A stretch of 64,000 bases of DNA from Myxococcales bacterium (GTDB taxonomy: Bacteria > Myxococcota_A > Polyangia > Polyangiales > Houyiibacteriaceae): NCBI GenBank assembly GCA_029861865.1, contig JAOTYL010000003.1, positions 124,001 to 188,000 of the forward strand. The letters are read 5' to 3'. The position numbers and the translations under genes were made by a program. Shown in pieces: positions 1-64,000 of the stretch (the first letter of the stretch is position 1; the number at the start of each line of letters is the position of its first letter). The notes below the pieces were generated by a model. That model ran no database searches and had not been told where the DNA came from. It was given only the letters and a program-made list of their open reading frames with translations.

Positions 1-863
1 TGCAGCAGGATGGCTTGGTTTTGTGAGTTGAAGAGCCATTCGAAGTCGCCAACGAAGGAGAAGTCGCCAAAGTCCAACCGAATCCCCCCACCAAGACGCG
101 TCGGAAGCGTGAGTGTCGTGCTTATCGAGTCGAGCGCCTCGCCGACGAGCTCTCCTCCGTTGCCGTCGACGTTGACGTCGATCTTGTGTCGATATGCGAA
201 ACCAACCGTCAGATGCTTGGTGGGTTCGGTCCATTGGAAGCCCATTCGAAAGCCCGTGAAGTCCCCTCCCTGGGCCCTAATCGAGACGTCTGGAAACGCT
301 TCGCGTCTTCGTGTGAGCTGCGCAAACGTCATGCGATAGCTTGCGCCGATGCGAAGGCCGATGGAATCGACGTTGATCGCCAAGCCGACCCCCGTCTCGA
401 GAAAGAAGATCTCGGTCTCGTCCTTCGTCGCCGTTGGGTCGTCCGGATCGACCTTGTACTCGAACTGGACGGCGGATCCTCCGGAAGGGAAGACAGCCGC
501 ACCGACGGTTAGGTAGTCGTTGATGCGACCGGTGCCGCCCAAGAACGGAAAGATCACGGGAACACTGTCGCCAGGGACGTTGAGGTCCGGCTGATTGAAG
601 AGCGGCGTGGCTCGGCCGCCACCCCACGCGTTGGTGAGCGACACGTCGAGGGCGCCCTTTGGGACATTCCCGAGGCCAGCAGGATTGAAGAGCAACGCGC
701 GGGTGTCGTCGGTGTATGCAATCGCCGCGCCTCCCATCGCGCTCTGCTTGGCAGCGTGCATGAGAATAAGGTCGAACCCCGCGGCCTTCGCCGTCGACGG
801 TGCCGATACGATCGCCGTCAGCAAAAGCAGCAAGTGCCAGTGGCCGCAGCCTCGCTCCTGCAT
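1..863 (-). CDS. FadL/OmpP1-family outer membrane transporter, 3' part missing
   Basis: The reading frame enters from the left window edge and starts at ATG 863-861. The visible 287 residues begin with a hydrophobic signal peptide (LLLLLTAIVSAPSTAKA). This is followed by the hallmark FadL/TodX N-terminus: AAKQSAMGGAAIAYTDD, then LFNPAGLG at about residues 55-62. Alternating hydrophobic strands (TVGAAVFPSGG, GLRIGASYRMTF, HLTVGFAYRH, GGGIRLDFGDF) are typical of the outer-membrane beta barrel. Known members import long-chain fatty acids or other hydrophobic compounds across the outer membrane. The C-terminal barrel strands lie outside the window, so the substrate cannot be judged. It runs away from the catabolic genes that start at 1266 on the other strand. 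Confidence 0.88.
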   Translation of the reverse strand, partial: MQERGCGHWHLLLLLTAIVSAPSTAKAAGFDLILMHAAKQSAMGGAAIAYTDDTRALLFNPAGLGNVPKGALDVSLTNAWGGGRATPLFNQPDLNVPGDSVPVIFPFLGGTGRINDYLTVGAAVFPSGGSAVQFEYKVDPDDPTATKDETEIFFLETGVGLAINVDSIGLRIGASYRMTFAQLTRRREAFPDVSIRAQGGDFTGFRMGFQWTEPTKHLTVGFAYRHKIDVNVDGNGGELVGEALDSISTTLTLPTRLGGGIRLDFGDFSFVGDFEWLFNSQNQAILL

Positions 864-938
864 GGTATTGGCACGGATACTGACAAAAGCATGGAATTGC
901 AAGCCTGATTTGGGTCCCTCAAGCTCGGGGCTGGCGAG

Positions 939-1178
939 TCACCGAGCGGGTTTCGGAGACCTGTTTCGCTCTTGCGCCCAAATCCGCAAACGATTGCCCA
1001 ACTCCTCCAGCACTTGCAGCAAGAGGTAGCTGTAGGGGTCTGTGATCCGGAGATAGACCGTAACCCGATGCGGCTGCCCTTTTCGAACCCGCCGGCGCTC
1101 CGCCTGGGCACGGCTGAGCTTTCGCAATCGCGGGCTGGTGATCGCTTTGACGACGTACGGGACGATGGGATTCGACAT
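939..1178 (-). pseudogene. Truncated DsbA/HCCA-isomerase-like N-terminal fragment
   Basis: This is a 79-codon frame from ATG 1178. The middle part (VTVYLRITDPYSYLLLQVL, about residues 39-57) resembles the first strand and helix of the thioredoxin-fold DsbA / 2-hydroxychromene-2-carboxylate isomerase family. Full-length members are about 200 residues or more. Here the frame runs into an Arg-rich tail (ERNRSPKPAR) and stops, and no continuation was found in the other two frames before the porin start at 863. A decayed remnant is the simplest reading. A genuine short protein cannot be excluded. Confidence 0.4.
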
Positions 1179-1204
1179 AGGGTGCGCCTGTCCTTGCGAA
1201 TCTA

Positions 1205-1233
1205 CACTATTGGCAGTACAAGCGTCAATAGTG
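1205..1233. promoter_or_regulatory. Inverted repeat, candidate operator between divergent genes
   Basis: Perfect 8-bp arms CACTATTG (1205-1212) and CAATAGTG (1226-1233) are separated by 13 bp. They lie 33 bp upstream of the DUF4345 start at 1266 and just upstream of the leftward fragment starting at 1178. The word TATTGGCA (1208-1215) recurs inverted in the promoter of the lipoprotein at 5700. The size suits a TetR-type dimer site; the binding protein is unknown. Confidence 0.4.
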
Positions 1234-1265
1234 CGAAATCCGTCGCAGCAGCAATGGGAGTAACC

Positions 1266-1667
1266 ATGCAATGGATGCCAAAGATCATCGTTGGGCTGGT
1301 CACCGCGATGTACGCGGCGCTGGGGCTCGGCTTCATGTTTTTCCCCTCCATCGTGCTCTCGCAACCTGACTTCGCGCTCATCCCGAACGGGGTCGCGGGT
1401 TTGAGCACTGCGCGTGGCGTCTTTGGCGGCCATTTCATTGCGATGGCGCTCCTTTGCGTTCACGGCTTGAGAAGCAGCCGGTACGACATTTTGAAAATCG
1501 TCGCGTTACTGATCGCGTTCGTGGCGTTTGGACGATTGGTCGGAGTGATTCTGGATGGCGTTCATCCGAAGGCCATCGTCGGCTTGGTCGTCGAAGTGCT
1601 GGCCACCGCGGGGCTGCTCTTTGGGGCACGACGCCTGGAAGGCCTCGACCAGAAAGCGACGAGGTAG
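1266..1667 (+). CDS. DUF4345-like four-helix membrane protein
   Basis: This is a 133-residue protein made almost entirely of hydrophobic helices: residues 5-25, 45-65, 75-95 and 100-122, approximately. The pattern IVGLVTAMYAALGLGFMFFP near the N-terminus, a small GLSTARGVFGGHF turn, then FGRLVGVILDG is characteristic of the DUF4345 integral membrane family, whose function is unknown. ATG 1266 is chosen because GGGAG (1256-1260) stands 5 bp upstream; an in-frame ATG at 1254 lacks such a site. The stop is 3 bp before the next gene, so the two are probably cotranscribed and translationally linked. Confidence 0.7.
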   Translation: MQWMPKIIVGLVTAMYAALGLGFMFFPSIVLSQPDFALIPNGVAGLSTARGVFGGHFIAMALLCVHGLRSSRYDILKIVALLIAFVAFGRLVGVILDGVHPKAIVGLVVEVLATAGLLFGARRLEGLDQKATR

Positions 1668-1670
1668 GCA

Positions 1671-2738
1671 ATGCGTTGGACAATCGCAGCTGTGTTGGTT
1701 CTAGCGGTGGTCTTTTTCGTAGGCGCGCGCTCCGAGACGATTCAAGATCGCTTGCTCGACAAAGGCCTGACGGTACTGCTCACCAACCAAGGCCACGACA
1801 TGCTCGAGCAAGACGCGCTTCGAGCGCTGCTTTGTGGCACGTCGGCGCCGCTTCCTCATGCATCGCGGGCCAAGGCCTGTGTTGCGGTCTTCGCGGGCGG
1901 AAAGTTCTGGCTCGTCGACACCGGCCCGGGTTCCTGGAACAAGCTGAGTCTCATCGGTATCGACCCCACGCGCATCGGCGGCGTGTTTCTCACGCACTAT
2001 CACTCCGATCACATCGGTGATCTGGGCCAGGTCAATATGCAGTCCTGGGCAAGCGGGCGACCGGAACCGCTGCGGGTCTTCGGTCCGACCGGCGTCGAGC
2101 GCGTGGTTCGCGGGTTCGAAGAGGCGTATGCACTCGACAACGGCTACCGCATCGCCCACCACGGTGCCGATTTCGTGCCGCCCGAAGCCGGCAAGATGGT
2201 GCCGAACACCATCGCTGACATGGAAGACGGGACCCAAACGGTCGTCCTCAAGGAAGACGGATTGGTGGTGAAGGCGTTCAACGTCGACCACACGCCCATC
2301 AAGCCGGCCGTCGGATATCGCTTCGAATACAAGGGTCGTTCAGTTGTGGTGAGCGGCGATACCGCCAAGTCATCTTCGTTGATCGCCGCCGCCAAAGGCG
2401 CCGACGTGCTCATCCACGAAGCGCAGGCGAACCACATCGTTCGCAGGGTCGAGGCGATGGCCAACAAGAACAACCGTCCCCGCATTGCTCACATCATGAA
2501 TGACATCATCTCGTATCACACGTCGCCCGCACAAGCCGCCGAGAGTGCGAACGAAGCCGGTGTGGACTTGCTCTTGATGTACCACTTGATCCCACCGCCT
2601 CAGGTCAAGGCGATGGAGCCGATTTTCACCCGCGGTCTCAACAAAGTGCGCGATGGCGGCTGGGTCCTCGGCGACGACGGCATGCTTGTTTGCCTCCCCG
2701 CGGACTCGGACGCGATCGAGATTTCATCCCGGCTTTGA
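1671..2738 (+). CDS. Exported metallo-beta-lactamase-fold hydrolase (RNase Z/arylsulfatase-like)
   Basis: This 355-residue protein has an N-terminal hydrophobic stretch (AAVLVLAVVFFVGA) that fits a signal peptide or membrane anchor. The metal-binding motif H109-Y-H111-S-D113-H114 follows strand GVFLT, and VVVSGDTAKSSSL (about residue 225) supplies the second conserved Asp. A later HIMNDIISYHTS supplies further metal His candidates. The layout matches the RNase Z / alkylsulfatase-like branch of the superfamily, but an exported enzyme is unlikely to process tRNA. Substrate unknown. It follows the DUF4345 gene by 3 bp. A decayed relative of its C-terminal end (THLIPAP in place of YHLIPPP) is present at 14066-14240 on the other strand. 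Confidence 0.8.
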   Translation: MRWTIAAVLVLAVVFFVGARSETIQDRLLDKGLTVLLTNQGHDMLEQDALRALLCGTSAPLPHASRAKACVAVFAGGKFWLVDTGPGSWNKLSLIGIDPTRIGGVFLTHYHSDHIGDLGQVNMQSWASGRPEPLRVFGPTGVERVVRGFEEAYALDNGYRIAHHGADFVPPEAGKMVPNTIADMEDGTQTVVLKEDGLVVKAFNVDHTPIKPAVGYRFEYKGRSVVVSGDTAKSSSLIAAAKGADVLIHEAQANHIVRRVEAMANKNNRPRIAHIMNDIISYHTSPAQAAESANEAGVDLLLMYHLIPPPQVKAMEPIFTRGLNKVRDGGWVLGDDGMLVCLPADSDAIEISSRL

Positions 2739-2802
2739 GCGGGATGGACTAGAGTAAAATGCGATCAGGCAACAAAGGGCATCACCGCGCACGAGGTATG
2801 AA

Positions 2803-3249
2803 ATGAAGACTATCGAAGTCCAACAAGACCTCGAGGCACCGATCGAGCGCGTGTTTGCGATATTCGCGGACCACGGCGGCTACGGTCGGTTTCGCGGCAT
2901 CAAGGCGGCGGAGCTGACACGCGAGGGCACCCGGGAGAAAAACGGTGAGGGCGCTCAACGCAAGATCGAGCTCGGGTCGGTCACCCTCTGGGAAGACATC
3001 CTCGCTTATGAGGAGAACGCTCTGATCGAGTACCGGATCGTCAAGGCCAAACCCAACCTGATCCACCACGAGCTTGGTCGCCAACGTTTCGAGCGGCTTC
3101 CGAACGGTGGCACGCGCGTCCATTGGACGAGCACCTTCAAGTTTAGGATTCCGGTCGTTGGGCGTTTTCTCGAACCGCGTGCCGCAGCACAGTTCCAACA
3201 AGCGTTCGCGGTGATGCTTCGCACGGTCGAAAAGATGGCGCGAGCCTAG
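2803..3249 (+). CDS. SRPBCC-fold (polyketide cyclase/START-like) protein
   Basis: This 148-residue protein begins with the usual first strand of the family (IEVQQDLEAPIERVFAIFADHGGYGRF), where 'AP.ERVF' and the following helix are diagnostic. It ends with the long amphipathic C-terminal helix (AAQFQQAFAVMLRTVEKMA). Such proteins enclose a hydrophobic ligand in a helix-grip cavity, and some are lyases or cyclases. No catalytic residue can be assigned. ATG 2803 is preferred over the overlapping ATG at 2798 because GAGG (2793-2796) lies 6 bp upstream. It follows the MBL-fold gene in the same direction and is likely part of the same detoxification or lipid-handling run. Confidence 0.75.
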   Translation: MKTIEVQQDLEAPIERVFAIFADHGGYGRFRGIKAAELTREGTREKNGEGAQRKIELGSVTLWEDILAYEENALIEYRIVKAKPNLIHHELGRQRFERLPNGGTRVHWTSTFKFRIPVVGRFLEPRAAAQFQQAFAVMLRTVEKMARA

Positions 3250-3349
3250 AAGCTTGGGCAATCCAGCTCATCGCGCGGCTCGCTAAAGAAAAGGGCACCA
3301 AGGTCACGCTGTCCGGCCGACGACGATGGGTTCCCTCCGCCTCCGGAAT

Positions 3350-3368
3350 TGTCATATACTATGTCATA
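3350..3368. promoter_or_regulatory. Direct repeat TGTCATA overlapping a -10-like element
   Basis: Two copies of TGTCATA (3350-3356 and 3362-3368) lie with a 12-bp period directly before the dehalogenase ATG at 3373. TATACT (3355-3360) between them resembles a -10 hexamer. No Shine-Dalgarno precedes the ATG, so the transcript may be leaderless. The related word TATGTCA also appears before the TetR gene and before the gene at 10783. Confidence 0.35.
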
Positions 3369-3372
3369 AGTC

Positions 3373-4311
3373 ATGCAGATCCTCACGACCCCTGAAGACG
3401 CCGCCGCCGGGCTGGCCGACTACCCGTTCACCTCACACCGCGTGCCTGTCCCCAGCGGAGACGGTGGCACGCTCCGTGTCCACTACGTCGACGAAGGGCC
3501 CGCGGACGCCCGGCCTGTGGTCTTCCTCCACGGAAACCCCTCGTGGTCGTACATCTGGCGCCACCCGATCGCCGCCGTGACGGAGGCGGGCTTCCGCGCG
3601 GTCGCCCTCGACCTGGTCGGCATGGGACTTTCCGACAAGCCGACCGAGCTCGCCGACTACACGGTGGCACGCCACGTCGCTTGGACGGGCGCCGCACTCT
3701 TCGAGCAACTCGACCTCCGCGACACGATCCTCGTGCTTCACGATTGGGGCGCGATCATCGGCCTGCGCCTCTTGGCGGAGCATCCGGAACGCGTGGCCGG
3801 TGTGGTCGTGTCGAACACGGGCTTCCCGGAGCGGGATCCCGACGAGCCGCTGCCCGAGACCATCGAGGCCTCCGGACCCTTCGCCGACTTCCAACGGATG
3901 GCGCGCAAAGCGCCGCGGTGGGAGCCATGGACGCTCCTGCCGATGGTGATGGCGACGCCCATCTCTGACGAAGTGACAGCCGGCTACCGCGCGCCGTACC
4001 CCGACGCGTCGCTCACGATCGGGAGTCGTGCGTTCACCCAGCTCCTGCCGACGCGGCCCAACAACCCGATGCTCCCGGACAACTTCCGCGCGTGGAAGGT
4101 GCTCGAGAAGTTTGACCGACCCTTCCTGACGCTCTTCAGCGACAAGGACATGGTGGCGCCGAACGGTTGGAAGCCGCTGGTCGCGCGCGTGCCCGGCGCG
4201 AAGGGACAGCCCCATCAGATCCTCGAGGGCGGAGGCCATTTCCTCCAGGAGGACATCCCGGAGGCCTATAGCGCGGCGCTGGTCTCCTGGCTGCGCGGGA
4301 GCGGATTTTGA
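3373..4311 (+). CDS. Haloalkane dehalogenase (HLD-I type alpha/beta hydrolase)
   Basis: This 312-residue alpha/beta hydrolase hydrolyses a carbon-halogen bond if the family call holds. H53-G-N-P-S-W58 forms the oxyanion and halide-binding turn. D124-W125 within HDWG is the nucleophile followed by the second halide-binding tryptophan, as in DhlA-type enzymes. D259 (DKDMVAP) is placed as the charge-relay acid and H289 (GGGHFLQED) as the base. Asp instead of Ser at the nucleophile elbow separates it from esterases. A cap domain lies between about residues 155 and 225. Epoxide hydrolases also use an Asp nucleophile, but they lack the N-x-x-W halide signature. Its stop overlaps the next start (TGATG). 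Confidence 0.85.
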   Translation: MQILTTPEDAAAGLADYPFTSHRVPVPSGDGGTLRVHYVDEGPADARPVVFLHGNPSWSYIWRHPIAAVTEAGFRAVALDLVGMGLSDKPTELADYTVARHVAWTGAALFEQLDLRDTILVLHDWGAIIGLRLLAEHPERVAGVVVSNTGFPERDPDEPLPETIEASGPFADFQRMARKAPRWEPWTLLPMVMATPISDEVTAGYRAPYPDASLTIGSRAFTQLLPTRPNNPMLPDNFRAWKVLEKFDRPFLTLFSDKDMVAPNGWKPLVARVPGAKGQPHQILEGGGHFLQEDIPEAYSAALVSWLRGSGF

Positions 4312-4889
4312 TGCCGACCGGGCGGCCCGATTTCGCCACCAAGATGGTGGGCGCACAGGAGCTCCACATGGAGATCTTGGATCCTTCTACACAGAACGTC
4401 TGGCAGTCGCTCGAGCCTGTGACCCTCGCCGAGTACCGTGCCTTCCCGCTCGAGGTGGGCTTCGTGAAAATCGGCATCGGTCGCGGCGCCATGGACGAGC
4501 ACTGGTTCGACCGTTCGCCCGGCACCGACATCTCCGGTCCGATGGAGGTGCGCGAGTTCGGCGGCCGCGCGTTCGGCCTGTGCGCCCGTCCCGCTACTGC
4601 GCCCGAACTCCCGTTTGGTCCCGATGGCCCGCGCCGGCTCCTGGTCGACAAGCACCACGTGATGCGCTTCGCCGCCGGACGCGCGATCCCGTTGCTGGTC
4701 CTGCCCGACAGCACGGAGTACGTACACGTGATGGACGGCGGAGTCGACGGGCCCGCCCTGCAAGTGCCTGAAGGCTGCCACCTGCGCCACGTCTCTCTGC
4801 GCGAAGACTGGATCGTTCACCTGCCCCACCCGACCACGGTCTTCTTCTTTCCGAGCCGGGACAGCTTTCAGGGACCGATCGAGGTCTAG
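4311..4889 (+). CDS. Conserved hypothetical protein coupled to the dehalogenase
   Basis: A 192-residue soluble protein whose ATG (4311) overlaps the dehalogenase stop. Strong translational coupling is implied. No family is recognised. It has short beta-rich segments (EVGFVKIGIGRG, PLLVLPDSTEYVHVM, TTVFFFPSRDS), several His residues (DKHHVMRF, HLRHVS) and no signal peptide. The beta pattern would suit a cupin or jelly-roll fold, but no clear metal motif can be aligned. Its role is presumably tied to the halocarbon hydrolase, for instance handling the substrate or product. Confidence 0.6.
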   Translation: MPTGRPDFATKMVGAQELHMEILDPSTQNVWQSLEPVTLAEYRAFPLEVGFVKIGIGRGAMDEHWFDRSPGTDISGPMEVREFGGRAFGLCARPATAPELPFGPDGPRRLLVDKHHVMRFAAGRAIPLLVLPDSTEYVHVMDGGVDGPALQVPEGCHLRHVSLREDWIVHLPHPTTVFFFPSRDSFQGPIEV

Positions 4890-4988
4890 TCCTGCTGGAA
4901 GAGAACCATGATCTTTTGCCATGAATAGGACTAGACCGACATGAGGCACGACGACACCAAAATGGCCGTGCGAAATGTCGGATCTTAT

Positions 4989-4999
4989 GTCACAGTGAC
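4989..4999. promoter_or_regulatory. Palindrome just upstream of the TetR gene
   Basis: GTCACAGTGAC (perfect 5-bp arms around a central A) sits 6 bp before the regulator ATG at 5006 and overlaps TATGTCA (4987-4992 region). Its position fits autoregulation by the TetR-family product. Confidence 0.35.
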
Positions 5000-5005
5000 T
5001 GTCGC

Positions 5006-5599
5006 ATGTTGAACCCCGACCGCGACGAGAGCGCTCGCAAGATGGATGGGCGCTTTCGACGAAGCGAGCGGAGCAAAGCGGCGATCGTGAACGCCCTTCT
5101 GGACCTCATCGGTGAGGGAACGCCCGAACCGACGGCGGACGAAGTCGCCGAACGCGCAGCGATCGGCAGCCGCACAGTCTTCCGGCACTTCAAAGACATG
5201 GAGACGCTGTACGCCGCGATGGATGCCATTATCGAGGCGCGGTACGGGCCCATGATGGCTGCGCCCGTGCCCAAGTGCGCGCTCAAAGAGCGCATCAGCG
5301 AGTTTGTCGCCCGGCGGACCAAGCTCTATGAAGGCGTCGCCCCCATCAAGCGCGCCGCCAACATCAAGCGCCCGCATTCGGAGTTCCTACAGGAACGCCA
5401 CGAGGCGGCCGTCCGCAGGCTCGGCAAAGACCTCCATCGCTGGTTTCCGGAGCTGAAAAACAAGAAGCCCGCGACGGTCCACGCGATCGAGCTTCTCACC
5501 TCGATCGAAGCATGGGACCGGCTCCGCCTCGACCAGCGCTTAGGCAAGAAGCGAGCCGCCGAAGCGATGGAAAACGCCCTCTCCGCGCTTCTGCTGTAG
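5006..5599 (+). CDS. TetR-family transcriptional regulator
   Basis: This is a 197-residue repressor-type protein. The N-terminal helix-turn-helix reads AIVNALLDLIGEG then TADEVAERAAIGSRTVFRHFKDMETLY (about residues 29-72), where 'A..aG.s..t.frhF' is the family signature. The C-terminal ligand domain is unclassified and ends RAAEAMENALSALL. ATG 5006 is the first in-frame start. MDGRFRRSERS (ATG 5042) is an alternative that would leave the HTH intact. A palindrome lies immediately upstream, and similar words occur before 3373 and 10783, so it may control the dehalogenase and GST-like genes. Confidence 0.85.
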   Translation: MLNPDRDESARKMDGRFRRSERSKAAIVNALLDLIGEGTPEPTADEVAERAAIGSRTVFRHFKDMETLYAAMDAIIEARYGPMMAAPVPKCALKERISEFVARRTKLYEGVAPIKRAANIKRPHSEFLQERHEAAVRRLGKDLHRWFPELKNKKPATVHAIELLTSIEAWDRLRLDQRLGKKRAAEAMENALSALLL

Positions 5600-5681
5600 A
5601 GCTCGTAGAGGAGGGGACCACCGGTTTTTGGGGGCGGCGTTCGTTCGTCGTCGACGAGGCTTGCGGTTCTGAGATATCGAC

Positions 5682-5699
5682 AGTATAAGTGCCAATACT
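5682..5699. promoter_or_regulatory. Inverted repeat abutting the lipoprotein start
   Basis: AGTAT (5682-5686) and ATACT (5695-5699) are inverted around 8 bp and end one base before the ATG at 5700. The inner TGCCAATA (5690-5697) is the reverse complement of TATTGGCA in the inverted repeat at 1205-1233. Its position would block either transcription or the start codon. Confidence 0.35.
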
Positions 5700-6647
5700 A
5701 TGATCCCACAGACGTTGATTCTCTGCTGCGCCGTCGCCCTCCTAGCCATGGTGACGGCGTGCGGCAGCTCCGAGGAAGGCGAACCCGTGCCAGGTTTTGA
5801 AGACTCGACTCTCGACACGTTCGAGATCGACGTGCTTCCTGACTTCACGAGGCTCGGCACGGTCACGGGTCGACCGGACGAGCGTTTCGTGATGGTGAAC
5901 ATGCTGACGTTCAAGGACATGGCCACCGGCGAAGGCTTCGATACGCTCACGGGACGCGAGGCCTATCAGCTGTACGTCGACGGCTTGCAGGAAGCGCAGA
6001 TGATGATCGACTCGCGCCTGATCTGGTCGGGGAACGTCGAAGCCCAGGTCGTGGGAAGCAGCGAGCCGGTGTTTCAGTCGATCGCGCTGCTCGAGTACGC
6101 GAGCCCCATGGCGTTTCTCGGGTTCGCAGCGATGCCGGGCGACAATCCCCAGGCTCGGTCGGCAGGGCTAGAGGGCCAGTGGTTGGTGGCTTCGACGACG
6201 TTAGAAGAAGGCGACGCTGGGTCGACGGATGGCACCCCGGACGAGCTCCCGGACATGGCGACTCTCGTCGAAACGACCGGCCTGTCCGCCGAGCAGATCG
6301 GGCGCGTCCTCAAGGGGCCTGCCGACCAGCCCGTGTTCATCGTCGAGCTCCTCCGGTTCACCGACGGTGATCGTACGACGTACGCACAATACGAAGCTGG
6401 GATCGCCCCCGTACTGACGGAGCGCGGCGCACGACTCGTTTGGCGTGGCTCCTATGACGGCTTCATTCTCGGTAACGCGGAACCCGCCTTCAATGAGCAG
6501 ACGGTGACCGAGTATCCAAACCGAGCGGCGTACCTATTGACGCTCGCCGATCCGCGCGTCGCGACGGTCTCGTCAGCACGCGCAGATGGTCTTGCAACGC
6601 ATTGGATCTACACCGCCGGCGAGTCGGATGTGGAAATCGGGAACTAA
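5700..6647 (+). CDS. Lipoprotein with two DUF1330-like ferredoxin-fold repeats
   Basis: The 315-residue product begins with a lipoprotein signal (ILCCAVALLAMVTAC then GSSEEGE), placing it in the cell envelope. Two related halves follow. FVMVNMLTFKD ... YVDGLQEA ... RLIWSGNVEAQVVG lies at about residues 60-125; FIVELLRFTDGDRTTYAQYEAG ... RLVWRGSYDGFILG lies at about 210-275. Each has the 'v..l.f.d...y..Y..g......ga.l.w.G' layout of DUF1330 / dimeric alpha-beta barrel proteins, so one chain probably forms a pseudo-dimer. The ATG has no clear ribosome site and follows the inverted repeat directly. Function unknown. Confidence 0.65.
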   Translation: MIPQTLILCCAVALLAMVTACGSSEEGEPVPGFEDSTLDTFEIDVLPDFTRLGTVTGRPDERFVMVNMLTFKDMATGEGFDTLTGREAYQLYVDGLQEAQMMIDSRLIWSGNVEAQVVGSSEPVFQSIALLEYASPMAFLGFAAMPGDNPQARSAGLEGQWLVASTTLEEGDAGSTDGTPDELPDMATLVETTGLSAEQIGRVLKGPADQPVFIVELLRFTDGDRTTYAQYEAGIAPVLTERGARLVWRGSYDGFILGNAEPAFNEQTVTEYPNRAAYLLTLADPRVATVSSARADGLATHWIYTAGESDVEIGN

Positions 6648-6687
6648 CGCGCGCGCTTCAGAAGCCTGAGAAGCTCGGAGGAACGAC

Positions 6688-7524
6688 ATGGAGAAGATTG
6701 CCTTGGTCGCTGTTATCGTGGGAGTCGCCGCGACCGCATTGCGCTTCGGTCTTCCAAAGCTTGTCGGTGCGCTTGGTCTCCATCCTGAATACGACGGCCC
6801 TCGGTTCAACGCTCCCGGCAAGCGCGCGCTGATCGTCACGACGAGCCAGGCTACCCTCGGTCCCGATGGCAAAAAGACCGGCGTGTTCGGGTCGGAAATG
6901 ACGGCGCCGTACTATGAGTTTGTCGACGCCGGCATGGAAGTGGATGTCTCCAGTATTCGCGGCGGGCCAATCCCGATCGACCCCCAGTCGTTTCTCTGGT
7001 TCATCGCAGACGAGGCCGACAAGCGATACCTCAAAGACCCGACGTTTCAAAAGAAGGTGAAGCAATCGATTGCAATCGCCGACGTGAAGCCCGAAAACTA
7101 CGACGTCATTTTCCTCTCGGGTGGTTGGGGCGCCGCCTACGACCTCGGCACGTCGGAGGCTCTGGGCAACGTCATTACAAAGGCGTGGGCAGACAAGAAA
7201 ATCGTCGGTGGGGTGTGTCATGGGCCACTGGGGCTGTTGCAAGCCAAGGACGAGACCGGCAAGCCGCTGGTCGAAGGGCGCAACCTGACGGCTGTGACCG
7301 ACAAGCAGGTCAAAGAGCTCGGCATTACCCAAACCCCGCAACACCCCGAGCGCGAGCTGCGCGCCGCGGGCGCCAACTTCGCCTCGGTGACCAAGTTCAA
7401 GGACATGTTTGCCAACCATGTGGTCGTCGATGGCCGGCTGGTTACCGGCCAGAACCAGAACGCGGGCCACGAAGTCGCGCGGCAGATGATTCGCATCGCG
7501 GGCGGCACGCCTGTTTCGAACTGA
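6688..7524 (+). CDS. DJ-1/PfpI-family (Hsp31-like) protein with membrane anchor
   Basis: This 278-residue protein has a short hydrophobic N-terminus (ALVAVIVGVAATALRFGL) before a DJ-1/PfpI domain beginning ALIVTTSQATLG. The nucleophile elbow GGVC177-H178-GP is intact. The upstream acidic position (EMTAPYYEFVDAGMEVDVSS) and VIFLSGGWGAAYDL fit the large Hsp31 / type 1 glutamine-amidotransferase-like subgroup. Characterised relatives are glyoxalase III, chaperones or deglycases. A membrane-tethered version is less usual. GGAGG upstream supports the start. It is preceded by the DUF1330-like lipoprotein. Confidence 0.78.
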   Translation: MEKIALVAVIVGVAATALRFGLPKLVGALGLHPEYDGPRFNAPGKRALIVTTSQATLGPDGKKTGVFGSEMTAPYYEFVDAGMEVDVSSIRGGPIPIDPQSFLWFIADEADKRYLKDPTFQKKVKQSIAIADVKPENYDVIFLSGGWGAAYDLGTSEALGNVITKAWADKKIVGGVCHGPLGLLQAKDETGKPLVEGRNLTAVTDKQVKELGITQTPQHPERELRAAGANFASVTKFKDMFANHVVVDGRLVTGQNQNAGHEVARQMIRIAGGTPVSN

Positions 7525-7576
7525 CGTCGCACCATGAAAGTGATTGGCTACGGTTTCGCGGGCGGTCGAAAACGCG

Positions 7577-9571
7577 TCAGGGCGCTTCAGGCGTGTGCCA
7601 GATCGGCGAAGACCAGGCGCGCTCTTGGATCGAACGTTGGGCTTCGATTGTAGAATGGCAACACGCGGCGAAGTCCTCGGGAACGTTGTCGATGTCACTG
7701 CAATCGACCTCGAGCTCGTTGCACAGCAAAGTGCTCCATCGACACACGGGGTTTTCGAGGATTCGAGCGTAGTAAAAGGCGCGCTGCGTCGGGTCGAACT
7801 CCGGATCGGTCCAGACGGTGCAAAGCGACGGATAGCCCTCCCCTGAGGTCTCGCAGGTATTGATGTCGACGTCGGCAGGCCGGTCGCCGCCAGCGACATC
7901 GAACACCTTTTCCTGCGCCTCGCCGCTGTTGTCGACCCACCCTTTCACGACTTGAATTCGCTCTAGCGGCGTCCCCGGCGCTCCTTCGGAGCCTGGGTCC
8001 TGGAGTGCGGAAATGAAGAATTTCGGGCTCGGGCTCTCACCCTCCGGAAGCGCCGGCAGCGTCCCGCCCATGGGCACGCCGTTCTGGTCCGCAACCTCGA
8101 TCAAGTTCTGCATGTCGCACGCACCTGTCGGGATGTCCCAACCACCAAACATGCGTAGAACTGGGCGCGTTCCGCTTGTGGCGTACACCTCGCGCCGGCG
8201 CAGCGCATCGAAGATCGCATCGCGGGTGTTTTCTTCGGCCCAGACGAAGGCGAGCCCGCCCCCGTTCGACTCGATCCCGCTCGCCGGCAAGAACGCAAGT
8301 ATGCGGCGCGGCTCCCAGTCGAGCGATCCGGTGTGGCCGGTGTTGCGATAGTCGTTTTCGTTGGTCTTTCCAGAATCGGCGTTGTGCCCATCGGTCGCGC
8401 CGATCATGCCAAACTGAAAAGGGTTCACGCCGATCGACTCTTCTTGCACGAGCCCTTCCTTAAGGCCGTTACGAACATACGAAAGCGGCGGAATGCTCGC
8501 GGGCACGGGCGGGCCGATTAGAGAGCTCTTGTCGTAGCTTTCGAAGCCGCATCGTTCGTCGTTGCTGAGGATGCCCGGCTTGCACTCCGAAGAGCCCTTG
8601 TGCTGGAACACCTCGACGATCGGCTCCATTCGCGCGCGAAATTCGGCGTCCTCCGCGGAGAGCGGTGACCCGTCCTCATTGACCGGATTGAACATCAAGC
8701 CTTGGCTGAAGTTCGAGTTGTGCGGGATCGCGAGCACGTCGCAGCCGGGCAGGTCTTCGAGGCACTCGGAGCGCAGTCGGCTCCACAAGCCCTGCGGCGT
8801 GAACACTGTTTCGAAAGAGACCACCCTCGACGGCACCGTTGCGTTTCGAAAGAGAACGTTGCGATGAATGTTGGCCCCCTGCGGGTTGCCGCTCCACTCG
8901 TAGCCGTTGAATGTGGTGAACTCGCATCGACGGTTGGCCTCGTTCGCCTGCGCCTGAATGTTCGCCCACACGTTTGCTTCCTCTTCGGAACAATCGGCGC
9001 CAAGCATGGGATCGCATATCGCCGGACGGCCCGGGGGGTCCTGGTTGGCCAAAGCGAAGATCTGGAGGAAGATCGGCGGAAGCTCCCCCACCTCGCGGTG
9101 CATCGTTGCGTCTTTCGCTCTGGCAATTTGCTCGCGCCACGCTTCACAGAACTCGGTGTCGTAGCCGTCGGCACCCTCCGTTGTACAAGTCTCGCTTTCT
9201 CCAAAGAGCTCGGCGTGCTCGGTCACTGCGGCGAAGTCGAGCGGGCGCCGAAGCTGCACCGTGCGGCGCGCGGAAGCGGGCTCGAAAGGCGGAATCTCGA
9301 GCGCTTCACCGCGCGCGAATCGATAGGCATCGCGCGGCTCGGCCACCACGCCGGCGAACTCGGCGTCGAACGAGAGATTGGTATGAATATGCAGCTCGCC
9401 GACGTAGAGGTTGCGGAGCGGATTGCGATCCGGACAGGGATCTGGTGGAGGAGCGACGCACTCGGGATCCGTCGATCCTTCGGGGCAAGAGTTTGCGTCG
9501 GCCGAATCTTTGCACCCGACCATCGCCGCGAAGATCGCGAACAAGACCGGGATGTGGGGTACTGAACGCAT
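7577..9571 (-). CDS. DUF3604 family lipoprotein (PHP-like)
   Basis: This 664-residue protein starts at ATG 9571 with a lipoprotein signal ending VGC20. A longer reading upstream would bury that signal. After a Cys/Pro-rich linker the domain begins LYVGELH61-I-H63-TNLSFDA, the start of DUF3604, a PHP-phosphoesterase-like family of unknown substrate. Other conserved patches are DFAAVTEHAE, ATDGHNADSGKTNENDY and VYATSGTRPVLRMFGGWDIP, all usual for DUF3604. The many Asp and His residues suggest a metal centre. The C-terminus carries extra Cys (CRWSTLLCNELEVDC), perhaps disulfide-linked outside the cytoplasm. It is convergent with the DJ-1 gene and separated from the GST-like gene by about 85 bp. 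Confidence 0.88.
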   Translation of the reverse strand: MRSVPHIPVLFAIFAAMVGCKDSADANSCPEGSTDPECVAPPPDPCPDRNPLRNLYVGELHIHTNLSFDAEFAGVVAEPRDAYRFARGEALEIPPFEPASARRTVQLRRPLDFAAVTEHAELFGESETCTTEGADGYDTEFCEAWREQIARAKDATMHREVGELPPIFLQIFALANQDPPGRPAICDPMLGADCSEEEANVWANIQAQANEANRRCEFTTFNGYEWSGNPQGANIHRNVLFRNATVPSRVVSFETVFTPQGLWSRLRSECLEDLPGCDVLAIPHNSNFSQGLMFNPVNEDGSPLSAEDAEFRARMEPIVEVFQHKGSSECKPGILSNDERCGFESYDKSSLIGPPVPASIPPLSYVRNGLKEGLVQEESIGVNPFQFGMIGATDGHNADSGKTNENDYRNTGHTGSLDWEPRRILAFLPASGIESNGGGLAFVWAEENTRDAIFDALRRREVYATSGTRPVLRMFGGWDIPTGACDMQNLIEVADQNGVPMGGTLPALPEGESPSPKFFISALQDPGSEGAPGTPLERIQVVKGWVDNSGEAQEKVFDVAGGDRPADVDINTCETSGEGYPSLCTVWTDPEFDPTQRAFYYARILENPVCRWSTLLCNELEVDCSDIDNVPEDFAACCHSTIEAQRSIQERAWSSPIWHTPEAP

Positions 9572-9657
9572 TCCGCTTGATAACAAGATCTCAACCCCCT
9601 GGAAAGAAGTTTTGACACCCAATGTGACGTTATCTTGATCGCTCGCGCTCACGGCCG

Positions 9658-10683
9658 CTAAGCAAAAAGGACTTCACAGCCGGTGCCTTCGAGGAAAGCG
9701 TCGACGGTCTTGCGCGCGGTGGCATCGAGTCCTGCGTAGCTCTCGCGCAGCCAACCGAGGCACTTTTTCTGATACGAAAAAGGCTTTTGGACCCATGGGC
9801 GCCCTGCGATTTCCGTCTCGACACGCTCGGCCTTTCGCTCGACCGCATCGGCGTTGGCGAGAAGAAAGGGCGCATACACACGACCGACCTCGGCGAGCAA
9901 GCCTTTGAAGGTGTCCGGCATGTCGCCGGGGCCGAACCAGTCATCGTCGGTGGGCTCCAAACCGGATAGCTCCTCCATCACCTCGACCCACGCGTAGATG
10001 CGCGGCGAACGCTCGGCCGTGATCGCCATCGACGTCGGGTCGAAAAGCGCGAGACAGGTCAACTGGCCCATGATGGCGAAATCACTCGATGCGGGGCGGC
10101 CGAAAAGGAACCGACTCTTCTGCAGTTGTGCATCAAACGCCGACAGAAAGCGTACGTAGCTATCCTCGATGACCGGTGCGGTGACATCGTTCGACCCGAC
10201 GACCCCGAGCCTCCCGACCTGACGATCCCCGAACATCTTCTGGAACGGCGCGATCTGCTCGTCGGTGACATTGGCGGTGCCCCAATGCGGAAGGATGCGG
10301 CGCGCTTTTTCGACGTCTGCCTCGAAGTACCAACGGTAGTGGTACATGCATTTGGTCAACCACTCGTCGGCGTAGTCCTCGAGCAGTTCATCGAGAAACC
10401 GCATCGCTGGGTCCCGTGGAATGATCGACCGACCGTCGAAGGCCCGCTCGAAGCGACGAATGAGCGGCGTTGAATCGGTGGTTGCCACGATTTCGCCCGC
10501 TTCGTTCGGAAGATAGAACGTCGGAAGAAGCGGCACTTTCGCTTTGGGTAGCTTCGCCGCCTCCGGGGAGTTTTGCAGAATGAACAGATAAGGGATCCGC
10601 CGATAGCGCAAGACCCCGCGCATCTTGCGCGTGTAGGGCGACCCAGGAGCACCCATCAGGGTAAGCGGTGTGGAAAGCGTCAT
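9658..10683 (-). CDS. GST-like protein (N-terminal thioredoxin-fold domain)
   Basis: This is a 341-residue protein with a glutathione S-transferase N-domain: MGAPGSPYTRKMRGVLRYRRIPY, then KVPLLPTFYLPNEAGEIVATTDSTPLIRRFE, with the cis-Pro and 'DST' glutathione-contact analogues. The helical C-domain includes FLFGRPASSDFAIMGQLTCL, the usual N-capping box region (S-x-x-D). It is longer than the canonical 200-220 residues, with a C-terminal extension shared with the divergent neighbour at 10783 (both end in a 'GTG/GTGW..EVL.' motif). That points to an ancient duplication. Substrate unknown. Confidence 0.8.
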   Translation of the reverse strand: MTLSTPLTLMGAPGSPYTRKMRGVLRYRRIPYLFILQNSPEAAKLPKAKVPLLPTFYLPNEAGEIVATTDSTPLIRRFERAFDGRSIIPRDPAMRFLDELLEDYADEWLTKCMYHYRWYFEADVEKARRILPHWGTANVTDEQIAPFQKMFGDRQVGRLGVVGSNDVTAPVIEDSYVRFLSAFDAQLQKSRFLFGRPASSDFAIMGQLTCLALFDPTSMAITAERSPRIYAWVEVMEELSGLEPTDDDWFGPGDMPDTFKGLLAEVGRVYAPFLLANADAVERKAERVETEIAGRPWVQKPFSYQKKCLGWLRESYAGLDATARKTVDAFLEGTGCEVLFA

Positions 10684-10745
10684 CGGGAACCTCGTGGTGC
10701 CGGCGCGTCGATCGAAGGATCGACAGCCTTGATTATGGCAGGGAG

Positions 10746-10756
10746 TATGTCATTAT
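10746..10756. promoter_or_regulatory. TATGTCA word in divergent GST-like promoter
   Basis: TATGTCATTAT is embedded in GGGA...TCCC (10741-10759), within the 99-bp gap between the divergent genes starting at 10683 and 10783. It matches the TATGTCA words before the dehalogenase and the TetR gene. Only three occurrences support it. Confidence 0.25.
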
Positions 10757-10782
10757 CCCGGTTCCACGCAAGAGGCAGCTTC

Positions 10783-11862
10783 ATGACCGCTGGCGCCCCG
10801 TACCGTTTTCTGGCCTTTGACCTTTCGTATTTCTCGGCGAAGGTCCGCCCAGCGCTCCGATACAAGCGGCTTTGGTACGAAGAGGTCCCAGCCGATCTGA
10901 GCGTCGTGTATCAGCGCACGGGGATGAACTTCATTCCCATCGTCATTACGCCTGAGGATGCCACCTGGCAGGATTCGACCGACATCTACGCGCATCTGGA
11001 GGAGCGCTACCCAGACCCACCCCTCTTTCCGATGACCCCCGTGCAGCGAGTCGCCGCGCACTTGGTGGAGCTCTATGTCGATGAGTTCGCGCTTCTCCCG
11101 GCGATGTACACTCGCTGGGGGACCGACGAACGAGAGCGCTACACCCGCGCCCTGTTCGAAGCGACGTTCGGCACCCAGATGGGCAAGCTCGCTGCCGACA
11201 CGATGTTATCTCGCAGAGACTCGCTTGGGATCGAGTCCGCCAATGCCACCGCGATCGAGGCCCATACCGATGACCTGCTCGCCGCACTCTCCAGCCATTT
11301 CACGGACCACCGCTACCTCCTCGGAAGCCGCATGTCGTTTGCGGACTGCGCGCTAATGGGACCCCTCTACGGTCACTTCTATATCGATCTGATCTCGCGG
11401 AAGCTTCTCCTGGAAACCGCGCTTCCTGTCGTGAGCTGGATCCAGCGCTGCAACTTTCCGGACTCAGCCTCCCACAAAGATTGGTTCGCTGACGATGCGC
11501 TTTCACCATCGTTGATTGAAGTGCTTACGGTGATGGGACGCGATGCCGCACCGGCGATCCTGCAGATGGTTCGCGTCGTCGAACGATGGGCTGACGACCG
11601 GCCATCTGACAAAGCCAAAGCGCCTCATCGACTTACAGTTGAAACCATCACGCTGCGAGGCACGCAGATCAAACGGATCGTTGTCCCCTACAGCTTGTGG
11701 TCACTTCAGCAGGCACTCGATGTCTATCGCGGTTTCAACGACGACGAGCGTGCCCGTGTCGATGAAGCCATCAAGGGGACCGGCTGGGCCGAAGTGCTTG
11801 CGTACGTGCCGCGCCATCGCCTGCGAAAAGAAAACTTCAAGCTGGTGTTTAAGGACCGATGA
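10783..11862 (+). CDS. GST-like protein, paralogue of divergent neighbour
   Basis: This 359-residue protein begins YRFLAFDLSYFSAKVRPALRYKRLWYEE, a GST N-domain in which the usual 'SPY..K' region reads LSYFSAKVR. IPIVITPEDATWQDSTDIYAHLE gives the cis-Pro strand and the DS/T glutathione-loop analogue. RYLLGSRMSFADCALMGPLYGHFY is the C-domain N-capping region. The C-terminal tail (VDEAIKGTGWAEVLAYVPR) matches the tail of the 9658-10683 protein. ATG 10783 is chosen because AGAGG precedes it; ATG 10747 would leave only 1 bp to its purine run. It reads in line with another GST at 11884. Confidence 0.8.
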   Translation: MTAGAPYRFLAFDLSYFSAKVRPALRYKRLWYEEVPADLSVVYQRTGMNFIPIVITPEDATWQDSTDIYAHLEERYPDPPLFPMTPVQRVAAHLVELYVDEFALLPAMYTRWGTDERERYTRALFEATFGTQMGKLAADTMLSRRDSLGIESANATAIEAHTDDLLAALSSHFTDHRYLLGSRMSFADCALMGPLYGHFYIDLISRKLLLETALPVVSWIQRCNFPDSASHKDWFADDALSPSLIEVLTVMGRDAAPAILQMVRVVERWADDRPSDKAKAPHRLTVETITLRGTQIKRIVVPYSLWSLQQALDVYRGFNDDERARVDEAIKGTGWAEVLAYVPRHRLRKENFKLVFKDR

Positions 11863-11883
11863 TCAGTCAAAGGACGTGAGCCC

Positions 11884-12573
11884 ATGATCGATCTCTATAC
11901 CGCGCCCACACCCAACGGTCACAAAGCTTCGGTGACGCTCGAGGAGCTCGAGCTGCCTTACGAAGCCCACTTCGTTAACATCGGCGCCGGCGAACAAAAC
12001 CAAGACTGGTACCTCGAGATCAATCCAAACGGTCGCATCCCCACCATCGTCGACCGGGATGCCGACAACCTCGCGGTTTTCGATTCGGGCGCGATCATGG
12101 TCTACCTCGCCGAAAAAACGGGTCGACTGTTGCCCGCGTCCGGACCGGGTAGGGCGCGGACCCTGTCGTGGCTGGCGTTTCAGCTGGGGCATATCGGGCC
12201 GATGATGGGGCAGGCCAACGTGTTCTATCGGTACTTCCCCGAGAAGATTCAGCCCGTGATCGATCGCTATCAAAACGAAAGCAGGCGCCTGTTCGAAGTG
12301 TTGGACCGACGGCTTGGACAAAGCGAATGGCTCGCGGACGAATTCTCGATCGCCGACATTGCGAATTGGTGCTGGGTACGCACGTACAAATGGTCCGGTG
12401 TGTCCCGCGATGGGTTGGAGCACCTCGATCGCTGGCTGGGCGCGATGAAACAACGGCCGGCCTGCCGGCGCGGCGTAGAGGTGCCCTTCACGCTCCCCAA
12501 CCTTACCGCTGCGGAAAATAAAGAAGCGGCCGAAGAGTTCCGCAAGAGCGCACAGAAGATCATCAAGAGGTGA
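11884..12573 (+). CDS. Glutathione S-transferase, YghU/Ure2p-like
   Basis: This 229-residue protein has a complete GST architecture. The N-domain [24 protein letters not shown] (TPNG is the nu-class/Ure2p active-site turn), [11 protein letters not shown] with the cis-Pro, and [20 protein letters not shown] with the D/E-S glutathione gamma-glutamyl contact are all present. The C-domain contains [19 protein letters not shown], the conserved N-capping box. Nu-class enzymes such as YghU have disulfide-bond reductase activity toward small hydroperoxides and disulfides. It lies 21 bp after the preceding GST-like gene and is followed by DUF2855, so it is probably one operon. Confidence 0.9.
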
Positions 12574-12659
12574 CCTCGTCGCAAGTTTACGAGATGAATG
12601 ACCATGCCCCGTTGCGAGAAGCAACTCTTACACACCACACCGCGTTTAAGGAGACTCTT

Positions 12660-13757
12660 GTGACCAATTACACTGAGCTATGGGTAAATCGCGACGACTT
12701 TCGTTCCACCAAAATTGCGCAACGGGAAAACCCTCCGCTGAGTGATGGAGAAATCCGGGTGTCCATCGACAAGTTCGGACTTACCGCCAACAACGTCAGC
12801 TATGCGCTTACCGGCGACATGATTGGATATTGGAAGGCATACCCCGTCAACAGTGAAGACAATGAGCCTTGGGGCAGGGTGCCCGCGTGGGGCTGTGCTG
12901 ATGTGATTGAATCGAATTGCGATGACATCGCTGTCGGCGAACGCCTATGGGGCTTTTTTCCGATGGCCAGCCATGCAGTGTTGAAAGCGGGGAAGGTGAA
13001 GCCCGAGCGGTTTCTGGATATCTCAGAGCACCGGCGAGCCTTGGCAACACTGTACAATACTTACCGCCGTACCGATGCCGAGCCGGAGCTCGTCAAGCAG
13101 TTCGAGAACGAGCGCTGCTTGTTCCTCCCTTCATTGGGGACCTCTTTCATCGTTTACGACTATCTCGTCGACAACCACCTCTTCGGCGCCGAGCAGGTAC
13201 TGATCGGCTCGGCCTCCTCGAAGACCGGTTTCGGGGTCGCAAAGATGCTGCGCTCCGATGCCAACGTTGACCCGAAGCTCGTTGGCATTACCTCCCCGGG
13301 CAACCGTGACTTCGTCGAAGGCCTTGGCTGCTTTGACCAGGTCGTGTTGTACGGAGAAGAAGACCAAATCGACGCCAGCAAGCCCACCGCCTACATCGAC
13401 ATGTCCGGCGACGTCAGGCTGACCACCGCGGTGCACAAGCACGTTGGCGAAAACGTCGTTTGCAGCTCTTTGGTAGGAGCCAGCCACTGGGAGCAGGGCG
13501 GCGAGGTCGGAGAGTTGCCTGGAGCCGAACCCACCTTCTTCTTCGCGCCCACGCAATTCGCCAAGCGCCAAAAAGAATGGGGCGAGAGCGTGTTGATGAT
13601 GAAGGCGATGCAGACCAGCTTTGCCGTCGCCGCCGACATCAAGAAGCTGATGAGTATCGAATGGATCAACGATCCGAAAACTTTGCAGAAAACCTGGCTG
13701 GACCTGTTGGACAACAGAGTGCCGGCCAGCAGGGGCTTGATGGTTTCATTGGCGTAG
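12660..13757 (+). CDS. DUF2855 family protein (quinone-reductase-like)
   Basis: This 365-residue protein starts with the family hallmark ELWVNRDDFRSTKI at about residue 5. GTG 12660 is chosen because AAGGAG (12648-12653) stands 6 bp upstream and the conserved region begins at once after it. DUF2855 proteins look like medium-chain dehydrogenase/quinone oxidoreductase relatives. GSASSKTGFGVAKML resembles a nucleotide-binding Gly-rich loop, and VAYIDMSG-like AYIDMSGDVRLTTAVHKH follows. The precise reaction is unknown. The gene closes the GST-like run, which would fit an NADPH-dependent detoxification set. Confidence 0.85.
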   Translation: MTNYTELWVNRDDFRSTKIAQRENPPLSDGEIRVSIDKFGLTANNVSYALTGDMIGYWKAYPVNSEDNEPWGRVPAWGCADVIESNCDDIAVGERLWGFFPMASHAVLKAGKVKPERFLDISEHRRALATLYNTYRRTDAEPELVKQFENERCLFLPSLGTSFIVYDYLVDNHLFGAEQVLIGSASSKTGFGVAKMLRSDANVDPKLVGITSPGNRDFVEGLGCFDQVVLYGEEDQIDASKPTAYIDMSGDVRLTTAVHKHVGENVVCSSLVGASHWEQGGEVGELPGAEPTFFFAPTQFAKRQKEWGESVLMMKAMQTSFAVAADIKKLMSIEWINDPKTLQKTWLDLLDNRVPASRGLMVSLA

Positions 13758-13795
13758 GCAGTCTTCTCTTTGGCTCGGTGACCTGAGGGTAAGGT

Positions 13796-13820
13796 CCTCG
13801 GTCTAAGTCCGGCTCCCGCA
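13796..13820 (+). other. Weak tRNA T-arm/acceptor-like fragment
   Basis: CTCGG-TCTAAGT-CCGGC can form a T-stem with one mismatch and one wobble pair. It is followed by TCCCGCA, which looks like an acceptor 3' strand. The loop order (TCT) is not the consensus TTC, and no matching 5' half (GCGGGA...) was found nearby. It could be a decayed tRNA 3' end at the left side of the accessory patch, or chance. Confidence 0.2.
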
Positions 13821-13862
13821 ATCAAAACAAACGACTCATCCAAGACAGGAGCGCGCGCGGCT

Positions 13863-14058
13863 TTACCGCGCTCTCGACTCGAAAAACTTCTTGGCCACCC
13901 GAATCTCGTCGAGCAGAGGCTTCCTGTTCTTGAGGAACACCTCCTATGGTCGGCTCTGACAACGTTGCGGCCAGCGTCTTGATGTTGTCCTTGGCGAGGG
14001 GTAGGACACCCACGAGAGTGACGTTGTTGCCTCCGTCTGGGGCGGCGCCGTCGATCAC
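13863..14058 (-). pseudogene. Decayed gene end, family unknown
   Basis: Protein-like segments occur in two frames: VIDGAAPDGGNNVTLVGVLP and LAKDNIKTLAATLSEPTIGG in one, then VFLKNRKPLLDEIRVAKKFF ending at a stop (13863-13865) in the next. A single frameshift near 13945 would join them. The family is not recognised. Together with the neighbouring MBL remnant it suggests that an insertion destroyed a small operon here. Confidence 0.35.
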
Positions 14059-14065
14059 GGCCAGA

Positions 14066-14240
14066 TTACCAGCTCAACATCATCCGGTCTTCTGCGACTA
14101 TAATCGGTCCCGAATAATGCTGGCCCATGCCGGACTTAAACATGCGCGCAGCGATAACGTTTGGTGGAGCCGGGATTAGATGGGTAAGGACCAGTTTCGA
14201 CACGTTGGCATCGGACGCGATCTTGGCGAGCTCGAGGGCG
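14066..14240 (-). pseudogene. C-terminal remnant of an MBL-fold hydrolase
   Basis: The last 57 codons of a leftward frame read ALELAKIASDANVSKLVLTH then LIPAPPNVIAARMFKSGMGQ and IIVAEDRMMLSW. This aligns by eye with the C-terminus of the intact MBL-fold protein at 1671-2738 (AAESANEAGVDLLLMYHLIPPP ... VLGDDGMLV). Upstream codons turn into low-complexity Arg-rich sequence with no HxHxDH motif, so the rest of the gene is missing. Confidence 0.5.
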
Positions 14241-14472
14241 GAACAACCCGACCCTGGTTGACCTCGGGGCGTGGCGGGCTCGATGGCGACCAAGCGCCGC
14301 TGAAGCTCTTGCCGTCTCCGCGGTAACCGTCCTCGGGCCCGACGGTTGCCCCGCAATTCGCCTGCAGCGGCCTCAGCGCTTCGCATGAGCGGCTCATCTC
14401 ACGCTCCAGGCGCATCGGTGCGTCGACCGACGTGAGCCGTGGTCCCAAGGCCCCAGCTTCTAAGGGGCTCGG

Positions 14473-15381
14473 CTACATCTGCCCGGCCGCGCCATGCACC
14501 TGGCACATCCACCAGGTGCCCTGCGGAAACACGACGCCCCGGAGTCCCGCACGCCACTGCTCGAGCGCTTGCCGATACGCGCACCGAAACCCACGGAGCT
14601 CGGCGACGGCCTGAAAGAACACCTTCCTTTGTCCCCTTCCGACCGCAAAGGTCGGGTTTCGGTCGCGCAGGAGCTCGAAGCTCGTGGCTCTCCGATAGGG
14701 GGAGAGACGCCGTACGCGCCCCGCCCCGAGGACTCGCCAGCCCCGCGCCTTGACCTCGGCGCGGGCCTGCCGTTCTTGGCGCTCGAGCTCTTCGTTCACC
14801 GCCTCCCGCACCTCCTGGGCGGGATACGATCGCTCGAGCGTGGGCGGCAAGGTGAGGGTGAGCTCGACTGTGTCGGGCCACTTCTCATTGTCCGGACTGA
14901 AGAAGACCCGAGGTCGCTCGATCACCAAGGTGCGCCGTCCGAGCTCGTGCGGGAGCACGGTGATGCCGGGCCAGTCTCGAGCATGCGCGACGAGGCCCGC
15001 CTTAACGGGGTTAGCCATCACGTAGGCGAGCTTTTCGATCATCGCCTGCTCGGTGAGCAGCCGCACCACCGAGCTCTTTTCGTGGTCCCAGATGGGCCCC
15101 TCCCACTTGCGAATCACCTTGGCGCCAAGGGAGACGAGCCGATGCAGGTCGCGTAGAAACTCCGGCAGGCGTCGATTGGGATCGGTGATGACCAGGTGCT
15201 CGTGCGTCGACATGAGCGTGACGGCATGCACGAGGATGCCGAACTGCTTGGCGCACACGGCGAGGGCATAGAGGTAGAGCTGCCGAATGGCCGGGTCGGG
15301 CCGAAAGAGGTGGTGGCGGCGTAGCGTGCGCCGCGTGACCATCACGGTGTCGCCGGCAAGCACGAAGCGCGGCTGAGTCAT
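14473..15381 (-). CDS. REP-associated tyrosine transposase (RAYT, Y1_Tnp family)
   Basis: This 302-residue protein belongs to the IS200-like single-strand HUH transposase superfamily. The HUH motif is H60-E-H62 (VTLMSTHEHLVI) and the catalytic tyrosine is Y120 in LAYVMANPVKAGLV, the classic RAYT pattern. A long basic C-terminal half (VNEELERQERQARAEVKARG and beyond) exceeds the usual size of about 150-230 residues. RAYTs are domesticated transposases that act on REP hairpins and are rarely mobile themselves. Its ATG at 15381 is 8 bp from a pair of exact 114-bp repeats with hairpins, the expected arrangement for its substrate DNA. Confidence 0.88.
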   Translation of the reverse strand: MTQPRFVLAGDTVMVTRRTLRRHHLFRPDPAIRQLYLYALAVCAKQFGILVHAVTLMSTHEHLVITDPNRRLPEFLRDLHRLVSLGAKVIRKWEGPIWDHEKSSVVRLLTEQAMIEKLAYVMANPVKAGLVAHARDWPGITVLPHELGRRTLVIERPRVFFSPDNEKWPDTVELTLTLPPTLERSYPAQEVREAVNEELERQERQARAEVKARGWRVLGAGRVRRLSPYRRATSFELLRDRNPTFAVGRGQRKVFFQAVAELRGFRCAYRQALEQWRAGLRGVVFPQGTWWMCQVHGAAGQM

Positions 15382-15388
15382 GTGTGCT

Positions 15389-15616
15389 CAGTACGCACGA
15401 AGCGGGCCAAGGTCGCCGCAAGTGATTTCAAATCTTTGGCGTTGCCAAATCGGCGGATACCATCACAGGCGTTGGCGGACGCCAACCTGGGTGGGGTTGT
15501 TTCAGTACGCACGAAGCGGGCCAAGGTCGCCGCAAGTGATTTCAAATCTTTGGCGTTGCCAAATCGGCGGATACCATCACAGGCGTTGGCGGACGCCAAC
15601 CTGGGTGGGGTTGTTT
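15389..15616. repeat. Two exact 114-bp tandem repeats with internal hairpins (REP/BIME-like)
   Basis: Copies at 15389-15502 and 15503-15616 are identical by eye over all 114 bases. Each contains TTTGGC-GTT-GCCAAA (6-bp stem, 3-base loop) and GTTGGCG-GA-CGCCAAC (7-bp stem). The unit length is a multiple of three, so open frames run through it on both strands, but no ribosome site or protein family supports coding. The position directly upstream of the RAYT start suggests the transposase's cognate REP element. Confidence 0.85.
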
Positions 15617-15834
15617 GGTTTGCTCGCTCGGCCGACCAAGAGAGTTGAGAACCCATCTAGCAAGGGTCAGTTCGCGGTTCGATACACTTGGATCGGCTAA
15701 TGCGCGCCGAGCGGAGAGCTCGATGTCTTTCGGGACCACCGGTCCCAAAAGGGGGGTTAAAGGAGTCTCGTCGCGCTCAGTGGCGCCTGGCTCGTCCCTA
15801 AAAACCACGGGAAAACCAGGCGATTTAGGCTGGT

Positions 15835-15886
15835 GATTTGGGCTCCGGAGGCAGAAGTCGTGGGTTCGAATCCCTCCGCGTCCGCA
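15835..15886 (+). pseudogene. tRNA 3'-half fragment (class II, Leu/Ser-like)
   Basis: The segment ends in a T-arm GTGGG-TTCGAAT-CCCTC with the canonical loop and one stem mismatch, then acceptor-like CGCGTCCGCA. Upstream TTTGGGCTCC and a short variable region resemble the anticodon-side and variable arm of a leucine or serine tRNA. No 5' acceptor strand (GCGGACG) lies within tRNA distance, so it is not a functional tRNA. Such 3' ends are common integration scars. Confidence 0.5.
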
Positions 15887-16221
15887 AAGAATTTCAACGA
15901 GTTAGCGATCTCGTCCTCTTCATAGAAATCGCGCGTGTCCCCCGCGGGTCGCACACAGAGCGGAGGCGCCCGTCCTCGGGGTCCGGATCAAGCAAAACGA
16001 GGTTTGGATCAGCTCACCGCGCACTAGGTCTCCGCCACCGCTCTGGCCCTGTCGTTATACGGGTTGATGCAATTCGCGCCTGGTGACGCATGCACGACGG
16101 CAACCGAGTGCGATTATCCAACGAAGGAATGGATAAAGGCCGGTATCTGTACGGATGCCGCGCAACAGGCGTTTGCAGATGGAGATTTCGTCCCCACAAT
16201 TTCTTCCGGACACCGAGCGTC
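15887..16221. other. Gene-free spacer
   Basis: 335 bp between the tRNA-like fragment and the 3' end of the large Cys-rich lipoprotein gene. Short open frames on both strands lack ribosome sites and recognisable motifs. No clear hairpin terminator with a T-run was seen. Confidence 0.5.
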
Positions 16222-19074
16222 TCAGGGGACGACGATGACCGAACGCATCCCGTAGTGGTCGGAGAGCGGAATGTCGATGGTGCCGCCAGTGCCGTCTGGG
16301 ACTGTGAGCACATTCTGGTCGAACGTGCGCTCGGTGGCCGTCACGGCCGTGGCCGGTAGATTGTACATGTGGATGTGGTCGATCCAGACCGTTGCTTCGC
16401 GCTCGATACCAGCGACTGGGTTCTCTTGGCAGAAGGTGCAAGCTGGGGTGTAGTCCGCGGCGTAGGCTGGGGTAAAGACGCTCTCGAGTAGGTCCAGCGT
16501 CGGCTCTCCCTCGGGGAAGATGGCGTTGCCCGGGTCGTCGAAATAGCCACGACCCGTGTTGAGGTCACCGAGGATGACCGCCGGCCTGCTCCCGCTGACG
16601 CTCTGCACGTGAGCGATCAGCTTTTGGGCCTGGAGGAACTGCTCGGCCTCCCAGCCCGCCGCGTACGTCAGTCCGGCTCCGTATTGCCCGGTGTACGGAA
16701 ACACGAGGTCGTCAAAGATCGGGGTAAGGTGATTGCAGAACACATCGACGTCGGTCCCGCTAGGGTGCTCGGCCGTGGCGCTCAAGATGACTCTGCGGTT
16801 CCAGGTCCCTGGAATCACCCAATTCACCACGTTGTTCAAGGGATATCGTGAGAGGATCATCACACCATTTTGCCCCTGGAAGGCGAGCTCCTGGTTGACG
16901 ACCGTGGGACATCTCCCGCGAATGGTGCCGAATGTATCGGTCGGAAGCTGGGTTGCGAGACACGCATAGCAGCGTTGTTGCTGCCCGGTTCCGAGTATAA
17001 GCCCCGCAACCTCGACGGTGCATGCCTCGGCTGCGCATGCCGTGCTCGTGGTTCGGCCGTCGTCGCTTCCCGGGATCGTCGAGCACGGATTCCCTTGGCT
17101 GTCCGAACCATCCCGCACGCAATCGATCGCGGCGTTCATTTGGTCCGCAATGGTCGTTCCTGGTATCACCTCGACGTCATCCGGGCAGGGCACGGTGGTA
17201 GGAGCCGGAGGCACCAGCCCGTTCTGGTCCGTGGCGTCGTCGAGCGGGGTGTCGAGGTCGTTCAGGAACGAGGCGATGTACGGGAAGCTTGGGAGTGCAG
17301 CGGCGCGGATCGCGTCCTTGTCCGCCTGGGACCAGACCTCCTGGAGGCACAGGATGTCGGACTGCGTCGCTGCGATTGCCGCGGGAAGCGACTGGCGCCG
17401 TTCCTGCTCATACGGGATGAACGCGCCCGCAAGTGCCAAATTGAAGGTCTCGACTCGAAGGCCGATGCAAGCACCGCTCTGGCACGTGCCACTACCTGGG
17501 CCGCCGCCCGCATCGCACGACGTGCCGTCGACCTCGTCCGGATTGGAGCAGGTGGCCAGGCCGCCGGTCGGGTCACACAAATCCTGTGTGCATTCGTTGC
17601 CGTCGGAGCAGTCGACGCTGGTGCAGTTGTCGATACAGGTGCCGCCGCCGTCGCATGTACCTGTGTCGCCGTTGCAGGAGAAGCCTGGCGGCCGGTCGGC
17701 GAGTGGATCACAAAGGCTCGAGCCAAGGTCACATGTGCCTGGCGGTGCGAATGTGCAGTCGTTGCCGTCGGTGTCGCATGACGCGTCGTCCGTGCAGCTC
17801 GTGGATACACAGACTCCACCCTGACACTCCCCGTTCGGCTCGGGGATTTCTGATGAGCAGTCGATGCCATCCGCCGCTGCAACGTAGTCGCAGCAGGCGG
17901 CCGCTGAGGCGCCGTCGCAGGTCGCTTCGTTGCAGGTGCCGGCTTGGCAGACCGTGCTGGCTGCGGCCTGACATGCCGCGTCGTCGCCGAAGTTCTGACA
18001 GGGCGAGAGGCCTGGACAATCGATCGAAAGGACTTTGGTCTTATCGCAGTCGTTGTCGCCGTCGGTCGTGACCGCGGTGCAGGTGATGGTCGCACCCGGA
18101 ACACCGGCCGGATCACACGCGACGTAGAAGCCGCCTGCATTTGGACCAGGACCACCGACCGCAACGGGAACCGGAGGCTGGTCGCCAACGATGCCCAGTG
18201 TGTCGCCGGAGTACGTGCAAGAGGCGTCCGGAACGAGGTCACCCTCGCAGTCGAGCAGCGCGTTGGCGCCACAGGTGATGGTGGTCTCGACCACTGGCGG
18301 GGGATCACCATCATCGATGTTGTCCCCGTTTGGATCGTAGAAGCAGACAAGCCCTTCGGGGACCACGTTGCAGCTCTGGGGGTCACACCCCTCGCCGCAG
18401 GTGCTGTCACCGTCGCGGAAGCGAACCTCGCAGGACGTCGCTGCAATCGGAACGCCAAAGAATGGCGGCTGCGGCGCGCTGTCGAGGCAGTTGAGCTGGA
18501 AGAGGTCGGGGCAGAAGTTGCCGACGACGAAGGAGAACGTCGCGTCCACGTCGAGCATGCCGACAGGAGCCTGGTAGCTCACTTGACAGATCAAGACGAG
18601 GTTGACCTTCACCGTGGTGTCCGCGGCGATGGTCACGTCTTCCTGAGCGGTACAAATAACCTCGCCGTCGTTGTCACGTGCGCGAAGTTGCACGGTGCAG
18701 TCTCCGGGCGGCAGGTCCATGAAGGCTTGCCAGATCTCGGCTCCGTCGCCAGGGCGCGGCGTACCGAACTCGGGCGGGATGGGGCCCTGCGGGTCGGTCC
18801 GGCCATCCTGGACCTCGAGGTTACCATTGATCTGGACCTCGTCGGGGAAGCTGGCGTTGTTGTCTAGGAACGTATCACTGTTTCCAAGACAGTTGATGGT
18901 GTACTCGACATCTTGGATGTCGACTGGGGCCGGCACACCAGGGCTCGACTCATTGTTCGGAACAATGACGTTCAGCTCGGTGTTGCCTGCGTCGGCCTGG
19001 TCGCCGCTTGCGCAGCCTACCAGGGTGCCGACACATGCGAACACGAGCCAGGGGGCAAATCGTGTCTTGCTCAT
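16222..19074 (-). CDS. Secreted Cys-rich lipoprotein with C-terminal endonuclease/exonuclease/phosphatase domain
   Basis: This 950-residue protein begins at ATG 19074 with a lipoprotein signal (FACVGTLVGC then ASGDQ). An in-frame start further upstream would bury it. Residues about 30-300 are beta-rich; about 300-540 form Cys-rich spacer repeats (CTSVDCSDGNECTQDLC style) typical of Myxococcota surface proteins. The C-terminal 400 residues are an endonuclease/exonuclease/phosphatase fold: RVETFNLALAG, ILCLQEVW (metal Glu), FCNHLTPIFDD, VILGDLNTGRG (catalytic D-x-N), VWIDHIHMY and LSDHYGMRSV (terminal D-H pair). Substrate could be DNA, sphingomyelin or another phosphodiester; the motifs do not separate these. 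Its location is outside the cytoplasm. Confidence 0.85.
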   Translation of the reverse strand: MSKTRFAPWLVFACVGTLVGCASGDQADAGNTELNVIVPNNESSPGVPAPVDIQDVEYTINCLGNSDTFLDNNASFPDEVQINGNLEVQDGRTDPQGPIPPEFGTPRPGDGAEIWQAFMDLPPGDCTVQLRARDNDGEVICTAQEDVTIAADTTVKVNLVLICQVSYQAPVGMLDVDATFSFVVGNFCPDLFQLNCLDSAPQPPFFGVPIAATSCEVRFRDGDSTCGEGCDPQSCNVVPEGLVCFYDPNGDNIDDGDPPPVVETTITCGANALLDCEGDLVPDASCTYSGDTLGIVGDQPPVPVAVGGPGPNAGGFYVACDPAGVPGATITCTAVTTDGDNDCDKTKVLSIDCPGLSPCQNFGDDAACQAAASTVCQAGTCNEATCDGASAAACCDYVAAADGIDCSSEIPEPNGECQGGVCVSTSCTDDASCDTDGNDCTFAPPGTCDLGSSLCDPLADRPPGFSCNGDTGTCDGGGTCIDNCTSVDCSDGNECTQDLCDPTGGLATCSNPDEVDGTSCDAGGGPGSGTCQSGACIGLRVETFNLALAGAFIPYEQERRQSLPAAIAATQSDILCLQEVWSQADKDAIRAAALPSFPYIASFLNDLDTPLDDATDQNGLVPPAPTTVPCPDDVEVIPGTTIADQMNAAIDCVRDGSDSQGNPCSTIPGSDDGRTTSTACAAEACTVEVAGLILGTGQQQRCYACLATQLPTDTFGTIRGRCPTVVNQELAFQGQNGVMILSRYPLNNVVNWVIPGTWNRRVILSATAEHPSGTDVDVFCNHLTPIFDDLVFPYTGQYGAGLTYAAGWEAEQFLQAQKLIAHVQSVSGSRPAVILGDLNTGRGYFDDPGNAIFPEGEPTLDLLESVFTPAYAADYTPACTFCQENPVAGIEREATVWIDHIHMYNLPATAVTATERTFDQNVLTVPDGTGGTIDIPLSDHYGMRSVIVVP

Positions 19075-19821
19075 TGGTTTGAGGTCCTCGACTGGGAAGT
19101 TCACTGCACAACACGCTACGAGCTGCATGACCAGCAGCGCGAAGAAGACTCGCGCCTGGGGGGGTCGACGGGCAACGGGGCATACAACCCCTCCCATGAC
19201 TACTCGGGATCGCCTTTGGAGATCAACGAGAAACGGCGTGCCAGCGCTGCTCGTGTGGGCTCATGTGAGTAAGCACACATTTTCATTCTGGGAGAACACT
19301 GATAGGCGTGGGGACGTTCCCAGGTACGTGCAGCTTGCTCACTGCGACGATGCGCACTTACGTGCAGGTTCTTGAGACGCTCGTGGCTGTCAGCCAGCGT
19401 GCCGACGGATCGACATGCGCGAGCCGAGCGCGGCATCCGCCTTGTCCCGCACAGTGCGCACGGCTCACAGTCGAACGTAAAGGGGACCAAGACGAAGCAC
19501 AGCAACGGATGATCACTGGCGTCAGCTTCGCCAAGACTTCGTGGCATCAATGGGGCTGTCCCCCAAAACCTATGCTCGCGGGTACCGTCTTCAGCGCTTC
19601 GTGTGTTCAGTCGCAACCATTGCCCGTGAAAGGTACTGGGCGACACTAGCCGTATCAGCACGGCTGCTTTGATCAGTCGCATAGGATTCACGAGTTCCGG
19701 GCACTGACCGGCGTCACTCCGATGAACTATTTTCTCGCAACGCCGACGATTGGAACCACGCGGTTCTCGACGATGCCGATTCTTACAATACGGGTTCGAA
19801 GGCAAGTGCTATAAATGGCTG
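19075..19821. other. 747-bp region without a supported gene
   Basis: Between two divergent starts (19074 leftward, 19822 rightward). A leftward open frame of up to 201 codons spans 19200-19805. Its product is rich in Arg, Cys and His, has no recognisable family and lacks a ribosome site. A direct repeat of ACGTGCAG occurs at about 19327 and 19362, and GGGGACGTTCCC near 19309 is a near-palindrome. It probably holds both promoters and possibly old insertion debris. Confidence 0.45.
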
Positions 19822-20262
19822 ATGCCTGAAGACTCGCCAGTTCTTACCCCACGTCTCATCGTTTCGAGTTCCGCAGACGCCATCGCCTTCTACGAGAAGG
19901 TCTTCGGCGCCAAGGAGTTGGAGCGCTATACGAGCCCTGAGGGACTCGTTGTCCATGCGGCGATCTCGATTCGTGGAGCCGTCGTTTCTCTCGCAGATGC
20001 ACACGACGATTGGTACCCGTCTCAGCGACCGGAGGGGTCGCCAGTATTGATGACACTGATGTGTGATGATCCAGACTCAGTCGCAGACCGAGCCGAGCAG
20101 CATGGCGCGAAGATTCTCATCCCTGTTGCAGATCAGTTCTACGGACATCGGGAGGGCCGAATTAGAGACCCGTTTGGGCACTTGTGGATCTTGTCTCGGA
20201 TTACGAAGGAGATGACGCCTGCGGAGATTCAGCGCGGTGTCGACGAGTTCAGAAAGACGTAG
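19822..20262 (+). CDS. VOC-superfamily (PhnB/glyoxalase-like) protein
   Basis: This 146-residue protein of the vicinal-oxygen-chelate fold starts TPRLIVSSSADAIAFYEKVFGAKELERY, the PhnB-like signature (AD-AI-FY--vFGA-E). A second half mirrors it (LMTLMCDDPDSVADRAEQHG ... RIRDPFGHLWILS), including the Asp-Pro-Phe-Gly-His strand near the end. The 'DPFGH.W' His is the usual metal ligand; the first-half His is less obvious. Members act as glyoxalases, dioxygenases or resistance proteins, and the substrate is not predictable. ATG 19822 is chosen because upstream in-frame codons lie outside the fold. Confidence 0.8.
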   Translation: MPEDSPVLTPRLIVSSSADAIAFYEKVFGAKELERYTSPEGLVVHAAISIRGAVVSLADAHDDWYPSQRPEGSPVLMTLMCDDPDSVADRAEQHGAKILIPVADQFYGHREGRIRDPFGHLWILSRITKEMTPAEIQRGVDEFRKT

Positions 20263-20394
20263 CGATGGCGAATCACGCGCATATCGCGTGCGCCTCTCGC
20301 GAGGACCCCGCTGACCACGATGTACGCGCCGGACCCAACTTGCGCGTAGGCGATGATGGTTGCATCGCGCGTCAAACGGAAGCGGCCTTCGTTA

Positions 20395-20844
20395 TCAGAA
20401 CTCGATCCCACTGAGGCGTAGAGCCGAATAGGCCAGGGCTAGCGCACCCCAGTAGACGAAGAATCCCCAGTAGTACGTGTAATAGCGGAGCGGTCCGCGC
20501 GAAGGATAGACATATTCCTTCTCCGTGAACCACAAGATGATGTTGATATAGAGCGAGATCGCTCCTGCCGCCGCGAAGAGCACGTATCCCCAGGGTTGAC
20601 CCAGAAGCGCACCGACACTTCCGGACACAAACAGCGGGGCCAAGACCAACACGTCGGCCCGGGCGCCACCCAGAGCGAAACGGAAATGCGTCTTGTCCCG
20701 CCAGTCTTCGCCCTTGCCGATCATCAATTCTTTCGACTTCGGACTGTACGGGCTCCGCAGGAAGGCCAGATACGCAACTGTGAGCGGGCTCAGAGTGATC
20801 GCACCGAATACGACCAGCATCCATGTGACGAGCGTTGGTTCCAT
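20395..20844 (-). CDS. Hypothetical four-helix membrane protein
   Basis: The 149-residue product has four predicted membrane segments: TWMLVVFGAITLSPLTVAYL, ADVLVLAPLFVSGSVGALLG, YVLFAAAGAISLYINIILWF and YYWGFFVYWGALALAYSALR. A cytoplasmic-type loop is rich in charge (RSPYSPKSKELMIGKGEDWRDK). No family is recognised and no catalytic residue stands out. It is divergent from the SRPBCC-like gene at 20917, sharing a 72-bp gap. Confidence 0.6.
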   Translation of the reverse strand: MEPTLVTWMLVVFGAITLSPLTVAYLAFLRSPYSPKSKELMIGKGEDWRDKTHFRFALGGARADVLVLAPLFVSGSVGALLGQPWGYVLFAAAGAISLYINIILWFTEKEYVYPSRGPLRYYTYYWGFFVYWGALALAYSALRLSGIEF

Positions 20845-20916
20845 TGTGTGCCACCTACCTTTGGCGGATTGCCTTCTAGCACGTCGAATGCAAGGACGGA
20901 GTGAGAGGTCTCTATC

Positions 20917-21666
20917 ATGAGCTGGTTCGCAGCATTCGCCGTGCTTGCTCTACTCGGAGCAGCGCTCCTCCGTTGGGGAACGCGATGGGGATCGACGCCC
21001 GAAGAGCGTGCGCGGGCGATGCCCGGTGACGAGTATCTTCGAGGTGGGCCTCGCGTGCGGCTCGCGATGACGCGTGCCATCACGATCAAGGCGCCTCCCG
21101 AGCGCGTCTGGCCTTGGATTGCGCAACTCGGGCGCGGCGCAGGATGGTACAGCGTCGACTGGCTCGACAACGGGCGAAAGACTTCCGCATGGCACCTCGT
21201 CTCGTGGGTTCCCGAGCCGAGCTTGGGCGACGCCACGGCCATCGGTTATCTCCGCCACATCGATGCGGGACGCACCGTCGCGTGGTGGCTGGGTGGCGGC
21301 CGGTTCATTGGATCGCGGGCCCGGATGGTGAGCTGCTACCTGCTTTGCCGCGAAGGGCGGGATGCGCGCCTCGTCAGCCGGATTTCGGCGGACACCAGCG
21401 GGCCTCTCGCACCCATTGCGATGCTCGCCTTTGCATGTATCGACTCGATCATGGCGCGCCGTCAGCTGGTCGGCCTGCGTGACCGGGTCGAGTACTGCGA
21501 ACGGAACCCCACGACACCCAGGGATCCCGAGACCGGAGATCGCGGGCAATATCAGTTCTATGAGATCCTTTACGCGTTAGGAGAGCGCGCGGGAGTCCAA
21601 GGCAAAGAGGAGGGCGCACGCTGGCGTCAAGCTGCCATCGAAGACGGCATCCTGCGACCCGACTAA
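20917..21666 (+). CDS. Membrane-anchored SRPBCC-like protein
   Basis: This 249-residue protein has one N-terminal membrane segment (FAAFAVLALLGAALLRWG). A START/SRPBCC-type domain then begins with TRAITIKAPPERVWPWIAQLGRGAGWYSVDWLDN. The 'I.APPE.VWPWIAQ.G...GWYS.D' pattern is well known among uncharacterised SRPBCC proteins of Proteobacteria and Actinobacteria. The remaining strands (RHIDAGRTVAWWLGGG, DARLVSRISAD) complete the fold, with a helical tail. Function unknown. No clear operon partner follows; the next gene starts 246 bp later. Confidence 0.7.
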   Translation: MSWFAAFAVLALLGAALLRWGTRWGSTPEERARAMPGDEYLRGGPRVRLAMTRAITIKAPPERVWPWIAQLGRGAGWYSVDWLDNGRKTSAWHLVSWVPEPSLGDATAIGYLRHIDAGRTVAWWLGGGRFIGSRARMVSCYLLCREGRDARLVSRISADTSGPLAPIAMLAFACIDSIMARRQLVGLRDRVEYCERNPTTPRDPETGDRGQYQFYEILYALGERAGVQGKEEGARWRQAAIEDGILRPD

Positions 21667-21768
21667 CGCGCGTCAGTCCGCCGGCGAAGCGACCGGATCG
21701 AAGTCACCGCGATCGACTTTGCCACGTTCAAGTCGAAGCGGTGGCGATAAGACATCATTTTCCTCGAA

Positions 21769-21793
21769 CTCGTGTGCCACGTTAGCACACGAG
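21769..21793. promoter_or_regulatory. 9-bp inverted repeat upstream of the GNAT/CNB fusion gene
   Basis: CTCGTGTGC (21769-21777) and GCACACGAG (21785-21793) are perfect inverted arms around 7 bp, about 120 bp before the ATG at 21913. No T-run follows, so a regulator site is favoured over a terminator. The core TGTG-GCACA spacing is near, but not equal to, a CRP site (7 rather than 6 bp between TGTGC and GCACA). Confidence 0.4.
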
Positions 21794-21912
21794 CACTTCG
21801 GGCCCGCTGGTCGGATACCACGGCCCTAGATAGGTCGCGATCAAGAAACCCAACGTCGTCGTGTCGCCTTTAGGTTTACTATCCGCTCGTTCTTGCATAT
21901 GGAGGAATGGGT

Positions 21913-23526
21913 ATGGCGAAGGTCGACGCGGCGAAAGTGAGCATTCGTCCTGCCGACGAGGGGGATATCACGGCGATTCAGGCGCTCTTCAGCGAGTGTT
22001 ACGGTGATCGCTATTCACATCCCGAGTTCGTTTCCCCTCCATACCTCCGCAAGATGATCTACAGCGACAACTCGCTGGTTCTCGTTGCAGAGCGTGACGA
22101 CGGCGAGATCGCGGCAACGGCGTCCGTGGTGATCGAGGTAGGCGCGTATGCCGATCTCATCGGCGAGTTTGGGCGCCTGGTCGTTCATCCCGAGATGCGG
22201 GGCAAGCAGATCGGTCATCGTCTCATGACCGAGCGAATCCGACACGTTGCGCCCTATCTACATATCGGATTCGCCGACAACCGAGTCGCTCACACGCGCT
22301 CCCAGCAAATTTCATTGGCGCACGGCTTTGCCCCCATCGGTTTTCTTCCAATTCATAATGGCGAATCGGTTGCGCTTTTCGTTCGCCACTTCGGTGAAGG
22401 CTTGAAGCTACGGTGCAACCATCCGCGGGTCGCTCCGCAGGTCTACGGGCTGGCGCAACGTGCACTGCGAAGCTGCGGCATCGAAGCAGATGCCATCGTC
22501 GACGAGATGTCGCCGCCATATGGTCTCGACGAAAGCTTCGAGATCGAGGAAATGAGCGCAAAAGGGTACGCATCGCTCCTGCGCTTCGAGCGGGGCCGGG
22601 TGAGGCAGCCCGAGATCTTTGGTCCGGCCCGGCTCCACTTTGGATTACGCGCGCTCGAGTCGCACAACACGTCGTATCTTCTTGCACGAAAAGACGGGCA
22701 TCTCGTGGGGGCGGTGGGGTATGCTCACGACGCTCGCCTCGATCATGCAGTGCGGATCTTCGAGTTGGTTTGCGCAGATGAGCATCCGGTTCGCGTTCTG
22801 CTGAAGGAGCTCATGCGCCGATCACGCGAGGAATGGCGGGTCGACTACGTCGAGGTGGATGTCAACGCGCACGCCCCACGAATGCAAAAGACGCTTCTCG
22901 AGATCGGTTTCGTGCCGGTCGCTTACCTGCCAGCCGCCGTGTTCCATCACGTGGAGCGGCTCGACACGGTTCGGATGCAGCGGTTCTATGTGCCGCTCCG
23001 CGAGCGCGACTATTGTCTCATCGACGAAGCCAAGCCGGTGTTCGAGATGGTGATTCGTAATCTCAATACGAGAGCCATTCAGCCCCAGCTCGTAAAGCTA
23101 TTACCCTCGACACGCTTGGGGCACGGCCTGAATCGAGAACAGGTCTCGCGTCTTTCGACGCTCTTCGAGACGGTGAGCTTTGCCGACACGGAGACGATTG
23201 TGAAAACCGGGGAGCGAGATGCACGGCTCTACATCCTGCTCTCCGGCGCGGCGCGCGTGTTCGCCGGAAGCCCCCAGGAGGAGGTTGGCTCGGTGAGCCA
23301 GGGCGAGCTTCTCGGCGAGGTGTCCCTCCTTCGCAAGACCCCGCACACGGCGACTGCGATCGCGGACGGTCCCGTCGAGGCCGCCGCAGTTCATCACAAA
23401 GATCTCAATCGGTTGCTAGAGCAACGAAGCGACATCGGGGTTGTTCTATTCAGGAACCTCGCTACGGGCCTCAGCAACAAGCTGAGCCGTACCGATGCAT
23501 TCCTGAGCATCAAGCCGTGGGAATGA
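21913..23526 (+). CDS. GNAT acetyltransferase fused to a C-terminal cyclic-nucleotide-binding domain
   Basis: The 537-residue chain starts with a GNAT domain (about residues 8-160): VSIRPADEGDITAIQALF, then FGRLVVHPEMRGKQIGHRLM with the R-G-K-Q-I-G acetyl-CoA loop. A second GNAT-like segment follows (about 250-375: SYLLARKDGHLVGAVGYAHD ... VDVNAHAPRMQKTLLEIGFV). Residues about 405-530 form a CNB domain (VKTGERDARLYILLSGAARV ... GELLGEVSLLRKTPHTATA). In the phosphate-binding cassette the Glu is kept, but the usual Arg position reads His (PHTAT), so cyclic-nucleotide binding is uncertain. ATG 21913 suits GGAGG at 21901-21905 better than ATG 21907. Mycobacterial Rv0998 has the same domains in reverse order. 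Confidence 0.82.
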   Translation: MAKVDAAKVSIRPADEGDITAIQALFSECYGDRYSHPEFVSPPYLRKMIYSDNSLVLVAERDDGEIAATASVVIEVGAYADLIGEFGRLVVHPEMRGKQIGHRLMTERIRHVAPYLHIGFADNRVAHTRSQQISLAHGFAPIGFLPIHNGESVALFVRHFGEGLKLRCNHPRVAPQVYGLAQRALRSCGIEADAIVDEMSPPYGLDESFEIEEMSAKGYASLLRFERGRVRQPEIFGPARLHFGLRALESHNTSYLLARKDGHLVGAVGYAHDARLDHAVRIFELVCADEHPVRVLLKELMRRSREEWRVDYVEVDVNAHAPRMQKTLLEIGFVPVAYLPAAVFHHVERLDTVRMQRFYVPLRERDYCLIDEAKPVFEMVIRNLNTRAIQPQLVKLLPSTRLGHGLNREQVSRLSTLFETVSFADTETIVKTGERDARLYILLSGAARVFAGSPQEEVGSVSQGELLGEVSLLRKTPHTATAIADGPVEAAAVHHKDLNRLLEQRSDIGVVLFRNLATGLSNKLSRTDAFLSIKPWE

Positions 23527-23641
23527 GCAAGGCGGGTCAGGCCGGCCGAAAGAAAAAGTGGACAGATAAGGTGTTTTGCGCAATTCGGGGGCTGAATGGC
23601 TTTGGAGGAGACTCGCGCTACGTTTAGCCGGAACGATCATC

Positions 23642-24955
23642 ATGGACTCTGAATGGAGGAAGCAAGCAGTCGTCGCCGAAGAGGCCGTGGCGCTCGTGCC
23701 TAGCGGTAGCCGGGTGTTCGTGCACGGCGCGGCAGCAACGCCGACGCCGCTCCTCGAGGCCCTTGCCGACCGTACCGACCTCGAAGCGGTGCGGCTCTAT
23801 CACCTCCATCTAAACGGCCCCTGCCGTTTTGCCGAGCCGCAGCATCGTGGGCGTTTTCTGTCGGTCTCGCTGTTCACTGGACCGGCGCTTCGGGCCCCGA
23901 TCGACGAGGGGCGCGCGGACTTCATGCCGATCTTTCTTTCGGACATTCCGGAACTGTTCACGAGTGGGCAGATCCCACTCGATGTCGCCTTGGTGCAGGT
24001 GTCGCCGCCGGATAGACACGGCTTCTGTACACTCGGCACGTCGGTCGACACGGCCAAGGCGGCCACCGAGTCTGCCAAGATGATCATTGCGGAGGTCAAC
24101 GACCGCATGCCACGGACGCAAGGGAATACTGCGGTTCCCTTCGATCGGATCGACGCGTTTATCGCCTCGGACCGCCCACTGCACAGCCATCAGCCGGCTC
24201 AGGAATCGGAGGTCGACAAGCGCATCGGCGAGATTATCACCGAGCTCGTCGAGGACGGGGCTACGCTGCAGATGGGCATCGGCGCGATCCCTGACGCGGT
24301 TCTACGGCGCCTCGGCGACAAGAACGACCTGGGCGTCCACTCGGAGATGTTTTCCGACGGCGTGGTCGACTTGGCGGAAGCCGGCGTCATCACGAACAGC
24401 GAAAAGAAGGTGCACAAAGGACGTTCCGTGACGAGTTTCGTCATGGGAAGCCCTCGTCTCTACGATTTCGTCGACGACAATCTCACGGTCGAGTTTCATC
24501 CTTGTGACCGCACCAACGACACGGCGATCATCCGACAGAACCCCAGAGTCGTCGCGATCAACTCGGCGATCGAGATCAGCCTGAGCGGCCAGGTCTGCGC
24601 AGACTCCATAGGTCACCGCATCTACTCGGGAATTGGCGGCCAGATGGATTTCATCCACGGGGCTGCGCTTTCCCGAGGCGGTAAGCCCATCATTGCTCTT
24701 CCGTCGACCGCCAAGCGAGGGGCGCTTTCCCGGATCGTCCCGCAGCTCAAGCCGGGCGCAGGCGTCGTGACGACGCGCGGGCACGTCCATTGGGTGGTCA
24801 CCGAGCACGGAGCGGTCAATCTCCACGGAATGACGTTGCGCGAACGCGCGGGGGCGTTGATCTCCATTGCGCATCCGGACTTTCGAGGGGAGCTACGAGA
24901 AGCGCTGAAAGGCCGACAGCATTTCTCGGCACCACCTCCGCGCAGTTCCGACTAG
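23642..24955 (+). CDS. Acetyl-CoA hydrolase/transferase (4-hydroxybutyrate CoA-transferase type)
   Basis: This 437-residue enzyme of class I CoA-transferases moves CoA between short carboxylic acids. Typical segments are SGSRVFVHGAAATPTPLLEAL, VALVQVSPPDRHGFCTLGTSVD and LQMGIGAIPDAVLRRL. INSAIEISLSGQV contains the catalytic Glu, and GIGGQMDFIHGAALSRGGKP is the Gly-rich CoA loop. The tail (VHWVVTEHGAVNLHGMTLRERA) is also conserved. It starts 115 bp after the GNAT/CNB gene in the same direction, hinting at linked control of acyl-CoA pools by lysine acetylation. The ribosome site is weak. Its 3' end overlaps the convergent lnt gene by 4 bp. Confidence 0.88.
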   Translation: MDSEWRKQAVVAEEAVALVPSGSRVFVHGAAATPTPLLEALADRTDLEAVRLYHLHLNGPCRFAEPQHRGRFLSVSLFTGPALRAPIDEGRADFMPIFLSDIPELFTSGQIPLDVALVQVSPPDRHGFCTLGTSVDTAKAATESAKMIIAEVNDRMPRTQGNTAVPFDRIDAFIASDRPLHSHQPAQESEVDKRIGEIITELVEDGATLQMGIGAIPDAVLRRLGDKNDLGVHSEMFSDGVVDLAEAGVITNSEKKVHKGRSVTSFVMGSPRLYDFVDDNLTVEFHPCDRTNDTAIIRQNPRVVAINSAIEISLSGQVCADSIGHRIYSGIGGQMDFIHGAALSRGGKPIIALPSTAKRGALSRIVPQLKPGAGVVTTRGHVHWVVTEHGAVNLHGMTLRERAGALISIAHPDFRGELREALKGRQHFSAPPPRSSD

Positions 24956-26511
24956 CCTTCGGCAGACCGCCTTTGCTTTTTGTTTTGCCTAACCGCCAGC
25001 ATCAGCAGTGAAAGCGAGATGAGCACGGCACCCCAGGGGAACCAGTCACCCACTGCGCCATAGAAGGTCGGAACATGGATCGGCCGGACGTCCGCGACCA
25101 GATTTTCCTGGGTGAAGAGAACCGACTGATGGGTAATCACTCCTCGAGCGTCGACGAACGCCGAAATCCCCGTAGTTGCAGCGCGCACCATAGGTATGCC
25201 GAGCTCGGCGGAGCGATTGGCAGCCAACATCAGGTGTTGTGATGGACAGCTCGTGTCGCCGAACCAGTCATCGAAGGTCACGTTGGTCATCAAGTTGGTT
25301 TGCTCGGGTAAGCGAGTTCGCACGAATTCGCGCAGAATGGCCTCGTAACAGATCAGAAAGGAGGTTCGGGCAGGAGTCTCCGAGTCGAGAAGCACCAGAT
25401 CATCTCCGGCCTCGAAGTGGCTCACTCCCGGCACGCGTCCCAAGACCGGGAGCTGATCCTCAAACGGCATGTACTCGCCCAAAGGAAGGAGCCGGACCTT
25501 GTCATACCGCTGCCCCACGGTCCCATCTCGACGCAGCAGGTAGGCGGTGTTGAAGAATGTGTCTTGACCGTCCACCTTTTCCACCGTTCGCACGCCGGTC
25601 CATATCTCGCGTCCGCTTTCACGGATGAAATCAAACACGGCGGCGTTCCCAGGGTCAGCAGGAGAGTTCCGCAGTGCACCCTCCGACCAGAGAAAGACGT
25701 CGATTTCCGGATCTTGTGCGAGGGCAGCTCGGCTTTGCTCGACGTGTCGCTGCGCGGCACCGATCGTCCCGAGCTTTCGTCGCGCAAGGACCCCGAGATT
25801 GGGTTGCACGATGGCGATTCGCATCGACGGGGCCTGTGCCTCGGCGGCTTCGATTCGTTGAATCTGCCAAGCGGAAATTCCGACGGTGGCAAGCGAGATG
25901 AGCGCCACCGCCAGGCCGGAGCCGATCCAGGCTCGACGGGTCAGCCGCCCAATGCCTTGGTACTGCTCGACGACAGCCACCAAAAGCAAGCTGAGGAGAA
26001 CGAACTGAAACGTGACTCCGAGGATGCCGGTGACGCTGCTGACCAAGAACAGCTCGGGAACGCGATAGAGCGCAACGCCTTGGTAAAAAGGAAACAGCTG
26101 CGGATTGAGAAACTCGCAGGTGACAAACCATGCAGCGCCAGCAAACGGCCATGCCGCGCCGCTAATAGAGCGTAGGTAGCCGAGCCCCCAGCCGAAGACC
26201 CCGAAGTAGAGTCCCTCGAAGGCGGCGAACAGCACGAGCGCAAGCACACCGAGGACCGGCGACACGCCGGCAAAGCGAGTCACGGTTTCGGCAATCCAGT
26301 AGAAACACGCCACGTGGGCCGTGATGCCGATGAGCCAACCGGCGAAGAACGCGCGCCTCCCGCGGAGCTGACTGAGAACGTAGAAGCCCGGCGCCAAGGC
26401 CCAGGGGTGGAGCCAATAATAATTCAAGGGTGGAAAGATGAGGCTCTGCACTACCCCAGAAGACAGGAGGGCTGTAAGAGCAAGTAGCGTTTTGCGGCGA
26501 ACTGGCGACAT
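24952..26511 (-). CDS. lnt: Apolipoprotein N-acyltransferase
   Basis: This 519-residue inner-membrane enzyme adds the third acyl chain to the N-terminal Cys of lipoproteins. The N-terminal half holds about six to seven membrane helices (LLALTALLSSGVVQSLIFPP, AFFAGWLIGITAHVACFYWI, ...). The periplasmic nitrilase-fold domain begins RIAIVQPNLG and carries the triad: Glu in FLWSEGALRN, Lys in RYDKVRLLPLGEYMPFE and Cys in SFLICYEAILREF. A terminal helix (WGAVLISLSLLMLAV) ends it. ATG 26511 is taken because the first helix starts at once; a longer frame upstream is Arg-rich and unlike the family. Many lipobox proteins in this window would be its substrates. Confidence 0.9.
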   Translation of the reverse strand: MSPVRRKTLLALTALLSSGVVQSLIFPPLNYYWLHPWALAPGFYVLSQLRGRRAFFAGWLIGITAHVACFYWIAETVTRFAGVSPVLGVLALVLFAAFEGLYFGVFGWGLGYLRSISGAAWPFAGAAWFVTCEFLNPQLFPFYQGVALYRVPELFLVSSVTGILGVTFQFVLLSLLLVAVVEQYQGIGRLTRRAWIGSGLAVALISLATVGISAWQIQRIEAAEAQAPSMRIAIVQPNLGVLARRKLGTIGAAQRHVEQSRAALAQDPEIDVFLWSEGALRNSPADPGNAAVFDFIRESGREIWTGVRTVEKVDGQDTFFNTAYLLRRDGTVGQRYDKVRLLPLGEYMPFEDQLPVLGRVPGVSHFEAGDDLVLLDSETPARTSFLICYEAILREFVRTRLPEQTNLMTNVTFDDWFGDTSCPSQHLMLAANRSAELGIPMVRAATTGISAFVDARGVITHQSVLFTQENLVADVRPIHVPTFYGAVGDWFPWGAVLISLSLLMLAVRQNKKQRRSAEG

Positions 26512-26639
26512 GGTGTCGTTCGAACTCCCTCGGAGGGCTCTTACAGCAGCTTGCGCGACCGTCCAAGGCTCAACGAGGTGGTTCGATGCGTGGCGACGTT
26601 GCGGTTTTTCCCGTGCGCCGATACCGTCGTCCCTCGAAG

Positions 26640-28346
26640 ATGGCAAGGGCATCTGACTTTTTCGACGCGTTCGAGCGGGCCGCGGCTGCGAAGCCCGAGG
26701 CAGCAACACTCCCCGATGCCGTGTTCCGATTCGAGCTTAGTGGAGACGCCGGGGGCACTTGGACGCTCGACCTTCGAAAAGGCACGACGTCCGGGTTCGT
26801 CACCCGGGAGAACGGCCCAGAAGCCGGCGCAACGATCCACGTGACCTCTGACGACTGGGTTGCGCTGACGACCGGCCAAATGAACCCGATGCGCGCCTTC
26901 ATGGGCGGGAAGATCCGCGTGGACGGCGACCTAAAGCTCGCGGTCAACCTTCCGAATGTCGTGAACATGGTCGAAGGCTACGGCATCAACGTCGAAAATC
27001 CCGTCTCGGCGGCCGTGGCGCGAGCGCGAGGGGTGGCGTCCGCGCTCTTTGCCGCACGGCCCTCTGTGGATCCGATGCCGCCTCATGTCGGTGGGGTCGT
27101 GCCCTGGGTCAGCGCGGGCCGCGCGCTCATTCACGATCCCACTGCGTTCTTCACTCGCTGCCGAGAACGCTTTGGAGATACCTTCGTCGTCGACGCGTTT
27201 GGCTACCGCTTGTTCTGCGTCTTCTCGCCCTTGGGCGTAAGCAGTTTGTGGAGGCTGCCGGAAGAACAGGCGAGCAAAGCCCTCGCCGACCTCACATTGC
27301 TGAGCCACAAAGTGCCGATCGAGCTGTTCGAAGGTCGCCGGACGTTGCCCCATGACCTCTTTGCGCGAGACGATGTCGAGGTATATCTCGAAAACCTCCG
27401 CAATGCCGTCGCACTCGAGCTCAGCCACCTCGGGAACGGGGGGTCGATCGAGCTCTTTACGTTCACGAAGCGACTCGCGCACCGCATGGGCCTTGCAAGT
27501 TGGGGCGGCATGACTGCGCTCTCCGACGCGGAGCTCGACACGCTCGTCGCGCACTTCGAGCAGCTCGATGCATCGGAATCGTTCGTGCATCCTCACAAAG
27601 CCATATTCGCGATGGCGACGCGAAAGCGCCGCGAACGGCGCGCGATGAGGGCGATCGAAGAGATCTTCAGCGAGGCACTCACGACTCGCCCCGAGCTTGG
27701 CGGCAACGACCTGTTCTCACGCATCTGTGCGTCCTGGGAGGGCGTGCCGAGCCCTGACCGCGAAATCGGGATCGCGCACGACGTCATCGTCGTCCACATG
27801 GGCTCACAATCGAACCTCTTCGCGGCCATGGCCTGGACGTTGGTATACGCACTTCGAGATCCCTCGTTGGTGGAGCAGATTCGTCAGGGCGACGACAGCA
27901 GTCTCGACTCGTTCAGCCACGAGGCGATTCGCATGAGCCAACGTTCGATCGTCCTTCGGCGAATCGTCAGCCCGATCGAGCTCTCCGACGAGCGCCGGAC
28001 TTATCGATTGGCGCCAGGGATCCTCGTAACCACCATGCTGTCGGTCACCAACCGCTCTGCAGCTCCGGGGCTCGACCACTTCGATGCGAACAACTACCGG
28101 GGCGCAACCTTCCTTCGAACCAGCGAGCTCCCGGCACGCGAGCTCGTCACGACCTACGGTCACGGCAAGCACACCTGCCCTGCGCATCGCTTTTCCACCT
28201 CGGCGATCCGCCACGCTACGTGCGAGCTGTTTAGGCGCTTCGACCTGACTCCGCGTTTCGACCACCCGCTCCCCCTTCGGCGGCAGATCGGAGGCGTCGC
28301 ACGCGCGGACCGCCCCTGCGAGATCGTCTACAAAGCACGGATATGA
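26640..28346 (+). CDS. SCP2 sterol-carrier domain fused to a CYP7/CYP8-like cytochrome P450
   Basis: The 568-residue chain has two domains. Residues about 5-110 are SCP2-like (TLPDAVFRFELSGDAGGTWT ... WVALTTGQMNPMRAFMGGKI then RVDGDLKLAVNLP), a hydrophobic-ligand carrier fold. Residues about 145-565 are a P450. Proline-rich PPHVGGVVPWVSAGRAL and AFFTRCRERFGD open it, E428-x-x-R431 (HEAIRM) is the K-helix pair, and YGHGKHTC513PAHRF is the haem-thiolate loop. The I-helix reads MGSQSN392, without the acid-Thr pair of most P450s but like the SQAN region of CYP7/CYP8 enzymes. A soluble sterol or fatty-acid oxygenase (or isomerase) with its own substrate carrier is inferred. It shares a 128-bp divergent promoter region with lnt. 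Confidence 0.85.
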   Translation: MARASDFFDAFERAAAAKPEAATLPDAVFRFELSGDAGGTWTLDLRKGTTSGFVTRENGPEAGATIHVTSDDWVALTTGQMNPMRAFMGGKIRVDGDLKLAVNLPNVVNMVEGYGINVENPVSAAVARARGVASALFAARPSVDPMPPHVGGVVPWVSAGRALIHDPTAFFTRCRERFGDTFVVDAFGYRLFCVFSPLGVSSLWRLPEEQASKALADLTLLSHKVPIELFEGRRTLPHDLFARDDVEVYLENLRNAVALELSHLGNGGSIELFTFTKRLAHRMGLASWGGMTALSDAELDTLVAHFEQLDASESFVHPHKAIFAMATRKRRERRAMRAIEEIFSEALTTRPELGGNDLFSRICASWEGVPSPDREIGIAHDVIVVHMGSQSNLFAAMAWTLVYALRDPSLVEQIRQGDDSSLDSFSHEAIRMSQRSIVLRRIVSPIELSDERRTYRLAPGILVTTMLSVTNRSAAPGLDHFDANNYRGATFLRTSELPARELVTTYGHGKHTCPAHRFSTSAIRHATCELFRRFDLTPRFDHPLPLRRQIGGVARADRPCEIVYKARI

Positions 28347-28545
28347 ACCACGAACCGGCGTTCGGAAGTATGGCGCACTCCGTGCGTCCATCCGCCTCGA
28401 AACGCAACAGTTTCGGTCACTCTCTGGCGACTACCAAATGATTGCCGACGCTTCTCGGTTGGCATGGGCGATGCACCACTGTTGCCACATGACCGGGCTG
28501 AAAACTCGGTTATCGCGGAGCTATTAACAGAAGGGACGGAATGCC

Positions 28546-28974
28546 ATGGCAACAATACACAGAATCGTAAGCATCAAGGCTCCGGTGAGCCAGGTCTTCG
28601 CATATCTCGAGGATCCGAGGAATGATGTAGAGTGGCTTCCGGGAGTGATTGAAACTACGGATGTGACCGGCTCGGGTGAGGGGCAGCATCATCGCTGGAA
28701 GTACAAGATGGTAGGCGTGCCGCTCAGCGGAGAGACTACGGTTGTCGAATATGTGCCGAACAAACGCCTAGTGTTGCAAAGCAAGGGTGGCGGCGAGAGC
28801 ACTTGGACTTTCCTTTATGAGCCCAAGGATGGCGGTACAACGCTCAACCTAAGCATCGACTACACCATCCCCGTTCCGGTGCTCGGCAAGCTGGCTGAGA
28901 AGCTGGTACTCAGGCGGAACGAGCGCGAAATGGACTTGGCGATGGAGAACATCCGAGAGCGCTTGGAGGCCTGA
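28546..28974 (+). CDS. SRPBCC-family protein
   Basis: The 142-residue protein begins IHRIVSIKAPVSQVFAYLEDPRNDVEWLPG, an archetypal SRPBCC/CoxG-like first strand and helix ('I.aPv..VF.yl.dp.n...W.pg'). Strands YKMVGVPLSGETTVVEYVPN and WTFLYEPKDGGTTLNLSIDY follow, and the long C-terminal helix ends MDLAMENIRERLEA. It is a probable hydrophobic-ligand binder. It lies 200 bp after the SCP2-P450 gene in the same direction and could bind a related lipid, though cotranscription is not shown. Confidence 0.8.
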   Translation: MATIHRIVSIKAPVSQVFAYLEDPRNDVEWLPGVIETTDVTGSGEGQHHRWKYKMVGVPLSGETTVVEYVPNKRLVLQSKGGGESTWTFLYEPKDGGTTLNLSIDYTIPVPVLGKLAEKLVLRRNEREMDLAMENIRERLEA

Positions 28975-29051
28975 GAAGGGCACGAACTCAACGGTCGATG
29001 TCGTGGGATATCGCGTGATGGCTTAGCCCGTGCCAGAAGCCTAGTCGGACC

Positions 29052-30839
29052 ATGATGCGAACAACAACCGCGCGGCTATCTATCGCTCTTTGCACCAGCC
29101 TGCTGCTGTGGCCGTTGGCCGCGCGGGCCGAGGCCATCCCGGTGGAGCTGAGGCAGACGGAGAACGGCTGGCAATTGCTGCGCGGTGGCAAGCCCTATTT
29201 CATCCGCGGCGCCGGCGGAGATGCCCCGCTCGATCAACTCGCCGCGGCTGGCGCAAACTCGGTCCGTACCTGGGGCGCCGACGATCTCGATGCGCGTCTC
29301 GACGAAGCGCACGCCCTCGGCTTGTCCGTCACCGTTGGTATCTGGCTCGGCCACGAGCGCCACGGCTTCGACTACAACGACGAGGCGCAGGTGGCAGAAC
29401 AAATGGAGCGAGCTCGCCAGGCGGTGCTGCGCTACAAGGATCATCCGGCCGTCCTGATGTGGGGCATCGGCAACGAGATGGAGGGTTTCGAGTCCGGCGA
29501 CAATCCGGTGATCTGGAAGGCGGTCAACGACGTCGCCGCCATGGCCAAGGAGCTCGACCCGAACCATCCCACGATGACCGTCACTGCCGAGCTTGGCGGC
29601 ACGCGGATCCAACGCGTCAATAACGCCCCGGCGATCGACATCCACGGCATCAACTCCTATGGCGGTGCGCTATCTCTGGCCGAACGCTACCGCGCCGGTG
29701 GCGGTACCAAGCCGTACATACTCACCGAGTTCGGACCGCCCGGGACGTGGGAGAGCGCAAAGAGCGCCTGGGGGGCGCCCTACGAGCTCACGAGCACGGA
29801 AAAGGCGGCGTTTTACCGGCGTAGCTACGAGCGTGGCGTGACCGGAGCTCCGGGTCTCGCCCTCGGTTCGTACGTCTTTACGTGGGGCTCTAAGATGGAG
29901 GCCACCCCGACCTGGTACGGCATGTTCCTCCCTGATGGCGCCCGGCTCGGGGCTGTCGATGTCATGACCGAGCTCTGGTCCGGAAGCCCCCCGACCAACC
30001 TTGTGCCCACGGTGGAGCCATTGGTGATCGAGGGCGAACCGCGGCTGGATCCGGGGGACGAGGTACGCGTGCGTGCCGTCATTACCGATCCCGAAGGTGC
30101 TGCGATCCGCGTACGTTGGGTGCTGCGCCGCGAGTCCGGTGAGTACACGACCGGTGGCGACTTCCGGCCCGTGCCGCCCGAGGTGGAGGGCGCGGTCCTC
30201 GAGGGTCGCGCCAGTGGCGCCCGGCTGCGCATGCCCAGGGATCCCGGGCCGTATCGGCTGTTCCTCTACGCCTATGATGCGGCGGGAAGTGCGGCGACTG
30301 CGAATGTGCCGCTGCTGGTGAAAGGTAAGGTGCGCACGTCCATGCCGTTTTACGTCTACAAGGACGGCTTCGAAGGCATGCCGTGGGTTCCGTCGGGATG
30401 GATGGGTTCGATCGACGCACTGACTCTGGACGGCGACCATGCCGACAACTGCCACGAGGGGTCGGCGTGCATCGAGATGCTCTACACAGGTGAATTCGGC
30501 TGGGTCGGCGTCGCGTGGCAGCATCCGCCAAACAACTGGGGAGACGTGGAAGGCGGGTTTGACCTTACCGGAGCGAAAGAGCTAGAGCTGTGGGCCCGTG
30601 GAGAATATGGCGGCGAGCGGATCAATATCGGCGTCGGTCTGCTCGAAGCAGACAAGGCTCATCCCGATTCGGCCAAGAAGACGGTCGAGGGCATCGTCCT
30701 GACCCGAGACTGGAAGCGCTACCGGATTAAGGTGAAGCGGCTCGACCTGTCGAGCATAAAGACCGGTTTCGTGATCACTCTCCGCGGCAAACGGGTCCCC
30801 GTCACGGTCTACCTGGACAACATCCGCTTTGTCCGCTGA
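29052..30839 (+). CDS. Secreted glycoside hydrolase 2-like (TIM barrel) protein
   Basis: This is a 595-residue exported protein with signal peptide (LSIALCTSLLLWPLAARAEA). The TIM barrel (about residues 35-320) contains PYFIRGAGGDAPLDQLAAAG, VTVGIWLGHERHGFDYND, MWGIGNEMEG (acid/base Glu in N-E) and PYILTEFGPPG (nucleophile Glu). These place it near the GH2/GH-A clan catalytic domains. The second half is beta-sandwich: one Ig-like module (about 340-425), then a jelly-roll carbohydrate-binding-like module (WVPSGWMGSIDALTLDG ... KTGFVITLRGKRVPVTVYLD). Probable polysaccharide or glycan hydrolase outside the cytoplasm; linkage specificity unknown. Confidence 0.78.
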   Translation: MMRTTTARLSIALCTSLLLWPLAARAEAIPVELRQTENGWQLLRGGKPYFIRGAGGDAPLDQLAAAGANSVRTWGADDLDARLDEAHALGLSVTVGIWLGHERHGFDYNDEAQVAEQMERARQAVLRYKDHPAVLMWGIGNEMEGFESGDNPVIWKAVNDVAAMAKELDPNHPTMTVTAELGGTRIQRVNNAPAIDIHGINSYGGALSLAERYRAGGGTKPYILTEFGPPGTWESAKSAWGAPYELTSTEKAAFYRRSYERGVTGAPGLALGSYVFTWGSKMEATPTWYGMFLPDGARLGAVDVMTELWSGSPPTNLVPTVEPLVIEGEPRLDPGDEVRVRAVITDPEGAAIRVRWVLRRESGEYTTGGDFRPVPPEVEGAVLEGRASGARLRMPRDPGPYRLFLYAYDAAGSAATANVPLLVKGKVRTSMPFYVYKDGFEGMPWVPSGWMGSIDALTLDGDHADNCHEGSACIEMLYTGEFGWVGVAWQHPPNNWGDVEGGFDLTGAKELELWARGEYGGERINIGVGLLEADKAHPDSAKKTVEGIVLTRDWKRYRIKVKRLDLSSIKTGFVITLRGKRVPVTVYLDNIRFVR

Positions 30840-30929
30840 AGACGAGCGGAGGTCTGTGGGCCCATACCGCTCAATCGTTCAGTGTCATCATCGGCTCGAC
30901 TTTTCGAGCGTTCGCCTACAATTCCAAGC

Positions 30930-31640
30930 ATGAGTCTGTACGAAGCAGCGGAGCAGATCGATGGCGACTTCGGTACTCGCGTCGTATTTACCTGCGAGCA
31001 CGCGTCGGCACGGCTTCCCGCTCCGTGGATCTGGCCGGAACAAGATCAGTGGCTCGTCGATACCCATTGGGCCAGTGACATCGGCGCTGCCGCGTTCACT
31101 CGTGAGGTCGCGGAATTGATGAATGCACCGGCCGTGCTTTCTCGTTTTTCACGGCTCTTGATCGATCCGAACCGGCCTCTCGATTCGGACACACTGTTTC
31201 GGGAGATCGCCGACGGCAAAACCGTTCACTTGAACGAGTCGCTCCTGCAGACAGAGCGTCAGCGCCGAGTCGATCGCTTCTACAGGCCGTATCACGCAGC
31301 GGTGCGCGCCATGGTCGAGCGCAGTCAGGGCGACACCGTGTTCTCGATCCACACCTTTACCGACGAATACGAGGGCGACGTTCGGGTGTTGGAGATCGGC
31401 GTGCTCTTCGACGAAGACGACGAGCCAGCGCTTCGACTCGTGCGTCACCTCGAGCAAGCGGGCTTTCATGTTCTTCCGAACCAGCCTTGGTCGGGCAAAG
31501 CCGGTCTCGCCTATTCAGCGGTGCGTCATGCCCGGGAGTTCGGCCGGACCGCGCTCGAGATCGAGGCGCGGCAAGACCTGATCGTCGATGAATCGTTCGC
31601 CGCACGGCTCGCGCAGGCGCTGGCGAGCTTCTTCTCATAA
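30930..31640 (+). CDS. N-formylglutamate amidohydrolase-like protein
   Basis: The 236-residue protein contains the family's opening VVFTCEHASARLP, then THWASDIGAAAFTREVAEL (the Asp following 'H.a.DiG' is conserved) and SRFSRLLIDPNRP. The FSIHTFTDEYEGDVRVLEIGV segment carries the second conserved His. FGRTALEIEARQDLI ends the core. Classical members hydrolyse N-formyl-L-glutamate in histidine breakdown, but this branch ('N-formylglutamate amidohydrolase domain') is widespread without hut genes, as here. ATG 30930 is the first start before the conserved block. It is convergent with the YXWGXW-like gene. Confidence 0.82.
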   Translation: MSLYEAAEQIDGDFGTRVVFTCEHASARLPAPWIWPEQDQWLVDTHWASDIGAAAFTREVAELMNAPAVLSRFSRLLIDPNRPLDSDTLFREIADGKTVHLNESLLQTERQRRVDRFYRPYHAAVRAMVERSQGDTVFSIHTFTDEYEGDVRVLEIGVLFDEDDEPALRLVRHLEQAGFHVLPNQPWSGKAGLAYSAVRHAREFGRTALEIEARQDLIVDESFAARLAQALASFFS

Positions 31641-31671
31641 GCTTGCTTCGTCAGCAGACCGCGCCGTCGGC

Positions 31672-32682
31672 TCAGCGGCTGCGGCCAGGCCGGGCGCCGC
31701 CGCGGTCCCAGCCAGAACCGCCGGTCGATGGCCCACTCGAACCTCGGCCATCGCTTCTTCCTCTCGATGGCGCGGAGCGCGTACGTCCCCCATCGCTTCT
31801 TCCCCTCCATGACCGAGAGCGGGTCGAAGAAGGCTGGCGTACAGTGCCTGTCCTGGTGCGGGGTTGGCTCACGATGCCGCTACCCGAGCGAGGCCGAGGC
31901 GCCGTGGTCCTAGGCGTCGGGCCCGTGACGGTGCGCCCGGTCGTGGTGGTGCGCGTCGCTCCTGTAGGGGTCCGATAGATGACCGTCGTCGGCTGCGTTG
32001 GAGCTCGGGTGATTCGTCGAGGTGTGGCATCAGGACGACCCGAGATCCCGCGGCTAGGCGTACGCCGAGCTGGCGTCGGGTGAGCGCTCGTCGGTCGCCG
32101 CGGAACCCCCCGGTACACTGGCACAGGACGCCGAGCGGGGTAGTACGGATGATAGTAAGGAGGGTACCAATACCACGGCCTGTAGTAGCCAAACCCGACG
32201 TAGGCAGCGCACGGCCGATAGTAGCCAGGCACGAACCACCAAATGCCCGTGTAGAAATCCCATCGCGGATGCACGAAAACATAGTTCACCCGGACCACGA
32301 CGCAGTGACCGTCCACCCAAAGATATTGCCCGTTGCTGTAGTACCAGTAGCCATCGACCCAAACCCCACCAGGGCAGGGCGGAATTTGCTCCTCGACCAC
32401 GATGATTTCTGGAGGCGGCGGGGCTTCTGCCGAGGCTGCGATTGGCGCGGGCTCCTGGACGACGATCACAGTTTCCCCGTCGACCTGCTCCGTGGTGCCT
32501 TCCTCGGCTTCGATGACCACGTAGCTGGTCGGATCGGCCGTTTTGCTCGGTTGGCCTTCTCGAGCATAGCCGTCGTGCGACACATCGAGCTCGTCGGCGG
32601 CAGCCGGAAGAGCGAAAGCCGTCGCGATGGACAGTGCACACAAAACCGCAAATCGAGCCAACAAGACCACCCGCACTCTCAT
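31672..32682 (-). CDS. Exported aromatic- and Arg/Ser-rich repeat protein (YXWGXW-like)
   Basis: The 336-residue protein has a signal peptide (VLCALSIATAFALPAAADE) and an acidic spacer. It then has a Trp/Tyr-rich block (GVWVDGYWYYSNGQYLWVDG and FYTGIWWFVPGYYRPCAAYV) resembling YXWGXW repeats of exported proteins. The last 150 residues are low-complexity, Pro/Thr/Arg/Ser-rich and strongly basic, probably disordered and able to bind acidic polymers. No enzyme motif. Convergent with the amidohydrolase and downstream of the exporter operon on the same strand (114 bp from TolC). Confidence 0.65.
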   Translation of the reverse strand: MRVRVVLLARFAVLCALSIATAFALPAAADELDVSHDGYAREGQPSKTADPTSYVVIEAEEGTTEQVDGETVIVVQEPAPIAASAEAPPPPEIIVVEEQIPPCPGGVWVDGYWYYSNGQYLWVDGHCVVVRVNYVFVHPRWDFYTGIWWFVPGYYRPCAAYVGFGYYRPWYWYPPYYHPYYPARRPVPVYRGVPRRPTSAHPTPARRTPSRGISGRPDATPRRITRAPTQPTTVIYRTPTGATRTTTTGRTVTGPTPRTTAPRPRSGSGIVSQPRTRTGTVRQPSSTRSRSWRGRSDGGRTRSAPSRGRSDGRGSSGPSTGGSGWDRGGARPGRSR

Positions 32683-32796
32683 TAAGCACGTTCAAGCCCC
32701 CTGTCAGCCCCGGAGCTGAAGTTCCCGACTCACTCGGCGTAGGTGGTTGCGGAGCATGTTTTGAGGCACCAATGTTACAGTCAGTCCGGAACTCGG

Positions 32797-34104
32797 CTAG
32801 TCCGGACCGTCGAGTCGGAGGATGGCGTCTGCGCGCGCGACTTGGATCTGTACGCGGTGGGATTGGGCCTCGCGAAGCGCCGCGCGGGCGTCCGCCACCG
32901 CTTCGAGGTCGCCAGCGCCGAGGTCGTAGCTAGCCTGCGCTTGCCCGACGCGTTTCTCGGAAACCGCCACCAACTCGTCCGCGAGGGCGAGTTGCTCTTC
33001 GGCATGTTTCCTGTCGATGAGCGCGCGCTCCTGCTCGCCGTTTAGCGAAACTTCCGTGTCGCGTGCGCGTGCTTCGAGCTCAGCGACCTGGGCATCTGCC
33101 GCAAGCGCCATCGCCATGGCCCGTCCGCCATCCCAGAGGGGAACGGCGAGCTGAAGGCCGACGCGATACATCGGAAATACGCTCTCGTTGACGCCAGCGA
33201 CACCGGTCTGGCCGATCACGGCCAGCGCAGGCACCCGGCTCTTGCGGTGCCTCCGAGCCTCGTGACGAGCAGCGTCCCGCTGACGCTCGAGCGCCGCGAT
33301 CTCCGCCCGGGCGTCGGTGCTTGCGTATTGGGATTCGATCTGGAGCAGCTCGCCATCGGGCTCCGCTTCGGGCAGTAGCTTGATACCCACCGCGGCTTCC
33401 AACTGACGCTTTGCGACGATGGCCTGCGCCGATGCGTCGGCAGCCACGAGCTCGGCTTGAAGCTCCTCGTAACGCGCCGTGTCCAGCTCGGACCCCGGTC
33501 GATCTCCGTCCGCGACCCGCTCGGCAATGCGCTCTCGCTGCGCCTTTGCTTCCTCAGCCGAGCTTGCCGCGTGGTTGGACACCAAATGGTTCGCTAACCA
33601 GTCGAGGTAGGACCCGCGCACCAGAGCCACTACGGCGTGCCGGGATGCGCCGGAGCTTGCTTGGGCCGCCGCACGATAGGCCTCCGCGGCCTCGACCGCA
33701 GCACGGGTTTGCCCATCGTAGACCGGTGCCCGCATCCCGATGGTCCCGTCATATCGGATATTGGGGCGAAACGCGGTGCGCTCTCGGACGGTCGGCGATG
33801 CCCGGACGTTGACGGCACGGCCGTCGATGGTTCGGACCTGCTCGATATCGGAGCCTGGCGCGGCAACGCCCGTCACGTCGAGCCAAAACGTCGGCATCTT
33901 CCCGGCCCTGGCTGCATCGACCTCGGCTGCTGTCCGATCGAGCTTCGCGTCGATCGACTTCCAGCGCGCTTGGTTTTGCAGTGCCAGCTCCTCCAACTCC
34001 TGCAGGGTGACAACCTCAGCCGCTGCAGCCACCGGTGAGAGCGTCGCGGCCAGCACGACCACCACAGTCGATGTTTGGACCTTCCAATTGCAGACCGCGT
34101 TCAT
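32797..34104 (-). CDS. TolC-family outer membrane efflux protein
   Basis: This 435-residue protein has a signal peptide (VVVVLAATLSPVAAAAE). It then has two related coiled-coil halves typical of TolC: LQELEELALQNQARWKSIDAKL and ... RTAAEVDAARAGKMPTFWLDVTG for the first; RHRKSRVPALAVIGQTGVAG ... YRVGLQLAVPLWDGGRAMAM for the second. The last helix ends REAQSHRVQIQVARADAILR. TolC trimers form the outer-membrane duct of tripartite pumps. It follows the ABC permease by 8 bp and completes a full MacAB-TolC-like set encoded as one operon. Confidence 0.88.
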   Translation of the reverse strand: MNAVCNWKVQTSTVVVVLAATLSPVAAAAEVVTLQELEELALQNQARWKSIDAKLDRTAAEVDAARAGKMPTFWLDVTGVAAPGSDIEQVRTIDGRAVNVRASPTVRERTAFRPNIRYDGTIGMRAPVYDGQTRAAVEAAEAYRAAAQASSGASRHAVVALVRGSYLDWLANHLVSNHAASSAEEAKAQRERIAERVADGDRPGSELDTARYEELQAELVAADASAQAIVAKRQLEAAVGIKLLPEAEPDGELLQIESQYASTDARAEIAALERQRDAARHEARRHRKSRVPALAVIGQTGVAGVNESVFPMYRVGLQLAVPLWDGGRAMAMALAADAQVAELEARARDTEVSLNGEQERALIDRKHAEEQLALADELVAVSEKRVGQAQASYDLGAGDLEAVADARAALREAQSHRVQIQVARADAILRLDGPD

Positions 34105-34112
34105 CTTTCACC

Positions 34113-35327
34113 TCATTCATGGCGCAGAGCCTCGATAGGCTCGAGCTGTGCCGCGCGCCGAGCAGGGAGATAGCCAAAGAGCACCCCGACACTGGTTCCA
34201 AAGGCGGCGGCACCGATCATCGTCAACACCGACAGGCTTTCGGACCAACCCATGGCCTCCGCCACTAGACTCGACATGAGCCAGCCTACAAAGACACCCG
34301 CAAGCGATCCGGTAAACGACAACACCACAGCCTCGGACAGGAACTGCAACAAGATCTGCCTCGGTGATGCGCCAATGGCCGACCGAATCCCGATTTCTTG
34401 GGTGCGCTCGGCGACCGACACCAGCTGGATGTTCATCACCCCAATGCCGCCGACCAGAAGCGACACTGCGGCAATGCCTATGAGCAACCCCGTCAAGATG
34501 TTCGAGACCAGCCGCGCCGCGGCCGCGGCTTGCACCGGGCTCCCGATTCGAAAATCGTCCGGCTCCGTTTCGGACAAGCGGTGGGAGCGGCGCATGATCG
34601 GAACCACCTCTTCCATGGCCGATTCCAACAAACCGATGTCACGCACTTGTAGCTCGAATCCCTTATAACCCATCGGCATCCCGAGGAATGCTGCGAAAGT
34701 GGTCGCGGGGACCAGCAGAATGTCGTCCACATCTCTGCCGCTGGTCGCCTGCCCTTTGGAGGCGAGCACGCCGATAATCGTGCACGGGAGGTTCGAGCCA
34801 ATGGTGACCGTCTGTCCCAGCGGATCGGCCAGCCCGAACAGCTCGCGCGCAACCGTGAGGCCGATCACCGCAACCTTCGCTCGCTGTTGGACGTCGGCGT
34901 CATCGAACATGCCTCCGGTCGAAATCGGCCACTCTCGGATCTTGACGAATCCCGGCGAGGTACCGAAAACCTCGGTGGAAGAGGTTGCATTCGCCGATCG
35001 GACGGCCTGCACCTCAATGGTCATAGGAACGACACGCTCGACCGTCACTGCGTCGCGCCTCAACGCCTCGAGGTCGGCATCTGTCAAGGGCTTGGGGCTA
35101 CCACCGAAGTCGCGCCGCCCGACGTTGCTACTGATGGACGCCACGCGCGTGCCCAAAATCTCGAATTGCTCCATGACCGTCGTGCGTGCTCCGGTCCCAA
35201 AGCTCACCATGGCGATGAAAGCGGCCACCCCGATGGCCAGGCCCAACATCGTGAGCGTGCTCCGGCCCGGGTTGCGGATCGTCGTGCGGAACGCGTGCCC
35301 CAGGATTTCGCTACGTGTTCGACGCAC
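34113..35327 (-). CDS. MacB/FtsX-type ABC transporter permease
   Basis: This 404-residue inner-membrane protein has one N-terminal helix (TLTMLGLAIGVAAFIAMVSF), a periplasmic MacB_PCD domain of about 220 residues, then three C-terminal helices (LLIGIAAVSLLVGGIGVMNI, VLSFTGSLAGVFVGWLM, LTMIGAAAFGTSVGVLFGYL). RTQEIGIRSAIGASPRQIL is the conserved FtsX/MacB coupling segment. GTG 35327 is chosen because it overlaps the ATPase stop by 17 bp and begins just before [17 protein letters not shown]; a longer frame upstream would overlap the ATPase more. Unlike E. coli MacB, the ATPase is a separate protein. Confidence 0.87.
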   Translation of the reverse strand: MRRTRSEILGHAFRTTIRNPGRSTLTMLGLAIGVAAFIAMVSFGTGARTTVMEQFEILGTRVASISSNVGRRDFGGSPKPLTDADLEALRRDAVTVERVVPMTIEVQAVRSANATSSTEVFGTSPGFVKIREWPISTGGMFDDADVQQRAKVAVIGLTVARELFGLADPLGQTVTIGSNLPCTIIGVLASKGQATSGRDVDDILLVPATTFAAFLGMPMGYKGFELQVRDIGLLESAMEEVVPIMRRSHRLSETEPDDFRIGSPVQAAAAARLVSNILTGLLIGIAAVSLLVGGIGVMNIQLVSVAERTQEIGIRSAIGASPRQILLQFLSEAVVLSFTGSLAGVFVGWLMSSLVAEAMGWSESLSVLTMIGAAAFGTSVGVLFGYLPARRAAQLEPIEALRHE

Positions 35328-36012
35328 GATCGCTCCCGTGGGCGACGATCTTTCCGTCGCGCAAAAAGATCTGGCGGTGACAGAAGTCTGCCACATCTGG
35401 ATCGTGCGTCACGATGATCAAAGTGAGCGATCGAGCCGCGTGGATCTCGAGAAGCAAGTCCATGACCTCGTTGCCAGTCCGTGTGTCGAGGGCTCCGGTA
35501 GGTTCGTCGGCGAGTAGCAGGCGGGGCTGGGCGGCGATCGCGCGCGCGATCGCAACCCGTTGCTTCTCCCCACCCGAAAGCTGCGACGGCCTGTGGCTCA
35601 TTCGATGGCCTAACCCAACCCGCTCGATGAGCTCGGTTGCGCGTGCCTCCCGGTCCTGGCGACCCAAGCCTGAATAGTAGAGCGGCAACGCGACGTTCTC
35701 GATAACCGTGTTGTCGGAGATCAGGTGAAACGACTGAAAGATGAAGCCGATGTAGTGAAGGCGCACCCAGGCTTGCTCCCGGCGACTCAGGGTCGAGACG
35801 TCGCGTCCGCCGAGCGAGTAGGATCCACGCGTCGGGCCATCGAGGCACCCGAGGATGTTGAGCAAGGTGGACTTGCCCGACCCGGAAGGCCCGCGGAGCG
35901 CGACGATCTCGCCGGATCCTACCGTCAGATCCACCTCGTCGAGCACAGGCGCCGTCATGTTGGGAAACTCTTTGCGAATGCCGTGGGCTTGGACGATCGA
36001 GAAGCCGCTCAT
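35311..36012 (-). CDS. ABC transporter ATPase (MacB/LolD type)
   Basis: This 233-residue nucleotide-binding subunit carries Walker [10 protein letters not shown], signature LSGGEKQR, Walker [13 protein letters not shown] and the switch His (LIIVTHDPD). The [20 protein letters not shown] stretch and [12 protein letters not shown]-loop match the LolD/MacB family that serves lipoprotein release and macrolide or peptide export. The ATG overlaps the adaptor's stop (ATGA, 36009-36012) and its 3' end overlaps the permease start, so the three are translationally coupled. Confidence 0.93.
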
Positions 36013-37259
36013 CGTCGGCCCTTCAAAGACAGCAATGGGCTGTTCTCTTCGCCTTCCAGCGCGAGGCCAATGGCGATCGGGTCGTCGACGTCGAGGCTGT
36101 CGGGCTCGGTCGGCCGAATTTCCGTGAAGGCGCCGTCGGAAAGACCTACCTCGACGGGGATCTCCTCGAGCACGTCTCCCCTGACGCGCCAGACGCGGCT
36201 GCGCGCGGGTGCAGCGCCCGCACCCTCTGGAGTGAACCGAAGCGTCGCCTCACGCACCGCTAACACGTCGTCGACCTGGGCAACGTTGACCCGGACCTGC
36301 GCCGTCATGCCCGGACGCAACAGATGCTCGGTGTTCTCGGTCGCAAGCTTGACGTGATAGAAGATCGCTCCGTACTCGGTGTAGGGGTCGGGGCTGATGT
36401 GCTTCACTGTCGCTTCGAAGACCCGGCCCGGATACGTGGGCACCTCGAACTTGGCACCAAGCCCAACGGTCACCTCGCCGATGTCAGCTTCGCCGATTGG
36501 AGCCGCAACGTTCATTTGGTCGACCGGAGCGCCGATCCGGAACAGGCGGTTTCGGGGTCCGACGATCATCCCCGTGTGAGGCGGGACCTCGAGAACGAGC
36601 CCTGCACGCGGGGCAACGATGTCGGTTCGGTCCCGTTCGCGGCTCCGGAGAGAGGCTCGGCTGCTCGCTGCGGCGCGCTCTGCCCGCGCCGCTTGCATCA
36701 CAGCCCGGGCTTTGGCCATTTCCGAGCGTGCGGTCTCCAGGGCGTTGTTGCTGGCCAGGCTCTTCTCTGCGAGACGCTTCGTGCGCTCGAACGATTCGGT
36801 CGTGCGTTCCGCCGCGGCTGCCGCCTCCGAGACGCGCGCGCGAGCTGCCTGCAGCTCCGCCTGCGCAACGTGAAAGGCGGCCTCAGCCACGCTTTTGTCG
36901 AGCTGCGCGAGGAGCTGCCCCTCCTCGACGCTGTCGCCCGGCTGAACCACGACCTTCACGAGCTGCCCCTCGATCGGTGCTGGCACTTCGACTTGATCGG
37001 TGAGCTCCAGATGACCGGTCACCCGGATCTCTTTGACGATCGATGTTCGTGAAACCTCAGCAACCCGATACGGGCTTTCCCCGGGACCGCGTGTCAGGAA
37101 GTACGCGGCAACCAGGCCTCCAATCACGAGCACCCCGGCGACGAGCGCGATCACTCGACCGCGTGATGAATCGAGCCGCGGTATCTCCAGCTTCTCGTCA
37201 ACCGGTGTCTGACTTCCTTCCACCTTGGGCGCATAGTAGCTTCGACTCGTGACGTCCAT
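36009..37259 (-). CDS. MacA/HlyD-family periplasmic adaptor
   Basis: This 416-residue protein is anchored by one N-terminal helix (VIALVAGVLVIGGLVAAYFL). The lipoyl/barrel-sandwich half begins VAEVSRTSIVKEIRVTGHLE and includes VPAPIEGQLVKVVVQPGDSV. A long coiled coil follows (AEAAFHVAQAELQAARARVS ... EMAKARAVMQAARAERA), then TDIVAPRAGLVLEVPPHTG and the beta-barrel domain (LLRPGMTAQVRVNVAQVD). Such adaptors bridge the permease and TolC. ATG 37259 is used because the upstream frame is basic and unlike the family. It heads the four-gene operon. Confidence 0.88.
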   Translation of the reverse strand: MDVTSRSYYAPKVEGSQTPVDEKLEIPRLDSSRGRVIALVAGVLVIGGLVAAYFLTRGPGESPYRVAEVSRTSIVKEIRVTGHLELTDQVEVPAPIEGQLVKVVVQPGDSVEEGQLLAQLDKSVAEAAFHVAQAELQAARARVSEAAAAAERTTESFERTKRLAEKSLASNNALETARSEMAKARAVMQAARAERAAASSRASLRSRERDRTDIVAPRAGLVLEVPPHTGMIVGPRNRLFRIGAPVDQMNVAAPIGEADIGEVTVGLGAKFEVPTYPGRVFEATVKHISPDPYTEYGAIFYHVKLATENTEHLLRPGMTAQVRVNVAQVDDVLAVREATLRFTPEGAGAAPARSRVWRVRGDVLEEIPVEVGLSDGAFTEIRPTEPDSLDVDDPIAIGLALEGEENSPLLSLKGRR

Positions 37260-37450
37260 TCGATTGCCTCGGCGTGGTGCCCGGCTTCCAAGGGCGCGAG
37301 CCACTTGTACACGACCATGCGCTGCCACGCGAGACCGACCAGGCTCGCGGATGCGAGCTTGATCACATCGAAGAGCGCGACGGCTTCGCGGTCCGAAGGA
37401 ATCGGCACGAACCCAATGGCCTCAAAGCTGGGTTCCGCTATCCTTGCGCC

Positions 37451-38434
37451 ATGCGTTTGCTCCTATTGGCGGCGGCCTTTTGCGTGTCTCTCCCCGCCTG
37501 CGGAGGTACGAACGGCAGCACAGGTGGTTCTGGTGGCGCGCCAGGCGCGGGCGGCACGGCGGGCGAAGGCGGCTCGGGCGGCCTAGCGGGCGAAGGCGGT
37601 TCAGGTGGCTCTGCAGGTGCCGGCGGCACGGCGGGCGCAACTGGTGCCGGCGGTACTGCGGGCGCAGGTGGTGCGGGTGGTACCGCGGGCGCAGGTGGTG
37701 CGGGTGGTACCGCGGGCGCAGGTGGCACGGGCGGTGCCGCGGGCGCAGGTGGCACGGGCGGCAACGCGGGTGCAGGTGGCACGGGCGGCAACGCGGGTGT
37801 TGGCGGTGCAGCGGGCGCAGGTGGCACTGGTGGACAAGGAGGCGACGCTGGCCCACTCCCAGACCTCACGGCGACCGTGTCGAATGTCTATATAGCGCTC
37901 GACACGACAGTTTCGGCTGCCGACCTGCTCGAAGGATGCGCCTCGGCCAGCAGCGGCATCGATCTCGTACGATTCTCGGGGACTACCAACAACCTTGGTC
38001 CTGCAGACGTAGTGGTCGGAGATCCCGGCTGCCCCAACTGCGAGCGGAATCCATTGGCGGTGTGCGACAACCCGAACTTCATCTGCGCACCCGCCGAGGG
38101 CCACGGCCACGGTCACTATCAGAACTTCGCCTCGTATGAGCTCCTCGACGAGACCGGTCAAAACGTGGTTGCACAGGGTCACAAGCAGGGGTTCTGCCTG
38201 CGAGACACCAATTGCACCTTCGGATCACCGACATTCAGTTGCCACTTCCAAGGTTTGACCGCCGGTTGTTCGGATGTGTACAGCCATACTCTCGGGTGCC
38301 AGTACATCGAGATCACCGACGTGCCTGGGGGCGACTACTTGGTGCGGATGACGAGCGACCCCCTAAATCTTTTCGAGGAAGCCAACGAGACGAACAACTC
38401 GCATTCCGTCCCCGTTACGATTCCGTCCCGATGA
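37451..38434 (+). CDS. Lipoprotein with Gly-rich stalk and lysyl oxidase domain (copy 1)
   Basis: The 327-residue protein has a lipoprotein signal (LLLLAAAFCVSLPAC). It then has about 115 residues of Gly/Ala/Thr-rich 9-residue repeats, then a lysyl oxidase (LOX) domain from LPDL (about residue 137). Copper ligands correspond to H218-G-H220-G-H222. K245 (GHK245QGFCLRD) and Y277 (GCSDVY277) align with the human LOX Lys320 and Tyr355 that form the lysine tyrosylquinone cofactor. Conserved Cys (FCLRDTNC, GCQYIEITDV) and ETNNSHSVPV near the end also match. Animal LOX oxidises lysine side chains to aldehydes for collagen cross-linking; the bacterial substrate is unknown. A second copy follows 223 bp later. 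Confidence 0.85.
   Translation: MRLLLLAAAFCVSLPACGGTNGSTGGSGGAPGAGGTAGEGGSGGLAGEGGSGGSAGAGGTAGATGAGGTAGAGGAGGTAGAGGAGGTAGAGGTGGAAGAGGTGGNAGAGGTGGNAGVGGAAGAGGTGGQGGDAGPLPDLTATVSNVYIALDTTVSAADLLEGCASASSGIDLVRFSGTTNNLGPADVVVGDPGCPNCERNPLAVCDNPNFICAPAEGHGHGHYQNFASYELLDETGQNVVAQGHKQGFCLRDTNCTFGSPTFSCHFQGLTAGCSDVYSHTLGCQYIEITDVPGGDYLVRMTSDPLNLFEEANETNNSHSVPVTIPSR
37540..37850 (+). repeat. 27-bp tandem repeats coding a Gly-rich stalk
   Basis: The segment inside the first lysyl oxidase gene encodes degenerate 9-residue units (GTAGAGGAG, GTAGAGGTG, GNAGAGGTG). At least six consecutive units are recognisable between about 37650 and 37810, with near-identical DNA. Such stalks are common in Myxococcota lipoproteins and may vary in length by slippage. 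Confidence 0.75.
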
Positions 38435-38657
38435 GGTCCGCATTAGCAGGGGGGGCATCTCGATGGTGCTTGCCCAGGCCCGCGTGATCTAACGATTTTT
38501 TTGATCGACTCTCCGTTAGGCAGCTCACAATTTCGTGCTGCCCTTGCGCCTCACACACCGCCTGTCCTGCTTTCCCCATTTCGTGTTAACGTCGTGACTC
38601 GCACGCGCCGACGAGCGGGTGAGCCCCAACAGCGATGTGTGTCGCAAGGAGGTCAAC

Positions 38658-41009
38658 ATGATTCGTCGAGATCGAGCACTGTTCAGGTTTGCGGTGCCCC
38701 TCAGCATCGTGGTGGTCACCATGGCTTCGGGCGTTGGACACAGCCATGCTCAGCCACCCGGAGTGCTTTCGATCCCAGCCGAGGGCGGGGTCGTTGCCGG
38801 CTCTACCAGCGGCTCGAGTAACTATAGCGCGAGTTGCGGCACCGGAAGCGTGCGTGCGCCTGAGCAGGTTTTCGAATGGATCCCCGATGTATCCGGGACG
38901 GTCACCATGGAAACCTGCGGCCCGAACACCGCCTTCGACACCGTGCTGTATGCTCGGAGTGGAAGCCTTTCAGGTTCGGGGCTCGCGTGTTCGGATGACG
39001 TGAGTGGCTGCGCGGTCAACAGCGGATCACGCAACTCGGGGCGACACGGATCGAGGATCAGCTTCGACGTCACCGCTGGACAAAAGTACTACATATTCGT
39101 CGACGGCTACGAACCCTCGTCCGGTGCGTCGGAGGGGGACTTCGAGCTCACGGTTACTCCACCTTTGGCATCGTCCTGCGGTGACGGAGTCGTGAATGGA
39201 TCCGAACAATGTGACGGCCCGGATGCCTCGGCTTGCTCTACGGGCCAATGTTACGATCCAGATTCAACCTCGGGGCAGCCATGCACGTGCGTGCCACCGA
39301 CTTCGTCGTCGAACATCCCGCCGCCTGGCGGCATCGTCAGTGGTTTCACGAGTGGAGCCAGCTTTGAGAGCGGATCATGTGGAGCGGGCAGCGTGAACGC
39401 GCCCGAGCAGGTTTTCTCTTGGACACCCGATTTCAGCGGGCAGGCGACGATCGAAACATGTAGCTTCATCACGGAGTTCGACACCGTCGTGTACGTTCGC
39501 CAAGACAGTCCGACGGGCAGTGAGATCGCTTGCGATGACGATACTCCGGGTTGCGCCGTCAGTAGCGGTTCAGCCAACTCGAGTCGTCATGGCTCCCGCG
39601 TGTCGGTCACTGTGACCGCAGGGGAGACCTATTACGTGTTCGTGGACGGATACAGCCCGTCGTCGGGGACGTCTGAAGGTGCCTTCGAACTGGCCGTGAC
39701 ACAGTCCGGAAGCGGCGGCGGCGGCGATTTGCCGGACCTCGCGTCGCTTGTGTCAGATGTCCAGATACGGCTCGACACGACCGTTCCGGCCGCTGACCTA
39801 CTCGAAGGCTGCGCCTCGGCTCAGAGCGGCGTCGATCTTGTGCGATTCGCAGGAACGACGATCAACCTCGGTCCAGCCGACCTCGTCGTTGGAAATCCTG
39901 GCTGCCCAGACTGCGAGGACAACCCTTTGGCAGTGTGCGCCAACCCGAACTTCATATGCGCACCAGCCGACGGCCATGGGCACGGTCACTATCAGAACTT
40001 CGCCGCCTATGAGCTGCTCGACGAGACCGCGCAAAACGTGGTCGCGGTGGGTCACAAGCAGGGATTCTGCTTGCGAGACACATCCTGCACGTTCGGTTCG
40101 CCTACATACGACTGCACATTTCAGGGCCTGACCGCCGGTTGTTCGGACCTTTATTGGGCTTCTCTCGGGTGCCAATACATCGACATCACGAACGTACCGG
40201 GGGGCAACTACTTTGTACGGATGACAGCCGACCCGCTAAATCTCTTCGAGGAGGCCGACGAAACGAACAATGCGCACATGGTTCCGGTCACGATTCCGGA
40301 TCGCGGCAACGTCAGGCCTGTCGCGCAACCCGATTCGGCTACGACACCCGAAGACACACCGATCACGATCGACGTATTGTCCAACGATAGCGATCCCGAC
40401 GGGTTCCTGGATCCCGCGTCTGTCAATGTCGCCGTCGGCGCTTCGAATGGGTCCACGTCGGTGAGCTCGAGCGATGGAATGATCACCTACACTCCGAATC
40501 CCAGCTTTTCTGGTGGGGACGCCTTTACCTATGAAGTATCGGACAATGAGGGAAGCACGGACGCAGCGGTTGTGACGATCACGGTTGGCACCAGCAGTGA
40601 GCCCCAGATCCCTCCGGGAGGTGGTGTGGTGGCCGGGTTTACCAGCGGAACCAGTAGTCACAGCGGAACCTGCGCTTCAGCTAGCGGACGCGCTCCTGAG
40701 CAGGTCTTCACTTGGGTACCGGACGTATCAGGGACGGCGACACTCGAAACCTGCGGTCTCAATACCGAGTTCGATACAGTGCTCTACGTGCGGGACGGCG
40801 GCATTGCCGGAACCGAGCTGGGTTGTTCGGACGACGTCAACGGATGCGGCGTGAGCAGCGGCTCGAGCAACTCGGGGCGTCACGGGTCACGCGTGGTCTT
40901 CAACGTGGTGGCTGGTCAAACGTATTACGTCATCGTCGACGCGTATCGACCATCCTCCGGAGCGTCGGAAGGCAACTTCGAACTGACGGTGATTCCTGCG
41001 GCGCCCTGA
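38658..41009 (+). CDS. Secreted multidomain protein with lysyl oxidase domain (copy 2)
   Basis: This is a 783-residue exported protein. ATG 38658 follows AAGGAGG by 5 bp, and the signal peptide ends near SHAQPPG. Order: PPC-like beta domain (about 35-160), a Cys-rich link (CGDGVVNGSEQCDGPDASAC), a second PPC-like domain (about 215-345), and the LOX domain (about 360-555). A cadherin/Big_9-like module (PDSATTPEDTPITIDVLSND, about 560-650) and a third PPC-like domain follow. LOX residues: H440-G-H442-G-H444, K467 (GHK467QGFCLRD) and Y499 (GCSDLY499). The PPC units share NSGRHGSR and TYY.(I/V)FVDGY-type strands. The LOX core is close to that of the upstream gene, so the pair arose by duplication. 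Its 3' end is 2 bp from the convergent sulfatase-like gene. Confidence 0.87.
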   Translation: MIRRDRALFRFAVPLSIVVVTMASGVGHSHAQPPGVLSIPAEGGVVAGSTSGSSNYSASCGTGSVRAPEQVFEWIPDVSGTVTMETCGPNTAFDTVLYARSGSLSGSGLACSDDVSGCAVNSGSRNSGRHGSRISFDVTAGQKYYIFVDGYEPSSGASEGDFELTVTPPLASSCGDGVVNGSEQCDGPDASACSTGQCYDPDSTSGQPCTCVPPTSSSNIPPPGGIVSGFTSGASFESGSCGAGSVNAPEQVFSWTPDFSGQATIETCSFITEFDTVVYVRQDSPTGSEIACDDDTPGCAVSSGSANSSRHGSRVSVTVTAGETYYVFVDGYSPSSGTSEGAFELAVTQSGSGGGGDLPDLASLVSDVQIRLDTTVPAADLLEGCASAQSGVDLVRFAGTTINLGPADLVVGNPGCPDCEDNPLAVCANPNFICAPADGHGHGHYQNFAAYELLDETAQNVVAVGHKQGFCLRDTSCTFGSPTYDCTFQGLTAGCSDLYWASLGCQYIDITNVPGGNYFVRMTADPLNLFEEADETNNAHMVPVTIPDRGNVRPVAQPDSATTPEDTPITIDVLSNDSDPDGFLDPASVNVAVGASNGSTSVSSSDGMITYTPNPSFSGGDAFTYEVSDNEGSTDAAVVTITVGTSSEPQIPPGGGVVAGFTSGTSSHSGTCASASGRAPEQVFTWVPDVSGTATLETCGLNTEFDTVLYVRDGGIAGTELGCSDDVNGCGVSSGSSNSGRHGSRVVFNVVAGQTYYVIVDAYRPSSGASEGNFELTVIPAAP

Positions 41010-41011
41010 CG

Positions 41012-42850
41012 TCACTCGGTGAACGCCAGGCGTTGGTGCGCGCGAAACGCAAGCAAGCGCTTCACGATGCGCTTCTTGGTTTCGCCCGACACCACCGTGC
41101 CGTCACGCTCTTCCGGGTCGTGCTCGAGGTCGTAGCGGACCAAGCGATCATCCGTCACATCGTAAATGTACTTGTCGGGATACTCGAGCAGGGCCAACCC
41201 GAGGTCGTCGAAGAAAGTGGCCATGAAGGCGGGCTGCGGCTCGACCGTGCGCAGAAGACTCACGCCCTGCACAGGCGTCTCGACGTCCAGCACGCCAAAG
41301 AGGTCGGCGATCGTCGGGGCGATGTCGATATGTCGACTGGGAATCACGCCCGGATGCTGCATGCGGCCATCGGCGGACCAGAACACTGCCGGCACCGTCA
41401 CCTCCTCCTCGAACAGAGAGCTGTTGTGGACGAACATCCCGTGCTCGCCAAAGGACTCGCCGTGATCTCCCACGATGACGAATAGCGTGTCCTCGAGCAG
41501 CCCAGCAGCCTTGAAGTGCTCGACCATTTCACCGAGCAGCTCGTCCGCATTGCCAAGGCAGTCCCGATAGTCCCCGTAGTCATGCGCTCCCGAGTCGCGC
41601 TCCGTGCACGAATAAGGGTAGTGCGCCGCGAGCGGGAAGAAGAGCACTGCGAAGGGCCCGTCTATCTTGGCTAGCTCCTGCACTCCTAGCTCATAGAGCT
41701 CGGAGTCGGCGGTCCCGAAGCTGGAGTCGGCGCCCAGCGCCTTGCCTTGTTTGGCCGCGAGCTCGAAGGCCTGCATCCGAGTCTCGATCCCAGTCGAGGC
41801 CAGCATGCCGTCCATGTTTTCAAACGCCAGATACAACGAGCTGTACACGATGGTGTTGACACCCTGCGCTTTCAGATCGTGGAACACAGAAGGATGATAA
41901 TCCTCGACCACCTCTTGCATTTCGATGGCGGGGTAGGGGTGCCGCCCAGTCAACAGCGCATAGTAAGCCTTCGAAGAGTGCGGCACGGATACGTAGCAGC
42001 GACTCAACATTCCCTCGCGCGCCATTCGTGCCAGGTTTGGCGAGATTGTATCGTCCGACAATAGATCCAGACCACGCCAACGCACGGACTCGTAAATTAC
42101 GAAGACCAGGTTTCGAAATGGTGCGACGCTAGGGAGTCGGACGCGGGGAGTAGCGGCCTGACGTGACGCGGGTGCTGGCCTTTGTTCGAACTGGACGGCG
42201 AGCGGCTGTAGTGCTTGAAGGTCGCTTCGAGCGTTGGCTACCGGCTCCACCAAAGGCCGTAACAAGATGTTGTCGTTGAGGTGGTAGCGCTGATCACCAG
42301 CGGCCAACGAGGCGATGTAGAGAGCGACGCAGACACCGCCGCCTGCCATCATGCGGCTGAATCGGGGCGGACCCGGAGCGCCCGTTCGCCCAGAGTGAGC
42401 AAGGACGGCGATCGCGGCCCATATCCCCGCGTAGACGCCACCCACGATGGCCAGAATCTGATAGAAGGCCAGGTCGAGGCCGGCGTCATGCCGAAAAAAG
42501 ACGTCGAAGCCGGAGACGAGGCCTTCTGCGTTTGTCCACGCGTAGCTCAAGAGCCCCCAGTCTGTCGGCTTCAGCCACAGCTGGCGCACGCGCGCGTCGA
42601 GCATCAGCCACAAGAGCAACAGCCCTAGGCTCAAGAACGCTAGCCACAAGCGGGTCCGGGTGGGGCGGGCCAACCAGAGCGCCAACACCATGAGTACGAG
42701 CACCGCCAAGAGCAGATCTTGGGCAAGCACGAACGCCACATCGAGCGGGGCGAGGTCACCCCAAAGACTGGTGTTGACGTGCCAGACGAGCAAGAGCTTC
42801 GGGATGATGAGGGTGAGGGCCGCGAGAGCGAGTAGTAAGATGAGTGCCAT
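41012..42850 (-). CDS. Membrane-bound sulfatase/LTA-synthase-like transferase
   Basis: The 612-residue protein has about five membrane helices in the first 190 residues, then an alkaline-phosphatase-superfamily domain. NLVFVIYESVRWRGLDLLSD opens it (metal Glu) and VPHSSKAYYALLTGRHPYPA holds the candidate Ser/Thr nucleophile. FVIVGDHGESFGEHGMF supplies metal Asp/His, and SRHIDIAPTIADLFGV follows. Relatives include phosphoethanolamine and phosphoglycerol transferases and lipoteichoic-acid synthases; in a Gram-negative cell modification of a periplasmic glycan or lipid is more likely. It lacks the Cys-x-Pro-x-Arg formylglycine motif of true sulfatases. It is convergent with the lysyl oxidase gene. 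Confidence 0.75.
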   Translation of the reverse strand: MALILLLALAALTLIIPKLLLVWHVNTSLWGDLAPLDVAFVLAQDLLLAVLVLMVLALWLARPTRTRLWLAFLSLGLLLLWLMLDARVRQLWLKPTDWGLLSYAWTNAEGLVSGFDVFFRHDAGLDLAFYQILAIVGGVYAGIWAAIAVLAHSGRTGAPGPPRFSRMMAGGGVCVALYIASLAAGDQRYHLNDNILLRPLVEPVANARSDLQALQPLAVQFEQRPAPASRQAATPRVRLPSVAPFRNLVFVIYESVRWRGLDLLSDDTISPNLARMAREGMLSRCYVSVPHSSKAYYALLTGRHPYPAIEMQEVVEDYHPSVFHDLKAQGVNTIVYSSLYLAFENMDGMLASTGIETRMQAFELAAKQGKALGADSSFGTADSELYELGVQELAKIDGPFAVLFFPLAAHYPYSCTERDSGAHDYGDYRDCLGNADELLGEMVEHFKAAGLLEDTLFVIVGDHGESFGEHGMFVHNSSLFEEEVTVPAVFWSADGRMQHPGVIPSRHIDIAPTIADLFGVLDVETPVQGVSLLRTVEPQPAFMATFFDDLGLALLEYPDKYIYDVTDDRLVRYDLEHDPEERDGTVVSGETKKRIVKRLLAFRAHQRLAFTE

Positions 42851-43008
42851 ATTGCGCGGCGACGGCCTGACACGAAGCAGACTGACTCATGATGTAAGGT
42901 CAAGATACTTCTGGCAAATGGAAGCAGCGATACCGCCCCTGCCCAAGCGATCGAGGCTGGGGTCGGACCGAGCGGAGTTGGGGCCGTTCACGAGGTTCGA
43001 AGCCCGAC

Positions 43009-43725
43009 TCAGGACGTCCACTCGATGGTTTCGAGGTGCTCGCAGAGCTCACCGGCCGTTGGAAAGCTCTTGAGGATCAGTGAGCGTTTCAGCCCGGCGC
43101 AGATCGTCTTGATTTCCGGGGGCTGCTTTGCGTAGTGCTTGGCGCCACCGACGGCGTCATAGAGGATGCGCACGAGATCGCAGACGTCATCGGCGATGTG
43201 CGAGCGTGTTGCCGCGCCCCAGTGGAACATGTCGAGCAACTTGACGTCATAGCCGAGCCCGTAACGCCTGACGATGATGTTCTCGGTGTGGAGATCACCA
43301 TGGTACTCGCCCATTCCATGAATCGTCGAGATACCGTCCGCCAACGCGTAAAGGAGTTGAAGCGCAGCGAAAGCGCCCATGCGTTGACCGGGTTGACGAG
43401 CGATGTACCGGCTCAGGAGCTCTCCTTCGACATAGTCTGAAATCAGAAAGGTCACTGCCTGTGCTTTGTGCGTGATCTGATCCTGAGCGTGGTACTGAAT
43501 CAGGATCGGGCAGTGCCGGAGCTTGTGTAGCTTTTTGGCGTAGAAGCGCGCATTCTTGTCACGCGGGTTGCGCTCTGGAAAGAAGAACTTTGCAGCTCGC
43601 TCGATGCCGGTCGGGAGCTCGCGAACCTTGTAGACTTCGCCTTCCCATCCGGCGCCCAAGAACGAAACGACCTCATACTTGCGCGCCAAGACCCGCCCAG
43701 GGCGCAACTCAAAGCTCTCGGCCAT
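43009..43725 (-). CDS. Small serine/threonine-kinase-like protein
   Basis: This 238-residue single kinase domain has a Gly loop (GAGWEGEVYKV) and Lys in AAKFFF. The catalytic loop is HGDLHTENI, which replaces the usual HRDxKxxN. The metal motif is LLDMF, which replaces DFG. The catalytic Asp and Asn are therefore present, so activity is possible, but the pattern resembles atypical (RIO/aminoglycoside-like) kinases as much as Hanks types. No membrane segment or sensor domain. The length is near the minimum for the fold. It is leftward, upstream of the sulfatase-like gene with a 158-bp gap; target unknown. Confidence 0.75.
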   Translation of the reverse strand: MAESFELRPGRVLARKYEVVSFLGAGWEGEVYKVRELPTGIERAAKFFFPERNPRDKNARFYAKKLHKLRHCPILIQYHAQDQITHKAQAVTFLISDYVEGELLSRYIARQPGQRMGAFAALQLLYALADGISTIHGMGEYHGDLHTENIIVRRYGLGYDVKLLDMFHWGAATRSHIADDVCDLVRILYDAVGGAKHYAKQPPEIKTICAGLKRSLILKSFPTAGELCEHLETIEWTS

Positions 43726-43873
43726 GCTCCCCTCTTATCACGACGCGCATGACGGTTCAGGCAGCGCCTTGCCGCGTAAAAGCGATTCGCGGATCGGACC
43801 AATGACGCAAAGCCTGCGCCACCGGACCCCCGCTGGCACAAATCATGCTAAACACAACAGGCATTCGCTTCAC

Positions 43874-44392
43874 ATGAAAGATACCATTGCCAACGAGCTC
43901 GGCGAATCGACAGTCGCCGTGGCGCTGCCGACATCTGTCGTTACCCGCATGACGTTTGCCGCTTCACCCACGCGAGTCTGGCAAGGTCTCATATTCTACG
44001 AGGAGATACAGGAACCTCCGCCGCTTCATTTGCGCCTGCTGCTGCCTGTTCCCGTCGGCACCGAGGGACGGATCTCGAGGGTAGGCGGCGAGGTGAAGTG
44101 TTTGTACGAAGGCGGTCATCTCGTGAAGCGCGTCATGCGGATCGAGCCGGGCGAGCTCTATGAATTTGAAGTCGCTGAGCAAGCGCTCTCGCTGGGCGGA
44201 GGAATGCGATTGTCGGGGGGTCGCTACACCTTGCGCGAGCTCGCTGTTGGCCAGACAGAGGTCGCACTCGAAACCCGATATGTCAGTACCCGGTGGCCGC
44301 GTTGGTTCTGGAAGCCACTGGAGGGCTCGGTCTGCCATTCGTTTCACCGCTGCCTCTTGAGCTCCATGCGACGCAAGATCGAGTCGCAGTGA
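43874..44392 (+). CDS. SRPBCC-like hypothetical protein
   Basis: The 172-residue protein has the order of an SRPBCC fold: VVTRMTFAASPTRVWQGLIFYEEIQEPP, strands RISRVGGEVKCLYEGGHLVK and ELYEFEVAEQALSLGGGMRL, and a final helix with SFHRCLLSSMRRKIE. The first strand 'F.aSPt.VW..L.FYE' is the best family hint. ATG 43874 is taken because the frame upstream is low-complexity. It is followed 21 bp later by DoxX-like and DUF3419 genes in one direction, so a common lipid-related task is likely. Confidence 0.6.
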   Translation: MKDTIANELGESTVAVALPTSVVTRMTFAASPTRVWQGLIFYEEIQEPPPLHLRLLLPVPVGTEGRISRVGGEVKCLYEGGHLVKRVMRIEPGELYEFEVAEQALSLGGGMRLSGGRYTLRELAVGQTEVALETRYVSTRWPRWFWKPLEGSVCHSFHRCLLSSMRRKIESQ

Positions 44393-44413
44393 AGGGTGTC
44401 GTAGAACGTCGAT

Positions 44414-44803
44414 ATGCCCGAGCTCATGCCGCCGTACTGGTTGATTCGTGTCGCGGTAGCCGCGGTTTGGCTTTACGAGGGCCTGTGGTGCAAGCTGCTG
44501 CGCGGCGAGCCGCGTGAGTTCGAGGTGGTCAAGGCGGTGCCGCGCTATGGGCCACGCTTCGGCGTGCCTTTCCTGATGGCCCTCGGGGTCGTCGAGGTGA
44601 GCCTCGCGGTGTGGGTTTTGAGTGGTTTGGCTCCACTCCTCTGCGTGATCGTGCAAACCGTGCTGCTCGTTTCCCTGAACGCCAACGGTCTCATCTGGGC
44701 CCGGCAGGTCATTCACGACCCGCGCGGCATGCTGGTCAAGAACTTCGCGTTCCTCGTGCTGGCCTGGGTCTCGGCGAGCCTCCCGGCAGGAACAGGACCG
44801 TGA
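44414..44803 (+). CDS. DoxX-like membrane protein
   Basis: The 129-residue product has four hydrophobic helices: IRVAVAAVWLYEGLWCKLL, FLMALGVVEVSLAVWVLSGL, LLCVIVQTVLLVSLNANGL and MLVKNFAFLVLAWVSASLPA. WLYEGLWCKLLRGEPREFEVV and the late DPRGMLVKNFAFL are usual for the DoxX-like family, often found beside lipid or oxidative-stress genes. Function unproven. Its stop overlaps the next GTG start (GTGA, 44800-44803), so it is translationally coupled to the DUF3419 gene. Confidence 0.75.
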   Translation: MPELMPPYWLIRVAVAAVWLYEGLWCKLLRGEPREFEVVKAVPRYGPRFGVPFLMALGVVEVSLAVWVLSGLAPLLCVIVQTVLLVSLNANGLIWARQVIHDPRGMLVKNFAFLVLAWVSASLPAGTGP

Positions 44804-45693
44804 CCGCAGCGGCGACCGTTTGGGAACGGGGCCGCTTCGACGCGCGCGTCGGTCCGAGCGAAGTCCTGTTCGGACGTATGTACGAGGACGCGTCGATCGA
44901 GCTCGACGCCTTCCATCCAGGCAGTCGCATCTTTTGCATCGCCTCGGCAGGCTGCACGGCGATGAAGCTCGCTCCCGATCATGAAGTCGTCGCTGTCGAC
45001 ATCAATCCTATCCAACTCGCCTACGCCAATCGTCGCTTCGAGGGAGATGCCGGCTTTCGCGGCAAGGCCGAACGCGTCATGGATTTCGCCCGATTCTTCG
45101 GCCCCCTCGCGGGCTGGTGGCCGTCGCAGGTGCGCGCCTTCCTCGAGCTCGACGACCCGGTCGAGCAGATCGAGTGCTGGCAACGGGAGCTCAATACCTG
45201 GCGTTTCCGCACCGCCGTCGATGGGCTCTTTTCGGTGACCGCGCTCCGCTCGGTGTACGCCCCGCGCTTCCTCGATTTCCTGCCAAAGCGACTCGGAGCC
45301 GTCATGCGCGGGCGAATGGAGCGTTGCTTTGAGCGGCACCCCAATTCCAAGAACCCCTACGCGCGTTCCTTGCTACTGGGTGAGCTGTCCTCCGACCCAC
45401 CGCCCCCGGAAGCAAAGAACATTCGGCTGGTGCACGCCGATGCCGCGAGCTTTCTCGAGAACGAGCCGCCTGGCAGCTTCGATGGCTTCACGCTTTCAAA
45501 CATTTTGGACGGGGTCGAGGATGCCTACAGACAAAGGCTCTTTGCCGCCGTGAAACGCGCTGCCGCCCCCGAGGCGGTCACCGTCCTTCGTAGCTTTGGC
45601 GATGCAGGTGCCAGCTCACCAGAGAACCGCGCCGCCGACGACCGAGCGATGTTATGGGGAAGCGTCCTCGTCAGACCGGTGCGTGCTTTTTGA
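44800..45693 (+). CDS. DUF3419 / BtaA-like aminocarboxypropyltransferase
   Basis: This 297-residue protein begins at GTG 44800. [37 protein letters not shown] contains the nucleotide-binding Gly/Ala loop, and [17 protein letters not shown] gives the acidic end of a Rossmann strand that would contact S-adenosylmethionine. [12 protein letters not shown] fits the later DUF3419 motif. Known BtaA transfers the 3-amino-3-carboxypropyl group to diacylglycerol in betaine-lipid synthesis; a matching N-methyltransferase (BtaB) was not seen beside it. The product may be a lipid headgroup or another acceptor. The 3' end overlaps the convergent acyl-CoA dehydrogenase by 23 bp. Confidence 0.75.
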
Positions 45694-46882
45694 ACTCGAT
45701 GCGCGCGACTGTCCGCCGATGCACTTCGTCGGGACCATCGGCGAGCCGCAGCGTCCTGCTCTGTGCCCAAGCTTGGGCTAGGCCGAAGTCCGTCGTGACG
45801 CCCCCGCCACCGTGCGCCTGAACCGCGTCGTCGAGAACCTTGAGCGCAGTGATCGGCGCCTTGACTTTGATCATCGCGATCTCGGCGCGCGCCTCTTTGT
45901 TGCCGACCTTGTCCATCATGTCGGCGGCTTTGAGCGTCAACAGGCGCGCACACTCGATGTCGATCCGGGCGTCGGCCACCCTCTCTTCCCAGACCGATTG
46001 CTCGTAGATCTTCTTGCCGAAGGCGGTCCGGCTCATCAGGCGCACGCACATTTTCTCGAGCGCTCGCTCGGCCACGCCGATCAGCCGCATGCAGTGGTGA
46101 ATCCGCCCAGGCCCCAAGCGGCCCTGTGCGATCTCGAATCCACGTCCTTCACCGAGCAACATGTTGCTCGCAGGGACCCGGACGTTTTCGAACGAGACTT
46201 CCCCGTGCCCGTGTGGCGCGTCGTCGAACCCGTACACAGGGAGGTAGCGTTCGATCGTCACCCCCTTTGTGTCGCGGGGCACCAGGATCATGCTTTGCTG
46301 CAAGTGCGTCGATGCGCTCGGGTCGGTCTTGCCCATCACGATCATGATCTTGCAGCGCTTGTCCATGATCCCAGAGGTCCACCACTTTCGGCCGTTGATC
46401 ACGTATTCGTCACCATCGCGCCGAATCTCCGTGGAGATGTTCGTCGCGTCCGATGACGCGACATCAGGCTCGGTCATCGCAAACGCCGAGCGAATCTTTC
46501 CGGCGAGAAGGGGCTCCAACCAGTCCATTTTCTGTGCTTCGGTGCCGTACCGTTCCAACACCTCCATGTTGCCGGTGTCCGGGGCCGAACAGTTGAAAAC
46601 CTCGGGGGCGAATGCGACACGACCCATGATTTCGCAAAGAGGCGCATACTCGAGGTTGGTCAGCCCAGCTCCGCGCTCACTCTCGGGCAAGAAGAGATTC
46701 CAAAGCTCGGCCTTTCGCGCCTCGGCCTTGAGCTCTTCGATCATCGGCGGCGTATCCCATCGATCGCCAAGCGAGGCGTGTTGCTGGTACACCGCCGCTT
46801 CATTCGGATGGATGTGCGCCTCCATGAAATCTTGCAGGCGGGAGATCAGAGACCGTGTTTTTTCGCTATACGTGAAATCCAT
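45671..46882 (-). CDS. Acyl-CoA dehydrogenase
   Basis: This 403-residue flavoprotein of fatty-acid or related acyl-CoA oxidation has an alpha-helical N-domain ([21 protein letters not shown]). The beta domain contains [17 protein letters not shown] (FAD-binding TEP segment) and [12 protein letters not shown]. The C-domain has [20 protein letters not shown] (signature region) and a tail [16 protein letters not shown], with a Glu where the family often has the base. ATG 46882 is the natural start; the upstream frame is unlike the family. It faces the DUF3419 gene. The subfamily is long-chain-like, but substrate length is not readable. Confidence 0.9.
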
Positions 46883-47016
46883 GACTGCACAGGATACTGG
46901 CACAGGGCATTCCACAAATCGAGGCTGAAGCCGCGTGGGAACGTTTGATCTCCGAGGCGACCCCGTGTAACACGCGAGGACTACATCCCAACCCTCGAGG
47001 AGCAAGGACAGCTCAC

Positions 47017-48645
47017 ATGACAAAGCCGACACAAATTCGTTTTCGCGCACTGCTCGTCACTGGCATCGTATTGGCGCTGGGAGGAACTTCGCCGGCGTTC
47101 GCCAAAAGAGCGAAGAAAACCAAGCAGCCCAACATCGTCATCATCATGGGTGATGACATCGGTTGGTTTAATATCGGCGCCTATCACCGTGGCATCATGT
47201 CGGGCAAGACGCCGAACATCGATCGATTGGCTAGCGAAGGAATGATGTTCACCGACTACTACGCCGAGGCAAGCTGCACGGCCGGCCGCGCGAACTTCAT
47301 CACGGGCATGATCCCGATGCGAACCGGGATGACCACCGTCGGTCAAGCCGGCTCTCCGCTGGGCCTGCCTGCGGAAGCCCCGACGATCGCGACTGCGCTC
47401 AAGGCCATGGGCTATGCCACGGGGCAATTCGGCAAGAATCACTTGGGCGACTTGAACGAGTTCCTCCCGACGGTTCATGGATTCGATGAGTTCTTCGGGT
47501 ACCTCTATCACCTCGATGCCATGTCGGACCCGTACTGGCCGGGTTATCCCGAGGACCTGCGTGGCGAGATCGGTCCCCGCAACATGGTGCACTCATGGGC
47601 AACGGAGAAAGACAACCCGGCCGTACAGCCCAGGTGGGGCAAGATCGGCAAACAGAAGATCAAAGACGCTGGACCACTTCCGCCCAAACGCATGGAGAAG
47701 GTGGACGACGAGATCCTCAGGCACACCTTGAATTTCATGGAAAGGGCCAAGAAGAACAACAAGCCTTTCTTCGTCTGGCTAAATCCGACCCGCATGCACA
47801 TCTTCACTTTCCTCTCGCCGAAGTACAAAGCGCTCGAGGGCAAAGACAACTACGGCCTTCAAGAAGCCGGCATGGCTCAATTCGACGACATCGTCGGCGC
47901 AGTGATGAAGAAACTCCAGCAGATGGGCGTGGACAAGAACACGATCATCGCAGTGACCACCGACAACGGAACCGAGGTCTTCACCTGGCCGGATGGTGGC
48001 AACACCCCCTTCAAAGGTGCCAAAGGCATGACCACCGAAGGCGGCTTTCGCGTCCCGATGATCGTCCGATGGCCGGGCCACGTCCCGGCCGACAAGGTTC
48101 AGAATGGCATCATGTCCGGCATGGATTGGTTTCCGACCCTCGTCGCGGCCGCGGGCAACCCGAATATCGTGGGCGAGCTCAAGAAAGGCAAGCAGCTCGG
48201 TGACCGTGAATACAAGGTTCACCTGGACGGCTACGACCAGATGGACATGTTCACGGGCAGGGGTCCAAGCAAGCGTGAAGAGGTTTGGTATTTTGGCGAG
48301 TCGACGCTCGGCGCCGTTCGAATTGGCGACTGGAAGTACACATTCATCGAACAGCCCGATGGCTGGCCAGGCGCCAAGTTGAAATTGAACATGCCCCTGA
48401 TTCACAACCTGCGCCGTGATCCATTCGAGCGGTATTCGGATCCAAACTTTGCGGTCGGCTCACCGGACTGGTTCATGCAGTTCTACGCGCGCGAGTTCTG
48501 GCGCTTTGTCTTCGTGCAGCGCGAAGTCGCGAAGCTTGCCAAGACGGCAATTGAGTTTCCGCCGATGCAAAAAGGCGCCTCCTTCAACTTGGAAGCGGTG
48601 AAGGCTCAAATTGAGGCCGCCGTCCAGGCTCGTCACGGGCAGTAA
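47017..48645 (+). CDS. Secreted arylsulfatase (formylglycine type)
   Basis: This 542-residue exported enzyme has signal peptide ([18 protein letters not shown]), then [17 protein letters not shown] with two metal Asp. The formylglycine motif is C87-T-A-G-R91 ([15 protein letters not shown]). [20 protein letters not shown] contains the D-N metal pair and [19 protein letters not shown] follows. C-x-A-x-R is an accepted variant of the sulfatase motif and needs a formylglycine-generating enzyme, not seen in this window. Sulfate ester hydrolysis on a glycan or aryl substrate is inferred. GAGG precedes the ATG. The next small membrane gene starts 10 bp after the stop. Confidence 0.9.
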
Positions 48646-48655
48646 GAACAGTCGG

Positions 48656-48934
48656 ATGGAGAACCAAAAAGCTTATCAAAAAGCCAAAAGAAGGGTGGAA
48701 GCCAAGGTTGGATTCTACATTCATCTGTCGGTCTACATCGCTGTAAACCTTCTACTCATCATCATCAATCTAACTACCTCTCCCGAATACCTCTGGTTCA
48801 AGTGGCCGCTCATGGGGTGGGGCATCGGCTTGTTTTTTCATGCTATTGGAGTCTTCGTTTCTTCTGGAAGGTCCCTCGTTACCGAACAGATGATCGAAAA
48901 AGAAATGAAGAAAGAAGCTTCCAAGAAGCGATGA
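48656..48934 (+). CDS. 2TM-domain small membrane protein
   Basis: The 92-residue product matches the 2TM family: KRRVEAKVGFYIHLSVYIAVNLLLI, a short loop with WFKWPLMGWGIGLFFHAIGVFV, and a basic tail (EKEMKKEASKKR). The 'A..rV..k.gFy.Hl..Yi.VN' signature is diagnostic. Some homologues are fused to histidine kinases as sensor or anchor domains, but alone the function is unknown. It is 10 bp downstream of the arylsulfatase and probably cotranscribed. Confidence 0.8.
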   Translation: MENQKAYQKAKRRVEAKVGFYIHLSVYIAVNLLLIIINLTTSPEYLWFKWPLMGWGIGLFFHAIGVFVSSGRSLVTEQMIEKEMKKEASKKR

Positions 48935-49070
48935 TCCAGAGCGCGGAAGCTTCGTGCCGATCTCGCCACTAAACTCGATCCAGTCCAACGACGCAGGCAG
49001 TCAATTTGCCTGGCGCATGCAGTTGAGCGGGAGGTTCCAAGGTGAGAGAATCACTGTGTAGGAGGTTGCT

Positions 49071-49847
49071 ATGTGGAAGCGTCACCGATACTTCACATCG
49101 TTTGCCGCGCTTGCGCTGCTCACGTTAGCAACCGCTTGTGAGCGCGAAACGGGTGGGACGAAGGTCGAGCCAGCGCAGGCCGACCAGCAGGAGCCCGCCG
49201 GCGAACGAAACACCATGCCCGGTCTGGCTCATGGCCTCTTGCAGTCGCCGATCAACATCCTCAGCAATCGGTCCGAAGCGGGGCATCATGAGATTGCGGT
49301 CAATCTGCACCATGCGGAGCCCGAGTATCTGGCGAACAAGGGACACACGATCGAGCTCGACTTCCCGCGCGGCTCGACGATCGCCCTCGACGGAAGGGAG
49401 TACGCACTCAAGCAGGTTCATTTCCACACTCCGTCGGAGCATCAGATCGACGGCATCACGTATCCGATGGAGTTGCATGTGGTCAACTCGATCGAGCCGA
49501 AGACGCCCAATGAGCCACCGCGCTACCTGGTGCTGAGCTTTCTCTACCGAATGGGCGACGAGGACCCCTTCATCGCGAGCTTTCTCAGCCAGGTCCCGAC
49601 AGAAGAGGGCGTCGCCGTGCTCGCGCCGCGCCAGGTGCATGTGACGCTTGTCGATCGGGCTCTGGATTTCCACTTCTATCACTACCGCGGCTCCCTCACC
49701 ACGCCGCCCTTCACTGAAACCGTCGAATGGCTGATCGCGAAAGAGATTCAGCAAGCGTCGCCGGAGCAGGTCCGACGAATCAATCAAATCGAAGGCGACA
49801 ATGCCCGGCACGTGCAACCGCTCTACGGACGGGCCGTCGACCGGTAG
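49071..49847 (+). CDS. Alpha-carbonic anhydrase lipoprotein
   Basis: The 258-residue protein has a lipoprotein signal ending ATAC (residue about 23), so it sits in the periplasm or on the outer membrane. The alpha-class domain has SPINIL near its start and KQVH117-F-H119-TPSEH with third ligand H136 (MELH136VV), the three zinc histidines. GSLTTPPFTETVEWLIAK contains the conserved Thr199-Thr200-like hydrogen-bond residues. Length and order match secreted bacterial alpha-carbonic anhydrases (CO2 hydration). A lipid anchor is less common. It is followed by gpsA, 68 bp downstream. Confidence 0.92.
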   Translation: MWKRHRYFTSFAALALLTLATACERETGGTKVEPAQADQQEPAGERNTMPGLAHGLLQSPINILSNRSEAGHHEIAVNLHHAEPEYLANKGHTIELDFPRGSTIALDGREYALKQVHFHTPSEHQIDGITYPMELHVVNSIEPKTPNEPPRYLVLSFLYRMGDEDPFIASFLSQVPTEEGVAVLAPRQVHVTLVDRALDFHFYHYRGSLTTPPFTETVEWLIAKEIQQASPEQVRRINQIEGDNARHVQPLYGRAVDR

Positions 49848-49915
49848 CGCACCAAAGACCAGTCCCGTCTTTTCGCTTCTGGCTCGGGGCGTTTGGAGTT
49901 ACTATCGACGGCTCT

Positions 49916-50956
49916 ATGGCTAGCGTCAGCGTCCTCGGGGCGGGGGCTTTTGGTACGGCCCTCGCCATCTACTGCTCGGAGCTCGGTCACCAGACGCGCG
50001 TCTGGGCTTACGATGAGGGCCTGCCAGAGCGGATCGCCGCCGCGCACGAGAACCTGGTCTATCTTCCGGGCTTTCCGGTCCCGAATGACCTGCACTTCAC
50101 CAACGATATGGGGGCGGCGTTGCAGGGCGCCGAGCTGGTCTTGCTGGCGGTGCCCTCCGGTTTCATGCGTTCGGTCACCGAGCAGGCGGCGCCACACCTG
50201 CCCAGCGAGGTGCTCCTCACCTCGACGACCAAAGGCATCGAGCGCGACAGCCTTGCATTCATGAGCGACATCCTGGCGGAGACCCTGCCGGATCATGCCG
50301 GGCACGCCACCTATCTCTCCGGCCCGAGCTTTGCAAAGGACATGGCCTCTCGGCTGCCGGCGCAAGTCACGCTTGCCGCGCCAAACATCGACATGGCACG
50401 CCGCGTTCAGGCCATCCTTCATTCCCCCCGCTTTCGGGTGTACGCGAGCGACGACGTGATTGGGGTTCAGTTGGGCGGGGCCCTCAAGAACGTGATCGCG
50501 GTGGCCTGCGGCGCGACGCACGGCCTCGGACTCGGCGCTTCCGCGGTGGCATCGCTGATGACTCGAGGTCTCGCCGAGATGGCACGGATGGGTGTGGCGC
50601 TCGGCGCGAACCCCCTCACGTTTCTAGGGCTCGCCGGCGTGGGGGATTTGACTCTGACCTGCACCAACAAGCTCTCGCGCAACTTTCGGCTCGGTCTAGA
50701 GCTAGCCGCCGGCAAGCCGGCGAAGGAGGTGGTCGCATCCCAGAAGGCAGTAGCCGAGGGCTACCACACCGCTGCCGCGGTTCACTCGCTGGCGCGACGG
50801 GCCAAGGTGGACATGCCGATCTCGGAATCGGTCTACCGCGTGTGCCACGAGGGCGCCGCGCTGGCCGACGAGGCGACGCGGCTCATGGGCCGCGAGCGAA
50901 AAGATGAGCTGGCGGGCATCTTCTTGACGACGGCGAAACGCCCCGATGGCAGTTGA
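49916..50956 (+). CDS. gpsA: NAD(P)-dependent glycerol-3-phosphate dehydrogenase
   Basis: The 346-residue cytosolic enzyme makes sn-glycerol-3-phosphate for phospholipid synthesis. The N-terminal Rossmann loop is VLGAGAFGTALA; VLLAVPSGFMRSVTEQAAPH and LSGPSFAKDMA follow. The catalytic Lys lies in LGGALKNVIAVACG, and the substrate region LGLGASAVASLMTRGLAEMARMG and LTLTCTNKLSRNFRLG is intact. Length is typical for the family. ATG 49916 is chosen because the nucleotide loop begins at once. It is convergent with the Rieske gene at 3 bp. Confidence 0.94.
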   Translation: MASVSVLGAGAFGTALAIYCSELGHQTRVWAYDEGLPERIAAAHENLVYLPGFPVPNDLHFTNDMGAALQGAELVLLAVPSGFMRSVTEQAAPHLPSEVLLTSTTKGIERDSLAFMSDILAETLPDHAGHATYLSGPSFAKDMASRLPAQVTLAAPNIDMARRVQAILHSPRFRVYASDDVIGVQLGGALKNVIAVACGATHGLGLGASAVASLMTRGLAEMARMGVALGANPLTFLGLAGVGDLTLTCTNKLSRNFRLGLELAAGKPAKEVVASQKAVAEGYHTAAAVHSLARRAKVDMPISESVYRVCHEGAALADEATRLMGRERKDELAGIFLTTAKRPDGS

Positions 50957-50958
50957 CC

Positions 50959-51306
50959 TTACACCTCAACCATCACGTTGCCGCCCTCGACCATCGTGGG
51001 ATAGGTCTTCAATGTCTTCTCGCTGCGGACGACATTGAGCAGTTGGATGCCGGGCGGGAAGTTGGCCCATTTGTGAACCTCGCCCGTGCGGATATCGAAC
51101 TCTGCACGATGAAGAGGACACCGAACGCGGTGTCCATCGACGATCTTACCGCGCCGAAGCGGCGCGAACGTGTGCGTGCAGTTGGTTTGCGTCGAATAAA
51201 AGCCATCTTCAAGGTGGTAGACGAGGACACTCGTGTCGCCGGCCTTGAAGGGCTTCATCTCGCCGATTGGGAGCTCCGATGCCTTACATACGAGGTGGCG
51301 CGCCAT
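50959..51306 (-). CDS. Rieske [2Fe-2S] ferredoxin-type protein
   Basis: This is a 115-residue single-domain protein. The cluster ligands are in C-T-H-TFAPL (about 43-50) and C-P-L-H-RAEF (about 64-71), spaced as in ferredoxin components of aromatic-ring dioxygenases and NirD-like proteins. No membrane anchor or partner oxygenase is next to it. An electron-transfer role to an oxygenase (the P450 at 26640 is far away) is only a guess. The gene shares a 129-bp region with the divergent amidohydrolase start. Confidence 0.88.
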   Translation of the reverse strand: MARHLVCKASELPIGEMKPFKAGDTSVLVYHLEDGFYSTQTNCTHTFAPLRRGKIVDGHRVRCPLHRAEFDIRTGEVHKWANFPPGIQLLNVVRSEKTLKTYPTMVEGGNVMVEV

Positions 51307-51435
51307 CAGGTTCCTCCTCCCTAGCTAGAGAAGACTTATAACGCTCGGGGCTTGGGAGGAGAAGTGCTTTCCGACTCCAGGCTAGACGCGCTCTTTGTCC
51401 AGTTCGGAGGTATAAGGGGCTTGGAGGCCAGGTAT

Positions 51436-52389
51436 ATGTCCTCGACCGACGCGATTCCTGTGATCGACATGTGGGCCCCGATCGTCCCGACCGCAGAGAT
51501 CATGGCCGACTTTGCGGGGTTTCCTGAGCCGATGCTCGGGTACCTCCGCGTGTTCTTCAAACGCGAGCCGACGCTAGACATCGTCCGCGACTTCGCACAC
51601 GGACTGATCCGAGACGACGAGGCCATTATCGCGGAGCTCGACAACGCTAACGTGGTGCGAGCTCTGATTACAGGCTTTGACGAGACCTCGACTGCCGGTG
51701 GGCGCTTCATTTCCAATGAAGCCGTGGCTGCGGTCGCAGAACGACAACCCGGTCGGTTTCTCCCGTTCGCGGGGGCCGACATCATGCGCGGCGAGGAGGC
51801 TCTGGATGAGGTCGAGTATTGGGTGAAGGAAAGGGGCTTCGTCGGTCTGAGCCTCCGCCCATTCATGATCGATCGCCCAGCGGACGATAGGCACTACTAT
51901 CCGTTCTACGCCAAGTGCGTCGAGCTCGGCATCCCGGTCAGTGTTCATGCATCGGCCAACTGGACCACCGTGAGGCCGAGCGAGCTCGGTCATCCACGTC
52001 ACTTCGACCGGGTGGCTTGTGACTTTCCCGAGCTGAAGCTCATCCTCAGTCACGCAGGCTATCCTTGGGTGCTCGAGGCCTGCCTGCTCGCGTGGAAACA
52101 TCCGAATCTCTACTTGGAGCTCGCGGCGCACAGACCGAAGTATTTCACCGCCGTCGGTGCTGGCTGGGAGCCGTTGCTTCGTTATGGACAGAGCACGATT
52201 CAGGACAAGGTCCTCTACGGGACCGGGGCCTTTCTGCTTGGGAGGCGGCCGGCCGACCTTTTGTTAGAAATGCGCGCTCTTCCGATCCGCCCCGATATCC
52301 TCCAGAAATGGCTCTGGCGAAACGCCGCCGCCCTAATGGGCATCGACGTCAGTCTGAGTCTCGGAAATAGCGGAGGTACTCATGTCTAA
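51436..52389 (+). CDS. Amidohydrolase_2-family protein with altered metal site
   Basis: The 317-residue TIM-barrel protein has the family order: IPVIDMWAPIVP at the start, VGLSLRPFMIDRP, GIPVSVHASANW, LKLILSHAGYPWVLEACLLA and VLYGTGAFLLGRRP. In active members the first strand carries His-x-His and the last the catalytic Asp (GTD). Here these read W-A-P and GTG, so at least three metal or base positions are changed while two His (VHAS, SHAG) remain. It could be a decarboxylase relative with another mechanism, a non-enzymatic binder, or inactive. It overlaps the next small gene by 8 bp. Confidence 0.75.
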   Translation: MSSTDAIPVIDMWAPIVPTAEIMADFAGFPEPMLGYLRVFFKREPTLDIVRDFAHGLIRDDEAIIAELDNANVVRALITGFDETSTAGGRFISNEAVAAVAERQPGRFLPFAGADIMRGEEALDEVEYWVKERGFVGLSLRPFMIDRPADDRHYYPFYAKCVELGIPVSVHASANWTTVRPSELGHPRHFDRVACDFPELKLILSHAGYPWVLEACLLAWKHPNLYLELAAHRPKYFTAVGAGWEPLLRYGQSTIQDKVLYGTGAFLLGRRPADLLLEMRALPIRPDILQKWLWRNAAALMGIDVSLSLGNSGGTHV

Positions 52390-52576
52390 GAAGACAGCAC
52401 TTGCGGCGATCGTAGTCGGCGTGGCTCTCAACAACTACGTCTACCTGCATGACTTGATCCTGCAAAAGCACGAAGGGCTCATCGACCTTGGAACCAAGAG
52501 TGCGGTCGGCATTGCGGTCGCAGTTGTAGTCATTTTGGCGGGCGTCGCGGCCCTGGCGCGCGACTCGTCGGGTTGA
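52382..52576 (+). CDS. Small membrane protein overlapping the amidohydrolase
   Basis: The 64-residue product has two hydrophobic stretches (ALAAIVVGVALNNYVYL and AVGIAVAVVVILAGVAALA) joined by a charged loop. Its ATG lies inside the end of the amidohydrolase gene (8-bp overlap), with GGAGG just before it, so translation is coupled. The family is unknown. It may anchor or assist the preceding protein. Confidence 0.55.
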   Translation: MSKKTALAAIVVGVALNNYVYLHDLILQKHEGLIDLGTKSAVGIAVAVVVILAGVAALARDSSG

Positions 52577-52624
52577 GCCACCGAGCAGCGGACAGAGACG
52601 GCTAGGGCTGCTATATTTCCCATC

Positions 52625-53008
52625 ATGGGTGTCTACCGGCCTCCGCTTTGGATCATCGGGCTCCTGCTGCCACTGGCTGCCTGCCAGTATGTGGACCTTC
52701 CGGACAGATCCGGGGGCACCGATGAGTGCACTGAAGAAGAGTGCGGGCCTGCTCCAGCCGCGCCTAACATCGAGTGCGAGGATGGATCGATCGCAGGCCC
52801 AAGCTGCCAGCTCAATGAGGATGGCGATTGCGGATGGGTGATCCTCGAATGTCCCGACCCCGTCGAAGAGTGCACCCCACAAGAATGCGGACCGGCTCCA
52901 GCAGCACCGAACATCCTGTGTGACGATGGATCGATCGGCGGACCCGGACCGTGCGTGCGCAACGACGACGGACTCTGCGGTTGGACCTTCCGCGACTGCC
53001 CGCCGTAG
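52625..53008 (+). CDS. Small Cys-rich lipoprotein with two repeats
   Basis: The 127-residue product has a lipoprotein signal ending LAAC20. Two copies of a 45-50-residue module follow: ECGPAPAAPNIECEDGSIAG ... DGDCGWVILECP, then ECGPAPAAPNILCDDGSIGG ... DGLCGWTFRDCP. The Cys spacing is conserved between copies, suggesting two disulfide-bonded units. No family is recognised beyond Myxococcota-type surface repeats. It lies 125 bp before the VWA lipoprotein in the same direction. Confidence 0.65.
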   Translation: MGVYRPPLWIIGLLLPLAACQYVDLPDRSGGTDECTEEECGPAPAAPNIECEDGSIAGPSCQLNEDGDCGWVILECPDPVEECTPQECGPAPAAPNILCDDGSIGGPGPCVRNDDGLCGWTFRDCPP

Positions 53009-53132
53009 CCTCGAAATTGGGGGCCCCTCTTGGCCATCGACCCAAGATTTCTCCGACGCTGGGTGTCCTATGCTTAACTCCCCAGAGTTGTCGGCTCTCG
53101 GGGGACTGTTATCTTGTGCAGAGGGCTATGTA

Positions 53133-54389
53133 ATGACTCGAACGCTTTTCGTTTCGGTGTTTGTCGCCTTGTTCGTCCTTGGCTGCAATTCGGGTTCCGG
53201 GGGCACGATCCGCTTGGATGACCTTCCGAGTATCTGCGGCGAGCCAGGCGCTCCGGCCGGGTGTGGCGATGTCTGTATCAGCGATTCGGGCTGTGACGCC
53301 GGGACGTACTGCGACAACGGTGTTTGCCTCGCCGTGTGCACGCCTGAGGGCGGGCAGTGTGGCGCCGCAGGCACCTGCATCTCGAATGGACGGTGTGTTC
53401 CGGTGTTTGGCGACGGCGGTATCTCCACCTCCGACGGCTCTGTGTGTGGTGAGCTCGAGGTTGCAACCGACCGGGTCATCCCCAACATCATGATCATCGT
53501 CGACCGCAGCGGGAGCATGCGGCGCGACTTCGAAAACGACTGTCCCTTCCTCGGCAATGGCTGTCCGACCTCCGGCACGCCCAACCCGGACTTCGGCGAG
53601 GCCCGATGGGACTCGGTCGAAGACGCATTGGTCGGAACGGACGGCCTAGTTCGCAGGCTGGACGCGATCGCGCGGTTTGGATTGACCTTGTACTGGAAGC
53701 CCAGCGAAGACCCGCCAGCGATGTCCGATGGCGACATGTGCGCCAGCACGGATGGCGTCGCCATCACCCAGAGTCTCGACAACGCCAATTCCATCGCCGC
53801 CAGCTTCAGCGCCAACGCACCGAGCGGCTTCACACCTACCGCCGAAGCGATCGAAGCGGTGACCGATTCGCTCCTCGCGACGCCGCCGCCGGCAGGGCCC
53901 ACGGTGTACCTGCTCGCGACCGACGGTCTGCCAAACGGCTGCGACGAAGACGGTGAGGCTATCGACCGCAACAACAGCGTGAGCGCGGTGCAAAGGGCGT
54001 TTGATCTAGGCATAGGGACGTTCGTGCTCGGCGTAAACTTCGACGATTCCCACCTGCAGGACCTCGCCGATGCCGGGCAGGGTGTCGGCTCCGGAGCCAC
54101 GCTTTGGACTGCCGATAGCGTCTCGGAGCTTCAAATCGCCCTCGAGCAAATCGTCGTGCAGAACATCCCGTGTACGGTCAGCCTGACAGACGGCACCATC
54201 GACACCGCAGCCGCCTGTGACGGTGAGGTGCGCCTGAACGCCGAACCGCTGGTTTGCAACAATGCCGAGCGAGGTTGGAGAGCGGTCGACGGCAACACGA
54301 TCGAGCTCACGGGCTCGGCATGCCAAGACTGGCGAGGGGGAGACGCAGACCTCGAAGCGGTCTTCCCTTGCTACGTCGTGGTGCAGTAG
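53133..54389 (+). CDS. VWA-domain lipoprotein with EGF-like Cys region
   Basis: The 418-residue protein has a lipoprotein signal (FVSVFVALFVLGC) and a Cys-rich stretch (CGDVCISDSGCDAGTYCDNG ... CGAAGTCISNGRC). It then has a von Willebrand A domain from NIMIIVDRSGSMRRDFE (MIDAS D-x-S-x-S). FTPTAEAIEAVTDSLLATPP contributes the MIDAS Thr and VYLLATDGLPNGC the third Asp motif. The C-terminal part (about 330-418) resembles the tail common in Myxococcota VWA lipoproteins (CQDWRGGDADLEAVFPC). Probable divalent-metal adhesion or assembly protein at the cell surface. Convergent with the DEAD-box helicase (10 bp). Confidence 0.85.
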   Translation: MTRTLFVSVFVALFVLGCNSGSGGTIRLDDLPSICGEPGAPAGCGDVCISDSGCDAGTYCDNGVCLAVCTPEGGQCGAAGTCISNGRCVPVFGDGGISTSDGSVCGELEVATDRVIPNIMIIVDRSGSMRRDFENDCPFLGNGCPTSGTPNPDFGEARWDSVEDALVGTDGLVRRLDAIARFGLTLYWKPSEDPPAMSDGDMCASTDGVAITQSLDNANSIAASFSANAPSGFTPTAEAIEAVTDSLLATPPPAGPTVYLLATDGLPNGCDEDGEAIDRNNSVSAVQRAFDLGIGTFVLGVNFDDSHLQDLADAGQGVGSGATLWTADSVSELQIALEQIVVQNIPCTVSLTDGTIDTAAACDGEVRLNAEPLVCNNAERGWRAVDGNTIELTGSACQDWRGGDADLEAVFPCYVVVQ

Positions 54390-54399
54390 CCGGCAACCT

Positions 54400-55653
54400 C
54401 TACGCGGCCGGTTGACGTCTCCTACGCCGCTCACGGCGCCGCGTGCCGGATCTCTGATCACGTGGGGACCTGACGAAATCCCGGGACGGTCGCCTTCTGG
54501 GCTCGGCTGAATCCCGGGGCGGCAGCTCTACCGCCATCTCTTCCGGCGAAAACCTGATCAGCCTTTCCACCGCGAGAAGCCGGTTGCGTTCGGATGGGTC
54601 CACCAGCGACCAGGCAGCGCCGGTAGCACCGGCGCGACCCGTTCGACCGATACGGTGAACGTAACTTTCCGGTTCGTGGGGCAGCTCATAGTTGAAAACA
54701 TGAGACACTGCGTCGATGTCGATGCCGCGGGCTGCAATATCGGTCGCCACCAGCACCCAGGCATCTCCGGTCTTGAAATTCCGCAGCGCCCGCTGACGCG
54801 CGTTCTGTGATTTGTTGCCATGGATGGCCTCGGCGCCGATGCCGGCACCTTCGAGCTTTCGGGCTACCTTGTTGGCCCCGTGTTTGGTGCGAGTGAAAAC
54901 GATTGCCCGAGAAACCTCGTCGTCACGGAGCAGGTGCTCGAGCATGCGCTGCTTGTCGCCGTTGCCGACCATGACGACCCGCTGGTCGATCTCTTTCACG
55001 GTGATTTGCCGCGGCGAAACATCCACCCGAATCGGGTCGTCCAGGATCTCACGAGCCAGCGTTACAACTTCTTGTGGCATCGTGGCCGAGAACAGAAGCG
55101 ATTGTCGGGTCTCAGGCGTTTGCGCAACGATGCGCTTCACGTCACGGACGAATCCCATGTCGAGCAGCCGGTCCGCTTCATCGAGCACCAGAACCGATAC
55201 TTCCGAGAGATCGAGATGCCTTTGCGCTGCCAAGTCCAAGAGGCGACCGGGAGTGGCCACCAGCACGTCGAGGCCTTGGGCTAGAGCCCTGACCTGGGGA
55301 TTCTGACCCACACCACCGATGATGAATGCGTGACGCAGGCCGGTGTATCGTCCGAGGCTCGTAAGCTCCTCGTGGATCTGCAATGCCAACTCGCGCGTGG
55401 GCGCGAGCACTAGCGACCGTGGTCGCCGAGGCCTGGCAGGTGAGTTTTCGTCGTCCAGGCGTTGCAACAGCGGCAGCGCGAACGCCGCCGTCTTGCCGGT
55501 ACCTGTCTGGGCGATTCCCAGAAGATCCTTCCCCTGCAATAGGTGGGGGATGGCCTGGAACTGGATAGGAGTGGGCTGGATGTAGCCCACGTCCCTCAGG
55601 GCGCGGCGGAGCTTCCCGCCGACCCCGAGGGATTCAAAGTCATTCTCAATCAA
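54400..55653 (-). CDS. DEAD-box RNA helicase, RhlE-like
   Basis: This is a 417-residue ATP-dependent RNA helicase: Q motif GYIQPTPIQFQAIP, motif I AQTGTGKT, Ia PTRELALQI, Ib TPGRLLDL, II VLDEADRLLDMGF, III LLFSATMP, V VATDIAARGIDI, VI HRIGRTGRAG. A short basic tail (RRRERRRRRQPAA) follows. The start is uncertain: TTG 55653 gives IENDFESLGVGGKLRRAL, which fits the usual RhlE N-terminus, and no ATG lies nearer the domain. It begins 16 bp after the RRM gene, consistent with cold-responsive RNA remodelling by the pair. Confidence 0.9.
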   Translation of the reverse strand: MIENDFESLGVGGKLRRALRDVGYIQPTPIQFQAIPHLLQGKDLLGIAQTGTGKTAAFALPLLQRLDDENSPARPRRPRSLVLAPTRELALQIHEELTSLGRYTGLRHAFIIGGVGQNPQVRALAQGLDVLVATPGRLLDLAAQRHLDLSEVSVLVLDEADRLLDMGFVRDVKRIVAQTPETRQSLLFSATMPQEVVTLAREILDDPIRVDVSPRQITVKEIDQRVVMVGNGDKQRMLEHLLRDDEVSRAIVFTRTKHGANKVARKLEGAGIGAEAIHGNKSQNARQRALRNFKTGDAWVLVATDIAARGIDIDAVSHVFNYELPHEPESYVHRIGRTGRAGATGAAWSLVDPSERNRLLAVERLIRFSPEEMAVELPPRDSAEPRRRPSRDFVRSPRDQRSGTRRRERRRRRQPAA

Positions 55654-55669
55654 AATTGTCAGCCGCCGC

Positions 55670-55966
55670 TTACCAGCGATTGCCGCCGCCGCCGCCGCCG
55701 CCGCGCCGGTCGTCTCTTGGCCGATCATTGGCCTTGTCGACTCGAATGGTACGACCATCGAGTGTGGAGCCGTTCAGCTCCTCGATTGCCCGGCTTGCGC
55801 TCTGCTCGTCTTCGAACGTGACGAACCCGAAGCCCCGTGAGCGACCGGTTTCCCGATCGGTGACCACCTTGGCCTCGGCGATTGCGCCGCAAGCCTCAAA
55901 GGCCTGCTGAAGCTCGCTGTTTGTCGTGTTCCAGCTCAGGCCGCCTACGAATAGTTTCTTGCTCAT
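55670..55966 (-). CDS. Gly-tailed RNA-recognition-motif protein
   Basis: This is a 98-residue RRM protein with RNP2 LFVGGL and RNP1 RGFGFVTF in the right spacing, like cyanobacterial and proteobacterial Rbp proteins. The tail contains eight consecutive Gly coded by a (GGC)n run before NRW. Such proteins bind RNA and are often cold-induced. It is followed at 16 bp by the DEAD-box helicase, and its upstream 297-bp region may hold a regulated leader. Confidence 0.9.
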   Translation of the reverse strand: MSKKLFVGGLSWNTTNSELQQAFEACGAIAEAKVVTDRETGRSRGFGFVTFEDEQSASRAIEELNGSTLDGRTIRVDKANDRPRDDRRGGGGGGGNRW

Positions 55967-56264
55967 TCTCTTTTCTCTCTCATTGATCTGCGCAGAATGA
56001 CGCCGGGAGCTGTCCCGAACGCCTTCTTTGCGTCTACTTGCCGTTGTCTTCTACGAATCTCTGACCGTTATCTCGTGTCACGGTGCGAGTCTGGTAGGAA
56101 CAGCAGCGTGCCGGCAACCCACGGTGAGCTACCGCGCCCCTGATGGGCGATGTCGGCAAGGTAGCAGCTGGCTCAAGTCTGTCCAGCAACCACCCAAAAC
56201 GGCCTCCTGGATGTCCGGACGCCCCCCAAAAACGCTCTTTTCAGCGATCCATCCCCCTTGGGCC
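55967..56264. other. Upstream region of the RRM-helicase pair
   Basis: 298 bp without a gene, between the 3' end of the GST at 56265 and the RRM ATG at 55966. It should hold the promoter and a long leader of the RRM gene. No clear hairpin with a T-run or known cold-shock box was identified by eye. Confidence 0.4.
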
Positions 56265-57047
56265 TCAACGGATTCGCAGGACGCGGCGGCGTTCCTCCGC
56301 ATACATTCGGAGGGCGAATCGTCCTGCGGGGTGCGCCCGCATCTCCTCGACCAGCTCTGCTCCCTCGGAGTCGAGCGCGTCGCGGGACGGCAAGACTGCG
56401 CCGTAGCCCTCTTCGGACGTGGTGCACAGCACGGGCGAGGCGAGTGCTGCGAACGTGAGGTCAGCAGCAGTGAAATAATCCCCGTATAGATAATCGCTCT
56501 GTTCGAGCCTTGCCGCAGTGGCATCGAACTCTTCGCGAATGCGTACCATGGCCTTGTCTCGACTGGCTTCGGTGAGGTTAACGAAGCGTTTGAGGTTCGA
56601 GCGTGCGAGAGGCATCAGCGTGCGAAAGAGCCAGGCTTGGCGTGGACTCACGTTGTCTGCGGCCAGCTGTTCGATCATCCCGGGATGTCGCAGAGCGTGC
56701 CAGTACGCGAGCATACGCGTGTACGGCCCCAACTGGTCACCATAGTGGTCGACGAGCGACTCGACTTCATCGTTCGGGAACAAGGAGTCATCGCTGCCAG
56801 CGGCGAAGCGCGCGATGTCCGTGGAATCGGTGAGCACCCGACCGTCGTCCAAGAGTAGCACCGGCGTCGAGTACCGCGACGAGGTTCGGTCGGCCGTGCC
56901 CCCGCGGCCACGCGTCGCAACGGCGACGGCCATGGAGCAGAAGAACGGAACATAAGGCTCTTCGCGGTACGGCACGGAAAAGCGATCGAGGGCCCAGCGA
57001 GCCTTCTCGTTGTAGTGGGAAAAACTGAGCGTGATCAGTCGATGCAT
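56265..57047 (-). CDS. GST-like protein at the end of the S1P-lyase row
   Basis: This 260-residue protein has a GST-like N-domain: ITLSFSHYNEKARWALDRFSVPYRE (S-x-Y-x-x-K-x-R-W as in omega/zeta-type GSTs), with STPVLLLDDGRVLTDSTDIARFA giving the cis-Pro and D-S/T loop. The helical C-domain has YLYGDYFTAADLTFAALASP, the capping box. ATG 57047 is used (GAGG 9 bp upstream), 14 bp after the S1P-lyase-like stop. It is the fourth GST-like gene in this window. Substrate unknown. Confidence 0.82.
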   Translation of the reverse strand: MHRLITLSFSHYNEKARWALDRFSVPYREEPYVPFFCSMAVAVATRGRGGTADRTSSRYSTPVLLLDDGRVLTDSTDIARFAAGSDDSLFPNDEVESLVDHYGDQLGPYTRMLAYWHALRHPGMIEQLAADNVSPRQAWLFRTLMPLARSNLKRFVNLTEASRDKAMVRIREEFDATAARLEQSDYLYGDYFTAADLTFAALASPVLCTTSEEGYGAVLPSRDALDSEGAELVEEMRAHPAGRFALRMYAEERRRVLRIR

Positions 57048-57061
57048 GGCGAGTTTCCTCG

Positions 57062-58570
57062 TTACACCTCGTAGAGGACGTCGAGGTAGCGCTCGAGTAG
57101 GTCGGTGACGACGCCTTGGATGGGGACGGTGTTGGCCATGCCGTACACCGGGGCCATGCCGCCTTCTTCGGTGGGATGGCCTTTGGTGTGCTCGACGGCC
57201 GCGCGCAAATCCTCGAGGAAGCGGTCGGCGACCCCATTTTTCGTGTGCCGGAGGGTGACCGCGAGATGGACGCTTGGCGGCTTGTGCAACCCGTTCAGGT
57301 TCCAACTGCGCTTGGTCATGAAGTCCATGATCCGGTAGATGTCGAGCTCGTCGGAGCCAAACGCGATCACCCAGAGTGGATCGCCGAGCAGTTTGAGCTC
57401 GGGGATCGCGCGAATACCCTCGCGGATCGTCGCACCAGTCTCCAATATATCCCGTGTCGCCTCGATGTAACCGCGCTCTCCCATCGACATCATCGCCGCC
57501 CAACACACGGCGCTTAGCGCCCCCGGACGGCTTCCGGCGAACGTAGGCGAGAAGTAGAGTCCCCCAGGCCAGTCGGCGACTTTGTAGTATTGGTAGTGTC
57601 GAAGGTCGTAGTTGCGATAGAGCACCACGCTCGTGCCTTTCGCGGCGTATCCGTATTTGTGGGTGTCGACCGACATCGACGTCACACCCGGTAACCGAAA
57701 GTCAAAGGCCGGAATGTCGTAGCCGAGCTTTTCGGCCCACGGCAGGATGAAACCACCTAGGCAGGCATCGGTGTGGAAGCCGATTCCGCGCTTTCGGGCA
57801 AGCTCCGACAGCTCTTCGATCGGATCAATCACCCCGTGCGGAAATGAGATCGCCGAGCCAACTACACAGATCGTGTGACGGTTGATGGCCTTTTTCATCG
57901 CAACGACGTCCGCCCTAAAGTCCGGCCCAACCGGTACTTTTACCAGCTTGATCCCGAAGTATTGGGCCGATTTGTCGAAGGCGGCGTGCGCGGTGGTGGG
58001 CACGACGAGCTCAGGCGATGTGATCCCTTTGGTCTCGCGTGCCCAGTCCCGGTAGCTCCGCATCGCAAGCATGATGCTTTCGGTCCCGCCGCTCGACACC
58101 GCTCCACAAACCTGCGCGTCCTTCGCTTGCTGTGAACCGAGCATGTTGGCAGTCATCGAGACAATCTCCGCTTCGTACTTCGCAATGCTCGGCCACAAGT
58201 CCGAGTGAAGCGGATTCGTTTGAGAAGTGATCGCGTACGCTTGATTCAGAAAGGCGATGTGCTCCGGGTCTCCGTGATAGACCGCTCCCGACACGTAACC
58301 GTCTCTCCAGCGCGCGGTCTCGCGCCGTTCGAGCTCACGAATCTCCTCTAATATGCCGGCGTGAGGTTTGCCCTCGGCCGGAAGGGCAGCGTGACGCTCG
58401 ACGTCGTCGGCGTAGGGCTTCGCCGACTTGCGAAGCTCTTGCATGATGGGCGCATACTCCGCTTCCAGTCTCTCTTTGACGATCGGCAGACGTTTCGCAT
58501 ACCGATAAATGCGCGCGACCAGAGGCTCGAGCGGCCCAAGGCGAACGTTCGCAAGTTCCTTGATGTCCAT
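57062..58570 (-). CDS. Sphingosine-1-phosphate-lyase-like PLP decarboxylase/aldolase
   Basis: This is a 502-residue PLP enzyme of fold type I, group [22 protein letters not shown] contains the phosphate-binding region, [20 protein letters not shown] and [13 protein letters not shown] the PLP ring contacts (D-A-C), and SVDTHK305[10 protein letters not shown] the Schiff-base Lys in the exact DTHKYGY.pKG context of eukaryotic S1P lyase. The N-terminus ([20 protein letters not shown]-like segment) also fits that family rather than glutamate decarboxylase. It would cleave a sphingoid-base phosphate or similar amino-alcohol phosphate. ATG 58570 is chosen. It sits between an FGGY kinase (51 bp upstream) and a GST, downstream of an inositol-phosphate synthase gene. 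Confidence 0.87.
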
Positions 58571-58620
58571 GGGCTTTGCGTACCGCACCACCGACGAGTG
58601 GGCCACCCCGCGTGGTGGCC

Positions 58621-60192
58621 CTAACCATTGAGTCGGTTGTACATGGCTTCGCTCTTCTTCTGGATCTCCAAGAAAGCCTTGTATAGCTCGTCGTAGATCG
58701 ATCGATGATTGCGGTTCGGCATGTAGCGCTTCTCGATCGGAACCCGCGAGGCAATGTCCTCGACTTTGAGCCTGCCAAGCCCCACTGCACCGACGAAGGC
58801 CGCGCCCCGCACGTTTGCCGAAAGCGGATCGGCGACCCTATCGATCGGACGGTCGAGCACATCGGCAAAGATCTGACACCAGAGCTCGGATTTGGCGCCT
58901 CCGCCGATGAACCGAAGGCCCTCGAACGGGTGCCCGATGAACGACTCGACCCCTCCCATGAGCCAGCGCGTGTTGTATGCAACCCCTTCCATCACCGAAC
59001 GGATCATGTGCGCCCTCGTGGTGCGTAACGACACATTGGAGAAGGCCGCGCGCAAGTAAGGATTGGCGACCGGGGTATGCTCGCCATAGAGCCATGGCGT
59101 GAAGATCAACTTGTCGCTTCCTGCGGGCGCCCCGGCTGCAAGCTCGCCAAAGCGCTCGAACACGTCGTCAGGCGGAGCCCCCGGGTCGAGCGCATCGTCG
59201 CGACAAAACACGTTGTCGCGCAGCCACGTCATGCAGGCGCCGGCCGTTTCTTGCTCATTGCCGATGAAATAGCGCCCGGGCAGCGCCGAGGGGAGCGACG
59301 CCATGTTGTGGATCAGGTCCGTCTTCTTAAAGGGCACGTGGCAGGTCAGCCAAGATGATGTCCCGACATAGATATGCCCCTCGAAATCCCCGACCGCCCC
59401 CGAGCCAACCGCCGCCGCCGGCACGTCCGGGGTGCCCCCCACGACTTTGGTGCTCTCGTTGAGCCCGAGCTCGACCGCGGCCTTCGGTGTCAGAGTCCCG
59501 ATCACGTCTACTGCGCGCGTCAAGTCGGGAAGCTTTTCGCGAGGCAGGGTGGTCTGCGCTAGCAGCTTCTCGTCGTAGTGGATGTTGTCGATATTGCGGT
59601 TGTTCGTGACCCAATGGAGCGCGATCGAGTCGACCGTAGCGAGGAACTTCCCGGTGAGCCGCAAGTTCAGATAGTCCTTGGGCTCCATGAACTTGTACGC
59701 AGCGTCGTAGATCTCGGGTCGCTCGTGGCGAAGAAACAAGATGTGAGCCACCGGCTCTTTGCCGGCCAGGCTCGGTACTCCGCCCGTCTTCCGAATCCAG
59801 CTTTTGAGCTTCAGCGCGCCGTAGCCTTGGATCCGAATCAAGCCGCCTGCCACCTCAGGCACATACCTCGCGCCGCGCGAATCCAGCCAGATGATAGCCC
59901 GCGAGAGCGCATCGCCGGCCTGGTCGACGGGGACGGTTCCGGCCCATTGAGAGGTTACGGCTACGGCGATGATCCGCTCGGTCGGGACCAGATGGCGGTC
60001 GGTGATCCGCCGGGTCGCAGTCATGATCGCCCGCCACCAATCGTCGGGGTCTTGCTCGGCGCCGCCGCCTTCACTCAGGAAAAGCTCCGTCGACTCGACC
60101 TCGGATGCCAGCACCTCGCCTTCGGTCGTGACGAGCGCCACCTTGGGGCCACTCGTTCCGAGATCGATCGCAAGGATGCACTCGTCAGTCAC
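58621..60192 (-). CDS. FGGY-family carbohydrate kinase (xylulokinase-like)
   Basis: This 523-residue sugar kinase has N-terminal phosphate loop [31 protein letters not shown], and IIWLDSRG. The FGGY-C domain has [20 protein letters not shown] (adenosine loop), [14 protein letters not shown] and [34 protein letters not shown] is the conserved terminal motif. The substrate may be xylulose or another polyol; the row (inositol-phosphate synthase, CDF transporter, PLP lyase) does not resemble pentose catabolism. It starts 11 bp after the CDF stop, so it is probably the same transcript. Confidence 0.88.
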
Positions 60193-60203
60193 GGCTGCGG
60201 AGT

Positions 60204-61064
60204 CTATAGCGTGTCGGGCTCGATGTGAACGGTCGCGTCCTCGACACCGAAGTCTTTGGCAAGCTTTGCCTCGATCGCGTCCGCGATCGCATGGGCCTCC
60301 TCCATGCTCAGGGTGGTATCCACACCAACGACGATATCTACAGCAGCCGAAGACCCTTTCGATCGAGAGCGCACGCTCTTCACCGAGAGCGCGCCCGGGA
60401 CGGAGAGCACCGAAGCCTTGAGCTCCTCCGGCTCGAGCGCCATTCGGTCAACCAAGATAGGCACCGCCCGTCGAAAAAGACCGAATGCAAGGAAGAGGAC
60501 GAACATCGAGACGCCAAGAGCGCAGATGGTGTCCATCCATGGATATCCGCGCGCGGCGAGCTGCCAGCCAACGATGACGACGATTGTCGTGAGCACGTCA
60601 GCGAGGGTGTGTCGTGCGTCTGCCGCGAGAATGTCCGAGTTGAGTCGTTTGGCCCAAGCGTTCTCCCAGGAAGTCAGGCCGATGTTGACCGCGAGGACGA
60701 CGACCATCACGCCGACGGCCCACGGACGTGTGACGGGCGGACCGGCTTCCTGACGTAGCGCGCCGAGTGCCAACTCGACTGCAAGCACGACGAGCAAAGC
60801 TGCGAGCACGAACACCGCCAATGTCTCGAACTTGCGGTGACCATAGGGATGCTCTCGGTCAGCGGGTCTTGCCGACATGCGTACGATGATCCACGCGATC
60901 ACGTTGTTCGCAACGTCGCCGAGCGAGTGAACCGCATCGCCTATCACCGCAAAAGAGCCGGTCGAAAAGCCAACGGCGAGCTTCAGCCCCAGCACCAGGA
61001 CGTTCGCGGTCCCTTCGATCAAGATGACCCGTTGTACGCGGAAGTCGCGCTGCGGGGGCTTCAC
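60204..61064 (-). CDS. Cation diffusion facilitator transporter
   Basis: This is a 286-residue CDF-family metal/proton antiporter with six membrane helices. The metal site motifs are GDAVHSLGDVANN (helix 2, D-x-x-H-S-x-x-D) and AADARHTLADVLTT (helix 5, D-x-x-H-x-x-x-D), both complete. HPYGHRKFETL follows helix 2. The cytoplasmic domain ends DATVHIEPDTL, with the usual His. Likely Zn, Fe or Mn export; selectivity is not readable. It starts 8 bp after the DUF302 stop, inside the minus-strand row. Confidence 0.9.
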   Translation of the reverse strand: MKPPQRDFRVQRVILIEGTANVLVLGLKLAVGFSTGSFAVIGDAVHSLGDVANNVIAWIIVRMSARPADREHPYGHRKFETLAVFVLAALLVVLAVELALGALRQEAGPPVTRPWAVGVMVVVLAVNIGLTSWENAWAKRLNSDILAADARHTLADVLTTIVVIVGWQLAARGYPWMDTICALGVSMFVLFLAFGLFRRAVPILVDRMALEPEELKASVLSVPGALSVKSVRSRSKGSSAAVDIVVGVDTTLSMEEAHAIADAIEAKLAKDFGVEDATVHIEPDTL

Positions 61065-61072
61065 GCAATCGC

Positions 61073-61474
61073 TCAGTTCTGCAAAGCGCCGATGACCCGC
61101 CGCAGCCGGGTGTCCACTTCACTGACCACCGGCTCGAGAGCAGGATCGTCGACCACCGAGAACATGGCCCTCGGCGCCACGATCGATACGGACACCTTGC
61201 CTTGGTTCTCGCTCTGCACGACGACGTTGCATGGCAAGAGAAGGCCGATGTTGCGATCGTGCTCGAGCGCTTGCTTCGCGAGCACGGGATTGCAGGCGCC
61301 GAGGATCGCGTATTGGCGAAACTTCACGCCCAGCTTCTTCTTCAAGGTCTCGGCGACGTCGATTTTGGTCAGCACGCCAAAGCCTTCTTCCTTCAAAGCC
61401 CCGGCGACCCGGTCGAGCACCTCGTCAAAGCTCCCGGACAACGTGGCTTCGAAGCCGTAGTCGAATTCGTTCAT
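61073..61474 (-). CDS. DUF302 protein
   Basis: The 133-residue cytosolic protein shows the DUF302 pattern: FDEVLDRVAGALKEEGFGVL, DVAETLKKKLGVKFRQYAIL, GACNPVLAKQAL and LLPCNVVVQSENQGKVSVSI. The Cys in GACNP and LPCN are conserved in the family, which has been linked to stress tolerance and metal or redox sensing; its biochemical role is not settled. It lies 8 bp from the CDF gene and 9 bp from the inositol-phosphate synthase gene. Confidence 0.88.
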   Translation of the reverse strand: MNEFDYGFEATLSGSFDEVLDRVAGALKEEGFGVLTKIDVAETLKKKLGVKFRQYAILGACNPVLAKQALEHDRNIGLLLPCNVVVQSENQGKVSVSIVAPRAMFSVVDDPALEPVVSEVDTRLRRVIGALQN

Positions 61475-61483
61475 CGTATGATC

Positions 61484-62797
61484 TCACTCGTAGTATTCGC
61501 GGCCAAGATAGGTGATCAGCTCTTCGCCCTGCATCCAACGCAAGGTGTTCTTGAGCTTGCCGAGCTGAACGAAGAGATTGTTCTCTGGGTACAGGCCCTC
61601 TGGGGTGATCGGGCTCTTGTAGTAGAACGAAAGCCATTCCTGAATTCCGCTGAGGCCTGCACGATGGGCGAGGTCCATGAAGAGCGCCAGGTCCAAGACC
61701 AAGGGCGCTGCGAGAATCGAATCGCGACAAAGGAAGTCGACCTTGATCTGCATCGGGTAGCCGAGCCAACCAAAGATGTCGATGTTGTCCCAGCCCTCTT
61801 TCTGGTCTCCACGCGGCGGGTAATATTCGATACGCACCTTGTGATACATGTCTTGGTAGAGCTCGGGATGAAGCTCCGGCTGCAGAATGGTTTCGAGGAC
61901 GCCCAGTTTGCTGACTTCCTTCGACTTGAAGCTATCGGGGTCGTCGAGCACCTCGCCATCACGGTTGCCCAGGATGTTGGTGGAAAACCAGCCTCGAATG
62001 CCGAGCATGCGTGCCCGAAGCCCGGGAGCAAGGACGGTTTTCATCAGGGTTTGCCCGGTCTTGAAGTCCTTGCCGGAAACCGGTGTGCTGGTTTCACGTG
62101 AGAGCTCCAAGATCGCGGGAACGCCGCCGGCGGTGAGGTTTGGTGCCCCGTTCGAATAGCTCACCTCTTCACGAAGGCAGGCGTATGCGTAGACCTGGGA
62201 CGGGCTGATCGCCGGGTCTGAGCGCCGCAAACCCTCTTCGAACTTGCTCAAGGACGAGTGAACCTCTGTCGGCTCACGATGCACTTCGGTCGAGCCGCAC
62301 CACACGGCGACGCACCGATCGAGCCCGTTTTCTTTCTTGAAGCGACGAATGTCCTCGCGAACCGCTTCCGCGAGCTCCATCTTGTCTTCGCTCGGCTTCA
62401 CGTTCTCGCCGCGAAGCCGCTTGACGAACTCAGGGAAAAACACCGATTCCATTGGCTTGATCGCCGAAAGCTCATCCTTGACGGCGTTTAGGTGATCGGT
62501 CGCCAAGACCTCGGCTTTGACAGCCGCCTCGTACGCATTGTCTCGGAAGAGATCCCATCCACCGAAGACCAAATCAGCCACGTTGGCGATGGGCACGAAG
62601 TCACGAATCATGGGCGAGCGCGCCTCGGTACGCTTGCCCAGTCGAAGCGTGTCCATCTGCGTAAGTGAACCGATCGGTCGTGCCGCCCCGTTGCGAGCCA
62701 AGAGGGCCCCCGCGATGAACGTCGTCCCCACTGCGCCCATGCCTGGCAAAAGCACGCCGAGTTTGCCGGTGGCCGGTTTGAGCTTTGGCTGCGTCAT
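61484..62797 (-). CDS. ino1: Myo-inositol-1-phosphate synthase
   Basis: This is a 437-residue NAD-dependent cyclase that converts glucose 6-phosphate to inositol 1-phosphate. GVLLPGMGAVGTTFIAGALL is the NAD loop, VFGGWDLF follows the second strand, and SYSNGAPNLTAGGVPAILEL and PVSGKDFKTGQTLMKTVLAP hold the active-site Lys candidates. SKLGVLETI and IEYYPPRGDQKEGWDNIDIFG are further conserved regions. Length suits bacterial enzymes of the phylum. ATG 62797 starts just before the NAD loop. It precedes DUF302, CDF, FGGY kinase and the S1P-lyase-like gene with gaps under 52 bp, a row that could make and process an inositol-bearing lipid. Confidence 0.86.
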   Translation of the reverse strand: MTQPKLKPATGKLGVLLPGMGAVGTTFIAGALLARNGAARPIGSLTQMDTLRLGKRTEARSPMIRDFVPIANVADLVFGGWDLFRDNAYEAAVKAEVLATDHLNAVKDELSAIKPMESVFFPEFVKRLRGENVKPSEDKMELAEAVREDIRRFKKENGLDRCVAVWCGSTEVHREPTEVHSSLSKFEEGLRRSDPAISPSQVYAYACLREEVSYSNGAPNLTAGGVPAILELSRETSTPVSGKDFKTGQTLMKTVLAPGLRARMLGIRGWFSTNILGNRDGEVLDDPDSFKSKEVSKLGVLETILQPELHPELYQDMYHKVRIEYYPPRGDQKEGWDNIDIFGWLGYPMQIKVDFLCRDSILAAPLVLDLALFMDLAHRAGLSGIQEWLSFYYKSPITPEGLYPENNLFVQLGKLKNTLRWMQGEELITYLGREYYE

Positions 62798-62881
62798 GGC
62801 TGTCTTATGAAGTTGCGGGACGCTACTCGCAAGTCGATCTAGCACTGTCGAGCAGAGGCATTCCGCACCCCCTCCGCGAGC

Positions 62882-64000
62882 CTATTTCCTCCGGCCGAAG
62901 CGGAGGAGTAGGGCAGGCATGGTGACCACTGCCGCGACTAGGCAGGTGACTTCGCTGATCGCCATCGCTGCCCCAAATGAATTGAGCGCCAGGTTTGCGC
63001 TAGTGAACAACGCCAGATAGCCGATGATGGTCGTCAACGAGCAGAGAACGACCGCCCCGCCCGTTTCTTCGATTGCGGTGCGAACACGATCTGTGTTCTC
63101 GAGCCCCTCTTCGGACGCGTAACGGCGCATCACGTTGACGCCGTAGTCTGCACCGTTGCCGAACGTGATCGGAAACGCGATGAAATTGAGAAAGTTGAGC
63201 TTCATTCCCACCGCCGCCATAGTGCCTGCCATCCAGGCGATCCCAAGCAGCAGAGCAACCATGGTGAAGAGTCGTTGCCGCAAATCTCGGAAAGCGAGCA
63301 GGACCAGCAACAGCGTTGCAGTGAACGAGGCGGCGATCGCCTTGGGTCCATCCGTCAAGATCGCAGAAATCATATCCGCGAAGACCGGTGCACGACCCGC
63401 GAGGGCAGGCCGGTCTCCGGATCCGGTGCGAAAGGCGCGCAGCGCGTCGGACCAGCGAATGAGATAGCGCCCATCCCAGGTGGAGGATCCCTCCTGCTGG
63501 CTCACCACGAGGATTCGTCCGCGGGTACCGTCCTTTTCGGAAAAGAGACTGGCAACTTCGACGGGGACGTCGCCAAAGCTGATCGGCACGATGGTGTCCG
63601 GCGGAATGTGCTCGTCGATCTCCTTCAGCGTTTCGTCGTCGGCGTATTCGCGATAGTCGAGAAGCAGCTCACGAATCTCTCCCAACACGGGGATCTTTTC
63701 CTCTTGCTGATCGGGGAAGAGTGCCTGAAGCGAATAGACCTCGCCCCACGGCGCGTCCCCTTCGTGCCCCGCTTTTTCGAGCTCCTTGCGAAGCTGTGCG
63801 GCGTCTTCGATCGTGTCCACCACGATTGCGATGCCATCGCCTCTCTTCGAACCGGTCGCAATCTCCCCCGCGCGATCGTTGATCAGGCGAGCTCGCTGCG
63901 AACCCTCCCGGACCGATTTGAGATTTCGAAAATCATACTCGAAGGGGTCGGATACCACCGCCCATGCGATGAGACCCAATGCGAGGAGAGCGAGAAAGGC
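62882..64000 (-). CDS. MMPL/RND-type membrane transporter, 5' end missing
   Basis: The visible 372 residues continue past the right window edge in frame. They comprise a large periplasmic loop (about residues 15-210), then membrane segments IAASFTATLLLVLLAFRDLR, FTMVALLLGIAWMAGTMAAV, LNFLNFIAFPITFGNGADYG, VLCSLTTIIGYLALFTSAN and GAAMAISEVTCLVAAVVTMP. FGNGADYGVNVMRRY is the Asp-bearing segment of the MMPL/SSD family; GNGADYG is a frequent bacterial variant. Such proteins export hopanoids, lipids or mycolate-like molecules, or act in sterol sensing. The gene ends 84 bp before the inositol-phosphate synthase gene on the same strand. Confidence 0.85.
   Translation of the reverse strand, partial: AFLALLALGLIAWAVVSDPFEYDFRNLKSVREGSQRARLINDRAGEIATGSKRGDGIAIVVDTIEDAAQLRKELEKAGHEGDAPWGEVYSLQALFPDQQEEKIPVLGEIRELLLDYREYADDETLKEIDEHIPPDTIVPISFGDVPVEVASLFSEKDGTRGRILVVSQQEGSSTWDGRYLIRWSDALRAFRTGSGDRPALAGRAPVFADMISAILTDGPKAIAASFTATLLLVLLAFRDLRQRLFTMVALLLGIAWMAGTMAAVGMKLNFLNFIAFPITFGNGADYGVNVMRRYASEEGLENTDRVRTAIEETGGAVVLCSLTTIIGYLALFTSANLALNSFGAAMAISEVTCLVAAVVTMPALLLRFGRRK

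Follow-up and report, generated by a model that had tools for sequence, protein, structure and literature searches.

A myxobacterial gene joins an SCP2 domain to a divergent cytochrome P450 near CYP7/CYP8

A single gene found in a genus of uncultured myxobacteria encodes an N-terminal SCP2 domain followed by a divergent cytochrome P450. It was identified in the window, that is, the whole stretch of 64,000 nucleotides that was analysed. The favoured reading, to which a probability of roughly 0.55 is given, is that its product is a tethered lipid-loading monooxygenase served by external redox partners. Re-reading of the sequence, together with the start Met shared by relatives (an alternative ATG lies at 26586), returned the same coordinates, frame, start and key residues (E428/R431, Cys513, and SQSN392) as the original prediction. 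The features of the gene are as follows.

26640..28346, + strand: SCP2–P450 fusion gene, 568 aa, a single open frame with orthologues in six more genomes of the genus
26673..26960, + strand: SCP2 domain, residues 12–107 (PF02036, E 3.8e-16; AlphaFold pLDDT 85; best PDB folds SCP2)
26964..27053, + strand: linker, residues 109–138, predicted flexible (pLDDT below 50; highly variable in the fused alignment)
27066..28343, + strand: P450 domain, residues 143–568, from the family profile against PDB, the fold match, and standalone orthologues at 40–62% identity
27807..27815, + strand: I-helix Q390-S391-N392 replacing the acid-Thr pair, invariant in 16 of 16 members of alignment A3
27921..27932, + strand: K-helix ExxR, E428–R431, invariant wherever members cover the site
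27957..27959, + strand: R440, nine residues past R431, a spacing of nine as in CYP7/CYP8 and ten in other P450s
28176..28178, + strand: haem-ligand Cys513 in YGHGKHTCPA, invariant in the family

The fusion was found in 7 of the 19 genomes of the genus, namely that of the window (G000) and G002, G005, G006, G007, G011, and G013, of which G005 and G013 are 100% complete. Because it recurs in this way, in independent assemblies, with 72–73% identity between the fused proteins and an alignment unbroken over the SCP2–P450 junction, misassembly or chance fusion was rejected. When 84,980 species genomes were scanned, six fusion loci came up, each from a metagenome bin that carried the label Myxococcales, Polyangiaceae, or Deltaproteobacteria. 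A phage origin was also looked for, with no match. The copy in G007 shows 62–66% identity and carries an in-frame TAG directly after DDVQA (L013:8001–9074, G007:C157), with its C-terminal part on a separate contig; this reflects either decay or an assembly error. No conserved operon could be found around the fused gene. The neighbours in G005 and G013 (abhydrolase, homoserine dehydrogenase, SelO, and GH5) are unlike those in the window, and because the neighbourhood varies between these genomes, it indicates no pathway. Among the examined neighbours of the fusion in the window, no redox-partner gene was seen. A gene with a Polyketide_cyc2/SRPBCC-type lipid-binding fold lies immediately 3' of the fusion (28546–28974, + strand), and two adjacent lysyl-oxidase-domain genes are found at 37274–38434 and 38619–41009 (both + strand), the second with additional bacterial Ig/cadherin-like domains.

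The N-terminal half, for which an SCP2 match within residues 5–110 had been predicted, scored 59.7 bits against PF02036, well above the curated Pfam cut-off of 21.3. SCP2 chains in PDB matched the fusion N terminus at E 4e-10 in a sequence search, and the modelled domain matched SCP2 structures with Foldseek E-values of 7e-8 to 1e-6, the top 28 PDB matches all being SCP2 or SCP2-like. SCP2 domains take sterols, fatty acids, and acyl-CoA as ligands. Apart from the fusion, the genus carries SCP2 as a separate gene in a conserved gene row of its own; the product is about 44–49% identical to the fused domain, which suggests that the latter diverged long ago from a protein of this kind. Frames of about 870–1100 codons, each containing between two and four SCP2-like matches in tandem, were also seen in many genomes of the order (G036:C1, G045:C4, G071:C336, G076:C81, and others).

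The C-terminal half is too divergent to pass the Pfam threshold by itself. Pfam PF00067 gave only 11.2 bits on the fusion protein alone, under the cut-off of 22.8, and the P450 call therefore rests on relatives and fold. All 16 members of alignment A3 matched p450 (E up to 1, best E 5e-12), and the predicted fold over residues 138–568 matched solved P450s over about 400 residues with VIA Z of about 30–32, which bears out the predicted fusion of a P450 to SCP2. The AlphaFold model has a mean pLDDT of 80, with most P450 blocks at 85–95. The haem-Cys loop, YGHGKHTCPA, agrees with the FxxGxxxCxG pattern, except that every family member has Ala in place of the last Gly. ExxR, the haem Cys, and QSN are fixed in members that have diverged to about 50% identity; QSN is nearly invariant across the family, with MSN in its place in the most divergent relative (L087). 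The B–C loop is short, and there is a gap ahead of the PERF region. Judged by sequence and model, the P450 half appears complete though divergent.

When a profile of the P450 family was compared with PDB, the matches ranked in the order CYP51 (2e-24), CYP7A1 (1.3e-13), CYP8B1 (2e-12), CYP170A1 (6e-12), and CYP8A1 (7e-11). By fold, CYP8A1 came top (Z 32.4), together with CYP51, CYP8B1, and CYP7A1 at Z 31–32, scores that lie within about 1 unit and are to be read as ties. Profile and fold thus place sterol, bile-acid, and prostanoid enzymes nearest among the solved P450s. The reference sequences for the phylogenetic trees came from PDB alignments, those of CYP7A1 and CYP102A1 being confirmed residue by residue against the matching PDB chains. 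In these trees, the P450 family grouped with CYP7/8, apart from CYP51 and from every ordinary P450, at a support of 98/94 with 27 rows and 97/88 with 54 rows and L107 added, on long branches of about 2 changes per column. Forcing the family with CYP51 costs 7.3 log-likelihood units at an AU p of 0.089, so that joining CYP51 is not rejected. An ordinary bacterial P450 was rejected by the profile ranking, the fold, and the trees with 27–54 rows, all of which agree with the original prediction on this point. L107 (2643–4223, − strand) is a solitary myxobacterial P450 in which Asn occupies the Thr site of the I-helix (FGAHTN), with a spacing of nine, CPGR, and a long branch; it falls on the branch of the family in the trees that take it in.

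Two traits that do not depend on the trees are also shared with CYP7/8. The acid-Thr pair is missing and the I-helix Thr site is Asn, as had been predicted by comparison with CYP7A1 and CYP8A1, and the alignment extends this to CYP8B1. The spacing from ExxR to the following Arg is nine in all 15 scored family members, in CYP7A1, CYP8B1, CYP8A1, and L107, and ten in all 26 of the other scorable P450s, CYP102A1 being without that Arg. Such sharing could reflect either common ancestry or convergence. The clan 7 enzymes of animals further resemble the fusion P450 in the loss of Pro-Pro and as top structural matches, and CYP7A1 and CYP8B1 also have Cys-Pro in the haem loop. Unlike them, the fusion P450 is bacterial, has a short B–C loop, no evident membrane anchor, and an attached SCP2 domain, and is only 16.2, 17.6, and 17.6% identical to CYP7A1, CYP8B1, and CYP8A1, respectively. 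CYP51, although it is the best profile match and equally similar by fold, has a spacing of ten and two signatures that are absent here, the I-helix reading MGSQSN rather than AG[QH]HT and the B–C motif FG.GV..D being missing; a plain CYP51 identity was rejected on these signatures. A P450 family usually requires about 40% identity or more, and identities of 16–18% therefore point to a new family, neither CYP7 nor CYP8. From sequence and model, we place the P450 half in a new family near CYP7/CYP8, on the CYP51/CYP7/CYP8 side and a member of neither CYP7 nor CYP8, its exact position being tentative. The description of this half as CYP7/CYP8-like in the original prediction thus stands as a resemblance at the level of the clan but not more closely, given the low identity, the equal closeness of CYP51 by profile and fold, and the AU result.

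Unfused orthologues of the P450 half, with 40–62% identity, were found in four other families (f28, f32, f43, and f44) among 379 Myxococcota genomes. Within the otherwise unfused P450 family, all fused proteins fall into one clade (100/100), and the preferred reading is therefore that fusion took place once, within one genus, when a copy of SCP2 would have been joined to a P450 that is free-standing in other Myxococcota. In the 15 neighbourhoods retrieved, no SCP2 gene was seen beside the unfused P450, as a Rosetta-stone pattern would have it. One shared neighbourhood of the unfused gene is of housekeeping type (aspartokinase, dihydroxy-acid dehydratase, and methyltransferase), and such a context in other families gives no pointer to lipid metabolism. 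Two f28 genera have a same-strand row of alpha/beta hydrolase, Rieske ferredoxin, metallo-beta-lactamase-fold hydrolase, MFS_2 carrier, P450, ETF-beta, and ETF-alpha. The Rieske ferredoxin and ETF genes near this unfused P450 fit an electron-driven oxidation, in which the Rieske protein may be the electron donor. The unfused relatives operate without a fused SCP2, so the chemistry itself does not require the carrier.

In the monooxygenase reading, the N-terminal SCP2 would load a hydrophobic cargo (a sterol, some other isoprenoid, or a fatty acyl chain), either out of the membrane or from a second enzyme, and the flexible linker, about 30 residues long, would keep the loaded domain beside the P450. 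The P450 would then oxidize (hydroxylate) the cargo handed over by SCP2, using O2 and electrons, and Ser391-Asn392 would serve in place of the acid-Thr pair, much like the Asn in CYP7A1 and CYP8B1. Separate ferredoxin/reductase proteins are proposed as the source of electrons because no redox domain is attached.

The nature of the cargo bears on the first alternative, in which the enzyme tailors the organism's own sterols with SCP2 as a sterol shuttle. Two features elsewhere in the window genome are relevant here.

G000:C5, about 220.5–227.4 kb (L138:8558–15419), one strand: complete-looking sterol cluster of polyprenyl synthase, oxidosqualene cyclase, HMG-CoA reductase, squalene synthase, and squalene epoxidase
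L005 / L139:7836–9212 (G000:C15): CYP51-like P450 with AGHHTS and FGKGVVYD, adjoining a TetR gene

The cyclase has DCTAE and matches TIGR03463 at E 2e-205, under the cut-off of that model and over that of TIGR01787. The CYP51-like P450 groups in the tree with M. capsulatus CYP51 and L129. Given the cluster and this P450, the organism of the window probably makes sterols, the production of which has been reported in several myxobacteria (PMC4919349). The closest characterized enzymes of the fusion P450 also have sterol substrates, and own sterol is a possible cargo in the window organism. However, the sterol cluster and the fusion gene lie on different contigs, and neither oxidosqualene cyclase nor squalene epoxidase was found in the complete fused genomes G005 and G013; own sterol therefore cannot be the general substrate. 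Within the genus, the cyclase is present in 3 of the 7 genomes that have the fusion and in 2 of the 12 that do not, with no association between the traits (Fisher p = 0.30), and most genomes with unfused members gave no cyclase match. A dedicated role in the organism's own sterol pathway is thus considered unlikely, and the original prediction, which had named a sterol or lipid substrate, overstated the sterol part. A foreign sterol, a quinone/isoprenoid, or a fatty acyl lipid would fit as well as a substrate.

The second alternative is an isomerase or peroxide-using P450 that, like CYP8A1, would need neither O2 nor electrons to rearrange a lipid hydroperoxide or endoperoxide, the SCP2 domain bringing the oxidized lipid. 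It draws on the Ser-Asn at the acid-Thr site, on the top rank of CYP8A1 among the structures, and on the fused gene having no adjacent redox partner. CYP7A1 and CYP8B1 are redox-driven hydroxylases and CYP8A1 is an isomerase. Since all three have the same Asn, this residue cannot decide between hydroxylase and isomerase. The rank of CYP8A1 is likewise offset by the CYP51, CYP8B1, and CYP7A1 structures that score within about 1 Z unit of it, and the Rieske ferredoxin and ETF genes near unfused members of one family argue in the other direction, so that we regard such an activity as quite improbable. A degenerate, non-catalytic P450 fold retained as a lipid-binding or regulatory partner of SCP2 could be seen in the sub-threshold Pfam score, the short B–C loop with the gap ahead of the PERF region, and the in-frame stop in G007, but the fixed haem Cys, ExxR, and QSN across members so diverged and the intact predicted P450 fold make this very unlikely.

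The favoured monooxygenase reading has partial parallels among known systems. The natural P450 fusions that are known mostly carry electron carriers, and the CYP51–ferredoxin of M. capsulatus, a bacterial P450 of the same assemblage that is likewise naturally fused, has such a partner rather than a lipid carrier. MFE-2, SCPx, HSDL2, and the alkyl sulfatases likewise combine an SCP2 or SCP2-like domain with an enzyme for a hydrophobic substrate (PDB 1ikt and 2yhe are among the fold matches). In these proteins as they are known, SCP2 lies at the C terminus, whereas the present fusion has it at the N terminus, ahead of a P450. A further parallel is UbiJ (PDB 6h6o), a bacterial protein whose SCP2 domain has been proposed to bind intermediates by their lipid tail within the Ubi metabolon, three members of which are hydroxylases (PMC9499169); unlike the fusion, it is a separate subunit, its hydroxylases are flavin enzymes, and no P450 is involved. 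In the literature searched, which covered few subscription papers, no description was found of bacterial CYP8-like P450s, of the present P450 family, or of the SCP2–P450 architecture, the last as had been foreseen.

Tentatively, and with more doubt than confidence, the family might be a true bacterial sister of the animal CYP7/CYP8 clan, in which case the Asn and the shortened ExxR region would not have been born in animals from CYP51, and the fused form would be the first P450 in nature to come with its own lipid carrier. The family offers bacterial CYP7/CYP8-type relatives in which the replacement of Thr by Asn can be studied, and it bears on the origin of the clan. A fused lipid carrier would address substrate supply, a common bottleneck of lipid-oxidizing P450s, and may serve as a template for engineering.
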